Source: Tritonibacter scottomollicae (GTDB lineage Bacteria; Pseudomonadota; Alphaproteobacteria; Rhodobacterales; Rhodobacteraceae). From it: a stretch of 64,000 nucleotides of DNA. The DNA lies in contig NZ_PVUF01000010.1 in the NCBI RefSeq assembly GCF_003003215.1, positions 62,001 to 126,000 of the forward strand, written 5' to 3'. Every line of letters starts with the position of its first letter. The first letter of the stretch is position 1. Position numbers and translations under genes: made by a program. Shown here piece after piece: positions 1-64,000 of the stretch. The notes under the pieces are model-generated. The model did no database searches. It saw only the letters and a program-made list of their open reading frames with translations, and was not told where the DNA came from.

Positions 1-1
1 G

Positions 2-748
2 ATGTTTGCAAATGGCGGCGAACGGGTGGAGCCAACGCTGGTGGACCGTATCCAGAACCGCTTTGGTCAGACCATCTATCGTCACGATGATCGCGATTGC
101 GTGGACTGCAGCTTTACCGAACTCGACGCGGGCCGCGCGCCCAAGATCGTGACCAACCGCGAACAGGTGATGGATCCGATCACTGCCTATCAGCTGACAT
201 CCATGCTTAAAGGTGTGGTTGATCGCGGCACCGCCTCGCGGCTCATTAACCTGCCGGTGCCGGCTGCAGGCAAGACCGGGACAACCAATGACGCGCGCGA
301 CGCGTGGTTTGTCGGCTTTACCTCCAACATCGTTGCAGGGTGCTACTTCGGCTATGACAATCCGCGTCCGATGAAGGGGGGCCGCGGTTACGGTGGCACC
401 CTGTGTGGCCCGGTGTTCCAGCAGTTCATGACCAAGGCGACCGAGAAGTTCGGGGGTGGTCCGTTTGACGTGCCGCCGGGCGGCCATTTCATCAAGATCG
501 ACCGCTATACGGGCGGGCGTTTGCCCAACGGCGCGGGCGGTGCCAATGTAGTGGCGGAATATTTCCGCGACGGGGAAGAGCCGATCTTTGGTCTGACCTT
601 CGACGGGGGCTTTGGCATGGGATCGAACCTGCCATTGTTCGAGGAAGTCAGCGAATCTGGTCGTCAGGTCACCACCTCCAGCGGCGGCACTGCTGTGCTG
701 GGTCCCAAGGCGACCTTTGGCGACGTCAGCTCCGGCGGGCTCTACTGA
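2..748 (+). CDS. mrcA: Penicillin-binding protein 1A, C-terminal part (5' end outside window)
   Basis: This is the 3' end of a class A penicillin-binding protein, a bifunctional murein glycosyltransferase/DD-transpeptidase acting in the periplasm; the glycosyltransferase and most of the transpeptidase domain lie before base 1. The visible 248 residues carry the KTGTT box (about residues 91-95 of the fragment) followed by ARDAWFVGFT, the standard end of the transpeptidase fold. The tail after about residue 165 is Gly-rich and low in complexity, as in Rhodobacterales homologues. An unusual CVDC pair sits at residues 33-36 in the periplasmic part. The first codon shown is only the first ATG inside the fragment, not the real start. 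A hairpin at 766-800 follows. Confidence 0.9.
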   Translation: MFANGGERVEPTLVDRIQNRFGQTIYRHDDRDCVDCSFTELDAGRAPKIVTNREQVMDPITAYQLTSMLKGVVDRGTASRLINLPVPAAGKTGTTNDARDAWFVGFTSNIVAGCYFGYDNPRPMKGGRGYGGTLCGPVFQQFMTKATEKFGGGPFDVPPGGHFIKIDRYTGGRLPNGAGGANVVAEYFRDGEEPIFGLTFDGGFGMGSNLPLFEEVSESGRQVTTSSGGTAVLGPKATFGDVSSGGLY

Positions 749-765
749 CACCACTGACAGTTCTG

Positions 766-806
766 GTGCGGGCAGGCAGGATACACCTGTCTGCCCGCAC
801 TCTTGT
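766..806 (+). terminator. Hairpin downstream of mrcA
   Basis: A perfect 10-bp inverted repeat (GTGCGGGCAG at 766-775 with CTGCCCGCAC at 791-800) is followed by TCTTG. It sits 18 bases after the mrcA stop and before prfB. The T-tract is weak, so it may terminate only partly. Confidence 0.5.
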
Positions 807-862
807 AGTGGTCCCGGTGCTGCGGTATCACGCAATCTCAAACAAGATTTCAAGGAATGCTC

Positions 863-1987
863 ATGCGCGCCGAGATCCAGACCATCGTGGCCGATATCGA
901 AAAATCGCTCGACCTGCTTGCCCAGCGGATGAACTGGGAGACGGCGGAATTTCGGCTTGAGGAATTCAACGCAAGGGTCGAGGATCCCAACCTCTGGGAT
1001 GATCCGGCAGCGGCGCAGAAGCTGATGCGGGATCGCCAGTCGCTGGTTGATGCCATCGACACCTACAAGGGCATCCGTCAGGATCTCGACGACAGCGTCG
1101 AGCTGATCGAGATGGGCGAGATGGAAGAGGACGAAGAGGTCGTCACCGACGCCGAGAACACCCTGAAGGCGCTGAAGGAAAAGGCCGCCAAGAAGGAGCT
1201 GGAAGCGCTGCTGGATGGCGAGACCGATGCCAACGATGCCTTCCTGGAGATCAAGGCTGGCGCCGGCGGCACCGAGGCCTGCGACTGGGCGTCGATGCTG
1301 GCGCGGATGTATGTACGCTGGGCCGAAAGCCGTGGCTTCACCGTAGACCTGCAGGAAGAGCAGGGGGGCGGCGAAGCGGGCATCAAATCCGCCACCTATC
1401 AGATCAAGGGCCACAACGCCTATGGCTGGCTGAAATCCGAGAGCGGCACGCATCGCTTGGTGCGGATTTCGCCCTTTGGCAAGGGCACGCGCGAGACGTC
1501 CTTTGCCGCCGTCGGTGCCTATCCGGTGATTGATGATAATATCGAGATCGAGGTCAATCCGGCCGATATCCGCATCGATACCTATCGGTCGTCCGGTGCG
1601 GGCGGTCAGCACGTGAACACCACCGACTCTGCGGTGCGGATCACCCACACGCCGACGGGCATCGTTGTGACCTCCTCTGAGAAATCGCAGCACCAGAACC
1701 GCGACATCGCCATGAAGGCCCTGAAATCGCGGCTCTACCAGATGGAGCTCGACCGCCGCAACGCTGAGGTCAATGCGCTGCATGAGGCCAAGGGCGATGC
1801 AGGCTGGGGCAACCAGATTCGGTCCTACGTGATGCAGCCTTACCAGATGGTCAAAGACCTGCGGACCAACTTCGAGACCGCTGACACCAAAGGGGTGCTG
1901 GATGGTGACCTCGACGGGTTCATGGCGGCAACGCTCGCGATGAAGGTGGCCGGCAAGAGCCGGGCCGACGCCCAGGGCGAGGACTAA
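863..1987 (+). CDS. prfB: Peptide chain release factor 2
   Basis: RF2 recognises UGA and UAA in the ribosomal A site and triggers peptide release. The protein (374 residues) has the RF2 tripeptide in ISPFGK and the catalytic GGQ in SSGAGGQHVN. I prefer ATG 863 over the in-frame ATG 857: the Shine-Dalgarno AAGGA (852-856) touches 857 directly but lies 6 bases before 863. The early region reads straight through with no in-frame UGA, so the programmed +1 frameshift that autoregulates RF2 in many bacteria is absent. The next gene begins 4 bases after the stop. Confidence 0.95.
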   Translation: MRAEIQTIVADIEKSLDLLAQRMNWETAEFRLEEFNARVEDPNLWDDPAAAQKLMRDRQSLVDAIDTYKGIRQDLDDSVELIEMGEMEEDEEVVTDAENTLKALKEKAAKKELEALLDGETDANDAFLEIKAGAGGTEACDWASMLARMYVRWAESRGFTVDLQEEQGGGEAGIKSATYQIKGHNAYGWLKSESGTHRLVRISPFGKGTRETSFAAVGAYPVIDDNIEIEVNPADIRIDTYRSSGAGGQHVNTTDSAVRITHTPTGIVVTSSEKSQHQNRDIAMKALKSRLYQMELDRRNAEVNALHEAKGDAGWGNQIRSYVMQPYQMVKDLRTNFETADTKGVLDGDLDGFMAATLAMKVAGKSRADAQGED

Positions 1988-1991
1988 GGCC

Positions 1992-2996
1992 ATGAAGAGA
2001 CCTGCGCTGAAGTGTGTCATGGTCACGTGGCTGCTTCTCGGAGGTATGCTTCCCGCAGCGGCAGAAGATCGCGCCTCCACTCCGGAAACGGATGCAAACG
2101 CGCTGCTGACCTTCCTCGGTGGTGATGGCTGCGTGATCGGTCCGCATAGCGCGGGCGCTGCGAGGGCGGCTGGGTTTGATGGGGACGCACTGACGGCCCT
2201 CGGCGCGCGGCTTCTGGTGGATGGATCTGCAGAAAAACAAGGCGACTGGACCGTGCTCGGCCCGGAGGTCTGCACGATACGGTTTCCCGATGTTACATCA
2301 GAGCTGACGCTGAACAGTTCCGAGGTTCAAGACACCTTGCGGTTGAATCTTTACGTACCGTCCCTAGACGACATTCAATGGCTGAATGAGACGGCGGACA
2401 CGCTCCGGACGTTGGGGGTCTCGCTTCGCCATTTCGAGGAGCAGGGCATTACCGCGCAAGAGTTGCGCGCTGTCGGTGTCGATCCCGATGCCCTCGCAGA
2501 ATATATGGAACGCCCCCGTTGTCTTTTGGGCGGCGCATCAGAGATCGCGAGCGAATTGCAACAGACACGCGGCTGGTCGCAAGATCGCAGCTTCCGTGCA
2601 GCGGTAGCGCTGATCGCCTCTGGCCTGAAGCAAGGGGAGCTGACCTTTTTCTCCGATGATATTCTGGTCACCCCGCCCGGTTACGTGCTGACAGCGCCCG
2701 CATGCTGGACACCTGAAGAGCAGGCTGCGATCACCAGCAGCCATGCCATGCTGGAGCAGCATTTCGGTACGTTCGTCAGGGCGCGCGGCGCGGAAACCTC
2801 TTGCGATACGTTTGATGCATCTGACGCTCTGATGGGCAGGGAGGCGCATCTGCTTTGGAAAGAGTTGGCAGGTGAGGCCCCCGAAAACGCCTGGATCGGG
2901 ATTGAAGTGATTTCGGGCGCTCTTGGCGCCGGATGGTTTGAAGGCGCGTCAATCGCTGACAGAGGCACGCCGCGTCCCCCTTTGTGCCGTCTCTAG
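1992..2996 (+). CDS. Secreted protein of unknown function with two related Cys-flanked modules
   Basis: I do not recognise this 334-residue protein. Residues 1-24 form a Sec signal peptide (KRPALK, then a hydrophobic stretch, cleavage near AAA-ED), so it should be periplasmic. Two stretches look alike: residues 47-94 (CVIG..SAGAA..., ending PEVC) and 177-238 (CLLG..SEIAS..., ending APAC); each starts with a Cys followed by aliphatic-aliphatic-Gly and ends with a Cys after a hydrophobic strand. This suggests internal duplication with possible disulphides. The gene follows prfB by 4 bases and may share its transcript. Codon use is less GC-biased than in prfB. Confidence 0.6.
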   Translation: MKRPALKCVMVTWLLLGGMLPAAAEDRASTPETDANALLTFLGGDGCVIGPHSAGAARAAGFDGDALTALGARLLVDGSAEKQGDWTVLGPEVCTIRFPDVTSELTLNSSEVQDTLRLNLYVPSLDDIQWLNETADTLRTLGVSLRHFEEQGITAQELRAVGVDPDALAEYMERPRCLLGGASEIASELQQTRGWSQDRSFRAAVALIASGLKQGELTFFSDDILVTPPGYVLTAPACWTPEEQAAITSSHAMLEQHFGTFVRARGAETSCDTFDASDALMGREAHLLWKELAGEAPENAWIGIEVISGALGAGWFEGASIADRGTPRPPLCRL

Positions 2997-3235
2997 GCAG
3001 CGCAGTCCGGCGATTGGCGCTACGTTAGCCCGACGGCCAACGCCCCATGCTGGCGCGAACGGCTCCCGCCCCCGGTGCATGCATCACAGATGCCCTTCCG
3101 GCGTTGGGCGTGGCAGCCTGACCTGGCGGTCCGGCTGCAGTGCGCCTAGCGCATCTGCTTTTCTAGTTTTTAGGGGCTTTTCAGACCGTTATCCGCATCC
3201 TAGGCTCTGGGTCGAAAGATCGAAAGGGACTTCGG

Positions 3236-4615
3236 ATGATGCTCTGCGACACGACTGCCACCCAATTGCTCGGCGATTTGCGCAAGGGAACGCTGACCGT
3301 GGAGGCTCTGATGCAGGCCTCTCTGTCGCGTATCGCGGAGCGTAATCCAACGCTGAATGCCATCGTCGCACTGCGGCCCACCGAGGAGCTGATGGCCGAG
3401 GCCCGAGCTGCCGACGCCGTGCCGATGGCCGACCGGGGCGCGCTGCATGGTTTGCCGATGGCGATCAAGGATCTGTCGAATGCCCGTGGACTGGTCAGCT
3501 CTCAGGGCTCGCCGCTCTTTGCAGGGCAGGTGGCACAGGCGGATGATATCTTTGTGGCGCGGCTGCGCGCCGCCGGTGCGATCCTGATCGGCAAGACCAA
3601 CACGCCGGAGTTCGGCCTCGGTTCGCATACGTTCAATCCCGTGTATGGCGCGACCGGCAATGCCATCGACCCCAGCCGCTCTGCCGGGGGCTCGTCCGGC
3701 GGCGCTGCGGTGGCGCTCGCTGCGGGGATGGTGCCGCTGGCGGATGGCTCCGACATGATGGGATCCCTGCGCAATCCGGCGGGCTGGAACGAGATCTACG
3801 GGTTTCGCCCCACCTGGGGCTGGGTGCCATCAGAGCCGGCAGGGGACATGTTCCTGCATACGCTGGCCACCAACGGGCCGATGGCGCGCACGCCGCGGGA
3901 TGTTGCCCTGTTGCTGGATGTCATGGCGGGGGGAGATCCGCGTCTGCCCCTGCATCGGGGTGCTGAGCCGGTGTTGCCGTTGCAGGATCCGGGGCCGCTG
4001 AAACTGGGCTGGCTTGCCGATTGGGGCGGGGCGTATCCGATGGATGCGGGAATTTTGGACACCTGCGAGCGCGCAATTTCCGACCTCGAGGCACAAGGCC
4101 ATCAGGTTGACCGTCTGACCCCGCCTTATCCGGCCGAGCACATCTGGCAGAGCTGGATCACCCTGCGCTCCTATGCGGTGGCGGCCGGTTTGCGCCCACT
4201 TGCCGAACAGCGCGATCAGCTCAAGGAGGCCGCCCTGTGGGAACTGGACCGCGGTCTCGGGTTCACGGGGGCGGAAGTGCAGGCCGCGTCTGACCTGCGG
4301 GCCGGATGGATGCGCGCGGCCGCACGGATGTTCGAGAGTTATGACGCGGTATTGTTGCCGACAGCGCAATGCTGGCCCTTCCCGGTGGAGTGGACCGCGC
4401 CCACCGAGATTGCCGGGCAGGCGATGGACACCTATCATCGCTGGATGGAGGTCGTGGTGCCTGCCAGCCTGTTGGGACTGCCATCTCTGGCGGTGCCTGC
4501 AGGGCGCGGGGCCGAAGGCTTGCCCATCGGTCTGCAGATCATCGGTCCTCACAACAGTGACGCCCGGATCCTCGGTCTCGGCCAGCGTTACCACAATGCC
4601 ATGGCGGCGACCTGA
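3236..4615 (+). CDS. Amidase (amidase-signature family)
   Basis: Amidase-signature enzymes hydrolyse carboxamides using a Ser-cisSer-Lys triad. Here the Lys lies in AIKD (K78), the cis-Ser in GGSSGG (151-156) and the nucleophile Ser in GSDMMGSLR (about S177). The usual GTDTGGS box is altered to GSDMMGS, but the triad is present. At 459 residues it has the family's normal length. GatA is unlikely because no gatC or gatB is nearby and the C-terminus differs; the substrate cannot be read from sequence. ATG 3236 follows a purine-rich stretch (GAAAGGGACTTCGG). The preceding 239-base gap shows no gene. Confidence 0.85.
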   Translation: MMLCDTTATQLLGDLRKGTLTVEALMQASLSRIAERNPTLNAIVALRPTEELMAEARAADAVPMADRGALHGLPMAIKDLSNARGLVSSQGSPLFAGQVAQADDIFVARLRAAGAILIGKTNTPEFGLGSHTFNPVYGATGNAIDPSRSAGGSSGGAAVALAAGMVPLADGSDMMGSLRNPAGWNEIYGFRPTWGWVPSEPAGDMFLHTLATNGPMARTPRDVALLLDVMAGGDPRLPLHRGAEPVLPLQDPGPLKLGWLADWGGAYPMDAGILDTCERAISDLEAQGHQVDRLTPPYPAEHIWQSWITLRSYAVAAGLRPLAEQRDQLKEAALWELDRGLGFTGAEVQAASDLRAGWMRAAARMFESYDAVLLPTAQCWPFPVEWTAPTEIAGQAMDTYHRWMEVVVPASLLGLPSLAVPAGRGAEGLPIGLQIIGPHNSDARILGLGQRYHNAMAAT

Positions 4616-4684
4616 CCGCGCGGAGGGAGTGACGCGCAGCGGCAGGCGTTCCGCGACAGAGCCGGAGACAGAACGGAAGGTGAG

Positions 4685-5500
4685 ATGCAGATGACAGACA
4701 TCACGGGGCCCGACCAGCAAAGTCCCACACGCCCGATGGGGGTGCCGGAGTTGCGACCCGTGAACGCAGCGATTTTGCGCCAGGCCCTGTACAGCGGCTG
4801 GCGCGATTTTCGCGCCAAGCCGATGTTTGGCCTGATCTTTGCGGGGTTCTATGTGCTGGCTGGCTGGATGATGGCTTGGATCACCCTCCGCACCGAAACG
4901 AGTTACTGGCTGGTACTGGCCGCCATCGGTTTTCCTCTTATCGGCCCGTTTGCCGCCGTTGGACACTATGAGGTGTCACGTCGGCTCGAGCAGGGGCAAG
5001 GGCTGGATGCGCGCCGCATCTTTGGCGTCATACTTGAGCAGGGCGGGCGGCAATTGCCATCCATATGCGCCATTATCGTCGTCGTTTTCATGTTCTGGTT
5101 CTTCCTCGGGCATATGATCTTTGCTCTGTTTCTCGGGCATATGCCGATGGTCAATGTGTCGACCTCGACCGAAGTTTTTCTGACCCTTCAGGGCGTCACC
5201 ATGCTGGCTGTCGGCACTCTGGTGGGGGCGCTGTTCGCGCTGCTGATTTACATGATCACCGTGCTGGGCTTGCCGCTGCTTCTGGACCGTGAGATCGACT
5301 TTGTGACCGGCATGATCACCAGTTTCACCTATGTTCAGGCGCATCCGCTGCCGATGCTTGGCTGGGCCATGCTACTGGCGGGGCTGACCTTTGTCGCGCT
5401 GCTGCCGGGGTTTCTCGGGCTTCTGATCGTGCTGCCGTGGCTGGGGCATTCCAGCTGGCATCTCTATCGGCTGCTCCGGGTCGAAGCTCCGGCTACTTGA
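4685..5500 (+). CDS. DUF2189 integral membrane protein
   Basis: This 271-residue protein matches the DUF2189 family from memory: a polar N-terminus of about 45 residues, the motif [14 protein letters not shown], then about six hydrophobic segments ([27 protein letters not shown], a phenylalanine-rich helix [15 protein letters not shown], and three more). It should sit in the inner membrane. Function is unknown. ATG 4685 follows GGAAGGTGAG with good spacing. The 3' end overlaps the convergent XRE regulator by 8 bases. Confidence 0.75.
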
Positions 5501-6293
5501 ACGGGGTGCCCAGTTGCAGCAGCCGTTTGTGGAACGGGATGATGTCCGGCGCGCTGGTGAAGCCACTGCCGCGGGCAGCGGCGATTGCACGCGACACGTC
5601 AGTGCCGAGATATTCGTAGATCATGCGCAGCACCCGCTCTCCGCTTTCGCTCTCGCGGACGGTACGGGCGACATAGCCAGCCCAGAGGCTGTTTTCGGCG
5701 GATGAGACCCGTGCGAGATAGTTGAAGGAGTATGTCAGGGTATTTCGGCGGCTGAGAACAAAGGCGACGCCATCCTCGTGACAGGTCATGTAGCCGCGGT
5801 ATTCCCGGGATGGCCCATCGGTCGAAAGGCCCTGATAGCGCATACCAGCACGGGGTTCGTAGCCTTTGACGTAGGTCACCCCGTCTATCCGGTGGACATG
5901 GACGATGCCCACGACGAACTTGTCTTCGCTGATGAAGCTGCGCCGGGTAAAGCGGTAGAACCCGGAAGGAAAGATATCTTCGGTAAGACGGCTGAGCCCG
6001 GCGTCGATGAAATCTTTCAGATAGCTGCCGTGCAGCGCGTGGCTTTCATTCTGGCCAAGCGTTTGAACCGGAGCGAGGAGGATTCGTGCGTCGACGTCAA
6101 AGAAGCTACAGATCCGGTCCAGCACATCGGGACGTGGAAAGCTCTCTCCGGAAAGATATCGGTTGAACTGGGTGCGGTTGATACCAAGGCGTCGTGAGAG
6201 TTCGGAAATGGAGGGGTATTCGCGGGCCAGAATGCGTAGATTGTCTCCGAAGACTGTCCTCAATTCTGCAGGGGATCGGCTTTGTTTCAACAT
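5493..6293 (-). CDS. XRE-type helix-turn-helix transcriptional regulator
   Basis: Residues 1-70 form a Cro/CI-type DNA-binding domain ([35 protein letters not shown] is typical of the helix-turn-helix and following helix; only part is quoted as key residues ELSRRLG and FNRYLSGE). The remaining 200 residues show no recognised ligand-binding fold. I start at ATG 6293 ([11 protein letters not shown]); the reading frame extends 19 codons upstream without a better ribosome-binding site. It is divergent from the cold-shock-like gene at 6487 and could act on the shared 193-base interval. Target genes are unknown. Confidence 0.75.
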
Positions 6294-6404
6294 GTTTGGT
6301 CCGCACTCACTCCGACACTGGTTCTTCTGGGTATCATGGCATGACGCCATTTAGAGACATTTTCTGAAATACCTGACGCTGTAGAGTATCAACGCCGACA
6401 CAAA

Positions 6405-6422
6405 TTGCAATTCTCATTGCGA
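6405..6422. promoter_or_regulatory. Inverted repeat, possible Fur/Mur-type operator
   Basis: TTGCAAT-TCTC-ATTGCGA is a 7+4+7 inverted repeat with one mismatch, between the divergent XRE regulator and the cold-shock-like gene. Its TGCAA...TTGC halves resemble iron/manganese-responsive Fur or Mur boxes of alphaproteobacteria. The match is by eye only. Confidence 0.3.
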
Positions 6423-6486
6423 AAGTTGGGGATGTTTGAAAAGAGGAATTTGACGCACAATAGAGTCGGGCAAAAAGGGGTCCGCA

Positions 6487-6969
6487 ATGATCGGGGTTGT
6501 CGTCTGGGCCGATACCGCAAAGTCAAAAGCGGTCATCTGGTGTGAAGATCAAGGAGATTTAGCCTATTACGTTCATCAGGATGTGGTGTCCAAACCCACC
6601 CTGTTGAAGAAGGGCGATCTCGTGGAATTTAAAAGCCAATATGAAAGCGGTCTACGCATGGCTGCGGGTGTTCGTGTCGTTGATATGGATACGCGACCGG
6701 GGCTTGCGGATGTGCTGAAAGCTGGCGTGCCGACCGCGGGCAGTGATGCGGTGTCTGGTGACATTGCTCAGCGTGAGACCGTCGTCGATGGTGAGGTTTT
6801 GGCTGGTCATGACGTCGAAGATCGACGCGATACTGTCCACCACGGTGCGCAGGTCACGACACTGTCGATCCCGGTGCGGGGCGGTGAGCCTGAACAGCGA
6901 GCCGCTGCCAATACGGAACATTCCGGGGCGACGATCCTGCCCTTGTTTCCTGAACTGATGCGCGCATAG
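6487..6969 (+). CDS. Cold-shock-like OB-fold protein with extra C-terminal tail
   Basis: Residues 1-67 look like a divergent cold-shock/OB-fold domain: GVVVWADTAKSKAVIWCEDQG, YYVHQDVV, and LKKGDLVEF correspond to the strand-1, RNP-like and GD-V-F elements of CspA, although aromatic RNP residues are reduced. The following 90 residues (about 70-160) are polar, His- and Glu-rich and match nothing I recognise; the stretch is also open in other frames, so a frameshift or spurious extension is possible. Likely nucleic-acid binding through the N-terminal part. A 12-bp stem at 7042-7069 can terminate it and the convergent ilvH. Confidence 0.6.
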   Translation: MIGVVVWADTAKSKAVIWCEDQGDLAYYVHQDVVSKPTLLKKGDLVEFKSQYESGLRMAAGVRVVDMDTRPGLADVLKAGVPTAGSDAVSGDIAQRETVVDGEVLAGHDVEDRRDTVHHGAQVTTLSIPVRGGEPEQRAAANTEHSGATILPLFPELMRA

Positions 6970-7040
6970 CGCTGATGCGCTGACACTGATCAGGTCGCCA
7001 GGTCTGCGGCGTTTCTGGCTGGTTTTACGTGATCCAACGG

Positions 7041-7070
7041 AAAAAGCGCACCCTTGCGGGTGCGCTTTTG
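7041..7070. terminator. Bidirectional terminator between cold-shock-like gene and ilvH
   Basis: A perfect 12-bp stem (AAAAGCGCACCC 7042-7053, GGGTGCGCTTTT 7058-7069) with a 4-base loop TTGC. It reads into five T residues on the minus strand and four on the plus strand, so it can serve both convergent genes. Confidence 0.85.
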
Positions 7071-7111
7071 CAGGTTTGAGCCTTCGGCCGGCCAGGCCGG
7101 CCTGTGGCGGA

Positions 7112-7672
7112 TCACTCGCCGCGCAGCAGGGCGGCAACTCCGGTCCGGGCGATCTTGGTCAGGCCAAGCGGGCGCATCAGATCCGCAAAAGCGTCGATCT
7201 TGTCCGGTGTGCCAGTGATCTCGAAAATGAAGCTGTTGAGCGTGGTATCCACCACTTTGGCGCGGAAAATATCCGCCAGACGCATCGCTTCGACGCGTTT
7301 GTCGTCTTCTCCGACCACTTTGACGATCGCCAGCTCACGCTCGACGAAGGGGCCGGCAACGGTCAAATCGGTGACCTCATGCACAGGCACGATGCGGCCC
7401 AGCTGCGCCTTGATCTGTTCGATCACCTGCGGCGTGCCGGTGGTGACCACGGTGATGCGCGACAGGTGGCCGGTATGGTCGACCTCGGCCACGGTGAGGC
7501 TGTCGATGTTGTAGCCACGTCCAGCAAACAGGCCAATGACGCGGGCCAGCACGCCGGGTTCGTTTTCCACCAGCACGGTGATCGTGTGCCGCTCCTGCAC
7601 GTCGGAAAAGTTCGGACGCAGGTTGTAGGCGGAGTGCTTGGTAGAGCCTTTTTTGATGTGTAGGGCAGACAT
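7112..7672 (-). CDS. ilvH: Acetolactate synthase small (regulatory) subunit
   Basis: This is the ACT-domain regulatory subunit of acetohydroxyacid synthase, which activates the catalytic subunit and carries feedback inhibition by branched-chain amino acids. The 186-residue protein has the typical N-terminal ACT domain (TITVLVENEPGVLARVIGLFAGRGYNI; key residues ENEPGVL and GLFAGRGYN) and a second C-terminal ACT-like domain ending KIARTGVAAL. ATG 7672 follows GAGGAAAGG at good spacing; an upstream in-frame ATG at 7717 lacks such a site. It lies 69 bases after ilvI on the same strand and forms its operon. Confidence 0.95.
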   Translation of the reverse strand: MSALHIKKGSTKHSAYNLRPNFSDVQERHTITVLVENEPGVLARVIGLFAGRGYNIDSLTVAEVDHTGHLSRITVVTTGTPQVIEQIKAQLGRIVPVHEVTDLTVAGPFVERELAIVKVVGEDDKRVEAMRLADIFRAKVVDTTLNSFIFEITGTPDKIDAFADLMRPLGLTKIARTGVAALLRGE

Positions 7673-7741
7673 GTCAGTCCCTTTCCTCGAAATATCGGGG
7701 CGCGGCGTGGCAGGCACGCCGCGCGAGAAAACCTGTGAAGA

Positions 7742-9493
7742 TCAGACCAGCACCGCGCCGCCGGACTGGATCACGCCCTGCGTTTCGGCCTCGCCCAGCA
7801 GCATCTCGTTATGCGCCTTGCCCGAGGGGATCATCGGGAAGCAGTTCTCATGCTTTTCCACCAGACAGTCGAAAATCACCGGGCCATCATAGTCCAGCAT
7901 TTCCATGATCGCATCGTCGAGATCCGCCGGATCCTTGCAGATGATACCCTTGGCGCCAAAGGCCTCGGCCAGTTTCACAAAATCGGGCAGGGCTTCGGAC
8001 CAGCTGTGGGAGTAGCGCTCGCCATGCAAGAGCTCCTGCCACTGGCGCACCATGCCGAGGCGTTCATTGTTGAGGATGAACTGTTTCACCGGCAGGCGGT
8101 ACTGGGTCGCGGTGCCCATTTCCTGCATGTTCATCAGCCAGGAGGCCTCACCGGCGACATTGATCACCAGCGCATCGGGATGTGCCACCTGCGCGCCGAT
8201 CGAGGCGGGCACGCCATAGCCCATGGTGCCGAGGCCGCCGGAGGTCATCCAGCGGTTGGGGTCTTCGAAGTTCAGATATTGCGCCGCCCACATCTGGTGC
8301 TGGCCCACCTCGGTGGTGATGTAGCGATTGCGATCCTTGGTCAGCGCTTCGAGCCGCTGCAGCGCATACTGCGGCTTGATGGTGGTTTCGGAGCCGGTGT
8401 AGCTCAGGCAGCTGATGGCGCGCCATTCGCTGATCTGGCCCTGCCAGTTGGCCAGTGCCTCCGCATTTGTCTTGCGACCGCGGGACTTCCACACCTTGAG
8501 GATGTCTTCCAGAACATGGGCCACGTCGCCGACGATCGGGATATCGACCCGGATCACCTTGTTGATCGAGGAGGGGTCGATGTCGATATGCGCCTTGGTG
8601 GAGTTCGGCGAGAAGGCATCGATGCGGCCGGTGATCCGGTCATCGAAGCGCGCGCCGATGTTGATCATCAGGTCGCAGTCATGCATCGCCATGTTGGCCT
8701 CGTAGAGACCATGCATGCCGAGCATCCCCAGCCAATTCTTGCCGGATGCCGGATAGGCGCCCAGTCCCATCAGGGTCGAAGTGATCGGAAAGCCTGTCGC
8801 CTCTACCAGTTCGCGCAGCAGCTGGCTGGCGGCGGGGCCGGAGTTGATCACGCCGCCGCCGGTATAGAACACCGGGCGTTCGGCCTTCTCGATGGCGGCA
8901 ACCAGCTCGGTGATCTCCTCCATGTCGCCCTTCACCAAGGGTTGGTAATGCGAGGCGGTGGGCTTTGGCGGCTGGTACTCGCCGGTGGCGAACTGCACGT
9001 CCTTGGGCACGTCGATCAGCACCGGGCCGGGGCGGCCGGAGGTGGCAACGTGAAAGCCCTCATGGATGGTGGCGGCCAGCTTCTCGGTGTCCTTCACCAA
9101 CCAGTTATGCTTGGTGCAGGGGCGGGTGATGCCGACGGTGTCTGCCTCCTGAAAGGCGTCCGAACCGATCATGAAGGTTGGAACCTGGCCCGTAAGAACC
9201 ACCAGCGGGATGGAATCCAACAGCGCATCCGTCAGGCCGGTCACCGCATTGGTGGCACCGGGCCCGGAGGTCACCAGCACAACGCCCGGCTTGCCTGTGG
9301 AGCGCGCATAGCCTTCGGCGGCATGCACCGCGCCCTGTTCGTGACGCACCAGGATGTGGCGAATGTCATTCTGCAAGAAGATTTCGTCGTAAATGGGTAG
9401 GACGGCGCCTCCGGGGTATCCGAATACCGTGTCCACGCCCTGATCCTTCAGGGCCTGTACGATCATTTTTGCGCCGGTCATTTCACGTGTCAT
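7742..9493 (-). CDS. ilvI: Acetolactate synthase large (catalytic) subunit
   Basis: This is the ThDP-dependent catalytic subunit of acetohydroxyacid synthase. It condenses pyruvate with pyruvate or 2-oxobutyrate in the first common step of valine, leucine and isoleucine synthesis. The 583 residues have the N-terminal ThDP domain (VFGYPGGAVLPIYD, with catalytic Glu in RHEQGAVHAAEGYAR), the central FAD-type domain and a C-terminal ThDP pyrophosphate domain. The family's GDG metal motif reads GEAS here (NVAGEASWLMNMQE), a substitution worth checking. ATG 9493 lies 66 bases downstream of an attenuator terminator with a branched-chain-rich leader peptide, so transcription should respond to charged Leu/Val/Ile tRNA. 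Confidence 0.93.
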   Translation of the reverse strand: MTREMTGAKMIVQALKDQGVDTVFGYPGGAVLPIYDEIFLQNDIRHILVRHEQGAVHAAEGYARSTGKPGVVLVTSGPGATNAVTGLTDALLDSIPLVVLTGQVPTFMIGSDAFQEADTVGITRPCTKHNWLVKDTEKLAATIHEGFHVATSGRPGPVLIDVPKDVQFATGEYQPPKPTASHYQPLVKGDMEEITELVAAIEKAERPVFYTGGGVINSGPAASQLLRELVEATGFPITSTLMGLGAYPASGKNWLGMLGMHGLYEANMAMHDCDLMINIGARFDDRITGRIDAFSPNSTKAHIDIDPSSINKVIRVDIPIVGDVAHVLEDILKVWKSRGRKTNAEALANWQGQISEWRAISCLSYTGSETTIKPQYALQRLEALTKDRNRYITTEVGQHQMWAAQYLNFEDPNRWMTSGGLGTMGYGVPASIGAQVAHPDALVINVAGEASWLMNMQEMGTATQYRLPVKQFILNNERLGMVRQWQELLHGERYSHSWSEALPDFVKLAEAFGAKGIICKDPADLDDAIMEMLDYDGPVIFDCLVEKHENCFPMIPSGKAHNEMLLGEAETQGVIQSGGAVLV

Positions 9494-9558
9494 CTGCTTT
9501 GCTCCAGTTCACGACATCGTCTTTCTTCGCGTCGGTCTTCACTCAGTGGTCTTGGCAT

Positions 9559-9589
9559 AAAAAAGCCCCCGATTTTCTGGATCGGAGGC
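9559..9589 (-). terminator. Attenuator terminator of the ilvIH operon
   Basis: On the minus strand GCCTCCGAT (9589-9581) pairs with ATCGGGGGC (9573-9565) around a 7-base loop, followed by six T residues (9564-9559). It lies in the leader between the leader peptide and ilvI. An upstream segment (9622-9630) is perfectly complementary over 9 bases to 9588-9596, which abuts and overlaps this stem by two bases, giving a candidate competing structure. Confidence 0.85.
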
Positions 9590-9614
9590 GCATGGGTTCA
9601 ATTATGGTCTACCG

Positions 9615-9662
9615 TCACCGGCCCATGCGCGTGTGTCCTACAATTACGACTAGCCGTGCCAT
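9615..9662 (-). CDS. Leader peptide of the ilvIH operon (15 residues)
   Basis: A 16-codon reading frame encodes MARLVVIVGHTRMGR. Five consecutive branched-chain residues (L-V-V-I-V) use CTA, GTC, GTA, ATT, GTA, of which CTA and GTA are rare in this GC-rich genome. A strong Shine-Dalgarno AAGGAGG (minus strand, 9678-9672) lies 9 bases upstream of the ATG. The stop codon is followed by the antiterminator/terminator segments and then ilvI. Stalling at the L-V-V-I-V codons when charged tRNA is scarce would free the operon from termination, as in classical ilv attenuation; the mechanism is inferred, the arrangement is seen. Confidence 0.85.
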   Translation of the reverse strand: MARLVVIVGHTRMGR

Positions 9663-9905
9663 TGTTGGTGGCCTCCTTCATGCGTTCTTCGGCGACATTA
9701 TGAGCGTCCGCGGGGAGGGTCAACAGGGAAAAGACAGGTTTTACACCCCTGTTGTGAAGTTTTCTTTCGTCAGCCTATTGTTTTTTGACATTATTGGGAA
9801 GATTTGGGGTGGTTTTTGACGTCTCGTGGCTTTTGTAGCGGAGAGGGCCACGCGGAGCGCCTGCGGCGCGCCGGATCAGCAGCGCGGTTGTGCGCGCTGT
9901 CCTGT

Positions 9906-9950
9906 GCGAGGCTCTGCCTCGCGCTCCGAGGTATTTGGGAAAAGATGAAG
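9906..9950. repeat. Intergenic hairpin repeat, family A, copy 1
   Basis: A 7-bp hairpin GCGAGGC-TCT-GCCTCGC (9906-9922) is followed by GCTCCGAGGTATTT and AAAAG.TGAAG. The whole ~45-base unit recurs almost identically at 41050-41094. It lies in the 300-base stretch between the ilv leader and the response-regulator gene, which holds no other recognisable feature. Confidence 0.75.
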
Positions 9951-10008
9951 TGGGGCGGTCTGCATCGCCGGACGGACGCACCGCCTGGCCTGAGGGCATC
10001 GGGTAACG

Positions 10009-10653
10009 TCAGATGCCGCGACCGGTGCCCTGCAGCACGCCATGTTCCAGCGCATAGCGGGTGAGACCTGCGGTGGAGGAGATGCCGAGTTTGCGTTTGA
10101 TGTTCTTTCGATGGGTCTCCACCGTGCGCACCGAGATGTCCAGTGCGATTGCCACTTCCTTGTTGGACTTGCCCTGCGCCAGTTCCAGCAGGATAGTCTG
10201 CTCGCGACCGGTCAGCGCTTCGCGGCTGGTGCCGGAGCTGGGCGCCAGCGATCCCGCAGCGCCTGTACAGAGGTATTGCTCTCCGCGCATGACAGCATCG
10301 ATCGCCGTCTTGATCTCTTCTGGCTGGACGTCCTTCAGCACGTAGCCCACGGCGCCATGGCTGAGGGCGGCGGAGATATATTCCGGGCTGTCATGCATCG
10401 ACAGGATCAGCACGCGGATGTCCGGGCAGCGTTCCAGGATGATTTCGGTGGCGCTGAGGCCGCCGACATCGGGCATGTTGAGATCCATCAGGATCACATC
10501 CGGAAGCAGGTCTTCGGCGCGGGTGATGGCGTCGCGGCCTCCGGAGGCTGCTGCAACCACTTCGATGTCCTCATACCCCTCCAGGATGGACTGAATGCCT
10601 TCGGCCACCATCGGGTGGTCGTCCACGACCAAGACGCGGGTGATAGCGGTCAT
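10009..10653 (-). CDS. LuxR/NarL-family response regulator
   Basis: The 214-residue protein has a receiver domain (VLVVDDHP with D11-D12, phospho-acceptor D57 in ILMDLNMP, LKD near 107) and a C-terminal LuxR-type helix-turn-helix (LTGREQTILLELAQGKSNKEVA, then SVRTVETHRKNIKRKL). It is the obvious partner of the kinase gene that ends 46 bases upstream on the same strand. Because both diverge from a TRAP transporter operon, that operon is the likeliest target. Position and architecture support this; no operator was identified. Confidence 0.92.
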   Translation of the reverse strand: MTAITRVLVVDDHPMVAEGIQSILEGYEDIEVVAAASGGRDAITRAEDLLPDVILMDLNMPDVGGLSATEIILERCPDIRVLILSMHDSPEYISAALSHGAVGYVLKDVQPEEIKTAIDAVMRGEQYLCTGAAGSLAPSSGTSREALTGREQTILLELAQGKSNKEVAIALDISVRTVETHRKNIKRKLGISSTAGLTRYALEHGVLQGTGRGI

Positions 10654-10699
10654 GTTGTGTCTCCCGGTTCGATCAACCGTCGGTTCCTTGGTGCATGCG

Positions 10700-12136
10700 C
10701 TAGGGCAGGCGGTGTGCTGCCAGCTCGTCTCCCGGTGGCAGCAGGTGACTGAGCGGCAGGCTGGCTTCGATCACGGTGCCACCGGTCTTGCCAGCTGTGG
10801 CGCCGCGAGATGACAGAATGTGTATGCTACCGTCAAGCTGTTCCATCCGCTCCTGCATGTTCCGCAGTCCGATGCCGGAGGTCCCACGCGCCTGGTCCAG
10901 CGGCAGGCCAATGCCATTGTCGGTGATCCGCATGGTTGCCCCTTTTTCGTGGCCGCGTAGATCCATGGTGACCCGTGTTGCCTTTGCGTGGCGTTCGATA
11001 TTGGTCAGTGCTTCTTGCGCGATGCGATAAAGGGCAATTTTGGCTTCCTGATCCAGACGGTTGCGGAATACGACCGTGGTGAAATCGGTTTCTATCCCGG
11101 TGCGGCTGGCAAAATCATCCGTCAAAGCCTTGAGCGCGGGACCAAGGCCGAGGTCATCCAGCACGCCCGGCCGCAGATCCCGGCTGATCCGGCGCACTTC
11201 GGTGATCGCGGTTGCCAACCCCTCGACGCCTTTCTCCAGCGGGGCGGCGGCAGCTTTGTATTCGCCGCGTCCAATGCGCTGTTTCACGGTTTCCAGCGTG
11301 TAGCGCACCCCGACCAGAAGCTGGCTGATGGAATCGTGCAGCTCCCGCGCGACCCGGCCACGCTCTTCTTCCTGGGCGTCAAAGACCCTCTGGGTCAGCT
11401 CCTTCAGTTTGGCATCTGCCAACCGCCGTTCACGGATGTTCAGGAGCATGCCAGAGGCAAACACCAGCAAAAGCGCCACCAGCGTGATCGCCCCGATATA
11501 GAGAAATGTCCGCCGCACCCGGTGCTCCACCTCCTGGCGGGAGGTGGCGATCGAGGCAATCACATCGTCAATGAAAACGCCTGTGCCCACCGCCCATTGC
11601 CAGTCCTGCAATCCGACCACGTAGGCAATCATCTGCGCGTCTTCGCCGGTGGAGGGTTTCTCCCAGGTGAAACTGTGCCAGCCCGCGCCCTGACGCGCGA
11701 TCTCGATGAACCGGTCGACGACAGGCACGCCATCGCGATCGGTCAGACCGGACCAGTTGCGATTGATGAAGTCCGTCTGGCGCGGGCTGACGAGATTGGT
11801 GCCGTCGTAGTCATAGACAAAGAAGAAGCCGTCCTTGCCATAAATCATCGCGCTGAGGATCTGGGTGACCTGCTGCTTGGCCTGCGCGTCATCAGGAGCA
11901 GCCGGGCCATAGATGTGCATGAAGCCGTTTCTAGCCTGGGTGACGTAGTTGCGCAGCTCGGCTTTCTTCGCCTCGATCAACTGCCGTTCAAGGACCTGAA
12001 TTTCGCGCTCTGCCATGGAGCGCGACTGATGCGCCACCAGCGCGGCAATTGCCAAGCAGGCCACAATCAGCGGGAGCGTTGCCAAAAGAGACAGTTTTTG
12101 TGCGTAATTCGGGCGAAACAGGCGCCGGATCATCAT
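10700..12136 (-). CDS. Cache-domain sensor histidine kinase
   Basis: Membrane sensor kinase of 478 residues. After a cytoplasmic stub come TM1 (about 17-36), a periplasmic single-Cache domain (about 40-205, with KDGFFFVYDYDGTNLVSP and WQWAVGTGVFID, typical of sCache_2), TM2 (210-231), a HisKA_3 dimerisation domain (phospho-acceptor H267 in ARELHDS) and a HATPase domain (N-box NIERHAK, ITDNGIGLP, SGIGLRNMQER). sCache_2 sensors often bind small carboxylates. The nearby TRAP binding protein resembles 2-oxoacid binders, so kinase and transporter may see the same ligand (inference). ATG 12136 is chosen; a TTG at 12157 is possible. Confidence 0.9.
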   Translation of the reverse strand: MMIRRLFRPNYAQKLSLLATLPLIVACLAIAALVAHQSRSMAEREIQVLERQLIEAKKAELRNYVTQARNGFMHIYGPAAPDDAQAKQQVTQILSAMIYGKDGFFFVYDYDGTNLVSPRQTDFINRNWSGLTDRDGVPVVDRFIEIARQGAGWHSFTWEKPSTGEDAQMIAYVVGLQDWQWAVGTGVFIDDVIASIATSRQEVEHRVRRTFLYIGAITLVALLLVFASGMLLNIRERRLADAKLKELTQRVFDAQEEERGRVARELHDSISQLLVGVRYTLETVKQRIGRGEYKAAAAPLEKGVEGLATAITEVRRISRDLRPGVLDDLGLGPALKALTDDFASRTGIETDFTTVVFRNRLDQEAKIALYRIAQEALTNIERHAKATRVTMDLRGHEKGATMRITDNGIGLPLDQARGTSGIGLRNMQERMEQLDGSIHILSSRGATAGKTGGTVIEASLPLSHLLPPGDELAAHRLP

Positions 12137-12446
12137 ATCGGTTCCGCAGTTGGCCAATTGGGAGGTCGGGCAGAGGGGCGTCTCGAATCGTTACGGCACC
12201 GACGCTCAGATTCAAACCCCGCAAACCGCTTGCCCCCTCACAAAGCTGCGCGCAGGCAGTTTCGCAAGGCATTTCTGGTCTGGTTTCCTCCGGCTACGGA
12301 CAAAAAAGCACCGCGTCTACGTATTAATTGGTATTCACATGTCTCACCGGGTGGGTAGGGTGTGTGTCACGTTAAGAAGGCCGCACGCGCAAGGACAAAG
12401 TGTCGTGCACCGGAGCGGCCGATACGTTTTGGGAGGAACTAACACC
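12137..12446. other. Divergent regulatory region between sensor kinase and TRAP operon
   Basis: These 310 bases hold no supported gene. They should carry the promoters of both the kinase/regulator pair and the TRAP operon, but no promoter or operator could be assigned with confidence. The binding-protein gene has a strong ribosome-binding site, GGGAGGA at 12431-12437. Confidence 0.5.
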
Positions 12447-13532
12447 ATGGATCGTCGATCCTTTCTGAAAACATCCGCCATCGGCGGCTCCGCTGCTGCC
12501 GCATCCGCAACCCTCGCTGCTCCGGCCTATGCCCAGGGCAACCGCACCCTGACCATGGTCACCACCTGGGGCCGTGGCCTTGCAGGCGTGCATGACTCCG
12601 CGCAGCGCGTGGCCGACAGCATCACCGCCATGACCGATGGCGCGCTGACCGTTGACCTCAAGGCCGCAGGCGAACTCGTCGGCGCGTTCGAAGTCTTCGA
12701 TGCCGTGACCGCCGGTCAGGCCGACATGTATCATGGTGCCGACTACTACTTCGTCGGTCAGCACCCGGCTTATGCCTTCTTCACCGCTGTGCCCTTCGGC
12801 ATGACCGCGCAGGAACTGGCGAACTGGTACTACCAGGACGGCGGCATGGAGCTGCACGACGAGCTGGGTCAGATCTTTGGTCTGAAATCCTTCCTCGGCG
12901 GCAACACCGGCGCGCAGGCCGGTGGCTGGTACTCCAAGGAGATCAACAGCCCCGACGACTTCAACGGTCTGAAGTTCCGTATGCCGGGTCTCGGCGGTAA
13001 AGCACTGGGTAAACTGGGCGCCTCCGTTCAGAACATCCCGGGCTCCGAAGTGTATCAGGCGCTGTCCTCCGGTGCGATCGACGGCACCGAGTGGATCGGC
13101 CCCTGGGCGGACGAAAAAGCCGGTTTCCAGGAAATCACCAAGACCTACTACACCGCGGGCTTCCACGAGCCGGGTGCAGGTCTGTCCGTTGCCACCAACC
13201 GCGAAGTGTTCGAGAGCCTGTCGCCCGCGCATCAGAAGGTGATCGAGATCGCCTCCGCCGAAGCGCACCAGTGGAACCTCAGCCAGTTCCTCGCCAACAA
13301 CGGCGCGGCGCTGCAGCGTCTGCAGGCCGGTGGCGTCAAGGTCATGGAATTCCCCGACAGCGTTTGGGATGCCTTCGGCAAGGCCTCCATGGAAGTGCAT
13401 CAGGAAAACATGGGCGACGAGCTCTACAAGAAGATCTACGACAGCGCCATGGCGTCGATGAAGTCGTCTTCGGGTTGGATCAACACCTCGTCCGGCACCT
13501 ATGTGGCACAGCGAGATCGCGTTCTGGGCTAA
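12447..13532 (+). CDS. TRAP transporter substrate-binding protein, TakP-like
   Basis: Periplasmic DctP-family binding protein (361 residues) of a tripartite ATP-independent transporter. Residues 1-29 form a twin-arginine signal (MDRRSFLKTSAIGG..., cleavage near AYA-QG). The body contains the family signatures LKFRMPGLGGK, with the conserved Arg that holds the substrate carboxylate, and AIDGTEWIGPW. The sequence most resembles the 2-oxoacid/'mannitol-chloroaromatic' branch exemplified by Rhodobacter TakP, suggesting pyruvate-like 2-oxo acids as ligands (family knowledge, not proven). A stem-loop at 13556-13580 separates it from the permease genes. Confidence 0.9.
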   Translation: MDRRSFLKTSAIGGSAAAASATLAAPAYAQGNRTLTMVTTWGRGLAGVHDSAQRVADSITAMTDGALTVDLKAAGELVGAFEVFDAVTAGQADMYHGADYYFVGQHPAYAFFTAVPFGMTAQELANWYYQDGGMELHDELGQIFGLKSFLGGNTGAQAGGWYSKEINSPDDFNGLKFRMPGLGGKALGKLGASVQNIPGSEVYQALSSGAIDGTEWIGPWADEKAGFQEITKTYYTAGFHEPGAGLSVATNREVFESLSPAHQKVIEIASAEAHQWNLSQFLANNGAALQRLQAGGVKVMEFPDSVWDAFGKASMEVHQENMGDELYKKIYDSAMASMKSSSGWINTSSGTYVAQRDRVLG

Positions 13533-13555
13533 TCCCCGGTTGTGAACTTGAAACG

Positions 13556-13586
13556 GATCCCCCGCATCGCGCGGGGGATCTCTTTT
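13556..13586 (+). terminator. Stem-loop between TRAP binding-protein and permease genes
   Basis: GATCCCCCGC (13556-13565) and GCGGGGGATC (13571-13580) form a perfect 10-bp stem followed by TCTTTT. A partial terminator here would give more binding protein than permease from one transcript, a known arrangement for such transporters. Confidence 0.75.
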
Positions 13587-13669
13587 GCACTTGCGGTCTT
13601 GAGGTGCGCGTCTCCGGATGTTCCGTTGCCAGACGCCCCCTGACCGCCTGCTGAACTTCCGGGGGAGCC

Positions 13670-14617
13670 ATGCAGGACGACATGAGTATTTCCTTTTTTG
13701 GCGCAATTGGCGGCTTCCTGTGGTGGCTCGTCTCTAATGTTTTTGGCGCCTTTTATAATCTTGGCTATGCCATCACCCATCCCGAGCTCTGGCTTGGCTG
13801 GCTGACCTGGGCGAACACCACCGAGGACAAAGAGGCGGTGATGCGCTTTGTCTATTACGGTGGCTCGGTCGAGTTTTTCTTTGTGGTCTTCACCACATTC
13901 CTCGTACTGACCGGCGTGGGGCTCTACTTCCGCGGCTTCATGTGGGGCATGGTGCGCGCGCTTGAGGGCTTTGCCAACACCTTGGGCCGGATCTTTGCCT
14001 GGGCCGGGTTGCTGATGGTGGTCCAGCAGATCATCATCGTGTTTATGCAGCGCGTCTTTGCCCGTCCGGACATGAGCTTCGGTCTTGGGATCGCGCTGGA
14101 AAAAGACATTTCCTGGTTCGCCGAAGAGCTGAAACTCTACAACGCCCTCGTGGTGTGTTTCTGCGTCACCTACACCTTCGTGCAGGGCGGCCATGTGCGG
14201 GTTGATCTGATTTACGCTGGCATTTCACACCGGGCCAAACGTGTCATCGACATGATCGGCTCGCTGATCTTCATGATGCCGGTTGCGGTTATCACCTGGA
14301 TGTACGGCTGGTTCTTCCTGTGGCGTCATCTGATCGTGCCGAACCCTTCGGCGTCCGACACGCTTGATCGCCTGGTCATGAAGGCCCGTGCGCTGCGCTG
14401 GAATGTCGAAACAATCGGGTTCTCGCCCAACGGCTTCAACGCCTACTTCCTGTTCAAGATCCTGCTGATCTCCTTTGCGGGACTGGTGTTCCTGCATGCG
14501 GTGGCCTTCTTCTACCGCTCCTTCCTCGAGTTCATCGAGGGTGAGGAAGCAGAGGGGAAGTACCTCGACAAGGATACGCTTGGCGCAGGTGAAGAAGCCT
14601 ATGAAGGCGCTCATTAA
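13670..14617 (+). CDS. TRAP transporter small permease subunit (DctQ)
   Basis: The membrane subunit that bridges the binding protein and the large permease. At 315 residues it is longer than the usual 160-220. It has four core membrane helices, with the DctQ hallmark QGGHVRVDL (about residue 170) and TWMYGWFFLW. The extra N-terminal hydrophobic region (residues 1-115) and a polar C-terminal tail rich in Glu/Lys account for the length. ATG 13670 follows GGGGGAG; a second ATG at 13682 is less well spaced. The large permease gene starts 16 bases after the stop. Confidence 0.88.
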   Translation: MQDDMSISFFGAIGGFLWWLVSNVFGAFYNLGYAITHPELWLGWLTWANTTEDKEAVMRFVYYGGSVEFFFVVFTTFLVLTGVGLYFRGFMWGMVRALEGFANTLGRIFAWAGLLMVVQQIIIVFMQRVFARPDMSFGLGIALEKDISWFAEELKLYNALVVCFCVTYTFVQGGHVRVDLIYAGISHRAKRVIDMIGSLIFMMPVAVITWMYGWFFLWRHLIVPNPSASDTLDRLVMKARALRWNVETIGFSPNGFNAYFLFKILLISFAGLVFLHAVAFFYRSFLEFIEGEEAEGKYLDKDTLGAGEEAYEGAH

Positions 14618-14633
14618 CTAAGGGACAGCTCAC

Positions 14634-16988
14634 ATGCTATTCGGACTTGATGGCGTCGAAATCGGCCTGATCATCGTCTTTTTCTGCCTCTTCGGGGGCA
14701 TTCTTTCCGGCTTTCCGGTGGCCTTTGCCATCGGCGGGGCCGGGGTCATTTCCTTCGGGATCATCGCCGCACTGGACAGTGGTGGCCTTCTTATCCACCA
14801 GGCTATCGATACGTCGAGCCAAGCCTACAGCAATCTGGTCAACTCGGGTGTGAAACCCGATGTGATCTCGGTCTTCCGATACCCGGAGTTGCCACGCATC
14901 GGCGAACCGGTGTTCCCGCAGGGCTGGGAAGTTGCGATGGATCGCAACGTCTCCTTCATCGTCAATCGCATCAACGAACGCGTCCTTGCAGGTGCGTCGA
15001 TCGAGACGCTGCTGGCGGTGCTGATGTTCGTGCTGATGGGCATCACGCTGGAACGCTCCAAGATCGCCAACGATCTGCTGACCACCATGGCGCGCGTCTT
15101 CGGCCCGCTGCCAGGCGGTCTGGCGGTGTCCATCGTGGTTGTGGGCGCGTTTCTTGCCGCGTCCACCGGGATCGTGGGGGCCACCGTGGTCACCATGGGC
15201 CTGCTGGCCCTGCCGACCATGCTGCGCAACAACTACTCGCCAGAGCTGGCGACGGGTGTGATTGCGGCCTCCGGCACGCTGGGGCAGATCATTCCGCCCT
15301 CGATCGTGATCGTTCTGCTGGGCACGCTGGCAGGGGATCTCTACTCCACCGCGCAGGAAAACCGCGCTCAGGAGGCAGGGTGCTCTGACGCGTTGACCTA
15401 TCTCGGCGAGCCGGCAGTGGTTTCTGTCGGCACCCTGTTCCAGGCAGCATTGCTGCCGGGGATCATGCTGGCACTGCTCTATGCGCTTTATGCCTTTGGC
15501 TACGCGCTGATGAACCCGCACAAGGCGCCGGCGGTGTCGATGGGGGCGGCCAATGAAGAGCCGATCACCCGCGGGGAGGGGCTGACTTGGTTCCTTGGTG
15601 TTCCGGCGGCGCTGATCGTTGGCACGGTCCTGATGAGCAGCCTCAACGTGGTTGGCAGCCAGGACATCACCATTTCCACATTCTCGGATGCGGGGCAGAC
15701 CGCGACGCTGCGCACCAATGTTGGGCCGGAGTGTCAGGCAGCGATGATCGACCTGCATGGTCAATCAGCCTGGGACGATGCGGTGGCCGAGCAGGTCAAG
15801 ATCGACGCCGCAGGTGGTGTTGCCGCCGCGACCAAACTCTCGGAAGACGAGCAGGCGGTTGCGCTGGAGCAGAAGATCGCCAACGCAGCTCCCATCGGTA
15901 CCGGGATCGCGACGCTGATCGTGTTGCTGGGTCTGACCCTGGCCGTAGGCCGTGGGGTGGCGCCGTCGCGCGATGCCAAGCCGCTGATCCTCGGTGCCAT
16001 TGGCCTGTTGGTTCTGGCGTTGGTGGATATCGTGGCGATCACGCCAACCACTTCGGCCTCGGCCACGGTGGCTTGGATGCTGCTGCCGACCCTGCTTGCG
16101 CTTTATGGCTGTCGTGAAGCGGCGGCGCGCTGTGCCCGCAACGACCTGATCCGCGTGGTGTTCCCGCCGCTGGTTCTGATCGTGGCGGTGCTGGGGTCCA
16201 TCCTCGGTGGCATTACCAACCCGACGCCGGCTGCGGCGCTTGGGGCCGGTGGTGCAATCATGCTGGCGGCCTACCGCAAGCTGAAGGATGAGGGGCAGAC
16301 CGGCAGTATCATCATTTGGGCCACCTTTGCGGTGATCCTTGCGATCCTGACCGGTGTGAACTTCGACCTGCGGATCAATCAGGATGTGGTGCCGGCAGAA
16401 AGCTACGCGGCCTTCTTCTTTGCCTATGCGTGTTATCTGTTTGCCCTCTTTGGTCTCCTGTATGGCATCTGGGTGCTGTTCCGGGGCGGGGTGATGACGC
16501 CGATCGTGCGGGAGACCGCCAAGGTGACGTCGATGGTCTTCACCATCCTAATCGGGTCGCAGCTCTTGAACCTGGTGGTGATCTCCTTTGGCGGCGAACA
16601 CTATATTCAGGACTTCCTGAAGAGCTTCGACAGTGAGATGAAAGTCTTCCTGATCGTGATGCTCGTGCTGTTCATCCTCGGCTTTGTGCTCGACTTCCTG
16701 GAGATCATCTACATCGTGATCCCCATCGTCGGCCCGGTGATCTATGGCGGTTCGTTCGACCCTAAATGGGTCACCATCATGGTGGCGGTGAACCTGCAGA
16801 CCTCTTTCCTGACGCCTCCGTTCGGGTTTGCGCTGTTCTACCTGCGCGGGGTGGCACCGCGAGAGGTGACCACCGGGCATATCTATCGCGGGGTTCTGCC
16901 CTTCGTGCTGATCCAGGTGGCAGGGCTGGCGATCCTTTGGTTCTTCCCGTCGATCGTGACGATCGTGCCGGCGCTGATCCCGAATTGA
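14634..16988 (+). CDS. TRAP transporter large permease subunit (DctM), oversized
   Basis: The ion-coupled translocation subunit. Conserved DctM elements are GGILSGFPVAFAIGG (about 21-35), STGIVGATVVTMGLLALP (about 177-194), GQIIPPSIVIVLLG (217-230), PPLVLIVAVLGSILGGITNPTPAAALGA (511-538; key residues GSILGG, TNPTPAAA), and the C-terminal DFLEIIYIVIPIVGP. The protein has 784 residues against about 430 for a standard DctM. The extra length lies mainly at residues 50-115 and about 300-500, including a hydrophilic part (355-418) between added hydrophobic helices. A strong terminator follows at 17017-17047. Substrate specificity comes from the binding protein. Confidence 0.9.
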   Translation: MLFGLDGVEIGLIIVFFCLFGGILSGFPVAFAIGGAGVISFGIIAALDSGGLLIHQAIDTSSQAYSNLVNSGVKPDVISVFRYPELPRIGEPVFPQGWEVAMDRNVSFIVNRINERVLAGASIETLLAVLMFVLMGITLERSKIANDLLTTMARVFGPLPGGLAVSIVVVGAFLAASTGIVGATVVTMGLLALPTMLRNNYSPELATGVIAASGTLGQIIPPSIVIVLLGTLAGDLYSTAQENRAQEAGCSDALTYLGEPAVVSVGTLFQAALLPGIMLALLYALYAFGYALMNPHKAPAVSMGAANEEPITRGEGLTWFLGVPAALIVGTVLMSSLNVVGSQDITISTFSDAGQTATLRTNVGPECQAAMIDLHGQSAWDDAVAEQVKIDAAGGVAAATKLSEDEQAVALEQKIANAAPIGTGIATLIVLLGLTLAVGRGVAPSRDAKPLILGAIGLLVLALVDIVAITPTTSASATVAWMLLPTLLALYGCREAAARCARNDLIRVVFPPLVLIVAVLGSILGGITNPTPAAALGAGGAIMLAAYRKLKDEGQTGSIIIWATFAVILAILTGVNFDLRINQDVVPAESYAAFFFAYACYLFALFGLLYGIWVLFRGGVMTPIVRETAKVTSMVFTILIGSQLLNLVVISFGGEHYIQDFLKSFDSEMKVFLIVMLVLFILGFVLDFLEIIYIVIPIVGPVIYGGSFDPKWVTIMVAVNLQTSFLTPPFGFALFYLRGVAPREVTTGHIYRGVLPFVLIQVAGLAILWFFPSIVTIVPALIPN

Positions 16989-17016
16989 TCTAACACCGGC
17001 AAGACACCAAGACAGA

Positions 17017-17047
17017 AAAGGGCCCCGCAGCAACTGCGGGGCCCTTT
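17017..17047. terminator. Terminator after the TRAP operon
   Basis: A perfect 14-bp stem (AAAGGGCCCCGCAG 17017-17030, CTGCGGGGCCCTTT 17034-17047) with a 3-base loop. T-rich ends are present on both strands, so it may also serve the convergent VOC gene. Confidence 0.8.
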
Positions 17048-17150
17048 GGCTTTTGCGGATCGTGGCATCTTGCAGGGGCGGAAGGCACAGCCGCAAAGCT
17101 GGACAGCCCGCCCGAGCGGCTGGCCTCATCAACCAAAGTGAATTCAAAAT

Positions 17151-17534
17151 CTAGACGAGCTGGATCAGGTCCCAGCGGTTGCCAAACGGGTCGCGCCAGA
17201 CGGCGACGGTGCCATAGGGTTCGTGCCGTGGCTCTTCCTCAAAGACAACACCGGCCGCCAGCATCGCGGCGTGATCCCGGTCGAAGTCATCCGTGGCGAG
17301 GAACAGACCGACACGGCCGCCGAACTGGTTTCCGATCGCTGCCTGCTGAGCTGGGCCATCGGCGCGCGCAAGGATCAGGCTGCCCTGGCTGGCACCCGGT
17401 GGCAGGATGCGCACCCAGCGCTTGCGGCCCTGATCGACGTCTTCGGCCAGCTGCCAGCCAAGCTGGCCGCAGTAAAAGGCAATGGCTGCGTCATAATCGG
17501 GAACGACAAGGGACAAAGCATGCAGATGCTGCAT
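17151..17534 (-). CDS. VOC-family (glyoxalase-like) protein
   Basis: A 127-residue vicinal-oxygen-chelate protein with two beta-alpha-beta-beta-beta halves: LHALSLVVPDYDAAIAFYCGQLGW at the start and FDRDHAAMLAAGVVFEEEPRHEPYGTVAVWRDPFGNRWDLIQ at the end (key residues PYG, DPFGN). The family includes isomerases, dioxygenases and antibiotic-binding proteins, so the reaction is not predictable. It starts 5 bases after the stop of the bpt gene and is probably cotranscribed with it. Confidence 0.8.
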   Translation of the reverse strand: MQHLHALSLVVPDYDAAIAFYCGQLGWQLAEDVDQGRKRWVRILPPGASQGSLILARADGPAQQAAIGNQFGGRVGLFLATDDFDRDHAAMLAAGVVFEEEPRHEPYGTVAVWRDPFGNRWDLIQLV

Positions 17535-17539
17535 GGTCT

Positions 17540-18364
17540 CTATCTTTTTGACGGGTGCTGGCCCTGCGGCAGATGAATGTTGGCCACCTGTTCAGCGATG
17601 GGCGCGGAGGACAGCGGGTGGTCTTCGGCTTCAAAGGCTGCGGGATCCTTGAGCGGCGTCCACTGGCCGCCGAAATAGACCTCAAGCCCGGAGAAGTTCG
17701 CCTTGTATCCCATCTTCTGACTGCCCGCGACCCAATAGCCGAGATAGACATACGGCAATCCCGCCTCGCGCGCGATTTCGATATGATCGAGCACCATGAA
17801 GGTACCAAGCGAGTTTTGCGGCAGGTCCGGCGTATAGAAGGAGTAGACCATGCTCAGCCCGTCTTCGAGCACATCGGTCAGCGCGACGGCGGTCAGCGCG
17901 TTCCGTTCAGGGTCCATGTATTCGATCACGCGGGTGCGGATCGGGGTTTCCTCTACCATCGCCGCATATTCGAAGACATCCATGTCGGCCATGCCCCCGT
18001 CCGCATGGCGCTGGTCCAGATACTCGCGGAACAGGGCGTATTGATCTTCCGTTGCCCAGGGCGATGTGGCGCGACGCTCCAGATACCGACTGCGATTGTG
18101 GGTCTTGCGCTGACTGCGCGTCGGCTTGAAGGCGTCGACGTTGATCCGCGCCGACATGCAGGCGGAACAATCCGAACAGGACGGTCGGTAGAGCACATTT
18201 TGTGATCGCCGGAACCCCTGTTGGCTCAGAGAGCTGTTCAACTGCTCCACGCCGTTGCCCTGCAGTGAGGTGAACAGCTTGCGCTCCATCCGGCCCTCCA
18301 GATAGGGGCAGGGCTGCGGTGCGGTCACATAAAACTGAGGAGCAATCGGAAGCGTATGGCGCAT
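17540..18364 (-). CDS. bpt: Aspartate/glutamate leucyltransferase (arginyltransferase family)
   Basis: Adds leucine from Leu-tRNA to N-terminal Asp or Glu, making the protein a substrate for the N-end-rule adaptor ClpS and ClpAP protease; the family also includes arginyltransferases (ate). The 274-residue protein has the N-terminal CPYL..R, the Cys-rich [12 protein letters not shown] segment and the C-terminal [24 protein letters not shown] (key residues YWV, MGYK) of the family. Start ATG 18364 fits the family length; the frame runs 38 codons further upstream. Confidence 0.9.
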
Positions 18365-18510
18365 GAGGGGCGTCTGTGGCTCTCTTCTAACGGGACAGGC
18401 CGCCGGGGCACGGCGGTCCAATGACAATTCTGCAGTATCTGGATGATAGCAACAGGGTCGCGCGAGACAAGTGGCCATGTGAAAAATGGATTAACGCCTC
18501 GGAATCCATC

Positions 18511-18540
18511 GTTAAAAACGGCGCGTCAGGCGCGCCGTTT
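18511..18540 (-). terminator. Terminator at the end of the RDD-family gene
   Basis: AAACGGCGCG and CGCGCCGTTT (18516-18525 and 18531-18540) form a 10-bp stem with a 5-base loop, followed on the minus strand by TTAAC. It overlaps the last codons of the gene ending at 18526. Confidence 0.7.
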
Positions 18541-18957
18541 CAGCATCACGGTTCCCAGCATGTGATCGCTCAACCCCTGGCCACGCGCGGTGGTAAGCAT
18601 AAGCAGGATGGAAATCACCTGCAGTACCGGAACCGCCATGGAAACGGTATAGCCCACGGTGTGCAACAGCGCGCTGCCGCCATCCAGGCGTTGCCCGGAT
18701 TGTTCGCGCAGCTCGATGCCGCTGAACCGCATACCCAATGTGGCAGACCCGTTGGCCAGCGTCGCGACCCGGTAGACAAAGCCGACCGTCAGGTAGAGGG
18801 CGGGCCATACCAGCAGACCGAGAAACGCGGTGAACGGCACGATCAGTGCCGCGATGGCAAAGATCAGGACAGAATCGATCAGGAAGGCAAACAGCCGCTT
18901 GGGTGCGACGCCGGAATAGAACTCGGCCTGAATGTCTGGATCGGGAAGGGCGGTCAT
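18526..18957 (-). CDS. RDD-family membrane protein
   Basis: A 143-residue inner-membrane protein. It has the RDD motif near the N-terminus (KRLFAFLIDSVLIF, where R and the D in LID are the family's conserved charged residues), three hydrophobic helices and the GSATLGMRFSGIEL element. Function of the family is unsettled; some members are linked to Na+/H+ exchange. ATG 18957 has CAGGAG 7 bases upstream. A terminator overlaps its 3' end. The DUF2852 gene lies upstream on the same strand, 67 bases away. Confidence 0.85.
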   Translation of the reverse strand: MTALPDPDIQAEFYSGVAPKRLFAFLIDSVLIFAIAALIVPFTAFLGLLVWPALYLTVGFVYRVATLANGSATLGMRFSGIELREQSGQRLDGGSALLHTVGYTVSMAVPVLQVISILLMLTTARGQGLSDHMLGTVMLKRRA

Positions 18958-19024
18958 TCGGGGCTCCTGCAAATTTGGAAACGGCGCTCCCGCCCGGAAC
19001 AGCTCCGGGCGGGCAGGGTGTCTA

Positions 19025-19474
19025 TCAGGCCTGACCGGCGGGACGGTCGGCGGTGTCATCATCCGATGTCTCGGCACCGGCATGACGGGACCGCTCATCC
19101 ATGAACTCGTCGAACTCGGCCTTGTCCTTTGCGGCGCGCAGCCGGGCGAGGAAAGCCTCGAAATCGCTCTGCTCCTGTTCAAGGCGCGACAGCGTGTCGG
19201 CCTTATAGGCGTCAAAGGCGCTGTTGCCACTCGATTTCATCGCGTGAAATCCGTGATGCATGTGGGACGAACGGCGGCGGCAGGAGGATTTGAACATACG
19301 TTTGCTCCAGATCATATAGGCAAGGATGGCAAGGCCGACAGGCCAGAAGAGAACGAAACCCAGAACCATTGCCGCGATCCAGGCCCCTTTGCCCTTGGAA
19401 TCCAGCCAGGCTTCGCTCTTGGCCAGCCACCCTTGGTGCGGGGTCGGCGGCAGGTTGGTGGTATAACTCGTCAT
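19025..19474 (-). CDS. DUF2852 membrane protein
   Basis: A 149-residue protein with one or two hydrophobic helices (GAWIAAMVLGFVLFWPVGLAILAYMIW; key elements FWPVGL and YMIWSKRM), followed by a Cys/Arg/Ser/His-rich loop and a charged coiled region (TLSRLEQEQSDFEAFLARLRAAKDKAEFDEFM; heptad-like Leu/Phe spacing). This matches DUF2852 of alphaproteobacteria. Function is unknown. ATG 19474 follows GGAGAG. Two TGTAAA/TTTACA-type palindromes lie at 19500-19518 and 19560-19580 around its likely promoter, so it is probably regulated. Confidence 0.8.
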   Translation of the reverse strand: MTSYTTNLPPTPHQGWLAKSEAWLDSKGKGAWIAAMVLGFVLFWPVGLAILAYMIWSKRMFKSSCRRRSSHMHHGFHAMKSSGNSAFDAYKADTLSRLEQEQSDFEAFLARLRAAKDKAEFDEFMDERSRHAGAETSDDDTADRPAGQA

Positions 19475-19499
19475 CGGTTCTCTCCACGGTGATGGGTTT

Positions 19500-19518
19500 A
19501 TGTAAACATCATTTACAT
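19500..19518. promoter_or_regulatory. Palindromic operator candidate 1 (DUF2852 gene)
   Basis: ATGTAAA-CATCA-TTTACAT is a perfect 7+5+7 inverted repeat, 26 bases upstream of the start at 19474. It lies just downstream of a possible minus-strand promoter (TTGCAG, 17 bases, CATATC within 19519-19557). Confidence 0.5.
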
Positions 19519-19559
19519 CACCGATATGTGGAGCCACCGGCCTCCCTGCAAGGGGGCAT

Positions 19560-19580
19560 GTAAATGTTTTTCACATTTAC
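19560..19580. promoter_or_regulatory. Palindromic operator candidate 2 (DUF2852 gene)
   Basis: GTAAATGT-TTTTC-ACATTTAC is a perfect 8+5+8 inverted repeat sharing the ATGTAAA half-site with the palindrome at 19500-19518. The two flank a possible promoter. The regulator is unknown. Confidence 0.5.
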
Positions 19581-20064
19581 TTTGATTTTGCGTAGGAACA
19601 TGCCTGCCGAGAACAGCGCCAAGGCCGTCAGACTGCGACGCGGGATGACGCAAAAGCGCAGAGAAAGAGGGAAGCCAAGGTGCGGCCACGCGCCCAAAAC
19701 CACGTGTACTAAGTATAATGTCCGAAAACACTGGTTTCGGACGGCCTGCCGGAAACAAGCCCGCCAGACAAACAACTGGTTACTGCATCACTCGGTCCCC
19801 GAAATGGGAGCGCGACCGCTGTTTCAATAATATCCGAATAGTTGCATTTGTGGAAGGCTGTAGATGCGCCTTACGGCGCCTGAACCGTTAGTTTACCGAA
19901 AAGATTGAGTGTTTACGGAGGGCGCGGCGAGTCTGGTGCTTCGAAAAACGCGCAGGCTTTGGCGTCAGCAATATCGCTTTTCGAAAATTTAACGATGATC
20001 TTGCGCGGGTGGCACCTGGCATTTGGGGATTGACGCTCTGGTCGCTGCGCCACAGTCTCCCGCC

Positions 20065-22887
20065 ATGTCAAATGCGCTTCAGATCATACGCTGTCCCCGT
20101 TCCTTCGACCCCGCGATCAGCCGCGAGGTCACGGCAGAGCTTGGCCACTTGCCCGCCGATTGGCGCGCGCTTCTGGAAGGGGCAGCGGGCAGCAGCCCGT
20201 ATCTTCAAACCCTGATCCGCTCCGAGCGTGACTGGATCGAGGGCGCCCTCGCGGATCCCCAGGCCGCGCGCGCGACGGTGTTCGACGACTGCCGCGCTTG
20301 CCCACCGGATCAGCTGAAGTCTGTCCTGCGCGGGGCCAAACGCAAGATCGCGCTGCTTTGTGCGCTTTGCGATCTCTCCGGTCACTGGCCGCTGGAGGAG
20401 GTGACCGGCACGCTCACCCGTTTTGGCGAACTGGCGGTGGATGTGGCGTTGAAGGCGGAGATCGCCCTGGCGATCCGACGCAAGAAGCTGCCGGGGATGA
20501 GTGAGGAAGACATCGCAACCGCTGGCGGCATGAGCGTCTTTGCCATGGGCAAGATGGGTGCTTATGAGCTGAATTACAGCTCCGACATCGACCTGATCTG
20601 TCTCTTTGACGAGACCCGCTTTGCGCCCGATGACTTCATGGAGGCGCGTCAGGCCATGGTGCGCGCCACCCGCAACATGAGCGCCGCCCTCAACGACCGC
20701 ACCGCCGAGGGCTATGTGTTTCGCACCGATCTGCGGCTGCGCCCGGACCCGTCGGTGACACCGGTGGCATTGGCGATGGAGGCGGCGGAACGCTATTACG
20801 AGAGCCTGGGCCGCACTTGGGAACGCGCCGCCTATATCAAGGCGCGCGCCTGCGCCGGTGACATCGCCGCGGGTGAGCGGTTCCTCAAGACCCTGACGCC
20901 CTTTGTCTGGCGACGGCATCTGGATTTTGCCGCCATCGAGGACGCCCACAACATGCGGCTGCGCATCCGCGAGAACAAGGGCACCGGTGGGCCGATCACC
21001 GTGCTGGGCCACGACATGAAGCTGGGACGCGGCGGCATTCGCGAGATCGAGTTCTTCACCCAGACCCGTCAGCTGATCGCGGGCGGGCGCGATCCCTCGC
21101 TGCGGGTGCGCGGCACTGTGGAGGGGCTGCAGGCGTTGTCGCAGGCCGGGTGGATCTCTGCCGATGTGACCGAGACCTTGGCTCGCCACTACCGCGACCA
21201 CCGCGAGATCGAGCATCGCATCCAGATGGTGCATGACGCCCAGACCCACCGGATGCCCACCTCAGAGGAGGGGCTTGCCCGCATCGCCTGCCTGATGGAC
21301 GAGGACGCCGAGAGCTTTGTCGCCGGTCTGCGGGAGCGGTTGCAGGACGTGCATCGGCTGACAGAGGACTTCTTCGTGCCCTCCGGCGGTGGTACGGCCA
21401 AACCGGCAGAGCCCGCGCCCGAGGAGCTGGACCAATCGGTGATCGCCCGCTGGCCGACCTATCCCGCGCTGCGGTCTGATCGCGGCGCGCGGATCTTTGA
21501 ACGGCTCAAACCGGAACTTCTGGGCCGCCTGTCCCGGACCGCCAACCCTGGCGAGGCGCTGCTGGCGCTGGATGGCTTCCTGGCCGGCATGCCGGCGGGC
21601 GTGCAGCTGTTTTCGCTCTTCGAGGCCAATCCGCAGCTGATCGACCTGCTGGTGGATATCGTCGGCACCTCGCCAGCGCTGGCCAATTATCTGTCGCGCA
21701 ATTCCTCCGTGTTTGACGCGGTGTTGGATGGCGGTTTCTTTTCCGACTGGCCAGGGCGCGCCGCGCTGATCACCGAACTGCAGGAGGCGCTGGCCGCCGA
21801 AAGCGATTACGAACGTCAGCTGGACCTGACTCGGCGCTGGCATCGCGAATGGCATTTCCGCACCGGTGTGCATCATTTGCGCGGACTGATTGATGCGGCG
21901 GAGGCCGGGCAGCATTATGCGGAGCTGGCGGATGCGGTGATTGTCGGCTTGCTGCCGAAGGTGACAGAACATTTCGCCGCCAAGCACGGACCGATGCCGG
22001 GGCGGGGCTGTGTGATCGTCGGCATGGGGTCGCTGGGCGCAGGACGCCTGACAGCCTCTTCTGACCTTGATCTGATCATGATCTACGACCCCCTCGATGC
22101 CGAGATGTCCGAGGGCAAACGCCCGCTTGCGGTGCGGCCCTATTATGCGCGGCTGACACAGGCGGTGGTGACGGCGCTGTCGGCACCGATGGCGGAAGGA
22201 CGGCTCTATGAGGTGGACATGCGCCTGCGCCCTTCCGGCAGTCAGGGGCCGGTGGCCACCAGCTGGCCCAGCTTCACCCAGTATCAGAAAAACGACGCCT
22301 GGATCTGGGAGCATCTTGCACTGACCCGCGCCCGGGTGGTCGCGGGAGACCGGGATCTCTCCGCCGAGGTCGAGGCCTTCCGCAGCGACTTCCTTGCGGC
22401 ACCACGCGACCGGACAACGGTCCTGACAGGGGTGTCGGAGATGCGCCGACGTCTGGCTGCGGCAAAGACGCCGGATGGTCCGTGGGACGCCAAGACCGGG
22501 CCGGGGCGTATGCTGGATATCGAACTGGCAGCGCAGGCTGGCACACTGCTGGCGGGGCAATCCTGCCGGACCGTGGCAGAGGGGCTGTTGGCAGGTGTCG
22601 CCAGCGGCTGGCTTGATGACGCTCAGGCGCAAGGGCTGACAGAGGCATATGGGCTATATTGGTCGGTACAGAGCGCTGCGCGGTTGATCGCGGGCAAGGG
22701 CTCTGACGGTGCGGTACGGGGTGAGGGGGGCGCGGCCTTCCTTCAGCGGAGCACCGGATGCGACGGGATTGGCGCTCTGCAACAGGCGCTGGAAGCAGCT
22801 TATGCGACGTCGGCCGCCTGTATTGATGCCGCGGTGGGTGCCGCCGCGGGAACGAAGGACGAGAGTGATGAGCAAGCCATCAGCTGA
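20065..22887 (+). CDS. glnE: Bifunctional glutamine synthetase adenylyltransferase/adenylyl-removing enzyme
   Basis: Controls glutamine synthetase by adding or removing AMP on a Tyr, according to PII signals. About 940 residues. Two nucleotidyltransferase domains are seen, each with its metal-binding motif: SSDIDLICLFDE (N-terminal, deadenylylation half) and GAGRLTASSDLDLIMIYD (C-terminal, adenylylation half; key SSDLDL), separated by the R domain. The start is uncertain: ATG 20065 (MSNALQ) gives the family's usual N-terminus but lacks a clear Shine-Dalgarno; a TTG at 20023 is in frame. Its last 20 bases overlap the next reading frame. Confidence 0.93.
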   Translation: MSNALQIIRCPRSFDPAISREVTAELGHLPADWRALLEGAAGSSPYLQTLIRSERDWIEGALADPQAARATVFDDCRACPPDQLKSVLRGAKRKIALLCALCDLSGHWPLEEVTGTLTRFGELAVDVALKAEIALAIRRKKLPGMSEEDIATAGGMSVFAMGKMGAYELNYSSDIDLICLFDETRFAPDDFMEARQAMVRATRNMSAALNDRTAEGYVFRTDLRLRPDPSVTPVALAMEAAERYYESLGRTWERAAYIKARACAGDIAAGERFLKTLTPFVWRRHLDFAAIEDAHNMRLRIRENKGTGGPITVLGHDMKLGRGGIREIEFFTQTRQLIAGGRDPSLRVRGTVEGLQALSQAGWISADVTETLARHYRDHREIEHRIQMVHDAQTHRMPTSEEGLARIACLMDEDAESFVAGLRERLQDVHRLTEDFFVPSGGGTAKPAEPAPEELDQSVIARWPTYPALRSDRGARIFERLKPELLGRLSRTANPGEALLALDGFLAGMPAGVQLFSLFEANPQLIDLLVDIVGTSPALANYLSRNSSVFDAVLDGGFFSDWPGRAALITELQEALAAESDYERQLDLTRRWHREWHFRTGVHHLRGLIDAAEAGQHYAELADAVIVGLLPKVTEHFAAKHGPMPGRGCVIVGMGSLGAGRLTASSDLDLIMIYDPLDAEMSEGKRPLAVRPYYARLTQAVVTALSAPMAEGRLYEVDMRLRPSGSQGPVATSWPSFTQYQKNDAWIWEHLALTRARVVAGDRDLSAEVEAFRSDFLAAPRDRTTVLTGVSEMRRRLAAAKTPDGPWDAKTGPGRMLDIELAAQAGTLLAGQSCRTVAEGLLAGVASGWLDDAQAQGLTEAYGLYWSVQSAARLIAGKGSDGAVRGEGGAAFLQRSTGCDGIGALQQALEAAYATSAACIDAAVGAAAGTKDESDEQAIS

Positions 22888-23155
22888 GGCCGGGGCGCTG
22901 GACCCAAAGGGATTGATCCGCGAAGCCTACCGGATCGAGGGGGTCGATGCCGCGCAGTGCCGCAGCATCTTTCTCGACTGGGCTTTGTCGGCGCCCATGG
23001 ATCAGGACACAAATGCGGCTCTCTCGGCCCTGTTGGAACGCTATGGGCCTATGCATCCCGATCATCCGATGACAGGCGTGCTGCGCGATGGTCTGGCAGG
23101 GGGCGTCCGTCCAAGGCGCCGCGGCGGCTGGCGCGCCCGCCCGCGCAGTGAGTGA
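22868..23155 (+). CDS. Small protein overlapping the 3' end of glnE
   Basis: A 95-residue protein of unknown function, starting at ATG 22868 inside the last 20 bases of glnE, with GAACGAAGGACGAGAG before it as a ribosome-binding region. The sequence (LIREAYRIEGVDAAQCRSIFLDWALSAP, then LLERYGPMHPDHPM) looks like a genuine helical domain with codon bias like its neighbours; the Arg-rich C-terminus (RPRRRGGWRARPRSE) is basic. Overlap implies translational coupling to glnE. I do not recognise the family. Confidence 0.65.
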   Translation: MSKPSAEAGALDPKGLIREAYRIEGVDAAQCRSIFLDWALSAPMDQDTNAALSALLERYGPMHPDHPMTGVLRDGLAGGVRPRRRGGWRARPRSE

Positions 23156-23257
23156 CCGTTTGCGTGGTCTGAGGCCTTGATCTGTGGCTCGGCTTCTGTG
23201 GATCGCGCGCCGCGCCGCAATCTTGCTTGCTGAACCGCTCAGCGGTCAGAAAAATGG

Positions 23258-23272
23258 TTAACAACTCGTTAA
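23258..23272. promoter_or_regulatory. CtrA-type binding site
   Basis: TTAA-CAACTCG-TTAA matches the full CtrA consensus TTAA-N7-TTAA, followed by AATG. It lies 96 bases upstream of the lipoprotein gene at 23368. CtrA controls flagellar, cell-cycle and gene-transfer-agent genes in Rhodobacterales; regulation here is inferred from the motif alone. Confidence 0.5.
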
Positions 23273-23367
23273 AATGTGCGGGTTCGGTCGAAATCCTGCC
23301 CTGATTGACTGCCACACCATCTGCAACACGGTGGATTGTGGCCCCCTAGCGGGCCAGGAGGGGTTCT

Positions 23368-24018
23368 ATGCTGATCACGCGTTTGACTATGACTTTGGGG
23401 CTGTGCCTGTCGCTTGTTGCCTGCGGAGCGGTCGAACCACCCAGCCGCAATGCCAGCGGCGAGCCACTTGCCGCCATCTCGCCTGCGATTGCGCCGCTGC
23501 CGGTGCCGTCGGTCTCGGTAACAGATGTGCAGGTGGTGGTGCCGCGCTCGCTGCGGGTGGCGGAGGCGAACCTCTTTCTGCCATCCGGTGACATTGTCTG
23601 GCGCGAAGATCCCGCGGGAGATCGCTACCAGCAGGTCCAGACCATCGTCCAGAGCGCCATGGAGCGTGGAGTTGCGGGCATGAATGGCCCTGTCGAGGCA
23701 ATCCTGCAGGTTCAGCTGGTGCGGTTTCATGCATTGACGGAAAAGGCGCGCAAGTTCACCGGCGGAGTTCACTCCATCGCCTTTGATATGCGCCTCGTCG
23801 ATCCGGCAACCGGCACGCCACTGTCCGATGCTCGCCGGGTGGAGGCCGATCTGGAGGCCTATGGCGGCAAGGCTGCGATCAGTGCGATGGCGCGGGGGGA
23901 GACCCAGAAGCGACGCATCACCGATCACCTCGCACAGGTCATCCAGCAGGTTCTGGTGGACCCGAACTCCTACCGGAATGCGCGGCTTGGGCTGCTCCAG
24001 ACCCTGAACAAGATGTAA
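23368..24018 (+). CDS. Putative lipoprotein, DUF6778-like
   Basis: A 216-residue predicted lipoprotein: basic start, hydrophobic helix and lipobox LVAC with acylated C19, then a Pro/Ala/Ser linker. The body (VVVPRSLRVAEANLFLPSGDIVWREDP..., then LVDPATGTPL and a helical end) resembles the DUF6778 family of Rhodobacterales as I remember it; function unknown. ATG 23368 has AGGAGGGG upstream. A CtrA-type box 96 bases before the start suggests cell-cycle or motility-linked control. Confidence 0.75.
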   Translation: MLITRLTMTLGLCLSLVACGAVEPPSRNASGEPLAAISPAIAPLPVPSVSVTDVQVVVPRSLRVAEANLFLPSGDIVWREDPAGDRYQQVQTIVQSAMERGVAGMNGPVEAILQVQLVRFHALTEKARKFTGGVHSIAFDMRLVDPATGTPLSDARRVEADLEAYGGKAAISAMARGETQKRRITDHLAQVIQQVLVDPNSYRNARLGLLQTLNKM

Positions 24019-24123
24019 GCCATCGGCGCTACGCCTAAGCAGCAAGGAAGGCAGAGGCTTCTGTTTCGTGCGCCTCTGCTTTTACGTCTTGGGGTCTTGC
24101 AGAAGTCAGGCTATGTGAGATCC

Positions 24124-25341
24124 ATGACAGAACCTGACCTGACCCCGACGCCACGCCCGCGCGTGAAGATGAAACCCAAATCGAACGCCCGCGCTATCCG
24201 CCACGGCTTTCCCTGGGTCTATGCCAATGAGCTGGTGACCGACCGGCGCACCAAGAAGATCGCCCCCGGCAGCCTTGCGGTGCTGGAGGATGAGACCGGC
24301 GCCCGCCTGGGTCTGGTGGCGGTGAACCCGGAGAGCAAGATCATCGCCCGGATGCTGGACCGTGATCCGGAGGCAGAGATCGACGTGGCCTGGTTTGCCG
24401 CCCGGCTGTCCCGCGCGCAGGACTTGCGCGCGCAGCTCTATGACGCACCATTCTACCGGCTGGTGCATGCCGAGGCCGACGGGCTGCCCGGCGTGGTGAT
24501 CGACCGCTTTGGCGCGGCCTGCGTGGTGCAGCCCAATGCCGCCTGGGCGGAGGCGCATCTGGAGGCGCTGAGCACGGCACTGGGCGAGGTTACCGGCTGT
24601 GAGGTGATCCTGAAGAATGCCGCTGGACGCACCCGGAGCCTTGAGGGGCTGGACGATGTGAACGCCGTGCTGAAGGGCGCCGCCCCCGACGCGCCTCTGC
24701 CAGTGCAGATGAATGGCGCGACCTATATGGCCGACCTCACCGGCGGCCAGAAAACAGGGCTGTTTTACGACCAGCGCGACAACCACGCTTTTGCCGCCCG
24801 ATTGGTGGCACCCGGCGCGGCTGTGCTGGATGTGTTTTCACATGTGGGCGGATTTGGTCTGGCGATGCTGGCAGCGGGCGCAGGCCATGCGACCTGCGTC
24901 GACGGTTCTGCTGCCGCCCTTGATCTTGCCCAAGCGGGCGCCGCGGCCTCCGGCCACGGCGACAGGTTTACCGCCCGTCAAGGCGATGCCTTTGACGCGC
25001 TGGCCGCCCTTGCCGCCGAGGGCGCGCAATTTGACGTGGTGGTCTGCGATCCACCCGCTTTTGCGCCTGCAAAACCGGCATTGGAGGCCGGTCTGCGCGC
25101 CTATGAGCGCATCGCCAAACTGGCCGCGCCGCTGGTCAAGCCGGGCGGCTATCTGGGGCTGTGCTCCTGTTCCCACGCGGCCGATCTGACGCTGTTCCGC
25201 AATGCCTCGGCGCGTGGCATCGGGCGGGGTGGTCGGCGCGGGCAGCTGCTGCACACCGGCTATGCCGGGGCGGACCATCCGCAGATGCCGCAGCTGGCCG
25301 AGAGCGGCTATCTGAAATCCGTGTTCTTCCGGTTGGACTGA
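24124..25341 (+). CDS. RlmI-like class I rRNA (cytosine-5)-methyltransferase
   Basis: SAM-dependent methyltransferase of the RlmI/RlmK type, 405 residues. It has an N-terminal PUA-like RNA-binding domain (HGFPWVYANELV), a central domain with HAEADGLPGVVIDRFG, and a Rossmann domain with SAM motif I VLDVFSHVGGFGLAMLAAGA (key DVFSHVGGF), acidic VDGS, and motif IV VVCDPPAFAP; motif VI is CSCSHA. E. coli RlmI makes m5C1962 in 23S rRNA; the same target here is by analogy. ATG 24124 (MTEPDL) is preferred over an in-frame start 27 bases upstream. The PIN gene starts 16 bases later. Confidence 0.88.
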   Translation: MTEPDLTPTPRPRVKMKPKSNARAIRHGFPWVYANELVTDRRTKKIAPGSLAVLEDETGARLGLVAVNPESKIIARMLDRDPEAEIDVAWFAARLSRAQDLRAQLYDAPFYRLVHAEADGLPGVVIDRFGAACVVQPNAAWAEAHLEALSTALGEVTGCEVILKNAAGRTRSLEGLDDVNAVLKGAAPDAPLPVQMNGATYMADLTGGQKTGLFYDQRDNHAFAARLVAPGAAVLDVFSHVGGFGLAMLAAGAGHATCVDGSAAALDLAQAGAAASGHGDRFTARQGDAFDALAALAAEGAQFDVVVCDPPAFAPAKPALEAGLRAYERIAKLAAPLVKPGGYLGLCSCSHAADLTLFRNASARGIGRGGRRGQLLHTGYAGADHPQMPQLAESGYLKSVFFRLD

Positions 25342-25357
25342 TACAGGAGAGGCCCCG

Positions 25358-25900
25358 ATGAAGCTGCTTCTGGACACATGTGTGCTCTACCCGACGGTGA
25401 TGCGGGAGATGCTGCTGGGCGCGGCGAAATTGGGGCATTTCACCCCGCTCTGGTCGGAGCGGATCCTCGGGGAATGGGAACGCGCGGCGGCCAAGATCGG
25501 TCCCGAGGGCCCCGTGCAGGCCAAGGCGGAGATCGCCTTGTTGCGCGCGGTCTGGCCGCGTGCAGAAGTGGCGTTGAAACCGGGGGTGACCTCGCGGTTG
25601 TGGCTGCCGGATGCCAATGACATCCACGTGCTGTCGTCCGCGATCAGCGGTCATGCGGATGGGATCGTCACGGTGAACATCAAGGATTTCCCGCGCAATC
25701 TGCTCGCCGAGGAAGGGCTGGAGCGAGTGGGCCCGGATCAGCTGCTTTATGAACTGTGGTTGAAGGATCGCGACGGGTTGGCCGCGGTCGGGGCCAAGGT
25801 GCTGGCTGAGGCCGATCGGCTGTCCGGCCGGACATGGGAAATGCGGGCGCTCTTGAAAAAGGCGCGCTTGCCGAGGATCGCCAAGGCCCTGGGTTCGTGA
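25358..25900 (+). CDS. PIN-domain protein (RSP_2648-like)
   Basis: A 180-residue PIN-fold protein, a likely metal-dependent ribonuclease. The acidic residues expected in the active site are visible: D6 in LLLDTCVLYP, E39 in ILGEWER, D in LPDANDIHVL and D in TVNIKDFP. It resembles the RSP_2648-type family of Rhodobacterales. There is no antitoxin gene beside it; it follows the RlmI-like methyltransferase by 16 bases with AGGAGAGG as ribosome-binding site, so it appears cotranscribed with an rRNA modification gene. A toxin role is unsupported. Confidence 0.82.
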   Translation: MKLLLDTCVLYPTVMREMLLGAAKLGHFTPLWSERILGEWERAAAKIGPEGPVQAKAEIALLRAVWPRAEVALKPGVTSRLWLPDANDIHVLSSAISGHADGIVTVNIKDFPRNLLAEEGLERVGPDQLLYELWLKDRDGLAAVGAKVLAEADRLSGRTWEMRALLKKARLPRIAKALGS

Positions 25901-25930
25901 GGTCCTAGCAAGGCCGCAGGATAGTCTACC

Positions 25931-25985
25931 GCCCGGTCGCAAGACCGGGCAGCGCCCGTCCGCCCCCATGGGCGGGCGCTTTGCT
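25931..25985. terminator. Double hairpin after the PIN gene
   Basis: Two stems in series: GCCCGGTC/GACCGGGC (25931-25938, 25943-25950) and AGCGCCCG/CGGGCGCT (25951-25958, 25973-25980), the second followed by TTGCTT. It lies between the convergent PIN and luciferase-like genes. Confidence 0.65.
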
Positions 25986-26009
25986 TCCGCCCGCGGACAT
26001 GCGCGGCCC

Positions 26010-27002
26010 TTAGTTCCCCAATTCGCCCAAAATCTCTGCTGCAATCTCAAAGGACCGCAAGCGCGCGGTGTGGTCGTGGATCTGCCCGGTCAGGATCACC
26101 TCGTCGGGCTGATATGTCTCGATCAACCGCGACAGATCTCCGCGCACCGTCTCCTTTGACCCCGTCGCCGATATGGTCAGCGCCTGATTGACCCCGGCCA
26201 GGATCTCCGGCGCCAGGGCCGCGGCGATATTGTCCACCGGTGCTGGCAGCTTGCCGGGCATGCCCAGACGCAGGCGGGCAAAGGCCTGCTGCATGGTGGT
26301 GCGGAGCCGCTCGCCCTCGGCGTCACTCTCGGCGGCGAAAACGTTGATCGCCAGCATCGCATGGGGCTTGTCGAGCGTCGCCGAGGGGCGGAACTGGCGG
26401 CGGTAGACCTCGAACGCCTGCTCCAGCGCTTGCGGCGCAAAATGCGAGGCAAAGGCATAGGGCAGCCCCAGCATCGCCGCCAGCTGCGCACCATAGAGGC
26501 TGGAGCCGAGAAGCCACACCGGCACCTGCGTATCCTCGCCGGGAATGGCGCGCAAATTACCGCCCTCGGAGCGGGGGCCGAAATAGCCGATCAGCTCCTG
26601 CACATCCTGCGGGAAACGGTCTCCAGCCTCCTGCAAGCCGCGGCGCATGGCGCGCATCGCGGCCATGTCGGTGCCCGGCGCGCGGCCCAGCCCGAGGTCG
26701 ATCCTCGGGCCGTGGATCTCGGCCAATGTGCCAAAGGCCTCGGCCACCATATAGGGCGCGTGATTGGGCAGCATGATGCCGCCGGCCCCGATGCGCATGG
26801 TAGAGGTCGCCTGCGCGATATGGCCGATCATCACCGCCGTGGCAGCACTGGCGATGCCGGGCATGTTGTGATGCTCCGCCAGCCAATAGCGATGATAGCC
26901 CCAGCCCTCCGCATGACGGGCCAGATCGGCGCTGTTGCGCAGCGCGCCTGCGGTAGAGGAGCCTTCCGGAACCGGGGCGAGATCGAGGACGGAATAGCGC
27001 AT
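26010..27002 (-). CDS. LLM-class flavin-dependent oxidoreductase (luciferase-like)
   Basis: A 330-residue TIM-barrel flavoprotein of the bacterial luciferase-like family. It carries [20 protein letters not shown] (key WLAEHHN), [15 protein letters not shown] (GAGG-MLPNH) and [12 protein letters not shown], the usual FMN-binding and active-site stretches. Such proteins oxidise diverse substrates with FMNH2; the substrate here is unknown. A stand-alone gene on the minus strand, with AAGGAGAAGG directly upstream of the ATG as ribosome-binding site. Confidence 0.88.
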
Positions 27003-27089
27003 GAAAACCTTCTCCTTGCTGGAAGGTCTAGATGGGGTCTCGTGGTGACGTGCGCAAGAGGGCTGCGGCGGAAACCGGGCCTGTTAGGC

Positions 27090-27776
27090 TCAGCCCTCGT
27101 CCCATTTGGCCTCAAGCCGGTCCAGCGCGGCAATGCGCTCTTCGGTCTTGGGGTGACTCATCAGCCAGGCAGGCGCCATGCCGGCCCGTGCACTGGTCAG
27201 CTCCTCGAGCTTGCGGAACAGGCTCTTTTGCGGCTCGACGCCGATGCCGGCCTTGGTCAGAAGTGCGGCGGCATATTCATCCGCCTCATATTCATCCCCC
27301 CGCGACAGGCGCGCGGCGATCAGGCTGGTCAGCGCGCCGGCAATCCACGGGCCGATCACCGGGATGAAGCGGCCGATCACCATCATCAACATGGTGCGCA
27401 GGGCGTTCTGGCCGGAAAAGTCGATCATCCGCTTCTTGGCATGTCCCAGCGCCACATGGCCCAGCTCATGGGCGATGACGCTGGCCATCTCGGCGTCGGA
27501 GACCTCACCGCTCTGGAACTTGCGATAAAAGCCGCGGGTGATGAAGATCCGCCCATCCGGTGCGGCCAGTCCGTTCACCGGGTCGATCTCGTAGATGTAG
27601 ACTGGGATGCGCGGCAGCTCCAGCGCCGCGGCGAGCCGGTCTGTCATGCGCTTCAGATGCGGGTCTGCCAGCTCGGTGGAGCGGGCGTCCAGCTCGCGAT
27701 GGGTGCGCCAAACGGACAGGCGGTACATGACCAGCCCGTAGATCACGGCGAGGAGGATGGGAGTCAGTCTCAGCAT
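27090..27776 (-). CDS. M48-family metalloprotease
   Basis: A membrane-anchored zinc protease of 228 residues: an N-terminal helix (LTPILLAVIYGLVMY), then the zinc site HELGH (about residues 103-107) inside SVIAHELGHVALGH, and the third ligand Glu in GDEYEADEYAA. A hydrophobic segment (MLMMVIGRFIPVIGPWIAGALTSLI) follows the zinc helix, as in HtpX/Oma1-like enzymes. It probably takes part in inner-membrane protein quality control (family inference). ATG 27776 gives a sensible membrane anchor; the frame extends 12 codons further. Confidence 0.88.
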   Translation of the reverse strand: MLRLTPILLAVIYGLVMYRLSVWRTHRELDARSTELADPHLKRMTDRLAAALELPRIPVYIYEIDPVNGLAAPDGRIFITRGFYRKFQSGEVSDAEMASVIAHELGHVALGHAKKRMIDFSGQNALRTMLMMVIGRFIPVIGPWIAGALTSLIAARLSRGDEYEADEYAAALLTKAGIGVEPQKSLFRKLEELTSARAGMAPAWLMSHPKTEERIAALDRLEAKWDEG

Positions 27777-27895
27777 GACTTGTGATATGGGCGTGTTTCG
27801 GGCCCGCGACAAGCGGTTTGCGGGATTTCACGCCAGCTGTGGGGCGGTTCATGTTACCCTTGCGCCAGCGATAGCCGGGCAGAGGAGGGTCAGTG

Positions 27896-29053
27896 ATGGA
27901 TGGCACGGTGACGGTACTGGTGGGCACGACCAAGGGCGCGTTCCTGATCGACGGTGGCGCAGAGCGAAGCGAATGGCGGGTGCGCGGGCCGTTCTGTGAC
28001 GGCTGGGGGATCAACCATGTGGTGGGGGATCCTGCCAGTGGTGAGATCTGGGCTGGCGGTGGCGGCGAGTGGACCGGCGCCGGGATTTGGCACTCCCCCG
28101 ATGGCGGCGAGAGCTGGCAGGTGACCCGGCTGACACGGGGCACCACCGATGACTGGGCCGAGAAAGACCCGGAATTTGCCGCGATGATCGGCTATGAGCC
28201 GGTGGAGCTGCCCTTTGGCAGCGACTTCCAGCAGATCTGGTCGGTGGGGGTCGGTGCAGGCGTGCTCTATGCTGGCACAAAACCCGCCAACCTGTTGCGC
28301 AGCGTGGATGGCGGTCAAAGCTGGACCCTTGTGGAGGGGCTGAGCACTCATCCATCGTCTGACAGTTGGACCCCGGGCGCGGCGGGGCTGGTGCTGCATA
28401 CGATCCTGACCGACCCGGAGCGCCCCTCGCATCTGTGGTGCGGGATCTCCGCCGCCGGCGTCTTTGCCAGCGAGGATGGCGGGATAACCTGGGAGCGGCG
28501 CAACCGGCTGTCCAATGCGGAGGGCTGCGCCCATCATGACCACCCGGCGGCACCGCGGGACGGGGAAACCGGACATTGCGTGCACAACATGGTGCGGGCA
28601 CCGGGGAGCGGCGAGCTGATCTACCAGCAGAACCACCACGGGGTCTGGAAATCCCGCGATGGGGGCCGCAGCTGGGAGGATATCAACGCCGGGCTGCCCT
28701 CGACCTTCGGCTTTCCGATCCATGTGCATCCGCGCGACCCGGAGGTGATCTGGACCCTGCCGCTCAACGGCGACAGCGCCGGGCGGTTCCCACCTGAGGC
28801 GGCGGCGGCGGTGTGGCGGTCGCGCGATGGAGGCGAGAGCTGGCAGGACTGTCGGGCCGGCCTGCCGCAGGAAGGGTGTTTCTTCACCGTGTTGCGACAG
28901 GCGATGGCCGGGGACCGGCGCGACCCCGCGGGGGTCTATTTCGGTACCAACTCCGGCTCTGTCTTCGCCAGTTTTGACGAAGGCGATGCGTGGCAGGAGA
29001 TCGCCCGGCATCTGCCCACCATCCTGTCGGTCGAGGTGATGGACCGCGGGTGA
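27896..29053 (+). CDS. Asp-box (BNR) beta-propeller protein, sialidase-like fold
   Basis: A 385-residue beta-propeller with six Asp-boxes of the S-x-D-G-G-x-x-W type: SPDGGESW, SVDGGQSW, SEDGGITW, SRDGGRSW, SRDGGESW and a degenerate SFDEGDAW. No signal peptide is seen, so it appears cytoplasmic. It resembles the 'WD40/YVTN/BNR-like' glycosyl-hydrolase-fold proteins of unknown role; sialidase catalytic residues cannot be identified. ATG 27896 lies 7 bases after AGGAGGG; a GTG at 27893 is the alternative. Confidence 0.82.
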   Translation: MDGTVTVLVGTTKGAFLIDGGAERSEWRVRGPFCDGWGINHVVGDPASGEIWAGGGGEWTGAGIWHSPDGGESWQVTRLTRGTTDDWAEKDPEFAAMIGYEPVELPFGSDFQQIWSVGVGAGVLYAGTKPANLLRSVDGGQSWTLVEGLSTHPSSDSWTPGAAGLVLHTILTDPERPSHLWCGISAAGVFASEDGGITWERRNRLSNAEGCAHHDHPAAPRDGETGHCVHNMVRAPGSGELIYQQNHHGVWKSRDGGRSWEDINAGLPSTFGFPIHVHPRDPEVIWTLPLNGDSAGRFPPEAAAAVWRSRDGGESWQDCRAGLPQEGCFFTVLRQAMAGDRRDPAGVYFGTNSGSVFASFDEGDAWQEIARHLPTILSVEVMDRG

Positions 29054-29110
29054 GGCGCGTTCTTGAGTACTAGGTCAGAGGTGTTGCGCTTTGCGTTGCA
29101 AATCGCGCGA

Positions 29111-29178
29111 GGGCGGCGGCCGCGCCTGCGGCGCGGCCGCCGCCCGGCCCAACGCTTTTGACGCAGGCTGTGCCTGCG
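29111..29178. repeat. Composite GC-rich hairpin repeat
   Basis: A perfect 16-bp stem with a 3-base loop (29111-29126 and 29130-29145) is followed by GGCCCAACG and then a second hairpin CGCAGGC-TGT-GCCTGCG (29162-29178). The GGCCCAACG suffix also follows the large hairpin at 35739-35770, and the second hairpin resembles family A (9906, 41050). It sits between the propeller gene and a small membrane-protein gene. Confidence 0.6.
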
Positions 29179-29284
29179 GAAACAGGGGCGGGAGCTCTCC
29201 CTTGAAGACCTGCGACCATGTGCCTGTGGCGCGGGGCGGTGACGCGTGGTTCCCTGGCGGCAGATGCGGGCAAGGGATATTGGA

Positions 29285-29653
29285 ATGAACCTCTATTTGG
29301 TGAGTGCGGCCGGGCTTTCGGCCTGCTGGATGCTGGTGCATGCGATCATTGGCGGACGGCAGTGCGAACGCCCGCTGGCGGCGAACACGACGCTGCCGGA
29401 CGAGGTGCGCGAAACCATGATCCTGTGCTGGCATCTGGTGACTGGCATGCTGGTCCTGATGGCGCTGTTTCTCGCTCTCGGAGCACTGGGGCGCCGCGAC
29501 ATGGCGCTGGCTGGAGTGCTGCTGGCGGCGATGAGCGCCGGGATCGGTATTTTCGTACCACCGCTGCGGCGGCTGTCCTATGCGGTGCTGCCGCAGGGCT
29601 GGTTGTTTGTCCCGGTGATGCTGCTGGGGGCCTGGGGGCTATGGGGCGTTTAG
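29285..29653 (+). CDS. Small hydrophobic membrane protein
   Basis: A 122-residue protein with four predicted membrane helices (LVSAAGLSACWMLVHAIIGG; ILCWHLVTGMLVLMALFLALGAL; MALAGVLLAAMSAGIGIFV; GWLFVPVMLLGAWGLWG) and few loops. No family was recognised. ATG 29285 is preceded by AAGGGATATT; an in-frame start 39 bases earlier would spoil the membrane topology. It stands alone between repeat-bearing intergenic regions. Confidence 0.65.
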   Translation: MNLYLVSAAGLSACWMLVHAIIGGRQCERPLAANTTLPDEVRETMILCWHLVTGMLVLMALFLALGALGRRDMALAGVLLAAMSAGIGIFVPPLRRLSYAVLPQGWLFVPVMLLGAWGLWGV

Positions 29654-29827
29654 GCCAAACAGACTGAACAGGTCAGGAGGGCTGACCTTGTGTTTCGCGC
29701 ACGAAACAATGGGGCAGGAAGGCTGATACTTTTTGTCGGGCCACGCCCGCAGATCGAACCCAGATGCGGGTTGCGCCCTGTCAGAACGTTGCGTTTGCAA
29801 TATGTTAGCTCTCGAAAGTGATGCGGC

Positions 29828-31012
29828 TCAGCGGGTCAGGTCGCGCATGCCGCGTTCCAGCCCGTCGAGGGTCATCGGCACCATGCGGTCCTCGAAGATC
29901 TCGCGGATCATCTGGATCGAATGGGTGTACTCCCAGTATTTCTCCGGCACCGGGTTGATCCACAGATGCGCTCCCCATTGTTCGCGGGCGCGCTGCAGCC
30001 AGACCTGACCGGCCTCCTGGTTCCAATGCTCATTGGCGCCGCCGGGGTAGGCGATCTCGTAAGGGCTCATCGAGGCATCGCCGACAAAGATGCATTTGTA
30101 GTCCGGCCCGTAGGTGCGCAGCACCTCATGGGTCGGCGTCTGCGCGTCCCAGCGGCGGCGGTTGTCACGCCACACGCCCTCGTAAAGGCAATTGTGGAAG
30201 TAGTAATATTCCAGATGCTTGAACTCGCTGCGCGCGGCAGAGAACAGCTCCTCCACCACCTTGATATGCGGATCCATGGAGCCGCCGACGTCGAGGAACA
30301 GCAGCACCTTGGCGGCATTGTGGCGCTCTGGCCGGGTCTTGACGTCGAGATAGCCGTTCTCGGCGGTGGAACGGATGGTGCCGTCGAGATCCAGCTCTTC
30401 GGCGGCGCCTTCGCGGACCCAGCGGCGCAGGCGTTTCAGGGCGACCTTGATGTTGCGGGTGCCGAGTTCGACATCGCCGTCCAGGTTCTTGAAGTCACGC
30501 TTGTCCCAGACCTTGACCGCGCGCTGATGGCGGCTTTCGTTCTGGCCGATGCGCACGCCTTCGGGGTTGTAGCCATAAGCGCCAAAGGGCGAGGTGCCGG
30601 CGGTGCCGATCCACTTGTTGCCGCCCTGATGGCGGCCCTCCTGGTCCTTCAGGCGCTCCTTCAGCGTCTCCATCAGCTTGTCAAAGCCACCCAGCGCCTC
30701 GATCTCGGCGCGTTCCTCGGCGCTCAGATGCTTTTCGGCCATCTTGCGCAGCCATTCCTCGGGGATGTCGACCGCCTCCATCACCGCAGAGGCGGGGATT
30801 TGGTCGAGCCCTTCGAAGGTGGCGGCAAAGGCGCGGTCAAAGCGGTCGAGGTGGCGCTCGTCCTTCACCATCACCACGCGGGCGAGGTAATAAAACGCCT
30901 CCACGTCATAGGTGGCCAGCCCCGCTTTCAGCCCTTCGAGAAAGGCGAGATATTCGCGCAGGCTGACCGGCACGGCGGCGTTGCGCAGATTCTCGAAGAA
31001 GGGCTGGAACAT
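29828..31012 (-). CDS. VWA-domain protein, CoxE-like
   Basis: A 394-residue protein of the CoxE-like von Willebrand factor A family that works with MoxR-type AAA+ ATPases as metallochaperone or complex-remodelling pairs. The N-terminal two thirds are helical; the VWA domain begins near VLLFLDVGGSMDPHIK. The metal-adhesion motif DxSxS reads DVGGS, with the first Ser replaced by Gly. The likely MoxR partner is encoded at 32969-33808 on the same strand, separated by two genes. A 65-residue membrane protein gene lies 33 bases upstream. Confidence 0.85.
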   Translation of the reverse strand: MFQPFFENLRNAAVPVSLREYLAFLEGLKAGLATYDVEAFYYLARVVMVKDERHLDRFDRAFAATFEGLDQIPASAVMEAVDIPEEWLRKMAEKHLSAEERAEIEALGGFDKLMETLKERLKDQEGRHQGGNKWIGTAGTSPFGAYGYNPEGVRIGQNESRHQRAVKVWDKRDFKNLDGDVELGTRNIKVALKRLRRWVREGAAEELDLDGTIRSTAENGYLDVKTRPERHNAAKVLLFLDVGGSMDPHIKVVEELFSAARSEFKHLEYYYFHNCLYEGVWRDNRRRWDAQTPTHEVLRTYGPDYKCIFVGDASMSPYEIAYPGGANEHWNQEAGQVWLQRAREQWGAHLWINPVPEKYWEYTHSIQMIREIFEDRMVPMTLDGLERGMRDLTR

Positions 31013-31045
31013 GGGGCCTCCGGCGTGGTCGGGATCTGTGGCAGA

Positions 31046-31243
31046 TCAGAACAGGGTGCGGTCGATGACGATTGTGACGAACAGGCCAACAATACCAAAG
31101 ATGATGGCGTAGACAGCCCCGTATTGCAGCATGTCGGCGACATTGCCGCCACGTTTGCGGGCCTTGAAGGCACCGATTGCCGCGCCGAGGAGAAACGAGA
31201 GAATGACGATCATGTGGAAGCTATCCAGGTCTGTGGTCGGCAT
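31046..31243 (-). CDS. Small two-helix membrane protein
   Basis: A 65-residue protein with two membrane helices (MIVILSFLLGAAIGAF and AVYAIIFGIVGLFVTIVI) joined by a short basic loop (KARKRGGN). It starts at ATG 31243, or ATG 31213 if the eight-residue polar lead is not translated. It precedes the VWA gene by 33 bases and is probably cotranscribed. Function unknown; such proteins are common beside MoxR/VWA genes in this group (inference). Confidence 0.65.
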   Translation of the reverse strand: MPTTDLDSFHMIVILSFLLGAAIGAFKARKRGGNVADMLQYGAVYAIIFGIVGLFVTIVIDRTLF

Positions 31244-31330
31244 GGTCCGCAGGGTGCGTTACGGATCAGTGGAATGACCGGTGTCAGGTGATTTGTCGGA
31301 TATAGCCCGGCTTCGCCTCATGTGCAAAGG

Positions 31331-32677
31331 TCACGGGCGCGCTGCGGCAACCTCGCGCAGCCGTGTTTTCACCGTGGCCTCGACGCCATTGCCGTAGAGC
31401 GCCCAGCCAAGGCTCTCGGACCGCAGGCTGCTCGCTGCGCGTTTCTGCCCGCGCGCCTCTGCCAGATGCGCCTTCAAGACCAGCAGAGTGGACATCAGAG
31501 CCGCGTTTTGCCCAGCGGTTGCCGCGGGCAGGGCCTGTGCGATCAGGCGGTCCGCCTCTTTCAGCTTGCCTTGGCGTAGGGCGAAACTGGCCAGTCGGGA
31601 TTGCACGAGCGCACGATGCCCTGCCGTGTCGGGCCCGCCGCCGAGGAAGGTCAGCGCGCTGCGGAAATGGGCCTCAGCCTCTGTGGGATCACTGTCCTGA
31701 ATGGCGCGGCCGATCAGAAAATGCCCAAATGCACGACGATGGTCCCGCCAGCCGAGGTCACGGGCAATGCGCGCGGCCTCATGCGCCGCACGGATCCGCA
31801 TGGCGCCGGACCCATAACCGCCCAATGCGGTCTCCACCGCCAGCCCCCAGCTGCGTGGAGTTTCCGGCAAAGGGGCAGAGGCGCGACGCTGACCGGCCGG
31901 GTTCAAGCGGGCCAGGATGGCTGGCAGCCTCGCGGCGACCTCGGCGCGGCTCATTCCGGTTTTCAGCGCCGGGTCGTAGGTCGCCCGCAACATCAACATG
32001 TCGAACCCGGTCAGAACCGTATGTACATTGTCGTCGTTGAAGACAGAGTCCGGCAGCCGGTAGAGGTCGTTCAGCGGCCCCAGCGCCTGGGCCAGTTCCT
32101 CGTGCAGACAGTCGCGGAGTTCCTGCGGGCTGACATCATTGGGAACAAAAATGGCCAGCCGCGTGCGGCTGCGCAGGTTCTTCCAGTTGGTCTGGGGCTG
32201 TCGGCGGGTGCGGCGGTATTCGTCCAGAGAGCTGACATTGGCAACCACGAAACAGGCGGCTTGCGGCAGCAGGCGCTGAATGCGGGAGCGGTTGACCGCC
32301 TCTATGGTAATGGCCGCGGGCGTCCCTGTCGGCAGCCGGCGGATGTCGAGCCCGGCCTCGTTGCGCAACCGGGACAGCAGGGCCTCAAGATCGGGGCGCA
32401 GCGTTGCGGTGGGGCTGCCGGTGATGGTCACGCCTACGGGCGTTTCAAATCGGGTCAGCACCGGCATTTCCGTACCGCCTTCGAGGCGGAAGTGCAGATC
32501 CAGAAAATCGCGCGCCATATCGGCATTGGAGCGCTGCGGCGGTAGGGCGGCGCGCGTCGGGAAGGTGCGGATCGGGGGCAGGTCCATGGTCAGGGACGCC
32601 GACGCGCGCGATGGTGGTGAGGCGCTGTCGCTGCAGGCCCCGGCGACCAACGCCAGCAGAACCGCCAGAGCGGTCAT
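31331..32677 (-). CDS. DUF2927 lipoprotein
   Basis: A predicted lipoprotein of 448 residues: hydrophobic start MTALAVLLALVAGAC with lipobox VAGAC, a Ser/Ala-rich linker, then a DUF2927 domain containing CLHEELAQALGPLNDLYRLPDSVFND (key HEELAQALG, possibly a metal site). The C-terminal part consists of helical pairs resembling TPR repeats (AHEAARIARDLG..., RLASFALRQGKLKEADRLIAQALP). The start is uncertain; a TTG at 32731 is in frame. It lies between the VWA and MoxR genes on the same strand. Confidence 0.75.
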   Translation of the reverse strand: MTALAVLLALVAGACSDSASPPSRASASLTMDLPPIRTFPTRAALPPQRSNADMARDFLDLHFRLEGGTEMPVLTRFETPVGVTITGSPTATLRPDLEALLSRLRNEAGLDIRRLPTGTPAAITIEAVNRSRIQRLLPQAACFVVANVSSLDEYRRTRRQPQTNWKNLRSRTRLAIFVPNDVSPQELRDCLHEELAQALGPLNDLYRLPDSVFNDDNVHTVLTGFDMLMLRATYDPALKTGMSRAEVAARLPAILARLNPAGQRRASAPLPETPRSWGLAVETALGGYGSGAMRIRAAHEAARIARDLGWRDHRRAFGHFLIGRAIQDSDPTEAEAHFRSALTFLGGGPDTAGHRALVQSRLASFALRQGKLKEADRLIAQALPAATAGQNAALMSTLLVLKAHLAEARGQKRAASSLRSESLGWALYGNGVEATVKTRLREVAAARP

Positions 32678-32968
32678 CAGGGGGCGCCGTGCGCGCAAGC
32701 TGTATCCCGAAAAATGGTGTTTCAAAGTCAATTGACTGCCCTGTCTGGTCCGTCATCGGAAACGGACCCTATCGAGGCTACTACTTTGACCAGGAATTGG
32801 ACATCAGTTTGAAGCGGAGAGGGCGGTGCGTGACGTCAATGCCACGCAATGGCCCCGATCAAGGCGCAGTTCTTGGGGGCGCGCCCCTGCATGTCGGCTT
32901 CTGCCTGCCGCCTTGCAGTCATAGGGTGGCGGGGCCTGACGTGTGCCAGCCGGGGCAGGCGGGGCGTG

Positions 32969-33808
32969 TCAGCGCCCGCGCCGCGCCATGAAGGCGAGCC
33001 GTTCGAACAGATGCACGTCCTGTTCGTTCTTCAGCAGCGCGCCATGCAGTTTCGGCAGCGCATTGGCGCCGTCGCGTTTCAGATCCTCGGGGCTCAGGTC
33101 TTCGGCCAGCAGCAGTTTCAGCCAGTCGATCACCTCGGAGGTTGAGGGCTTCTTCTTCAGACCTTGCGTGTCGCGGATCTCGTAGAACTGCGTCAGTGCG
33201 GCCGACAGCAAGTCGGGCTTGATATTGGGGTGGTGCACCTCAACGATCTTTTTCATCGTCTCGGCATCGGGAAAGCGGATGTAGTGAAAGAAACAGCGGC
33301 GCAGGAAGGCGTCGGGCAGTTCCTTTTCATTGTTCGAGGTGATGATGATCACCGGGCGGTTCTTCGCGCGGATGGTTTCGCCGGTCTCGTAAACGTGGAA
33401 CTCCATCTTGTCGAGTTCCTGCAAGAGGTCGTTGGGAAACTCAATGTCCGCCTTGTCGATCTCGTCGATCAGCAGCACCACTTTTTCATCGGCCTCGAAG
33501 GCTTCCCAGAGCTTGCCCTTGCGGATGTAGTTCGCCACGTCATGCACGCGTTCGTCACCAAGCTGGCTGTCACGCAGACGGGAGACGGCGTCATACTCAT
33601 AGAGCCCTTGTTGGGCGCGGGTGGTCGACTTCACGTTCCATTCGATCATGCGCATGCCAAGGGCGCTGGAAATCTGCTTGGCCAGCTCGGTTTTGCCGGT
33701 GCCGGGCTCTCCCTTGACCAGCAGAGGGCGCTCCAGCGTGACGGCTGCATTGACCGCAATTTTCAGGTCTTCGGTTGCCACGTAGTCCTTAGTGCCCTGA
33801 AATAACAT
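32969..33808 (-). CDS. MoxR-family AAA+ ATPase
   Basis: A 279-residue AAA+ ATPase with Walker A GEPGTGKTELA, Walker B VVLLIDEIDKAD, sensor 1 IITSNNEKELPDAFLRRC and the arginine finger in LRRCFFHY. MoxR proteins remodel or activate enzyme complexes together with VWA partners; the CoxE-like gene at 29828 is the likely partner. ATG 33808 has AAGGGAGAG upstream; the frame's first ATG (33832) has no ribosome-binding site. Confidence 0.9.
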   Translation of the reverse strand: MLFQGTKDYVATEDLKIAVNAAVTLERPLLVKGEPGTGKTELAKQISSALGMRMIEWNVKSTTRAQQGLYEYDAVSRLRDSQLGDERVHDVANYIRKGKLWEAFEADEKVVLLIDEIDKADIEFPNDLLQELDKMEFHVYETGETIRAKNRPVIIITSNNEKELPDAFLRRCFFHYIRFPDAETMKKIVEVHHPNIKPDLLSAALTQFYEIRDTQGLKKKPSTSEVIDWLKLLLAEDLSPEDLKRDGANALPKLHGALLKNEQDVHLFERLAFMARRGR

Positions 33809-33995
33809 GAACTCTCCCTTGGGTTGCGCCATAGAATTGCCGAACTGGCATGTTAGGGTTCCGTATAATCATAGCGCACCACTATTGTGTAGTGACATTC
33901 GGCGCGCTTGGGATTAAACGCTGCGGCATGGGGGAGCCACGATGCTTGGAAATTTAAAAGAGACCAAGATTATGGGCCAGACCGAAGGAGCCGAA

Positions 33996-34418
33996 ATGAA
34001 GCAGGACGTGTTTCTGCCGGAGGACTATCGCCCGGCCGAAGACGAGCCGTTTATGAATGAACGGCAAATGGAGTATTTCCGTCGCAAGTTGCTGAATTGG
34101 AAAGCCGAGCTTTTGGACGAAAGCCGGGATACCATCGAAGGCCTGCAGGAAAACACGCGTAACATTCCCGATGTGGCTGATCGCGCAAGCGAAGAGACTG
34201 ACCGGGCTTTGGAGTTGCGCACGCGTGATCGTCAACGCAAACTGGTTGCCAAAATCGACGCCGCAATCCGCCGTATCGACGAGGGCGAATACGGATATTG
34301 TGACGTGACGGGGGAACCGATCTCACTCAAGCGTCTGGACGCACGTCCGATTGCCACCATGAGCCTTGAAGCTCAGGAACGGCATGAACGGCGCGAGAAA
34401 GTCCATCGCGACGACTAA
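33996..34418 (+). CDS. dksA: RNA polymerase-binding transcription factor DksA (one-cysteine type)
   Basis: DksA inserts into the RNA polymerase secondary channel and, with ppGpp, mediates the stringent response. The 140-residue protein has the coiled coil (LLNWKAELLDESRDTIEGLQ...NIPDVADRASEETDRALELRTRDRQRKL; key DVADRASEE at the tip) and the C-terminal GEYGYCDVTGEPISLKRLDARP. Only one Cys of the usual four zinc ligands remains, as known for the Rhodobacter homologue. ATG 33996 follows AAGGAG by 5 bases; ATG 33942 with GGGGGAG is an alternative adding 18 residues. A strong terminator follows. Confidence 0.92.
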   Translation: MKQDVFLPEDYRPAEDEPFMNERQMEYFRRKLLNWKAELLDESRDTIEGLQENTRNIPDVADRASEETDRALELRTRDRQRKLVAKIDAAIRRIDEGEYGYCDVTGEPISLKRLDARPIATMSLEAQERHERREKVHRDD

Positions 34419-34444
34419 TTTTATAGTCCATCCACAAGTTTATG

Positions 34445-34476
34445 AAGCGCCGGGCCTTTTGCTCCGGCGCTTTTTT
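34445..34476 (+). terminator. Terminator of dksA
   Basis: AAGCGCCGG (34445-34453) pairs with CCGGCGCTT (34464-34472) around a 10-base loop, followed by a run of T through 34476. Confidence 0.9.
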
Positions 34477-34515
34477 GTTATGAGCTTATACGTGCGGTAA
34501 GCAGGCATTGGGTGC

Positions 34516-35685
34516 ATGAATTTCAAGGATATCAGGGTAACGGTGATCGGCGCCGGGATTGGCGGCCTGGCGGTGGCGCAGCTTTTGCGTGCAAAAGGCG
34601 CGCAGGTCACGGTGCTGGAGCAGGCCGAGCAGATTTCCGAAGTCGGCGCCGGGCTGCAGGTCACGCCCAACGGTGTTGCGGTGCTGCGGGCAATGGGGCT
34701 GGCGGATGATCTGGCCTGGTGCGCACAGCGCGCGCGTGCCGTGGTGCTGCGCCATCACCGCGAAGGCCGCGAGGTTTTGCGCCTGGATCTCGACCAATAT
34801 GCTCACGATCTGCGGTATTACTTCGTCCACCGCGCTGATCTTATCAACCTGCTGGCGGATGCGGTGCGCCGGTCCGGCGTTCAGGTGCGGCTGTTGCAGA
34901 AGGTCAGTAGCGTTGTGCCCGGCGCGCGTCCCGAAGTCCGGCTGGCCAATGGTGCCCGATGTGGCGCGGATCTGGTGATTGGTGCAGATGGGCTGCATTC
35001 GCGGGTGCGTCCGGCGCTCAACCCCGTCTCGGCACCAAAATTCACCGGTCAGGTGGCCTGGCGGGCAACCGTGCCCAACCGACTGGAGTTGCCAGCCGAG
35101 GCGCAGGTCTTCATGGGGCCGGGGCGACATCTGGTGGCCTATCCCCTTAAAGACGGCTCTTTGGTCAACCTGGTTGCAGCCCAAGAGCGTCGAGAATGGG
35201 CGGATGAGAGCTGGAACCGCAGCGACAATCCGGAGAACCTGCGCCAGGCGTTTGGCAACTTTGGCGGGGCGGCTGGTGCCTTGCTTGATGATGTGCGCGA
35301 GGTGAAGCTCTGGGGCTTGTTCCGTCATCCCGTGGCGCAGACTTGGGGGCATGACGGGGTTGCGTTGTTGGGCGATGCCGCCCATCCGACACTGCCATTC
35401 ATGGCGCAGGGAGCCAATATGGCGCTGGAGGACGCGTATGCCTTGGCCGATTGCCTGTGGCAGGCAGAGGATCTTGCGGCAGGCCTCGCAGCTTATCAGA
35501 CCCGTCGTCGCACACGTGCCTCCAAGGTGGTCGAAGCGGCCAATGGCAATGCATGGAAGTATCATCTGCGCCCGCCGTTGAGCTGGCCGGCACATCAGAT
35601 CTTGCGCGCCGCAGGCTCATTGGCGCCCCAGAAGATGGTCAGCCAGTTCGACTGGATCTATCGCCACGATGAAACCGCGCTCTGA
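34516..35685 (+). CDS. FAD-dependent monooxygenase (salicylate/3-hydroxybenzoate hydroxylase type)
   Basis: A class A flavoprotein hydroxylase of 389 residues. It shows the dinucleotide fold VTVIGAGIGGLAVAQLL (GxGxxG), the DG motif LVIGADGLHSRVR and the GD motif VALLGDAAHPTLPFMAQGANMALEDA (key GDAAHP). The family hydroxylates aromatic rings such as salicylate, 3-hydroxybenzoate or 6-hydroxynicotinate; the substrate is not determined here and no ring-cleavage genes are adjacent. A double-hairpin repeat begins 27 bases after the stop. Confidence 0.88.
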   Translation: MNFKDIRVTVIGAGIGGLAVAQLLRAKGAQVTVLEQAEQISEVGAGLQVTPNGVAVLRAMGLADDLAWCAQRARAVVLRHHREGREVLRLDLDQYAHDLRYYFVHRADLINLLADAVRRSGVQVRLLQKVSSVVPGARPEVRLANGARCGADLVIGADGLHSRVRPALNPVSAPKFTGQVAWRATVPNRLELPAEAQVFMGPGRHLVAYPLKDGSLVNLVAAQERREWADESWNRSDNPENLRQAFGNFGGAAGALLDDVREVKLWGLFRHPVAQTWGHDGVALLGDAAHPTLPFMAQGANMALEDAYALADCLWQAEDLAAGLAAYQTRRRTRASKVVEAANGNAWKYHLRPPLSWPAHQILRAAGSLAPQKMVSQFDWIYRHDETAL

Positions 35686-35711
35686 AACACTTGTCGGTGC
35701 ATGAGGAGTTT

Positions 35712-35780
35712 CGCTTCGGGCTTTGCCCGAAGCGACCCGCGCCGCGCGCCCCTTGCGGGGCGCGCGGCGCTCGGCCCAAC
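35712..35780. repeat. Double-hairpin repeat, family B, copy 1
   Basis: Hairpin 1 is CGCTTCGGGC-TTT-GCCCGAAGCG (35712-35734). Hairpin 2 is a 14-bp GC-only stem (35739-35752 with 35757-35770), followed by TCGGCCCAACG. The unit recurs at 59844-59905 after the ABC-F gene. Both copies follow a stop codon on the plus strand and could act as transcript ends. Confidence 0.8.
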
Positions 35781-35896
35781 GGGCGTGGTGGCATTATGAA
35801 TGCCGCTGATGCCGGGCGGGAGGCACCAGCGGCGCATGCCCGTTCTGAGAGCATGGGCCCGTTGCCTGCCCATTGGCGAGCGGATGGTCTAAGGGT

Positions 35897-36703
35897 TCAG
35901 ATGTCCAGCTCGACCCAGATCGGAACATGGTCGGACGGCTTTTCACGGCCACGAATGTCCTTGTCGATCTGACAGTCCTTCAGCAGGTCCGCAGCCTGTG
36001 GCGTCAGCAGGAAGTGATCGATGCGGATGCCGTCGTCACGGTTCCAGGCGCCCGCCTGATAATCCCAGAACGTATAGTGACCCGGGCCCCGCGTCCGGGC
36101 ACGAAAGGCTTCGGTGAACCCAAGGTTTACGATGCGCTGAAAGGCGGCGCGGCTTTCGGGCCGATGTAACGCATCTTCCTGCCAGGCCTCCGGCCGTTTG
36201 GCGTCTTCGGCCTGAGGGATGATATTGTAGTCACCGGCCATGAGGGCGGGCATCTCTTCTGCCATGAGCTCTTCGGCCCGCGCCTTCAGCCGCTCCATCC
36301 AGGCAAGCTTGTAGGCGTATTTGCCGCCGGCCACCGGGGTTCCGTCCTCTTCCAGCTCGACCGGGTTGCCATTGGGCAGGTAAAGACCGCAGATCCGGAT
36401 CGCCTGTTTGCCGACCACCGTGGCCTCGATCCAGCGGGCTTGTTCGTCGCTGTCATCGCCGGGCAGGCCGCGACGTACATCCTCAAGGGGGAGTTTCGAC
36501 AGGATCGCCACGCCATTGAAGCTCTTCTGGCCGTGGGTCTCCAGGTTGTACCCTCGCTCTTCGAACATCTCGCGCGGGAAGGCGTCGTCGACAGATTTGA
36601 TTTCCTGCAGGACGGCAACGTCGGGTTGCGCCTCGTCCAGCCAATCGGCGAGCGCATTCACACGGGCCTTGATGCCGTTGATGTTGAAACTGGCGATCTT
36701 CAT
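35897..36703 (-). CDS. xth: Exodeoxyribonuclease III
   Basis: AP endonuclease/3'-5' exonuclease of base-excision repair, 268 residues, cytoplasmic. The endonuclease/exonuclease/phosphatase fold is marked by MKIASFNINGIKAR, the metal-binding Glu in LQEIK, MAGDYNIIP and the C-terminal catalytic His in SDHVPIW. ATG 36703 has a GGAGA ribosome-binding site; the frame extends 20 codons upstream. It is divergent from the peptide cassette at 37063. Confidence 0.95.
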   Translation of the reverse strand: MKIASFNINGIKARVNALADWLDEAQPDVAVLQEIKSVDDAFPREMFEERGYNLETHGQKSFNGVAILSKLPLEDVRRGLPGDDSDEQARWIEATVVGKQAIRICGLYLPNGNPVELEEDGTPVAGGKYAYKLAWMERLKARAEELMAEEMPALMAGDYNIIPQAEDAKRPEAWQEDALHRPESRAAFQRIVNLGFTEAFRARTRGPGHYTFWDYQAGAWNRDDGIRIDHFLLTPQAADLLKDCQIDKDIRGREKPSDHVPIWVELDI

Positions 36704-37062
36704 GGCGGTCTCCGTGTTGCGATCCGAGACCCGTTCTATCGCTGAATTCCAACCGTCCTGCAAGCGGGCGAGAGGGGGCGGAGCCGAATCCTCCGGGGAG
36801 GGAGAATCGGTGTTTGGAATAGGTTAAAGCAAATATCTACGTACAACCTAAGCGGTTTTGTCTTTTGCTTTGCAGGAATGACGGTGTGAGTAATTCTGTG
36901 AGTTGAATGTGTGTAACTCGAAATTGGATCGGGAATCAGTTTATTGCTGATCGGAATTAATGTGATATTGTCATTTGGTGGGTGCGGTTTTTAATTATTT
37001 TCTTGATGTATTTCTATTTGCGGGCACCTTTTAAGTGTGAGCTTCCAAATAGGAGAAAAGTC
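36704..37062. other. AT-rich intergenic region upstream of the SSTC peptide gene
   Basis: These 359 bases hold no gene. From about 36830 the composition is clearly more AT-rich than the rest of the window. A possible sigma-70 promoter reads TTGTCA (36968-36973), 17 bases, TTAATT (36991-36996). A small inverted repeat ATCAG-N7-CTGAT lies at 36935-36951. AGGAG at 37051-37055 is the ribosome-binding site of the peptide gene. Confidence 0.45.
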
Positions 37063-37284
37063 ATGACTGCACTGAAGAAAATGGTAGACGTCGCACTGTG
37101 TGAAACCGGCGCATTTGCTGGTGAGAATGTTGGGCTCGTCAGCTCGACCTGCCTTGATGGCGCGCATGAGGGTGGTCATGTATCCCTTTACAGTTCCACA
37201 TGTATTTCTTCTGAGGTGACGGACATGCATGGCGGCGCCGCAACGCATATGGTGTCGTCGACCTGCCTCGAACAGATGAAGTAA
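37063..37284 (+). CDS. 73-residue peptide with three SSTC repeats
   Basis: I do not recognise a named function. The short acidic peptide has no signal sequence. After a Lys-containing N-terminus (MTALKKMVDVAL) come Cys13 and three SSTC motifs at residues 27-30, 44-47 and 65-68, in contexts VSSTCLDG, YSSTCISSE and VSSTCLEQ. His pairs precede the second and third repeats (H35/H39 and H56/H62). AGGAG lies 7 bases upstream. It is followed by a stem-loop, an unknown protein and a transporter. A repeated Ser-Ser-Thr-Cys core is what one expects of a modified-peptide precursor or a thiol/metal-binding peptide (inference). It may belong to a Rhodobacterales DUF family. Confidence 0.8.
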   Translation: MTALKKMVDVALCETGAFAGENVGLVSSTCLDGAHEGGHVSLYSSTCISSEVTDMHGGAATHMVSSTCLEQMK

Positions 37285-37298
37285 CCCCGGTGAGATAT

Positions 37299-37324
37299 CG
37301 TGATCCGGCCTGTGCTGGATCACG
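37299..37324 (+). promoter_or_regulatory. Stem-loop between the peptide gene and the next gene
   Basis: CGTGATCC (37299-37306) and GGATCACG (37317-37324) form a perfect 8-bp stem with a 10-base loop and no T-tract. It begins 14 bases after the peptide stop codon. It may stabilise the peptide mRNA or lower expression of the downstream genes. Confidence 0.6.
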
Positions 37325-37362
37325 AAACTCGACAGGTTTCTAATTCCGCGGAGGGGATGCCG

Positions 37363-38427
37363 ATGGGGCAGGTTTTATCATTTTCAAATGCCCGAGCGCA
37401 GAGAGGCAGTTCTGGAGTTCCAGGGTTGTTGGAAACCTTTGGCGCATTTCGAAAAGATCGCCTTGATGTATTGTGGCTCAAGGAAAATGCAGAGCTGCTC
37501 AATGTTTTAGAAACCACGGGTTGCAAAATATCATGCGGCGCATTGGAGCCTTTACTCCCATTTTACGAAGGGAGCCTGCGGCACCTCAATTTCTTCCGTC
37601 AGTATTACCGCTTTATCCTGTCGATCTGTCTCGACCTTGAGGATCTGGGCCTGCCGGGGGAGCGGGGCGAAGCGATGGCGGGCTGGATTGCCGACCGTGA
37701 TATCGCACGCAGTGAGTTGTCGGATCTGCAGCGGGGCGAGGCGCGGCGCTTGCTGGCGCGCCGGGGCGTCGATTTGCGCGGCGTGGAGGGGCTTGATGAC
37801 AGGTTGCGGGGCTTCATGCGCCAAAGCGCCTGTTTCGCGGTGCCAAACCGCAAGGCCGCCTACGAGCTGACACATGTGGTTTTCTATCTGACTGAATATG
37901 GCCGCGCGCCGATCCGTCTGGAGAGCGAAGAGCGCCGCAGCTTGTTGTTCGCTGGGCTGGTTGCCTTTCTGGATCAGGACGCGGATCTGCTCGCCGAGAT
38001 CTGCATCGCGCTGACCTTCTGCAACGAGGTACCGCCGCAGGATTGGTGCCGTTGGCTGGACCAGCAAGTCGGCAGCTTCACCTTGCGGTCTGCACAGGGG
38101 CGCGTCGGAAACGACGACTACCATCCCTATTTGATGTGCAATTGGTTTCAACTTCTGGTTGGACGCAGCGGATTTTCTGATGCAGACTGCAAAGGGTCAG
38201 TCGTTATCGAGGGGCAAGCGCGCCCCAGTGCGTTGCGGGGGGTGTCGATGGCTCTTTACACATTGTTGGATCAGGCCCCCGGAACCTGGGCCAGAATGCG
38301 TCGTCCATTGTTGCAGAGCCTGAGCACGGAGGATGGAGATCTGCTGTGCCGGGTCGAGGCCAGCACCCCCGTTTTTGAGCCCTTCTTCGAGGTATTTTCG
38401 CGCTCGGGCCAAGTTGGTCGCGCATGA
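37363..38427 (+). CDS. Unrecognised 354-residue protein of the SSTC peptide cassette
   Basis: No family with known function is recognised. The protein appears cytoplasmic and mainly helical, with unusually many Cys (for example TTGCKISCG, SICLDLED, QSACFAVP, EICIALTFCNE, DWCRW, YLMCNWF, DADCKG) and Trp/Tyr-rich stretches (DYHPYLMCNWFQLL). A central RRG/ERRS region is basic. The start is set at ATG 37363, 7 bases after GAGGG; GTG 37300 and ATG 37357 are in frame. The first 80 codons are more AT-rich than neighbouring genes. The stop overlaps the transporter start (ATGA), so the two are translationally coupled. It could modify or handle the upstream peptide (inference). Confidence 0.7.
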   Translation: MGQVLSFSNARAQRGSSGVPGLLETFGAFRKDRLDVLWLKENAELLNVLETTGCKISCGALEPLLPFYEGSLRHLNFFRQYYRFILSICLDLEDLGLPGERGEAMAGWIADRDIARSELSDLQRGEARRLLARRGVDLRGVEGLDDRLRGFMRQSACFAVPNRKAAYELTHVVFYLTEYGRAPIRLESEERRSLLFAGLVAFLDQDADLLAEICIALTFCNEVPPQDWCRWLDQQVGSFTLRSAQGRVGNDDYHPYLMCNWFQLLVGRSGFSDADCKGSVVIEGQARPSALRGVSMALYTLLDQAPGTWARMRRPLLQSLSTEDGDLLCRVEASTPVFEPFFEVFSRSGQVGRA

Positions 38428-39326
38428 ACCGTGTTGCCGCAGGGGTGATTGCAGTGCTGGTGTACACCGGCCTCATAGCAACGGCGGACGGGATCACCAA
38501 AATGATGGCGTCGGAGTTCGCGCCGGCGCAGCTGTTCGCGGTCTCCGGCCTATTGGTCGCGGCCTTTTGTCTTGGCGTAAATCACATACAAGGGCACCCG
38601 GAAGGGTTGAGTACGCGTTGCGTGAAGGCGATGATGCTGCGGTCAGTTGCGACGGTTCTGGCCTGCACGTCATTCTTTTTTGCCTTCCGATATTTGGCGC
38701 TTGCCGAGGTGTTTGTCTTCATCGCGTTGATGCCGCTTTTTGCAGCGCTGCTGTCGGGGCTGATCCTGAAGGAGCGGATCCGACCCGTGGTCTGGCTGGC
38801 GCTATGTCTCGGGGTGGTCGGTCTTTTGGTGATGCGACCCGCCGTGCAGATGGGCGGTGCTACCGGTTCGGCCTTGGCGCTGGCGGGCGTGGGTTTCGGA
38901 ACCCTGTCCATCATCATGGCGCGCTATATCAGTCGGTATGACAGCAATGTTCTGCCGCAGGTCTTCTATCCAAACCTGACCTTGGGGGTGGTGATGCTGT
39001 GTGTCTTGCCGTTCGTCTGGCGGCCGATGGCGGTGGCCGACTGGGGCTGGATCTGTACCTATGCTGTTGTTCTGTTCGGCGCGCGCTGGTTGCTGGTCTT
39101 GGCGCTGCGTCAGTTGCCAGCCTATACCGTCACGCCATTGCTCAATCTGCAATTCGTCTGGATGACATTGATCGGGGTGCTGGCCTTTGGTGAGCTGCCG
39201 GCGGTTTCAACCTGTCTGGGCATGGCCGTGGTTGCGGCCTCTGGCGTGTTCCTGGTGTGGGATCAGGCGCACACTCCGCCAATCAAAGCGGCCCGCGCCG
39301 TGGCGCTGGGGGGCGAGGGGGCATAG
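38424..39326 (+). CDS. EamA/DMT-family transporter of the SSTC peptide cassette
   Basis: A 300-residue drug/metabolite-type transporter with two EamA repeats of five helices each; typical stretches are FFFAFRYLALAEVFVFIALMPLFAALLSGLIL (key ALAEV...PLFAALL) and its second-half counterpart ALRQLPAYTVTPLLNLQFVWMTLIGVLAFGELP (key LPAYTVTPLLNLQ). EamA proteins carry amino acids, thiols and other small metabolites. Its ATG overlaps the stop of the preceding gene by four bases, so it belongs to the same operon as the SSTC peptide. A cysteine-like or peptide-derived substrate is only a guess. Confidence 0.88.
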   Translation: MNRVAAGVIAVLVYTGLIATADGITKMMASEFAPAQLFAVSGLLVAAFCLGVNHIQGHPEGLSTRCVKAMMLRSVATVLACTSFFFAFRYLALAEVFVFIALMPLFAALLSGLILKERIRPVVWLALCLGVVGLLVMRPAVQMGGATGSALALAGVGFGTLSIIMARYISRYDSNVLPQVFYPNLTLGVVMLCVLPFVWRPMAVADWGWICTYAVVLFGARWLLVLALRQLPAYTVTPLLNLQFVWMTLIGVLAFGELPAVSTCLGMAVVAASGVFLVWDQAHTPPIKAARAVALGGEGA

Positions 39327-39462
39327 AGGGTTTGGGGGGGGCGGGCGGTCGCAGACTCGAGGCACGGCACCAGCGCCGCGTGAAAAGCCCCGTGTCGGAA
39401 AGTGTCGCGGCGCCTGGCGCGCCGGACGCTAACCGGGCGCTGACATCCGCTACACAAAGCCG

Positions 39463-39786
39463 TTACATCGAGAAGGAGGTGCCGCAGCCACAGCTGGAGG
39501 TGGCATTGGGGTTCTCGATGGTGAAGCGCGCGCCGATCAGCTCTTCGGTAAAGTCGATCACCGCATTCTCCAGAAAGGGCAGGGAAATCTCGTCGACAAC
39601 GACTTTCTGTCCTTTGCCTTCGAGGATCAGATCCTCTGCTTTGGGCGCGTCCAGAGCGATTTCATACTGGAACCCGGAACAGCCGCCGCCTTCTACGGCG
39701 ATGCGCAGGGCCTGGCCCTGGTCGGCGGCCCCGATCTCGGCCAGCCGGTCAAAGGCACGATCCGTCACTTTTGGGGGCAGTTGCAT
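39463..39786 (-). CDS. A-type iron-sulphur cluster carrier (IscA/ErpA/HesB family)
   Basis: A 107-residue Fe-S assembly scaffold/carrier. The three conserved cysteines appear in EGGGCSGFQY and the C-terminal SSCGCGTSF. A-type proteins pass [4Fe-4S] clusters to apo-enzymes; whether it is ErpA or IscA is not certain. ATG 39786 (MQLPPKV) is the natural start. It is divergent from dgt, with an 87-base interval. Confidence 0.92.
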   Translation of the reverse strand: MQLPPKVTDRAFDRLAEIGAADQGQALRIAVEGGGCSGFQYEIALDAPKAEDLILEGKGQKVVVDEISLPFLENAVIDFTEELIGARFTIENPNATSSCGCGTSFSM

Positions 39787-39873
39787 ACTGGTTTTCTCCG
39801 ATGGCGTGTTGCAGCGTTGAGTCAAATATAGAAAGGTGCGCGCGAGGCGACAAGATTTCCCGAGGAATAAACC

Positions 39874-41025
39874 ATGTACGCGCCCTATGCCACCATGCCC
39901 GAGCTTTCACGCGGGCGTCAGGTCGACGAAGAAGAAAGCAGCTTTCGCTCGCCGTTCCAGCGCGACCGTGACCGGATCATCCATGCCAGCGCCTTTCGGC
40001 GGCTGAAGCACAAGACACAGGTCTTTGTCGAACACGAAGGCGACAACTATCGCACCCGGCTGACACATACCATCGAGGTGGCGCAGGTGGGGCGGACGAT
40101 TTCCGGTGCGCTGGGGCTCAATCAGGAACTGACAGAGGCGGTGGCGCTGGCCCATGATCTCGGTCACACGCCCTTTGGCCATACCGGCGAGGACGCGCTG
40201 CACGAGATGATGGCGCCCTATGGCGGCTTTGACCACAACGCGCAGGCGTTGCGGATCGTGATGGCGCTGGAAAGGCACTATGCCGAATTCGACGGGTTGA
40301 ACCTGACCTGGGAAACGCTGGAAGCGATCGCCAAACACAATGGGCCTGTTGTGGGGGATCTGCCCTGGGCGCTTGCAGCCTGCAATCAGGCGATTGATCT
40401 GGAGCTTCACACCTACGCCAGCGCCGAGGCGCAGGTGGCGGCGCTGGCGGATGATGTGGCCTATAACAACCACGACCTGCATGACGGGCTGCGGGCGGGA
40501 TTGTTCAGTGATGACGATATTTGCGGCCTGTCGCTGATCGGCCCTGCCTATGCGCAGGTCGACGAGACATACCCCGGGCTGGATGCGAACCGCCGTCGGC
40601 ACGAGGCGCTGCGCCGGGTGTTCGGCGTGATGGTCAGTGATGTAATCGACACCGCGCGCCGGAAACTGGCCGCCTCTGGCGCCCAGTCGGTGCAGGAGAT
40701 CCGGGCGCTTGACCACTCGGTCGTGACCTTCTCGGATGAGATATGGCGTCAGCTGAAAGAGCTGCGCGCGTTTCTGTTCACCCGCATGTATCGTGCCCCG
40801 TCAGTGATGGTGGTGCGGGAGCGGGTCGCACATGTGGTGAAGGCGTTGTTCACCTACTATCTGGAGAATACGATGGCGATGCCGGAGCGCTGGCATGATG
40901 ACATCCGTGCTGCCGCCACAGAGGTGGAGCGGGCGCGGATCGTGTCGGACTATATCGCCGGGATGACCGACCGCTTTGCGCTGCAGCTCTATGATCAGTT
41001 GGCGCTGGGGGAACACCGAGACTGA
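39874..41025 (+). CDS. dgt: Deoxyguanosinetriphosphate triphosphohydrolase-like HD protein
   Basis: A 383-residue HD-superfamily dNTPase of the type-2 Dgt subfamily, releasing triphosphate from dNTPs. Metal-binding residues are seen in RLTHTIEVAQVGRTI (H of the first ligand) and AHDLGHTPFGHTGE (HD motif plus GHTPFGH), with a further Asp in LADDVAYNNHDLHDGL. It is a normal-length family member. It is divergent from the Fe-S carrier and followed by a family A repeat and argS. Confidence 0.92.
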   Translation: MYAPYATMPELSRGRQVDEEESSFRSPFQRDRDRIIHASAFRRLKHKTQVFVEHEGDNYRTRLTHTIEVAQVGRTISGALGLNQELTEAVALAHDLGHTPFGHTGEDALHEMMAPYGGFDHNAQALRIVMALERHYAEFDGLNLTWETLEAIAKHNGPVVGDLPWALAACNQAIDLELHTYASAEAQVAALADDVAYNNHDLHDGLRAGLFSDDDICGLSLIGPAYAQVDETYPGLDANRRRHEALRRVFGVMVSDVIDTARRKLAASGAQSVQEIRALDHSVVTFSDEIWRQLKELRAFLFTRMYRAPSVMVVRERVAHVVKALFTYYLENTMAMPERWHDDIRAAATEVERARIVSDYIAGMTDRFALQLYDQLALGEHRD

Positions 41026-41049
41026 CGGCAGGTACTGCAGTATGGGGAA

Positions 41050-41094
41050 GCGAGGCGCTGCCTCGCGCTCCGAGGTATTTAGCAAAAAGCTGAA
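41050..41094. repeat. Intergenic hairpin repeat, family A, copy 2
   Basis: GCGAGGC-GCT-GCCTCGC (41050-41066) followed by GCTCCGAGGTATTT and AAAAAGCTGAAG. It differs from the copy at 9906-9950 at only a few positions. It lies in the 284 bases between dgt and argS, where nothing else was recognised. Confidence 0.75.
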
Positions 41095-41309
41095 GGGGGG
41101 GCTGGTATCGCGGCGCCAAAATCCCTTCTGCGTCGCGCGCGGTGGTTCACTTTGATCAGGATTGGGCTGGTGGTGCCCCCTTGAAAGGGGCAGATCGGGC
41201 GATGTCGCGCCGGAGAGTGTGCGCGCGGCCACTGGGCGCGCCTGCTTCGACTGTTGACCCTGAGCGCGCCCCTCGGTATCCGCTGAGGCTGAACCAAAGG
41301 ACGCCAGAC

Positions 41310-43052
41310 ATGAACCTCTTTACCGATATCCGTACGCTTGTGATTGATAGCCTCGCGGCCATGACGGCCGAAGGGACCCTGCCTGAAGGGCTCGATCTTG
41401 CCAATGTCGCGGTGGAACCCCCCCGAGATGCGGCGCATGGCGATATGGCAACCAATGCGGCGATGGTTCTGGCAAAGCCTGCCAAGATGAAGCCCCGCGA
41501 CATTGCCGAGGCGCTGGCCGCAAAGCTGGGGGCGGACACGCGCGTCGCCTCTGCCGAGGTGGCCGGGCCGGGGTTCTTGAACCTGCGCCTTGAGGCATCG
41601 GTCTGGCAGGAGGTTCTGGGCAAGGTGCTGAAGGGTGGCGAGGCCTATGGCCGCTCCGATCTGGGGCAGGGCAAGAAGGTCAACGTGGAGTATGTCTCTG
41701 CCAACCCAACCGGGCCGCTGCATGTGGGCCATACACGGGGAGCGGTGTTTGGCGACGCGCTGGCGAGCCTGCTGGACTACGCCGGCTATGAGGTCACCCG
41801 TGAATACTACATCAACGACGGCGGCGCGCAGGTCGATGTTCTGGCGCGCTCGGCCTACCTGCGTTACCTCGAGGCGCATGGTCAGACGGTGGAATTCCCA
41901 GACGGTACCTATCCCGGTGAATACCTGAAGGATGTCGGGGCCGCGCTGAAGGACAAGTACGGCGCGCAATTCATCGACCAGCCCGAGGAAATCTGGCTTG
42001 AGGAAATCCGCAACGCCGCCACCGAGATGATGATGGATTTGATCCGGGGCGATCTCGCGCTTCTCGGTATCAAGATGGATGTCTTCTATTCGGAAAAATC
42101 GCTCTATGGCACAGGGCGGATCGAAACCGCTCTGGAGAGCCTTGATGCAAAGGGGCTGATCTACGAAGGCGTGCTGGAGCCGCCGAAGGGCAAGAAACCC
42201 GATGATTGGGAGCCCCGCGAGCAGACCTTGTTCAAATCCACCGAACATGGCGATGACGTTGATCGCCCCGTGAAGAAATCCGATGGTGCCTGGACCTATT
42301 TCGCGCCGGATATCGCCTATCACTACGACAAGGTCAGCCGTGGCTTTGACATGCTGATCGATATCTTTGGTGCGGACCACGGTGGCTATGTCAAGCGGAT
42401 GAAGGCAGCGGTATCAGCCCTGTCCGATGGTCAGGTTCCGCTGGACATCAAGCTCTGCCAACTGGTGAAGTTGTTCAAGGACGGCCAGGAATTCAAGATG
42501 TCCAAGCGGGCAGGGACCTTTGTCACCCTGCGCGACGTGGTCGAGGCAGTGGGCGCGGATGTGACGCGCTTCATGCTGTTGACGCGTAAGAACGATCAGG
42601 GCTTCGACTTTGATCTCGACAAGGCGCTGGAGCAGTCCAAGGACAATCCGGTGTTCTACGTGCAATATGCCAATGCGCGCATCCATTCGACCCTGCGCAA
42701 GGCGGCGGAGGCGGGCATCGCCACCGACGACGCGACCCTCGCATCAGCCGACCTGAGCACGCTTGCTCACGATGCACAGCTGTCGGTTGCGCGGAAGATT
42801 GCCGAATGGCCGCGTCAGGTTGAGATTGCTGCACGCACCAATGAGCCGCACCGGATCGCCTTTTTCCTCTATGACCTGGCGTCGGACCTGCATGGGCTAT
42901 ACCACCTTGGCAAATCTGAAATGAGTTTACGATTTGTTAATGAGAGCAGCCAAACGGCAACACATGCTAATTTGGCACTTGCCCGCTCTGTTTCCATTGT
43001 CATTTCTGCTGGTCTTGGTATTCTTGGCGTTAAACCAGCGCAGGAGATGTGA
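41310..43052 (+). CDS. argS: Arginyl-tRNA synthetase
   Basis: Class I synthetase charging tRNA-Arg, 580 residues, the usual length. The HIGH motif is HVGH in [14 protein letters not shown]; the KMSKS motif is KMSKRAG. The C-terminal helical anticodon-binding domain ends [20 protein letters not shown]. The last ~45 codons (from about 42918) use TTA, CGA, ATT, GTT, CTT and CAA, unlike the GC-rich rest of the gene, although the protein sequence stays normal. ATG 41310 starts the conserved MNLFTDIR; the frame is open 56 codons further upstream. A SPOR protein gene follows. Confidence 0.95.
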
Positions 43053-43161
43053 CGCCAAAGTCACCCGAACCGCTGGCCCGAGGCAGATCAAGAGACCCAC
43101 GCGCATGCGTCCCGCCCTTTGTTTTGGCGGGATGATTGCGACTTAGGGCAGTGAGGCGGAT

Positions 43162-44478
43162 ATGGCATATTTTGCACAGGTGGGCGCAGGCGCTCCCTCT
43201 TCAAATGGCGATGGTGACACCGGAGGCTCCGCCTTCGATCCGTTTTCCTCTCATCAATATTCGCGTGCTCCGGCACAGGATCACGCGCAAGACAACATGG
43301 CAGCGGCCGCCATCGAAGCCGCTGAGCCTGTGACAGAGACACCCTATCCGAATTTCGGCCTGAGACAGTCGCCGAGCGTCAATGTCGGCACGTTTTCCGG
43401 TGCGGGAAACTATGACAACGCAGGCGACTACCCCGAAGCGGGATATGACTACGTCAGCGATTATGGTGACGGGTTTGGCGGTGACGAAGAGGAGCTTTTT
43501 GCCCCGCAACCCGCACGCGGCGAGCTGGGGCGCATGGCGGCGTTTCTCGGCGCTGCGGCCTCCATCGCGCTTGTGGTGAGCATCTCCGTCTGGGGATACA
43601 AACTGATTATGCGCGATGTCTCCGGCGTGCCGGTGGTCAGCGCCGTTGCGGGTCCGATGCGCGTGGCGCCAGCGGAGCCGGGCGGCGAGACGGCGGACAA
43701 TCAGGGGTTGGCAGTCAATTCCGTTGCCGCAAACGGGATCGCCGAAGATCCGGCAGATACCCTGCGGCTGGCGCCTGAGACCATTGCCCTCACTGAGGAT
43801 GACCAGCCGATCCCGGCACTGACCCAGGCGGCCGAGGATGAGGCCGCGCTCGAGGCGGAATATGCCGCAGAAGACGCGCAGGCGCCTGTCGCCGAGGATG
43901 AACTGCAAAGCGCAGAGATCGAAGATGTTTCGCCGCTGGAGCAGCGCAATAATGATATCGACGCACTGGTGGCGTCCCTGACGGACGGGGCGGTGCCGTT
44001 GGAAGACCTGCGCGAAACCTCCGCATCCATCGTGCAACCGGATCCGCTGGATACCGCAGACGTTGCGATCGCCCGTGTGCCTGCAGCGATCCGCAATGCC
44101 CCAGGTGTACGCGAAACACCGCGGCCGCAGGTTCGTCCGGCGCGATTTGCCCCGGCGCCCGCCGCAAGAGAGAGCGCCGCACAGCCAGAGCAGCGGACCG
44201 TTGATATTGACCCCAAGAGCCTGGCAGTTGGCACGCGGCTGGCACAGCTGGGCGCCTTTGAAAGTGCCGAGGTGGCCCGCAGCGAGTGGACCCGGATCAG
44301 CGCCAACTTTGGTGAATTTTTTGACGACAAGGCGCGCGTGGTACAGCGCGCCGAAAGCGGTGGGCGGATCTTCTATCGCCTGCGCGCGCACGGGTTTGAG
44401 GACCTGTCGGACGCGCGTCGCTTCTGCTCGGCCCTGGTCGCGGGCAATGCCGATTGCATCCCTGTGACAATGCGCTGA
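43162..44478 (+). CDS. SPOR-domain membrane protein
   Basis: A 438-residue protein with a long disordered, Gly/Tyr/Asp/Ala-rich cytoplasmic N-terminus, one membrane helix (AAFLGAAASIALVVSISVWGY, about residues 126-146), an acidic Pro-rich periplasmic linker, and a C-terminal SPOR domain of about 75 residues (RLAQLGAFESAEVARSEWTRISANFGEFF ... FYRLRAHGFEDLSDARRFCSAL). SPOR domains bind denuded peptidoglycan at the division site. It precedes nagZ by 4 bases, in line with a cell-wall role. Confidence 0.9.
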   Translation: MAYFAQVGAGAPSSNGDGDTGGSAFDPFSSHQYSRAPAQDHAQDNMAAAAIEAAEPVTETPYPNFGLRQSPSVNVGTFSGAGNYDNAGDYPEAGYDYVSDYGDGFGGDEEELFAPQPARGELGRMAAFLGAAASIALVVSISVWGYKLIMRDVSGVPVVSAVAGPMRVAPAEPGGETADNQGLAVNSVAANGIAEDPADTLRLAPETIALTEDDQPIPALTQAAEDEAALEAEYAAEDAQAPVAEDELQSAEIEDVSPLEQRNNDIDALVASLTDGAVPLEDLRETSASIVQPDPLDTADVAIARVPAAIRNAPGVRETPRPQVRPARFAPAPAARESAAQPEQRTVDIDPKSLAVGTRLAQLGAFESAEVARSEWTRISANFGEFFDDKARVVQRAESGGRIFYRLRAHGFEDLSDARRFCSALVAGNADCIPVTMR

Positions 44479-44482
44479 GCCG

Positions 44483-45523
44483 ATGCGGTTCGGGGCCACC
44501 ATTCTGGACGCCGAAGGCCATCGCCTGACGTCGGATGAAAAGGCGCTGTTCCGCGAGGCGGCGCCTTTTGGCTTTATCCTCTTTGCCCGCAATATCGACA
44601 GCGCCGACCAGGTCCGCGCGCTTTGTGATGATTTCCGCGAGGCGGCGGGGCATGAGTGTCTGATCACCATCGATCAGGAAGGCGGTCGGGTGCAGCGGCT
44701 GCGCGCGCCGCTTGCACGCGAGTGGCGTCCGGCGCTGGATCACGTGCAGGCGGCCACCGACCCGGTGCGGGCGATGTATCTGCGGGCACGGCTGATCGCG
44801 GCGGAGCTGCATGCGCTTGGCATCGACAGCAATTGCGCGCCGCTCGCGGATATCGCCAGCGCTGACACGCATCCCTTCCTGCGCAACCGCTGTTACGGAA
44901 CGGATGCCGCCAGCGTGGCCGCGATTGCCCGCGCCTGTGCGGCGGGGCATCTGGATGGCGGCGTCGTGCCGGTGATGAAGCATATCCCTGGTCACGGCCG
45001 CTCCAGCATGGACAGTCACCACGACCTGCCACATGTGACTGCCCCGGCGGAGGTGCTGCGGGCCGAGGATTTTGCCGCCTTCACGCCGCTGAAGGATCTG
45101 CCGATGGCGATGACCGCGCATCTGGTCTACGACGCTTTTGATCCGCGTCCTGCGACCCTGTCGCCGGTGATGATGCGGGTGATCCGGCAGGAGCTGGGCT
45201 ATGACGGTCTGGTGATGACCGATGATATATCGATGAAGGCCTTGTGGGCGCCTGAGCTGTCCGGCTTGCAGCCAGACGATCCAGATATGGCGGCTGGGGC
45301 AATTGCGAGGGCATCCCTCGATGCGGGCTGCGATGTGGCGCTGTTTTGCAACTCCTCGCTGGTGGCTCGCGCTGCCGTTGTTGAGGCTGCCGGCTGCATG
45401 ACGGATGCCGCCCAACGGCGCGCCGAGGCGGCACTTGCCTGCCGTCAAACCCCTGCTGCGCTTGACACGGATGCGGCTGAAGCGGAACTATCTGCCCTCA
45501 TGGGCGGACAGGTATATGGCTGA
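44483..45523 (+). CDS. nagZ: Beta-N-acetylhexosaminidase (peptidoglycan recycling)
   Basis: Family GH3 cytoplasmic glucosaminidase that removes GlcNAc from anhydro-muropeptides. The 346-residue protein has LITIDQEGGRVQRL, KHIPGHGRSSMDSH (key KHIPGHG with the His of the flexible catalytic loop nearby) and VMTDDISMKAL with the nucleophile Asp. Codon-level coupling is strong: it starts 4 bases after the SPOR gene, and scpA begins inside its last 8 bases. With anmK at 63515 it belongs to the muropeptide recycling pathway. Confidence 0.93.
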   Translation: MRFGATILDAEGHRLTSDEKALFREAAPFGFILFARNIDSADQVRALCDDFREAAGHECLITIDQEGGRVQRLRAPLAREWRPALDHVQAATDPVRAMYLRARLIAAELHALGIDSNCAPLADIASADTHPFLRNRCYGTDAASVAAIARACAAGHLDGGVVPVMKHIPGHGRSSMDSHHDLPHVTAPAEVLRAEDFAAFTPLKDLPMAMTAHLVYDAFDPRPATLSPVMMRVIRQELGYDGLVMTDDISMKALWAPELSGLQPDDPDMAAGAIARASLDAGCDVALFCNSSLVARAAVVEAAGCMTDAAQRRAEAALACRQTPAALDTDAAEAELSALMGGQVYG

Positions 45524-46316
45524 CGAAGACTCGTTATTCCCGGATGAGACGCAGATTTCGGTCGAGGAACGCCTCGAAGCCGAGGCGCTGATCGTTGATG
45601 TGCATGGCTTTGAAGGGCCGCTGGATCTGCTGCTGACGTTGTCGCGCACCCAGAAGGTCGATCTGCGCCAGATCTCTGTCTACGAACTCGCGCGCCAGTA
45701 CCTGACCTTCGTGGAAAAGGCCAAGGAGCTGCGCATCGAGCTAGCCGCCGATTATCTGGTGATGGCGGCCTGGCTGGCGTTCCTGAAATCGCGCCTGCTG
45801 CTGCCCCCCGACCCGGAAGAAGAAGGCCCCTCGGGCGAGGAACTGGCGGCGCATCTGGCGTTCCAGCTGGAGCGCCTGCAGGCGATGCGCGACGCCGCCG
45901 CGCGGCTGATGGGGCGCGACCAGCTGGGACGGGATTTCTTTGCCCGCGGGCAGGCCGAGGACGTGCAGCGCATCAAGACGGTGACCTATACCGCGAACCT
46001 TCTGGACCTCATGCAGGGCTATGCGCGCATCCGCACCAAGGATGAATTCCGCCCCTTCGTGATGGACCGCGAGAGTGTTTTCACCATGGAAGAGGCGCTG
46101 GAACGTATGCGCAGCCTGCTGGGGTTTACCGGCAGCTGGACCGATATGCTGAGCTATCTGCCAGACGGCTGGCACAGTGATCCGGTCAAGCGCCGCTCGG
46201 CCACCGCCGCCACATTCGCCGCCTCGCTGCAGCTGGTGAAGGAGGGCAAGATGGAGATCCGCCAGAGCGAGAGCTTCGCCCCGATCCAGCTGCGCAACCG
46301 GCCAGAGGATATATAA
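45516..46316 (+). CDS. scpA: Segregation and condensation protein A
   Basis: Kleisin subunit that bridges the SMC heads and ScpB in chromosome condensation. The 266-residue protein shows the N-terminal signature VHGFEGPLDLLLTLSRTQKVDLRQIS (key GFEGPLDLLL) and the C-terminal winged-helix region (VATFAASLQLVKEGKMEIRQSESF-like, seen as ATFAASLQLVKEG). ATG 45516 overlaps the nagZ stop by 8 bases and gives MADEDSLFP. Its stop shares one base with the scpB start (TAATG). Confidence 0.94.
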   Translation: MADEDSLFPDETQISVEERLEAEALIVDVHGFEGPLDLLLTLSRTQKVDLRQISVYELARQYLTFVEKAKELRIELAADYLVMAAWLAFLKSRLLLPPDPEEEGPSGEELAAHLAFQLERLQAMRDAAARLMGRDQLGRDFFARGQAEDVQRIKTVTYTANLLDLMQGYARIRTKDEFRPFVMDRESVFTMEEALERMRSLLGFTGSWTDMLSYLPDGWHSDPVKRRSATAATFAASLQLVKEGKMEIRQSESFAPIQLRNRPEDI

Positions 46317-46996
46317 TGGACGACCAGACCCACAGCCCCAATGAGCCGTCCGCGAAGCAGGACAGTGACAGCCTGTTCGATGCGCCGCCGATGGCAGAGC
46401 AGGAGCGTATGGTGGAGGCGGTGCTCTTTGCCAGCGCGGAGCCGGTGACGGTGCGCGATCTGGTGTCGCGCATGCCGCATGGCTGCAACCCGGGCGAGGC
46501 GCTGGAGTATTTGCGCAAACGCTACGAGGGGCGCGGTGTGCGGGTGGTGCAGGTGGGGGACGCCTGGGCGATGCGCACGGCGCCGGATCTCGGCTATCTG
46601 ATGCAGAAGGAAACCGTGGAGAGCCGCAAGCTGTCGCGCGCGGCGATCGAGACCCTGGCGATCATCGCCTATCACCAGCCGGTGACCCGGGCCGAGATCG
46701 AAGAAATCCGCGGCGTGTCGGTGTCGCGGGGCACCATCGACCAGCTTCTGGAGATGGAGTGGATCCGTCTGGGGCGGCGCAAGATGACGCCAGGGCGGCC
46801 GGTGACCTTTGTGGTCACGCCGACCTTCCTCGATCACTTTGGTTTGGAGAGCGCGCGCGATCTGCCGGGGCTGAAGGAGCTGCGCGCCGCCGGGCTCTTG
46901 GAGAACCGTCCACCGCCGAGCGCCTTCCCGATCGGTCAGGGCGACAGCGAGGACGAGCGACAGGACGAGGAGCAGCCGGAGCTGTTCGAGGACTGA
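46316..46996 (+). CDS. scpB: Segregation and condensation protein B
   Basis: Winged-helix partner of ScpA in the SMC complex. The 226-residue protein has two winged-helix domains, with VEAVLFASAEPVTVRDL in the first and the highly conserved LSRAAIETLAIIAYHQPVTRAEIEEIRGV (key ETLAIIAYHQPVTRAEIE) in the second. It has a polar acidic C-terminal tail. It overlaps scpA by one base, so the two are translationally coupled. Confidence 0.95.
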   Translation: MDDQTHSPNEPSAKQDSDSLFDAPPMAEQERMVEAVLFASAEPVTVRDLVSRMPHGCNPGEALEYLRKRYEGRGVRVVQVGDAWAMRTAPDLGYLMQKETVESRKLSRAAIETLAIIAYHQPVTRAEIEEIRGVSVSRGTIDQLLEMEWIRLGRRKMTPGRPVTFVVTPTFLDHFGLESARDLPGLKELRAAGLLENRPPPSAFPIGQGDSEDERQDEEQPELFED

Positions 46997-47108
46997 CCCG
47001 GGGCTTGGCGCTCGCTCCTCTTTGCACATGCCAAGAAATCGCCGTACTCAGCACCTATATGTATGGCGAACGCAGCAAACCTACACTCAGACCCCAAGGG
47101 AGGTCCTC

Positions 47109-47363
47109 ATGGGATTTGACCGGATCGCCAATATGGTCCTGCGCCGCCTGATCGGGCGCGCGGTGAACGCGGGCGTCAACGCCGGCATCAATGCAGTTGG
47201 CAAACGGGCCGGTGGCAAGAAGGCGGCACGCCGGGGCCAGGACGAAACGCAGGGCGCGCCGCAAAAGCCGCAGCGCACGCCCGAGGAAGAGGCCGAGCGC
47301 GCCCGTATCCGTGAGGTCAGACAGGCGCGTCGGGCACGTCGTGCGGCGCGGGAGAAGAGCTGA
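47109..47363 (+). CDS. Small basic protein of unknown function
   Basis: An 84-residue protein: an N-terminal amphipathic or hydrophobic segment with repeated alternation (FDRIANMVLRRLIGRAVNAGVNAGINAVGKRAG), then a strongly basic Arg/Lys/Gln-rich tail (RIREVRQARRARRAAREKS). GGGAGG lies upstream of ATG 47109. It resembles small roseobacter proteins of unknown role. Its last 47 bases overlap the 3' end of the convergent MFS gene. Confidence 0.7.
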   Translation: MGFDRIANMVLRRLIGRAVNAGVNAGINAVGKRAGGKKAARRGQDETQGAPQKPQRTPEEEAERARIREVRQARRARRAAREKS

Positions 47364-48513
47364 GCGCGGTGGTGCGCCGCAGGCTCAGTGCCTCGACTGC
47401 TGCGATCATGGTCAGGGTCGCTGAAATCAGAACGCAGCCCAGAATTCCCAGTGTTGCAAAGCCGATGCCGCCCACAAAGGGCGCGGCAAAGACGCTGAGG
47501 TAGGTGGTGGTTGAGTAGATCCCCATGATCGCACCCCGCTGGCGCGGGTCCAGCGCGGTGAGCCGGGCCACCAGCAGGTTCAGGCCGAAATGCTGGAAGA
47601 TCCCCCAGAGCACTGCCAGCGCCAGAAACAGCGGGTAGCTGGCGCCCAGCACGCCCATCGCCACATAGGTCAGGGTGAGTGCGAGAAACACCGGTGTGGT
47701 GGCGCGCGCCATGCCGACGCGGTCAAGGAGCGGGTCCAGCAGCACCGCGCCGCCAAACCCCAGGCCGTAGATCAGCGGCAAGAGCCCGGCCTGACCCGTG
47801 CTGAGGCCAAGATCGATGGTGGCATGGGCGCCGGTATAGGAATAGGTCACATAGAAGCTGAGCATGAGGCCGACCGAGGCGAGGATACCGCGCCCCATGC
47901 CGGGCACCCGGAGCGCGCTGAGCGGCGAGCTGGTCGCACCCCCCGGCGCATCAAGCCGCGCCAGCGGTGCGCTCAGCCCCCAGACCAGAGCGCAAAGCGC
48001 CGCAAGGGCCCCGTAGACCATGCGCCAGCCAAGGAACTCGGCGCTCCATGCAGCGAGGCTGACCCCCAGCACCAGCGAGAGAGTCCATCCGGTGATGACC
48101 GCGCCGACCACCCGCGCCTCGCGCCCCTTTGGGGCGATCACCGCCGCCATTGTGTAGATCGAGGGCAGGGCCGCCCCACCGGCGATGCCGCAGAGCACCT
48201 GCGCGGCAATCAGCGCGATCAGGCCGGGGGCAAGGGCACTGGCAACAAAGCCAACGGTCAGAACTGCCAGCGCCATCCGCAACAGCCGCCCGCTGCCGAT
48301 GCGATCTCCGATCGGGGCAATCAGCAGCGCCGCTGCCGCCACCCCCAACCCGTAACCGCTGGAGGCCCAAAGCACTTGCGTTGGGCTGGCGGAGAGATCC
48401 GCGCCCACGGTCTGCACCAAGGGGGACAGCAACAGCGCATTGGTGCCCACAATGGCAATGGCGCACATAAGCGTGGCGATGGAGATCCAGAGCGGCGGGG
48501 CAGAAGATGGCAT
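47317..48513 (-). CDS. MFS transporter
   Basis: A 398-residue, 12-helix major facilitator protein resembling drug/arabinose-efflux types: the A-motif region GIGDRIGSGRLLRMALAVLTVGF (key GDRIGSGR) after helix 2, and a second-half counterpart LDPLLDRVGMARATTPVF. Substrate unknown. It diverges from an Lrp-family regulator gene (83-base interval) that probably controls it. Its 3' end overlaps the convergent small basic gene by 47 bases. Confidence 0.88.
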   Translation of the reverse strand: MPSSAPPLWISIATLMCAIAIVGTNALLLSPLVQTVGADLSASPTQVLWASSGYGLGVAAAALLIAPIGDRIGSGRLLRMALAVLTVGFVASALAPGLIALIAAQVLCGIAGGAALPSIYTMAAVIAPKGREARVVGAVITGWTLSLVLGVSLAAWSAEFLGWRMVYGALAALCALVWGLSAPLARLDAPGGATSSPLSALRVPGMGRGILASVGLMLSFYVTYSYTGAHATIDLGLSTGQAGLLPLIYGLGFGGAVLLDPLLDRVGMARATTPVFLALTLTYVAMGVLGASYPLFLALAVLWGIFQHFGLNLLVARLTALDPRQRGAIMGIYSTTTYLSVFAAPFVGGIGFATLGILGCVLISATLTMIAAVEALSLRRTTALSSSPAPHDVPDAPV

Positions 48514-48596
48514 GGTCAGGCTTAATCCAGATTGAATTTCATTCGGCAGTTTGGCTTAATTGGCGAAAATCATTCTGTGAAGGTGTTAAAGATCTG

Positions 48597-49124
48597 ATGG
48601 TGGAAAAAACAGAGAGCATTCGGACCTCGGCACGATCCGCACGGGGTATGGACGCGCTGGACCGAAGAATATTAGGCGCGCTGAGCCAAGATGCCACGCA
48701 GTCCTATGCGGCGATCAGCGAACAGGTGGGCCTGTCGGCACCGGCGGTGCATGAACGGGTCAAGCGGCTGCGGGCCTCGGGCGCAATCAAGGCCACCGTA
48801 GCACAAATCGACGGGGCGCAGGTCGGAAAGCCGATTCTCGCCTTTATCCATGTGGATACCATCGGCTGGGGCAAAACGCGCGAGATCATGGCGCTGGAGC
48901 AATTCCCCGAGGTGGAGGAGATCCATTCCACCACTGGTGATACCTGCCTGATCATGAAGGTGCGCGTTGCCAGCCCGCAAGCGCTGGAGGGGCTGTTGTC
49001 AAAGGTCTACGATATCGAGGGGGTGCGCGGCACCAGCACCTATCTGACCCTGTCGACAGTGCTGGAACGCACCGCGCAGGCGGATGTCACGGCGGACCTA
49101 GAAAGCGTCAGTTATCCGCGCTGA
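48597..49124 (+). CDS. Lrp/AsnC-family transcriptional regulator
   Basis: A 175-residue regulator: after a 17-residue polar lead, an AsnC-type helix-turn-helix (MDALDRRILGALSQDATQSYAAISEQVGLSAPAVHERVKRLRASGAI; key AISEQVGLSAPAVHERVKRL), then an effector-binding RAM domain (EEIHSTTGDTCLIMKVRV; key TGDTCLIMKV). It is divergent from the MFS transporter, the probable target, together with its own gene. The effector, likely an amino acid, is not known. Confidence 0.9.
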   Translation: MVEKTESIRTSARSARGMDALDRRILGALSQDATQSYAAISEQVGLSAPAVHERVKRLRASGAIKATVAQIDGAQVGKPILAFIHVDTIGWGKTREIMALEQFPEVEEIHSTTGDTCLIMKVRVASPQALEGLLSKVYDIEGVRGTSTYLTLSTVLERTAQADVTADLESVSYPR

Positions 49125-49130
49125 GGCGAC

Positions 49131-50210
49131 TCAGGCGGGGCTGCGGAAATGTTTCGACAGCTTCAGCCCCTGGCCCTGATAGTTGGAGGCAATGCCCGCA
49201 CCATAAAGCTGCTCGGGCAGGGAGGCCATCCGTTCATAGACCAGACGGCCCACCACTTGACCGTGTTCGAGCACAAAGGGCGCCTCGTGACAGCGCACTT
49301 CCAGCACCCCGCGCGAGCCCGCGCCACCTGCCTCGGCATGGCCAAAACCGGGATCGAAGAACCCCGCGTAATGCACCCGGAATTCGCCCACCATGGCAAG
49401 GTAGGGCGCCATTTCGGCGGCATATTCGGGCGGGATATGCACCGCCTCGCGGCTGACGAGGATATAAAACGCACCGGGATCGAGGATGATACGGCCCTTG
49501 TCGCTGCGCACCTCCTCCCAGTAGTCGCTGGGATCATAGGCGCCAATCCGGTCCAGATCGATCACGCCGGTGTGCGGCTTGGCGCGGTAGCCCACCAGAT
49601 CGGTGCCCGGCAGGCGCAGATCGACGGAAAAGCCCAAGCCATCCTCGATGACGGCCTCGCCATCGACCAGTGGTGTGTCGGCATGCAGAGCGGCGAGGGT
49701 GTCGTCATCCAGCACTGATTGCCCGTCGCGGAAGCGGATCTGGTTGAGGCGCATACCGGGGCGTGCCAGCACCGAGAAGGACCGCGGACAGATCTCGGCG
49801 TAAAGCGGACCGGTATAGCCCGGGCGGATGCGGTCGAATTCCTCGCCGCCATCGGTAATGGTCCGGGTCAGCAGATCAAGCCGCCCGGTCGAGCTTTTGG
49901 CATTTGCGACGGCGGTGATGTTGGCGGGCAGATCGAGCGATTCCATCAGCGGCACCACGTAGACGCAGCCCTTTTCCAGCACGGCGCCGTCGCTGAGGTC
50001 GATGCGATGCATCTCAAACTCGTCCAGCCGTTCGGACACGGTACGGCCCTGACCGGCGAGGAAGGAGGCACGAACGCGATAGGCGACGGTGCCCAGGCGC
50101 AAATCAAGGCTGGCGGGCTGGATCTGACCCTCGATCAGCGGCGCGTCGAGGGTGATCTCCGCGCGGGCAAGCATGGTCTCGATCGTCTGGCTGGGCAAAA
50201 CACCGGTCAT
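49131..50210 (-). CDS. dcd: 2'-deoxycytidine 5'-triphosphate deaminase (fused long form)
   Basis: Converts dCTP to dUTP for thymidylate synthesis. At 359 residues it is about twice the length of the usual Dcd and corresponds to the alphaproteobacterial long form with two dUTPase-like units (SLDLRLGTVAYRVRASFL near the start and VDLRLPGTDLVGYRAKPHTGVID in the second; key SLDLRLG and LRLPGTDLVGYRAK). Motifs VANAKSSTGRLDLL and GYTGPLYAEICP belong to the same fold. It was identified by family memory; catalytic Glu was not pinned down. A tRNA-Pro gene lies 170 bases upstream on the same strand. Confidence 0.85.
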   Translation of the reverse strand: MTGVLPSQTIETMLARAEITLDAPLIEGQIQPASLDLRLGTVAYRVRASFLAGQGRTVSERLDEFEMHRIDLSDGAVLEKGCVYVVPLMESLDLPANITAVANAKSSTGRLDLLTRTITDGGEEFDRIRPGYTGPLYAEICPRSFSVLARPGMRLNQIRFRDGQSVLDDDTLAALHADTPLVDGEAVIEDGLGFSVDLRLPGTDLVGYRAKPHTGVIDLDRIGAYDPSDYWEEVRSDKGRIILDPGAFYILVSREAVHIPPEYAAEMAPYLAMVGEFRVHYAGFFDPGFGHAEAGGAGSRGVLEVRCHEAPFVLEHGQVVGRLVYERMASLPEQLYGAGIASNYQGQGLKLSKHFRSPA

Positions 50211-50344
50211 ATCTGCCGTTCCCCCTGATGGCGTCGCTATCCCGCAGGATGCTGACGCAAATTCTGTCGTGCCACAATCGCCTTGTCACTTGAGGCCGAG
50301 AATTTACCTTGGAAAACCAACGACAAAGCAGGCGGCGGATACAC

Positions 50345-50378
50345 AAACGCCCGAGCGGTGACCGCTCGGGCGTTTTGT
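50345..50378. terminator. Terminator downstream of tRNA-Pro
   Basis: A perfect 14-bp stem (50345-50358 with 50362-50375, AAACGCCCGAGCGG and its complement) with a 3-base loop, directly after the tRNA 3' end on the minus strand and before dcd. Confidence 0.8.
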
Positions 50379-50380
50379 TA

Positions 50381-50457
50381 TGGTCGGGCTAGCAGGACTC
50401 GAACCTGCGACCTTCCGTCCCCCAGACGGACGCGCTACCAGGCTGCGCCATAGCCCG
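50381..50457 (-). tRNA. tRNA-Pro (anticodon GGG)
   Basis: A 77-base tRNA including an encoded CCA end. The acceptor stem is CGGGCTA/TAGCCCG, the anticodon stem TCCGT/ACGGA with loop CTGGGGG (anticodon GGG), and the T arm carries GGTTCGAGTCC. It reads CCC/CCU proline codons. A strong hairpin follows at once on the same strand. Confidence 0.97.
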
Positions 50458-50560
50458 TTGTTGGAGCTTTCTACTGCTTTTTGCGGCAGGGGCAAGAGGC
50501 GAATTTGCTTTTTCCGCGCTTTTTCAACGCGCCTCATTTTGCCCTCGCCAGAAAGGCGGA

Positions 50561-52720
50561 TCAGCGCTGCTGTCCAAAGTGGCGCAGATCCTCGATGATT
50601 TCGCTCAGCACCGCGGATTGCGCGGGTGACTGTGCCGCCACTGAGGACAAACGCTGAAGAACCCCGGCAGGAATGGTCCCTTGCGGCTCATCAGGGACAT
50701 CGACGACTCTCGCCCTCAGGGACGTCTGTTGCGGCTCATCCGCTGCCAGCTCCGGCGTGGTCTGCACTGGATCGCTGTCTTGCGCATCACTGTCGTCATT
50801 GGACTGTGTGGGCAGGCCCTCATCGGGAGACGCCATATCGCTGGAGGCGGTTTCGATCTCAGCGACGCTTTCACCGATGTCATCGTCGGCGTCTACGTCC
50901 TCTGCGCTGGACGGATCGGTGAATTCCGATGTGTCGGCCACGGCAGAGATCGGCACCTCTTCGACAGGGGCGTCAGATGTGTCCGGCGCCGCCTCCGGGG
51001 TATCTGGCGCATCTTCCGGCATATCCGGGGTCGCTGCAGGGGTGATCTGATCGTCATCAGTTTCGGCAGCAGGGGCAGGAGATTGGTCCGGTGCAGAGGC
51101 CTGATCCTGGCTCGGTATGATCTCTGCCATGGCGGCCATGGCACGTGCGATCTCTCCCGCTGTTCTGGTCGGGTCTGCGGTCTCATCTTCGGCTGGCGAG
51201 GGGACCTCCGGGGCCGGCTCTGTCGCAGGCGGGCTGCTGTTCGGACCCTCGGGTTCGGGATCGCTCTCAAGGGCGGTGGCGGACGTGTCTGCAGGCTCCG
51301 CTGTGGCGGCATCGTCAGCGGCAGCAGACTCCCGGTGCGTTGAAAATCCGCTTGCGTCCTCCATCGGGTCCGGCGCGACAAAGGCATCGGCCTCTGGCGC
51401 CTCGTCTTCGGATGCAGATGGAGATGCGGCCTGCGGGCTTGCCTCCTGAGGGGCTGCGTGCGGGGCCGATGGGCTGGAGATGGGAGCTGTCTGCGGCGCA
51501 GGCGCCTGTGAGGGCTCAGACCCTGAAGGCGCAGGCGACTGCGGGCGCGATGCGTCTTCTACGTCCTCATTCGCCGTGGGGGCGGTGTCCGCGGCGGTTG
51601 AGCTGGCAAAGAAATCCTGTTGCGCAGTTGGTGCAGCATCAGACGCGGCATCGGAGATCTGAGCGGAATTGTGTGAGGGCACAGGCCCTTGCTCAGACAG
51701 ATCTCGTGGGCGCTGGGGAGCATCTGGCAGATCAAAGGGCATGTCGATTTGGACATCAGTGTTGCCCTCGGCGCTGCCCTCAGTGTCGCCCTCGAAGTGG
51801 CTTGCAGCATGGTCGGCGCTGCTTTCGGCAGGCGTTTCACTTGCGGTGGCCTCAACCGCAGCTGGCGGCGCGTCGGTCAACGCCACAGGCTCGTCCCCCG
51901 CGTTCGAGGTGGAAGCGGAAATCGGGTGCGTCTCTGCAGGGTGCGCATTTTGCTGGGACATATCAGTGTCCTGCGGGGGCTGAGCATCGGCGGAGCCTTC
52001 TGGGCGCTCCGACGCGGACGGCAGGGCCGTGTCTATCGGCGCTGCACCCACAGCGCGTTCCTGCGGTTCCGCGACCGAGGGTGTCTGGGCCACATCGGGC
52101 TGGGCGGCGGGAGCCGTAGGAGGGGCGGGCGCTGCTGGAGGTGCGGCGGCAGGAGCGGCTGAAGCAGGAGACCCTGCGTTCTCGCCCTCTTGCTGGTTAT
52201 TTAGAGGTTGGCCTTCGAGCTGATCTGCATGTTCCACCGGCGCTGGAGGCTGCGGGGCGCTGAACGGCGGAGGTGTCGGGGGGGCTGACGTGCGCAGAGG
52301 GGGCTCCGGCTCGTCCGGCGGATCTCGATCCACAACCGGGGGACGGGGCGCCTCGGGTTCAGGCGGCTGAACCGCGTCAGGCTCGACCCATTTGCTGACA
52401 GGTTTGGCCTCCACGGGCGGGGTCTCGTCCTCGGCTTCGTCAGCTTCCAGCGGCTTTGAGAGGCTCTGCACATGCTGAACGCCTTCCTCGCGGACAAGCG
52501 CCTGCGCTTCCTTGATCGACAGCCCTTTTTCATGCAGCAAATGCTGGATGCCGCCCAGCAGGAGCATGTCGGTCGGGCGATAGTAGCGCCGTCCACCAGC
52601 CCGCTTGACCGGTTTGACCTGAGTGAACTTGCTTTCCCAGAACCGCAAGACGTGGGCCTGAATATCCAGCCATTCCGCGACTTCGCTGATGGTGCGAAAG
52701 GCGTCAGGTGACTTGGACAT
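50561..52720 (-). CDS. MerR-family regulator with ~600-residue acidic disordered tail
   Basis: The N-terminal 85 residues form a MerR DNA-binding domain ([24 protein letters not shown]; key [17 protein letters not shown], and [10 protein letters not shown]). The rest, to residue 719, is almost entirely Pro, Ala, Glu, Asp, Ser, Thr and Gln with PAP/APEA-type repeats and no recognisable fold, ending in a short helical segment ([36 protein letters not shown]; key [10 protein letters not shown]). Typical homologues carry much shorter tails. It closes the yceD-rpmF-plsX-fabH-ihfA cluster, 99 bases after ihfA. Targets are unknown. Confidence 0.85.
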
Positions 52721-52819
52721 TGGGGCATCTCTCTTGTATCGGTGGCGCGCTGCGGCGCAACTGGATGAGGCCCTGCGCGCAGAGCCGGTTTGGTAACGGA
52801 CGGGTCAGCCGTCTCGGGG

Positions 52820-53122
52820 TTACTTTCGGTTGCCGTCTGCGACGCGGTCTTTCATCAGGTGAGACGGCCGAAAGGTCAGGACCCGGCGCGGCTGGATTGG
52901 AACTTCTTCGCCAGTTTTTGGATTGCGGCCCACGCGGGCAGATTTATCGCGTACGCTGAAGGTGCCAAAGGAGGAGATTTTCACCTGTTCACCGCGCACC
53001 AGGGCGTCCGACATGTGTTGCAACATGCTCTCCACCAGCTGTGCGCTTTCGTTGCGTGACAGGCCGACCTCGCGGAACACGGCCTCGCTCAGATCCATTC
53101 TCGTAATTGTTTTTTCGGTCAT
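52820..53122 (-). CDS. ihfA: Integration host factor alpha subunit
   Basis: DNA-bending architectural protein, forming a heterodimer with IHF beta (not in this window). The 100-residue protein has the HU/IHF fold with the intercalating Pro of the beta arm in [11 protein letters not shown] and the [19 protein letters not shown] strand region. ATG 53122 ([11 protein letters not shown]) fits the family; nearby upstream ATGs are in frame. It follows fabH by 87 bases in the lipid/ribosomal cluster. Confidence 0.93.
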
Positions 53123-53209
53123 CGCCATCCCCATTGTTTTCAAAAACAATAGGGTGTTGAGAATTTCCCTGTCAATATCAATGAATTGGAAGGCGCTGTT
53201 TCGTCGGCT

Positions 53210-54181
53210 TTACCACCGAAAAACCACGGCACCCCAAGCCAGACCGCCGCCAATGGCTTCGGTCACGATGAGATCACCCTGTTTGATCTGGCCACGCTCG
53301 ACGCCGACGGACAATGCCAGCGGAATGGAGGCTGCGGATGTATTCCCGTGATCCTGTACCGTCACGACCACCTTGTCCATGGGCAGGCCCATTTTCTTTG
53401 CGGTGCCTTGAATGATGCGGATATTGGCCTGATGCGGCACGATCCAGTCCACGTCATCCGTGCTGGCGCCTGCGCGCTCCAGTGCGGTGGTCGCGGTTGA
53501 TGCGAGTTTTTCGACCGCGTGGCGGAAGACCTGGTTGCCCTGCATGCGCAGATGGCCGGTGGATTGGGTCGAAACACCACCATCCACGTAGAGCAGGTCC
53601 TTGTAGCGCCCATCAGAGTTCAGATCGGTGGCGAGAATACCACGATCAGCACTGGTGCCGTCGCCTTCCTGGGCCTCCAGAAGAATCGCGCCGGCACCAT
53701 CACCGAACAGCACGCAGGTGGAGCGATCCGTCCAATCCATGATGCGCGAGAAGGTCTCGGCGCCAATGACCAGCACGCGCTCCGCCTGACCGGACGCGAT
53801 CAGCGCATTGGCATTCGACAGGGCATAGACGAAACCCGCGCAGACCGCCTGGACGTCAAAGGCAAAACCTTTGGTCATGCCCAACTGCGACTGCACCATG
53901 GTGGCGGCGGAGGGGAAGGTTAGGTCGGCCGTGGAGGTTGCCAGAATGATGGCGTCCACATCCGCAGCAGTGCGGCCGGCGGATTTCAGCGCAGCTTCAG
54001 CCGCACGGGTCGCCATATGCGAGGTGGTTTCATCCTCGGCCGCGAAATGGCGGCGTTCGATGCCGGACCGGGAGCGAATCCATTCGTCGGAGGTCTCCAG
54101 CGTGGCTTCGAATTCCGCGTTTTCTACAATGCGTTCGGGGAGGTAGTGCCCTGCGCCAATCACCACTGCGCGTCGCGTCAT
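53210..54181 (-). CDS. fabH: Beta-ketoacyl-ACP synthase III
   Basis: Starts fatty acid synthesis by condensing acetyl-CoA with malonyl-ACP. The 323-residue thiolase-fold enzyme has the catalytic triad in AVCAGF (Cys), VPHQAN (His) and HGNTSAAS (Asn), plus the family start TSDEWIRSRSGIERRH (key DEWI..R.GI..R). It lies 15 bases after plsX in the same operon. Confidence 0.96.
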   Translation of the reverse strand: MTRRAVVIGAGHYLPERIVENAEFEATLETSDEWIRSRSGIERRHFAAEDETTSHMATRAAEAALKSAGRTAADVDAIILATSTADLTFPSAATMVQSQLGMTKGFAFDVQAVCAGFVYALSNANALIASGQAERVLVIGAETFSRIMDWTDRSTCVLFGDGAGAILLEAQEGDGTSADRGILATDLNSDGRYKDLLYVDGGVSTQSTGHLRMQGNQVFRHAVEKLASTATTALERAGASTDDVDWIVPHQANIRIIQGTAKKMGLPMDKVVVTVQDHGNTSAASIPLALSVGVERGQIKQGDLIVTEAIGGGLAWGAVVFRW

Positions 54182-54196
54182 TCTTTTGCCTGCCTT

Positions 54197-55324
54197 CTAG
54201 TTCGTGCTCCCGGACTCAGAATCGCCGGGTTCGTCCGCGTCTGCGGACGTTGCGTCATCTTGGGCAAGCTCTACGGCGGATGCAACCCGGGCTGCAAGCT
54301 TTTCCGCAAAGCCTTGCTCTGCAAGGAGAAACGCGAGTTTGATGGCAGCAGATACGCCCGTTGCATCGGCGCCGCCGTGGGATTTGACGACGGTTCCGTT
54401 GAGGCCGAGAAAAATGCCGCCATTGACCCGTCGCGGGTCAATGCGTTTCGACAGCCGTGCCAGGGATGTATAGGCCAGAAGCGCGGCAAGCCGCGACAGA
54501 ATCGAATATTCAAACGCCTCGCGCAGGGCGGAGCGCAAAAGACTTGCGGTGCCTTCGCCGGTCTTGATCGCCACATTGCCGGTAAAGCCATCTGTGACGA
54601 TCACATCTGCGATGTCGCCGGGAATGTCGCTGCCTTCAACAAAGCCGACAAACTCGTAGTTGGCCTTTTCCGCATTCTGAGAGATCAGCGCATAGGCCTC
54701 TTTCAGTTCGGCGCGGCCCTTGTGCTCCTCGGTGCCCACATTCAGCAGGCCAACACGCGGGCAGGGCAGATCCATCGAGTTGCGAATGTAGGAGGTGCCC
54801 ATCAGGGCGTATTGCAGAAGATCCTCTGCGTCGGCGCGCACGTCTGCCCCTACGTCGAGCATCACATTGAAGCCCTGAGGGTTGCGGGAGGGCCAGAGAA
54901 TCGCAATCGCGGGTCGATTTACGCCCGGCAATTTGCGCAGGCGCAGCATCGACAGCGCCATCAGCGCACCGGTGTTGCCGCAAGAGACCACGCCAGCAGC
55001 GTCGCCATTGCGCGCAGCTTCGAGGGCGGACCACATGCTGGTGCCCTTGCCGTTGCGCATCACCTGGCTGGGTTTGTCTTCCATCGTGACGACGTCGCGC
55101 GCGTCACGAATCTCTACACGGCCCGCCAAGTGCTTCCTGCGGGCCACGAGTGGTTCGAGCTGTTCGATAGGACCATGAAGAAGAAACCGGATATCGGGAT
55201 TCTTCTTGGCGGATTTGGCGATGCCTGCGACCACAACGGCCGGTCCGGCATCGCCACCCATGGCGTCCACCGAGATCACGGTGCGGCGGGCATCTGCCTG
55301 CGATGGAGCGGTGTTACCCGTCAT
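54197..55324 (-). CDS. plsX: Phosphate acyltransferase PlsX
   Basis: Converts acyl-ACP to acyl-phosphate, the acyl donor for PlsY in phospholipid synthesis; a peripheral membrane enzyme. The 375-residue protein has VISVDAMGGDAGP at the N-terminus, CGNTGALMALSM and DVGADVRADAEDLLQYALMG (key DVGA). The C-terminus is extended by an acidic tail. It is 41 bases downstream of rpmF and 15 bases upstream of fabH. Confidence 0.96.
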   Translation of the reverse strand: MTGNTAPSQADARRTVISVDAMGGDAGPAVVVAGIAKSAKKNPDIRFLLHGPIEQLEPLVARRKHLAGRVEIRDARDVVTMEDKPSQVMRNGKGTSMWSALEAARNGDAAGVVSCGNTGALMALSMLRLRKLPGVNRPAIAILWPSRNPQGFNVMLDVGADVRADAEDLLQYALMGTSYIRNSMDLPCPRVGLLNVGTEEHKGRAELKEAYALISQNAEKANYEFVGFVEGSDIPGDIADVIVTDGFTGNVAIKTGEGTASLLRSALREAFEYSILSRLAALLAYTSLARLSKRIDPRRVNGGIFLGLNGTVVKSHGGADATGVSAAIKLAFLLAEQGFAEKLAARVASAVELAQDDATSADADEPGDSESGSTN

Positions 55325-55365
55325 ACGACTGCGTGCCTGCCTGGCATTCGTGATCCCGTTTCGAC

Positions 55366-55572
55366 TCAGGCCGCGTCTTCGTCCAGGTCGATCTCGTCGG
55401 CCTGTGCTACGATTTCTTTGTCGTCATAGTGGCCGCAGGACGGGCACACGTGGTGAGGACGACGCAGTTCACCGCAGTTCGAGCATTCGTTCGGGTTTGC
55501 AGCAACCAGAGCATCGTGCGCGCGGCGGTTGTTGCGGCGCGATTTGGATACTTTGTTCTGTTGGACAGCCAT
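55366..55572 (-). CDS. rpmF: 50S ribosomal protein L32
   Basis: A 68-residue large-subunit ribosomal protein. It begins [20 protein letters not shown] and carries four zinc-ligand cysteines in two CxxC pairs (NECSNCGEL and HVCPSCGHY), the zinc-ribbon (C+) form. It is the classical partner of plsX, fabH and the DUF177 gene. The 279-base gap upstream, before the DUF177 stop, is longer than usual, so rpmF may have its own promoter there. Confidence 0.97.
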
Positions 55573-55851
55573 GTCTCAACCTTTGTCTAACTAGGGCCAC
55601 CAGGCAAGAGAGCCGTCGGGCGCGTTTCATGTTTCCGTGTCAATCGGTGTGACGTCCGGTGTGACGTGCGTGTAGGCCGCAGTCTCTCCGATGTCCAACC
55701 AAAAATTCCGATGAGCGCGCAAAAATACTGCGAATCTTCGGCGGCGCAAGGCTTTTCTTAGGAGAGCCAGCACGTAAGTGCCAGCAAGAATTCAGGTGAC
55801 ATCAGATATTGCAGTCCAGGACATCCTGAGCCACACATCCGAACGCGTCGT
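55573..55851. other. 279-base interval between rpmF and yceD
   Basis: No gene was recognised. It is unusually long for this cluster and may hold an rpmF promoter (a TTGACA hexamer is present on the minus strand, but no convincing -10 follows) or a leader; nothing more can be supported. Confidence 0.35.
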
Positions 55852-56400
55852 TCAGGTGTCCTTGTCGCTTGGTTTCATCAAATCTGCAAGCCCTGCAAAG
55901 GGGCGGGTGTCCTCGTCTGTCATCGGCTTGGTGCCGGGTTCAGCGTGCAGGCTTTGTCCCAGTTCCGCGCCGTCCTTGCGCGGATACTGCGGCAGATGCA
56001 GGGCAACACTCTCAACCATTACGTCAAACGGAGAGATGGTTTCACCCAGTTCATCAACGTTGTCATCCTCCGCCATTTCCACCTCCTCCTCTTCGGGGGT
56101 CGCGATATGCGCAAGGAACAGGCGCTCCACTTGCGTGTCGATCCGGCTGATCACCGGCTCCAGCGTCACGACGCAGGGCTGCACGACTGTAAAGCCAAGT
56201 TTGCCTGTCAGGGTCCAGTCCCGCTTGCCGCGCGCCTTGATCTCGCCTTCGAAGCGGAGTTTGCGCAGGGTGTCGACGCCCAGATCATGAGCGATGGCGC
56301 GGAGTGTGTCTGCGTCCGGAACCACCGAAAACTGTGTCGGGCGGTTCTGGGGCAACTCGGCAACCCGCAGGGCTGTCGTCTCGGAAGGGTGCGAACTCAC
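55852..56400 (-). CDS. yceD: DUF177 family protein (YceD-like)
   Basis: A 182-residue protein of the YceD/DUF177 family, encoded beside rpmF in most bacteria and implicated in 23S rRNA processing or accumulation. Conserved parts are VVQPCVVTLEPVISRIDTQVERLF (Cys and E after strand) and the acidic DDNVDELGETISPFDVMVESVALHLPQYPRKDG (key LGE..SPFDVMVESVALHLP.YPR). It has an acidic central stretch. Divergent from bamE, with an 86-base interval. Confidence 0.9.
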   Translation of the reverse strand: MSSHPSETTALRVAELPQNRPTQFSVVPDADTLRAIAHDLGVDTLRKLRFEGEIKARGKRDWTLTGKLGFTVVQPCVVTLEPVISRIDTQVERLFLAHIATPEEEEVEMAEDDNVDELGETISPFDVMVESVALHLPQYPRKDGAELGQSLHAEPGTKPMTDEDTRPFAGLADLMKPSDKDT

Positions 56401-56486
56401 GTGTGTACTTTCATTTCTTGAACCAGAAGCCCGAGTTAGGTAATCGGGACTTCAGTCTTTATCAACCCGAAGGGCAGGGGAAGCGC

Positions 56487-56957
56487 ATGATTGCAAGTCC
56501 GAAGACCGTAAAAACCGCATTGCGGGGCGCGCTTCTTGTCGGAGCGGTGTTGGCCGTGACGGCCTGTACCGCCCAGTATCGCAAGCATGGCTGGATCCCC
56601 GGACCGGACCTTCTGAACGAGGTTGTGGTCGGCGTGGATACCCGCGACTCGGTCGCTGAAACCGTTGGGGAGCCGACAATCGACTCGCTGGCCGACGAAA
56701 GCGGATATTATTACGTGACCTCGCGGGTCAAACGCTTTGGCGCAAAGGAGCCTCAGGTGGTCTCGCGCGATCTGGTGGCGATCACCTTCGCATCGTCAGG
56801 CGTGGTGGACAGCGTGCAGCGCTACACGCTGGAGGATGGCCGGGTCATTCCGCTGGAACGCCGCGTGACCGACTCGAGCCTGGAGGATAAGACATTCCTG
56901 CGACAGCTTGTCGGCAACCTGGGCAATTTCAACCCCGGCAGCTTCCTGCAGCAATAA
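56487..56957 (+). CDS. bamE: Outer-membrane protein assembly factor BamE
   Basis: A small lipoprotein of the beta-barrel assembly machinery. The 156-residue protein has a signal peptide with lipobox AVTAC (acylated C27), then the SmpA/OmlA fold with GPDLLNEVVVGVDTRDSVAETVGEPTIDSL and YYYVTSRVKRFGAKEP (key YVTSRVK). The conserved W in KHGWIPGPD fits the family. ATG 56487 has AGGGG upstream; the frame is open further 5' but without a signal peptide at its start. Confidence 0.9.
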   Translation: MIASPKTVKTALRGALLVGAVLAVTACTAQYRKHGWIPGPDLLNEVVVGVDTRDSVAETVGEPTIDSLADESGYYYVTSRVKRFGAKEPQVVSRDLVAITFASSGVVDSVQRYTLEDGRVIPLERRVTDSSLEDKTFLRQLVGNLGNFNPGSFLQQ

Positions 56958-57098
56958 GGCTGCACCACGCGTAAATTATGAGCTCGGGGGATGGATTCGT
57001 CACCCGGGCTTCACATTTGTCATGATAGCAATGCAAGCAGTCCGCCGCCCCGACGCGGAGCGGTCGCGATTGCAGTCAAGATCAGACGCGAGCAGTTC

Positions 57099-57875
57099 AT
57101 GGCCACGACACCCCGGTCCGACATTTCACCGACAGACGAGGCCAACGGTCCTTTGCTATCGAAAGGCCGGTATCGAGCACGGCTTGCGGCGGGCCCGGTG
57201 GACATCGCGGCAGTTCAAGCCCTGCGCACCCTGTGCTTTCGCACCGCGGAGATCGATCAGGACGACTTTGACGCCACCTGCGCCCATGTGCTGGTGGAGG
57301 ACACCCGCAGCGACGCGCTGGTCTGCTGTTTCCGCATGCTGGTGCTGGAGGGCGGCCATGAGGTCGCGCGCACCTATTCGGCGCAGTTCTATGACCTCTC
57401 CGGCCTGCGGGACTTCGAGGGCCGCATGGTGGAGATGGGGCGATTCTGCATTCATCAGGGCTGGAGCGATCCCGACATTCTGCGCGTGGCATGGGGGGCG
57501 ATGACCGCATTCGTGGACCGGGAGGACATCCAGATGCTGTTTGGCTGTTCGTCGTTTGCTGGTACCGAGACCGCCGAGTATCTCGATGCCTTTGCAATGC
57601 TGAAGCATCGCCACCTTGCCCCGAAACGCTGGTTGCCGCGGGTGAAGGCCCCGAATGTATTCCGCTTTGCCGCAAGGCTGCGACGAAAACCGGACGCCAA
57701 GAAAGCCATGCTTCGGATGCCGCCGCTGCTGCGTACATATCTGATGATGGGCGGCTGGGTGAGCGATCACGCGGTGGTCGACAAGCATATGAACACGCTG
57801 CATGTGTTTACCGGCCTTGAGATCGGTGCCATTCCGCCCGCCCGCAAGCGCTTGCTGCGCGCGGTGGCGGGATAG
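57099..57875 (+). CDS. olsB: L-ornithine N-alpha-acyltransferase-like (OlsB family)
   Basis: A 258-residue hemolysin-type/GNAT-like acyltransferase of the OlsB family, which transfers a 3-hydroxyacyl chain to ornithine as the first step of ornithine-lipid synthesis. Key stretches are ALRTLCFR, DEDDFDATCAHVLVED-type (seen as IDQDDFDATCAHVLVED), ARTYSAQFYDLSGLRDFEGRMVEMGRFCIHQGW (key EMGRFCIH) and FGCSSFAG. The olsA partner is not adjacent. A homologue acting on glutamine is also possible. ATG 57099 lies inside an open frame that runs 36 codons upstream. Confidence 0.85.
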   Translation: MATTPRSDISPTDEANGPLLSKGRYRARLAAGPVDIAAVQALRTLCFRTAEIDQDDFDATCAHVLVEDTRSDALVCCFRMLVLEGGHEVARTYSAQFYDLSGLRDFEGRMVEMGRFCIHQGWSDPDILRVAWGAMTAFVDREDIQMLFGCSSFAGTETAEYLDAFAMLKHRHLAPKRWLPRVKAPNVFRFAARLRRKPDAKKAMLRMPPLLRTYLMMGGWVSDHAVVDKHMNTLHVFTGLEIGAIPPARKRLLRAVAG

Positions 57876-58021
57876 GCTGGACGGGCGCGGTCCTCCCTTG
57901 CCCGGATTGTTCTCATCGGGAGGCGGGCTTCTTGCTGAGCTCGTCGGTTCTGGCACCGCGCGTTGCCCGCGAGCGCGCATGGCCCGTTGACGAAGCCTGC
58001 GGCGCGGTTTAGCTCGCTGTC

Positions 58022-59833
58022 ATGGCACGTATTCCTCTTTTGCAGATGTCCGGTATCTCGCTGACCTTCGGCGGTGATCCGATCTTTTCCGATCTCGATC
58101 TCGTGGTGCAACCCGGGGACCGGGTGGCGCTTGTCGGGCGCAATGGCTCCGGTAAATCGACCCTGATGAAGGTCATGGCGAACCTGGTGGAGGCGGACGC
58201 CGGCTCCATCGTGATCCCGCCGGGCAATTCCGTCGGCTACATGGAGCAGGACCCCAAGATGGAGGGCTTTGCCACGTTGGGCGATTTTGCCGCCTCCGAG
58301 CTGGAACCGGGGGAGCTGTACCGTGTTGAGCGCGCTGGCGAGGGGCTGAAGTTTGACCCCGCAAGGCCGGTCGAGACCGCCTCGGGCGGCGAGCGGCGTC
58401 GTGCTGCACTGGCCAAGCTGATGGCCGAAGCACCGGAGCTGATGCTTCTGGACGAGCCGACCAACCACCTTGATATCGAAGCAATTTCTTGGCTGGAGAG
58501 CGAGCTGGCCTCGACCCGCGCCGCCTTTGTGCTGATCTCCCACGACCGGGCATTCCTGCGGGCGCTGACCCGCGCCACGCTTTGGGTCGACCGGGGACAG
58601 GTGCGCCGTCAGGACAAGGGGTTCGAGCATTTCGAGGCCTGGCGCGACAAGATCTGGGAAGAGGAGGACATGCAGCGTCACAAGCTCAACCGGCTGATCA
58701 AATCCGAGAGCCGCTGGGCGGTGGAGGGCATCTCTGCCCGCCGCAAGCGCAACATGGGCCGGGTGCGCGCCTTGCAGGATCTGAAATCTGAACGCGCCGG
58801 GCAGATCAAACGGCAGGGTGCGGCGGCGATGGATCTCGAGGCGGGACCAAAATCCGGTCGCAAGGTGATCGAGGCCGAGGGGCTGATTAAAGGCTTTGGC
58901 GACAAACAAATCCTGTCGGGTTTCTCGCTCACCGTGCAGCGCGGGGAACGGGTCGCTTTTGTCGGCCCCAATGGCGTTGGCAAGACCACCCTTCTGAAGA
59001 TGCTGCTGGGCGAAGAGGCGCCGGACGAGGGCAGCGTGAAGCTCGGCACCAATCTGGAGGTTGCGGTGTTCGATCAGACCCGCGACCAGCTTGATGGCAA
59101 TGCGAGCCTGTGGGAAAACCTGACCGCCGATCCGCTGATGGGGATTTCCGGCAAGGCGGATCAGGTCATGGTGCGGGGCCAGCCCAAACATGTGGTTGGC
59201 TATCTGAAAGAGTTCCTGTTCGACGAGCGTCAGGTGCGCGCGCCTGTCCGCTCCCTGTCGGGGGGCGAAAAGGCGCGTTTGCTGTTGGCGAAACTCATGG
59301 CGCGATCTTCCAATATGCTGGTGCTCGACGAGCCGACCAACGATCTGGACGTAGAGACGCTCGACCTGCTGCAGGAATTGCTGGACGGCTATGACGGCAC
59401 CGTGCTGCTGGTGAGCCACGACCGGGATTTCCTGGATCGTGTGGCGACCACGACGGTGGCGATGGAGGGGCAGGGCAATGCAACCGCCTATGCCGGTGGC
59501 TGGAGCGATTACCTCGCGCAGCGGGCGCCGGCTGAGGTTGTCGAGAAGGCAGAGAAACCCAAGGCGACCAAGTCGAAGGCAAAGGCGGAGGCCCAGGCGT
59601 CAAAGGATGTGCTGAGCTTCAAGGAAAAGCACCGCCTCGAGGCGCTTCCGGCTGAGATTGACCGGCTGGAACAGGAAATCGCCAAGCTGGAGCAGCTGAT
59701 GGCCGATCCCGAGTTGTTCACGCGGGAACCGGTCAAGTTCAAGAAGGCCACCGAAGCCCTTGTTCAGAGACAGGAAAAACTGGCTGCCGCGGAAGAGGAA
59801 TGGCTGGTGCTGGAAGAGAAGGCCGGCGGCTGA
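58022..59833 (+). CDS. ABC-F family ATPase (Uup-like)
   Basis: A 603-residue soluble protein with two ABC domains and no membrane part. Walker A motifs are GRNGSGKSTL and GPNGVGKTTL; signatures SGGERRR and SGGEKAR; Walker B LMLLDEPTNHLD and MLVLDEPTNDLD. The linker (residues about 210-270) and the C-terminal coiled coil (EKHRLEALPAEIDRLEQEIAKLEQLM) fit Uup rather than EttA. ABC-F proteins act on the ribosome or on branched DNA (Uup). A family B repeat begins 10 bases after the stop and may end the transcript. Confidence 0.92.
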   Translation: MARIPLLQMSGISLTFGGDPIFSDLDLVVQPGDRVALVGRNGSGKSTLMKVMANLVEADAGSIVIPPGNSVGYMEQDPKMEGFATLGDFAASELEPGELYRVERAGEGLKFDPARPVETASGGERRRAALAKLMAEAPELMLLDEPTNHLDIEAISWLESELASTRAAFVLISHDRAFLRALTRATLWVDRGQVRRQDKGFEHFEAWRDKIWEEEDMQRHKLNRLIKSESRWAVEGISARRKRNMGRVRALQDLKSERAGQIKRQGAAAMDLEAGPKSGRKVIEAEGLIKGFGDKQILSGFSLTVQRGERVAFVGPNGVGKTTLLKMLLGEEAPDEGSVKLGTNLEVAVFDQTRDQLDGNASLWENLTADPLMGISGKADQVMVRGQPKHVVGYLKEFLFDERQVRAPVRSLSGGEKARLLLAKLMARSSNMLVLDEPTNDLDVETLDLLQELLDGYDGTVLLVSHDRDFLDRVATTTVAMEGQGNATAYAGGWSDYLAQRAPAEVVEKAEKPKATKSKAKAEAQASKDVLSFKEKHRLEALPAEIDRLEQEIAKLEQLMADPELFTREPVKFKKATEALVQRQEKLAAAEEEWLVLEEKAGG

Positions 59834-59843
59834 ACAGGTGTTT

Positions 59844-59905
59844 CGCTTCGGGCTTTGCCCGAAGCGACCAGCGCCGCGCGCGCCCCTGCGGGGCGCGCGC
59901 GGCGC
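59844..59905. repeat. Double-hairpin repeat, family B, copy 2
   Basis: Hairpin 1 CGCTTCGGGC-TTT-GCCCGAAGCG (59844-59866) is identical to the copy at 35712-35734. Hairpin 2 (59871-59905) is a GC-only stem of about 16 bp closely related to 35739-35770. It lies between the ABC-F gene and the convergent short-chain dehydrogenase. Confidence 0.8.
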
Positions 59906-60009
59906 CATGCCGAACCGGATCAGGTCCACAGGGATCAGGAAGGTCTGGAACGACCTGAGGCACCATGCGTGGAGGTGAGCGGACGGGAGAGGCCCGCCCG
60001 CGCAAGACC

Positions 60010-60765
60010 TCAGCGCATCCGCAATGCGCCGTCGAGGCGAATGACCTCGCCGTTCAGATATCCCATTTCGACGATGAAACCGGCCAGCCGCGCATATTCC
60101 TCCGGATCGCCGAGACGTGCGGGATTCGGAACATCCGCTGCCAGCTGCGCTTGGGCCTCTTCCGGCAGTCCCGCAAGCATCGGTGTCATGAAGATCCCCG
60201 GTGCGATCGCCATGACCCGAATGCCGGAGGACGCCAGATCGCGGGCCATCGGCAGGGTCATGCCAACAATGCCGCCCTTGGAGGCTGCATAGGCCGCCTG
60301 ACCCTTTTGCCCGTCAAAGGCAGCGATCGACGCAGTGTTGATGATGACGCCGCGTGCGCCGTCTTGCTCTGGATCGTTCTTGGCAATCGCCGCTGCGGCC
60401 AGACGCGAGACGTTGAAGCTGCCAACTAGGTTGATGTCGACGGTTTTCTGAAACGCGCCAAGGGGATGCGGGCCGTCGCGCCCTACAGTCTTGATCGCAT
60501 GCGCAATACCGGCGCAGTTCACCGCTGCGGTCAGCCCGCCCATCTTTTCCTGTGCCAACGCAATCGCGGCCTCTACGCTTTCTTCGCTGGTGACGTCCGT
60601 CTCTGCGAAATGCGCACCGATGCTGTCGGCTATCCTCATGCCGCGATCCGTGTCGCGATCCAGGATGGTGACGGCAGCACCTGCATTGCGGAAATGGCGG
60701 GCGGTGGCCTCGCCAAGGCCGGATGCGCCGCCGGTGACAACGGCGCGTGTGGTTGCGAGTCTCAT
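60010..60765 (-). CDS. Short-chain dehydrogenase (3-hydroxyacyl-CoA dehydrogenase type 2-like)
   Basis: A 251-residue NAD-dependent SDR resembling HSD17B10-type 3-hydroxyacyl-CoA dehydrogenases. It has the cofactor motif [19 protein letters not shown], catalytic Ser in [12 protein letters not shown] and YAASKGG (YxxxK). The C-terminus ends [12 protein letters not shown]. It probably acts on 3-hydroxyacyl-CoA in fatty acid or isoleucine breakdown (family inference). ATG 60765 has GGAGGAG upstream; the frame's first ATG is six codons earlier. Confidence 0.9.
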
Positions 60766-60845
60766 CTTTCTCGCTCCTCCCATGAAATGAACATGCGTTC
60801 AAATAATCATGGCGCAGCGTGTCTGTCCAGTGTCGACCCGCCCTG

Positions 60846-61769
60846 TCAGATCCCCATCAGCTTTCGGTCCAGGGCGGCCAGCGGCGCCAGACGTCGCCCA
60901 AGGGGCGGCCAGTAAACCCAGGTGCCGCCGAGCCGTTCGACGCGGGCACCGGTGCCCAGCTTGAACCGGGCCAGGCCGCTGGCGTCTTCGGTGTTGAGCA
61001 CCCCGAGATCCAACTGCCGGATGCCCTTGTCCGCCAGCCAGTTCATTGCTTGCCACATCAGCAGGTTATGAGCCGACAGAGCTCGGCCGCGATCCATGCT
61101 GTGGGCGATGTGATAGGTCGCCCCGTCGCCATGAGTCAGCACCAGGATGCCGGCGACGGTTTCACGCCCCTCATGCGCCTCGAACAATTTGGCGCAGCCC
61201 CGGTTGGCTTTGGCATAGGCGAGGGTCAGGGCCGTGGGCCAAGAGCGATAGCGGCGTTTCACTTGCTGCGCAGCATCCGCTTGCAGCAGCCAGTGGTCAT
61301 ATTTGAGAGGCATGTTCTGGCGGGTGATACGCAGGGAGCTGCCCTCGGCGTGGACCAGACGATTGCGCCATTTCTGCTCCAGACCAGCGCGCTGCGCGTC
61401 GCGACACGGGAGGATGTCCAGTTGCCCGACGCTGGCCGGGGTCATCAGGGGCAGGGCGCCCAGCCGCGCGAGATCCGAAACGGGGCGTTCTGGCGACAGG
61501 ATCACTGGGGTACGACGCAGGCCTTCTTCCTGCAGGATCTCCAGCAGACGGGCAGGCGCAACCAGGTCAGCGCGGTTGATCATAGCGATCGGCATGCCCC
61601 AAATCCTGCGCCGCAGGACAACCATGTCTTGCATCCGGTCAAGCGCCATCACGTCCTGACCAGCACAGCGCAGCGCGCGCGTGAACTCAGGCGATTGTGC
61701 AAGCGTGCGGGCAAGGGGAGAACGCTGAATGGGACGGGGCATGACATCTGCGGAGCCAAGGTCGAACAT
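60846..61769 (-). CDS. FemAB-like GNAT acyltransferase
   Basis: A 307-residue protein with the doubled GNAT fold of FemAB/BioF2-type acyltransferases. Recognisable pieces are LVHAEGSSLRI, WPTALTLAYAKANRGCAKLFEAHEGRETVAGILVLTHGDGATYHIAHSMDRGRALSAHNLLMWQAMNWLADKGIRQLDLGV (key HIAHSM..GRALSAHNLLMW and LDLGV). Substrate unknown. It follows the SDR gene on the same strand, with an 80-base interval. The start (ATG 61769) is the only good one. Confidence 0.8.
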   Translation of the reverse strand: MFDLGSADVMPRPIQRSPLARTLAQSPEFTRALRCAGQDVMALDRMQDMVVLRRRIWGMPIAMINRADLVAPARLLEILQEEGLRRTPVILSPERPVSDLARLGALPLMTPASVGQLDILPCRDAQRAGLEQKWRNRLVHAEGSSLRITRQNMPLKYDHWLLQADAAQQVKRRYRSWPTALTLAYAKANRGCAKLFEAHEGRETVAGILVLTHGDGATYHIAHSMDRGRALSAHNLLMWQAMNWLADKGIRQLDLGVLNTEDASGLARFKLGTGARVERLGGTWVYWPPLGRRLAPLAALDRKLMGI

Positions 61770-61799
61770 GCAGCCATTAACAGGATGGAAACCTAATTC

Positions 61800-61952
61800 A
61801 TGGTTAATGACACCATGAAAACGCCCGTTAAAATCCTCGGCAAGACAGCCCCGGCCGCGCGTATGACAAAATGCGCAGCACTGTTGATCGCGACGGCCCT
61901 GTCTGTGCCGACGTTCATTGTTCTAACGGTGATCGATTTGTTGATCTTGTGA
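61800..61952 (+). CDS. Tiny C-terminally anchored membrane protein
   Basis: A 50-residue frame with a basic N-terminus (MKTPVKILGKTAPAARMTK from residue 6) and a C-terminal hydrophobic helix (CAALLIATALSVPTFIVLTVIDLLIL region). The composition and codon use look real. ATG 61800 or ATG 61815 could be the start; the ribosome-binding site is weak (AGGATGG about 12 bases before 61800). Function unknown; it stands divergent from the FemAB-like gene. Confidence 0.5.
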   Translation: MVNDTMKTPVKILGKTAPAARMTKCAALLIATALSVPTFIVLTVIDLLIL

Positions 61953-62070
61953 GGCGCGGCCTCACACTTGGCGCCCACAGATCAGGGGAGTGATCTGGCC
62001 GAAGGCCCCCGCCTGTTTCATCGGAATAGATTCCACACAGAGATAGCTCGGCGTGAATTGGCTCGCTTGA

Positions 62071-62115
62071 GAGGGTCGGGTGAGAGCGACGGCGCCCCTC
62101 TCACCCGACTGTCAG
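62071..62115. terminator. Stem-loop downstream of tyrS
   Basis: An 11- to 12-bp stem of the GTCGGGTGAGA/TCTCACCCGAC type with a GC-rich loop lies just after the tyrS stop on the minus strand. No T-tract follows, so termination is uncertain. Confidence 0.45.
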
Positions 62116-62118
62116 ACT

Positions 62119-63372
62119 TCAGCCCGCGAGCTGCACCAAGGCGTGGCGCTTCTTGCCGGCGGAGAGTTTGATCGGCGAGGCCAGCGCGGCCGCGTCGATC
62201 ATCAGCCCCGCGTCCGTCAGCGGTGCGTCGTCGATCTTGGCACCGTTTTCGGCAATCAGGCGCTTGGCTTCCTTACCGGTCTTGGCCAGGCCGGATTTCA
62301 CGATCAGCTGCACGATAGACATGCCGTCTCGGAGCTCCGCCGCCGAGAGCGAAAGGGTCGGCAGGTCGTCCCCGACACCGCCCTTCTCGAACACTTCGCG
62401 CGCGGTGGCTTCGGCAGCCTTGGCGGCCTCGGCCCCGTGCAGAAGCGTGGTCACCTCGTTGGCGAGGATGATCTTGCCCTCGTTGATCTCTGACCCCTGC
62501 AATGCGCCAAGGCGGTCGCATTCATCGACCGGCAGCTCGGTATAGAGCTTCAGGAACCGGCCCACGTCCGCATCGGTGGTGTTGCGCCAGAACTGCCAGA
62601 ACTCATAAGAGCTCAGCATCTCGTCATTGAGCCAGATGGCGCCGCCCTGCGACTTGCCCATCTTGCGCCCGTCAGAGGTGGTCAGCAGCGGCGAGGTCAG
62701 GCCGTAGATCTCATTTTCCAGCACCCGGCGTGTCAGGTCGATCCCGTTGACGATGTTGCCCCATTGGTCCGAGCCGCCCATCTGCAGAACGCAGCCATAG
62801 CGGCGGTTCAGCTCCAGGAAATCATAGGCCTGCAGAATCATGTAGTTGAACTCAAGAAACGACAGCGACTGCTCGCGATCCAGGCGCGATTTCACGCTTT
62901 CAAAGGCCAGCATCCGGTTCACCGAGAAATGCCGGCCGATGTCGCGCAGAAATTCGAGATAGTTCAGATCGTCGAGCCATTCGGCATTATTGAGCATCTG
63001 CGCATCGGAAGGCGCGTCGCCGTAGCTGAGGTATTTGGCGAACACCTTCTGCATGCCGGCGATATTGGCGTCGATCTGCTCGGGGCCAAGCAGCGGCCGT
63101 TCATCGGAGCGGAAAGAAGGATCGCCCACCTTGGTGGTGCCGCCGCCCATCAGGGTGATCGGGCGGTGGCCGGTCTTTTGCAGCCAGCGCAGCATCATGA
63201 TGTTGAGAAGATGGCCCACGTGCAGCGATTGCGCGGTGGCGTCATAGCCGATGTATGCCGTCTGCGTTCCGCTCACCAGCGCCTCATCGAGACCCTGATA
63301 ATCGGTGCAGTCCGCCAGGAACCCGCGTTCCATCATGATGGCGATGAAGTCCGATTTCGGATGGTAGGTCAT
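62119..63372 (-). CDS. tyrS: Tyrosyl-tRNA synthetase
   Basis: Class I synthetase charging tRNA-Tyr, 417 residues, the usual length. The HIGH motif is HVGH in [11 protein letters not shown]; the KMSKS loop reads KMGKS in [11 protein letters not shown]. Tyrosine-binding residues are in YIGYDATA and [10 protein letters not shown]. The C-terminal S4-like domain carries [23 protein letters not shown] 63372 begins the conserved MTYHPKSDF; the open frame continues 64 codons upstream. It is divergent from anmK. Confidence 0.95.
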
Positions 63373-63514
63373 AGCATGCCTCGGCTTTTGAATATGCAAG
63401 CGGCTGTATAAATCGCATCGCGAAGGGTTGGAACCTGTTTTCGGGACAAAATGCACAGTGTAATACCTGTGACAACGGGTGATACGGCCCGGATTTGCAA
63501 GGAAGAGTGCAGAG

Positions 63515-64000
63515 ATGGGCAAAGCCATATCCAAGTCCGGGCCGGTGCGCGCCCTTGGGGCCATGAGCGGAACGTCGCTTGATGGGGTGGATGTTGCGGT
63601 GCTGGAGACCGACGGGCAGGCGATCTTCGGCTTTGGCGAGGTGGGCTATCGGGCCTATTCCAGTGAGGAGCGCGCGGTGTTGCGGGCGGCGCTGGGGCAG
63701 TGGAGCGGGGACGCGGTGACGGCAGCGGCGCGGGTGGTAGAGGCGGCGCATGTGGAGTTGATGCGCGACCACCTCGACGTGGATCTGATCGGATTTCACG
63801 GCCAGACGGTGGCCCATGCGCCACGGCTGCAGGGCACGCTTCAGGTGGGCGATGGATCGGTTCTGGCCGAGGCGCTAGGGCGGCCCGTGGTGTGGGATTT
63901 TCGCTCAGATGATGTCTCCATGGGCGGCGAGGGCGCGCCGCTTGCGCCGTTTTTCCACCATGCCTGCGCGCAGTATATCGGCGCGGCGGAGCCGTTGTGT
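63515..64000 (+). CDS. anmK: Anhydro-N-acetylmuramic acid kinase, 5' part (runs off window)
   Basis: Phosphorylates and opens 1,6-anhydro-MurNAc during cell-wall recycling, downstream of NagZ (encoded here at 44483). The first 162 residues are present. The ATP/sugar kinase start [16 protein letters not shown] (key SGTSLDG) and [10 protein letters not shown] are visible, as is [19 protein letters not shown] (key GGEGAPL). ATG 63515 follows AAGGAAG. The gene has no stop before base 64000, so its 3' half is outside the window. Confidence 0.93.

Follow-up and report, generated by a model that had tools for sequence, protein, structure and literature searches.

A putative multi-core RiPP cassette with a DUF6902 protein in Tritonibacter scottomollicae and related Rhodobacterales

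In Tritonibacter scottomollicae, a gene for a short peptide carrying the word SSTC three times is followed by genes for a 354-residue protein and an EamA-type transporter, which raises the question of what the three genes produce together. The cassette was analysed within a window of 64,000 nucleotides (the whole stretch of DNA examined, to which all positions refer) and compared with related loci in other genomes. The reading favoured here, with a probability of about 0.6, is that the cassette is a multi-core RiPP system: the 354-residue protein would act on each core, with epimerisation as the most likely reaction, and the EamA protein is probably the exporter.

The cassette and its repeat precursors

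The three open reading frames that had been described from the letters alone were all recovered, including the ATGA overlap (38424-38427) that couples the second gene to the third (Table 1). The three SSTC words were likewise found at residues 27-30, 44-47 and 65-68 of the 73-residue peptide, and when this peptide was shuffled, any four-residue word occurred three times in 3 of 20,000 shuffles. All four core codons of the second unit differ synonymously from those of the first. No second copy of the peptide or the enzyme was found in the T. scottomollicae genome, and no gene of the cassette was identified as encoding a protease.

Table 1. Features of the cassette in the T. scottomollicae window.
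Feature	Position	Strand	Details
Multi-core precursor gene	37063..37284	+	73 aa; AGGAG ribosome-binding site 5' of ATG; leader MTALKK...
Precursor unit 1, GENVGLV-SSTC	37120..37152	+	Core codons AGC TCG ACC TGC
Precursor unit 2, GGHVSLY-SSTC	37171..37203	+	Core codons AGT TCC ACA TGT
Precursor unit 3, GAATHMV-SSTC	37234..37266	+	Core codons TCG TCG ACC TGC
Hairpin between precursor and enzyme genes	37298..37325	+	Fold z -2.3; similar in 7/7 SSTC relatives
DUF6902 gene	37363..38427	+	354 aa; PF21843 E 1.2e-124, PF21836 E 3.5e-19; predicted alpha/alpha toroid
Enzyme-gene stretch with candidate active-site H171, D208, E212, D251, Y253, H254	37873..38124	+	Invariant in 81/81 DUF6902 proteins
EamA/DMT-type transporter gene	38424..39326	+	300 aa; PF00892 E 1.7e-17; proposed exporter

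One genome of each species was scanned, and 294 stretches encoding a relative were detected. The best 80 of these were analysed, all of them from Rhodobacterales or from unplaced alphaproteobacterial assemblies. A repeat peptide was encoded shortly upstream of the DUF6902 gene in every one of these 80 loci, so that all of them have the short encoded precursor beside a putative modifying-enzyme gene that is expected of a RiPP. An EamA gene was adjacent in 75 of the 80, and in the remaining five erpA was directly next. The conservation of the trio and the presence of repeats in the homologues, on which the sequence-only reading depended, were thus both found, the relatives having other core words and always keeping the repeats.

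The peptides of the best 80 of the 294 loci included altogether 604 units of the form G-x5-[F/V/Y/L/I] followed by a four-residue core, with 2-18 units per peptide. In its simplest form the part before the core reads G-x5-F, and more fully G-[DE]-x-[VT]-[EQ]-[ML]-F. Altogether 24 different modal core words were present among these loci, e.g. SSGS, TSWS, SSTC, TSGL, TSGS and TSSL, and the modal word of the locus itself was carried by 95.2% of the units, compared to 39.8 ± 0.8% when the cores were permuted between loci. The search pattern for the units constrained positions 0, 6 and 8 and left positions 7, 9 and 10 free; the almost constant Ser at the second position of the core is partly a product of this pattern.

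Most of the 75 peptides with an assigned start opened with the leader M-x-A-[LQ]-x-K, in its fuller form M-[TS]-A-[LQ]-[RK]-K. The peptides thus combine a conserved leader with a core under different constraint, also this as expected of a RiPP. The peptide terminated exactly on a core in 52 of the 75, and for those types this defines where the core ends on its C-terminal side. The three SSTC words were invariant in an alignment of eight close peptides; Cys13 and the His pairs, to which attention had also been drawn, are present in T. scottomollicae but were not kept in the aligned relatives. Among 20 genomes lacking the enzyme, no convincing orphan precursor was found with a profile that covers the SSTC type best, and NCBIfam, PHROGs and PADLOC had no family for either the peptide or DUF6902. 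In Shimia peptides (L091, L096, L051 and L063) the unit was often doubled (FTSGLVQMFTSGL), the two cores then lying only a few residues apart.

Also the stem-loop noted downstream of the peptide gene was confirmed. The intergenic stretch had a folding energy of -31.6 kcal/mol (z -2.3), and each of the seven closest relatives from the genome collection had a strong hairpin at the corresponding position (z -2.9 to -5.9). Across all the best 80 of the 294 loci the median z was only -0.8, and the hairpin is therefore not a family-wide feature, though strong in the SSTC clade. It is possibly an attenuator or an RNA-stability element.

The DUF6902 protein and its DUF6895 relatives

The 354-residue protein, previously thought unrecognised, belongs to the Pfam family DUF6902 (PF21843), and no unrelated known function emerged for it. 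Its description as Cys-rich holds for T. scottomollicae itself, where it has ten Cys, and not for the family: in the relatives the number ranges from 3 to 10 (median 5.5), and none of the columns invariant across 81 DUF6902 sequences is a Cys. The protein also passes the gathering score of DUF6895 (PF21836; 69.7 vs 23.8 bits, E 3.5e-19), and all 15 members of the first DUF6902 alignment matched both families (E ≤ 0.001). Since the best match is PF21843, we consider DUF6902 a sister family rather than a part of DUF6895. Homology between the two is distant (approximately 20% identity): hhalign of DUF6902 against three DUF6895 proteins gave E 4.5e-8 over residues 81-275, with the Pfam match covering residues 72-225.

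The residues Y167, H171, G180, D208, E212, D251, Y253 and H254 were invariant in the 81 DUF6902 proteins. The corresponding Y-x3-H-x8-G, D-x3-E and Y-H pattern was invariant also in five DUF6895 proteins, in which the spacing of H171, D208, E212, Y253 and H254 was matched by invariant residues.

The AlphaFold model of the DUF6902 protein (pLDDT 84, pTM 0.86) is nearly all-helical. It aligned best with 5bp8, at a VIA-align Z of 11.0 (rmsd 3.6 over 221 residues), a value below the safe level for helical proteins, and with similar toroids, which is suggestive of an alpha/alpha toroid. The DUF6895 model also resembles alpha/alpha toroids, and as this model is poor (pLDDT 53) its fold match gives weak support. 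A Foldseek search of the PDB with the DUF6902 model returned nothing at E ≤ 0.001, and a PDB sequence search with both profiles nothing credible.

Five DUF6895 genes from other groups each follow a small peptide gene, and three of the five linked peptides have two copies of an internal aromatic motif. These few examples support the view that the DUF6895/DUF6902 superfamily modifies peptides. The motifs are GPWFVL/GPWYIY, DWTFVSPNYVYKG and GYVFVWDKYVY, from the small genes L143:7440-7868, L144:6200-6682 and L153:4852-5259; a Pfam search recognised no family in these three peptides, which possibly represent further RiPP classes. A DUF6895 protein of approximately 900 residues (L152:2539-5247), whose gene lies behind a small peptide gene, also carries a fused APH-type phosphotransferase domain, which may hint at a kinase-linked RiPP.

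One member of DUF6895 is reported by Shi et al. (ACS Catal. 2026, doi 10.1021/acscatal.5c08590) to epimerise a lasso peptide, according to the title listed in PMC13352647, and in the open-access literature DUF6895 was found in this one reference list only. No mention of DUF6902 was found in the open-access literature, a description in a closed journal being possible, and neither was a description of the system found in the open-access literature on repeats and roseobacter RiPPs.

Proposed mechanism and alternative readings

The order of precursor, modifier and exporter suggested by the sequence-only reading is strongly supported by the repeat peptides in all of the best 80 of the 294 loci, by the EamA gene in 75 of these and by core words that are alike within a locus and vary between loci; that DUF6902 acts on the peptide chemically is our inference. 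In the proposed mechanism, DUF6902 would recognise one or both of two elements, the short leader M-[TS]-A-[LQ]-[RK]-K and the segment G-[DE]-x-[VT]-[EQ]-[ML]-F of each unit, and would modify every four-residue core of the array. The reaction would most likely epimerise one residue of the core, perhaps the almost constant Ser at its second position, with the conserved His, Asp and Glu providing acid/base catalysis inside the predicted toroid. Host proteases could then free one short modified peptide in several copies, and the EamA protein would export it. Against this role, the cargo of EamA proteins consists mostly of small metabolites, and five of the 80 loci have no adjacent EamA gene. Epimerisation is preferred because of the link to DUF6895 and because acid/base residues, the only ones that this reaction requires, are invariant. 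Points against the reading are that the epimerase assignment depends on distant homology and on the title of the epimerase paper as listed in PMC13352647, and that the cassette has no identified protease gene.

The main rival to epimerisation, possible though rather unlikely, is that DUF6902 serves the same multi-core RiPP with some other Ser/Thr-directed reaction, such as dehydration/elimination, cyclisation or group transfer. The cores are rich in Ser and Thr, and the alpha/alpha toroid is also the fold of terpene cyclases and prenyltransferases. The APH-type domain fused to the L152 protein points in the same direction, as APH-like kinases participate in the Ser/Thr dehydration of some RiPPs. 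However, the roseobacter cassette has no kinase gene, thioether rings would need Cys, which is absent from most cores, and epimerisation is the sole DUF6895 activity found, in the reference list of PMC13352647. Toroids also serve as binders, e.g. in transcobalamin, and DUF6902 could therefore be a chaperone or a binding protein taking an unmodified, active peptide to the transporter or to its target. This is distinctly improbable, since the polar residues H171, D208, E212, D251, Y253 and H254, which are of the type used in catalysis, are invariant and most of them common to DUF6895.

A thiol or metal buffer, earlier regarded as an equally open reading and here taken as the peptide working together with an accessory protein and a transporter, is now hardly credible. 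The SSTC clade does keep its three Cys, but the modal core lacks Cys in 66 of the best 80 of the 294 loci with the architecture unchanged, 27 of the 75 peptides with an assigned start have no Cys anywhere, and Cys13 and the His pairs are unconserved. The Cys-free homologues thus argue against a general thiol or metal function. A metallothionein-like peptide or thiol buffer was likewise rejected as a known type, there being no conserved Cys or His ligands across the family.

The favoured multi-core RiPP with an epimerising DUF6902 was also compared to known systems. A lanthipeptide of the LanC type was rejected because of the same Cys-free modal cores (66 of the best 80 of 294 loci) and the absence of an invariant enzyme Cys, and a lasso peptide because no cyclase, leader-peptidase or other lasso gene was recognised between xthA (PF03372) and erpA (PF01521)/dgt (PF01966) or in the housekeeping flanks. 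With the DUF6895 lasso-peptide epimerase, known here from its entry in PMC13352647, the cassette shares distant homology and the invariant Y/H/G/D/E/YH residues, whereas it differs in its tandem short-core precursor, its separate Pfam family and the transporter that is usually next to it. MslH, the epimerase of the lasso peptide MS-271, uses two His/Asp pairs; it binds Ca(II) and its fold is calcineurin-like (PMC10406935), in contrast to the predicted nearly all-helical DUF6902. The two would work alike should DUF6902 epimerise peptides by acid/base catalysis. Several core copies per precursor are known from microviridins (PMC5934393) and from fungal Kex2-processed repeat peptides (PMC7329392). 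These resemble the present system in being multi-core and have other enzymes, whereas the cores here have four residues, occur in up to 18 copies and are uniform within a locus and variable between lineages.

Selection, co-diversification and the chromosomal site

Between the copies, core positions showed 5-9% nonsynonymous and 36-54% synonymous codon changes, compared to 56-77% nonsynonymous changes in the spacer before the unit, where the copies differed mostly by replacement. As the codon changes in the core are mostly silent, the copies are held alike by selection at the protein level and not by recent duplication alone. Placed on the enzyme tree, the 24 words required 26 changes compared to a mean of 52.6 with shuffled labels, which means that the word tracks enzyme lineages; some words, e.g. 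SSGS, recur at several places of the tree. Over 69 loci, the divergence of the enzyme was correlated with that of the EamA protein when the flanking genes were taken into account (partial r 0.73, against at most 0.20 in permutations). The enzyme varied much more than the genes around it, with a median identity of 54% compared to 81% for xthA and 83% for erpA, and in 115 locus pairs xthA was at least 88% alike yet the enzymes at most 55%.

The interval between xthA and erpA houses the cassette in most of the best 80 of the 294 loci, and two congeners without the cassette showed the empty site, with 69 and 71 bp between the two genes. At the order level a DUF6902 match was present in 81 of 293 genomes, all belonging to the family of T. 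scottomollicae. No relative was found in the plasmid or viral contig sets, and there is thus no sign of carriage by either.

A word that is uniform within arrays and differs between lineages points to a type of ribosomally made, modified peptide that is apparently not described before, and this pattern, kept at one fixed site, would be consistent with a part in strain recognition or in competition among strains. A more specific idea, speculative and unlikely, is that a stereochemically edited tetrapeptide is cut in many copies from the array and exported as a lineage-specific password for kin recognition or as a pheromone, in a bacterial layout like that of yeast alpha-factor; the word would then change in all units of the array together, with enzyme and transporter co-diversifying at the fixed site. 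A word held by selection and yet lineage-specific raises the question of its reader. The RiPP class is apparently undescribed and occurs in an abundant marine group, the roseobacters; DUF6902 gains a testable function and a link to a recently reported epimerase family, and the 24 core words form a natural library of ready-made multi-copy substrates. Should DUF6902 edit stereochemistry with no radical-SAM enzyme involved, it would offer a simple means of introducing D-residues into peptides.

Two minor observations concern the loci themselves. In L041, L044, L047, L050 and L085, part of the TSWS clade, erpA is separated from dgt by approximately 1.5 to 2.5 kb of additional DNA. At G560:C14:85013-86068 the DUF6902 matches are in five pieces, suggesting either a decayed copy or errors of sequencing.
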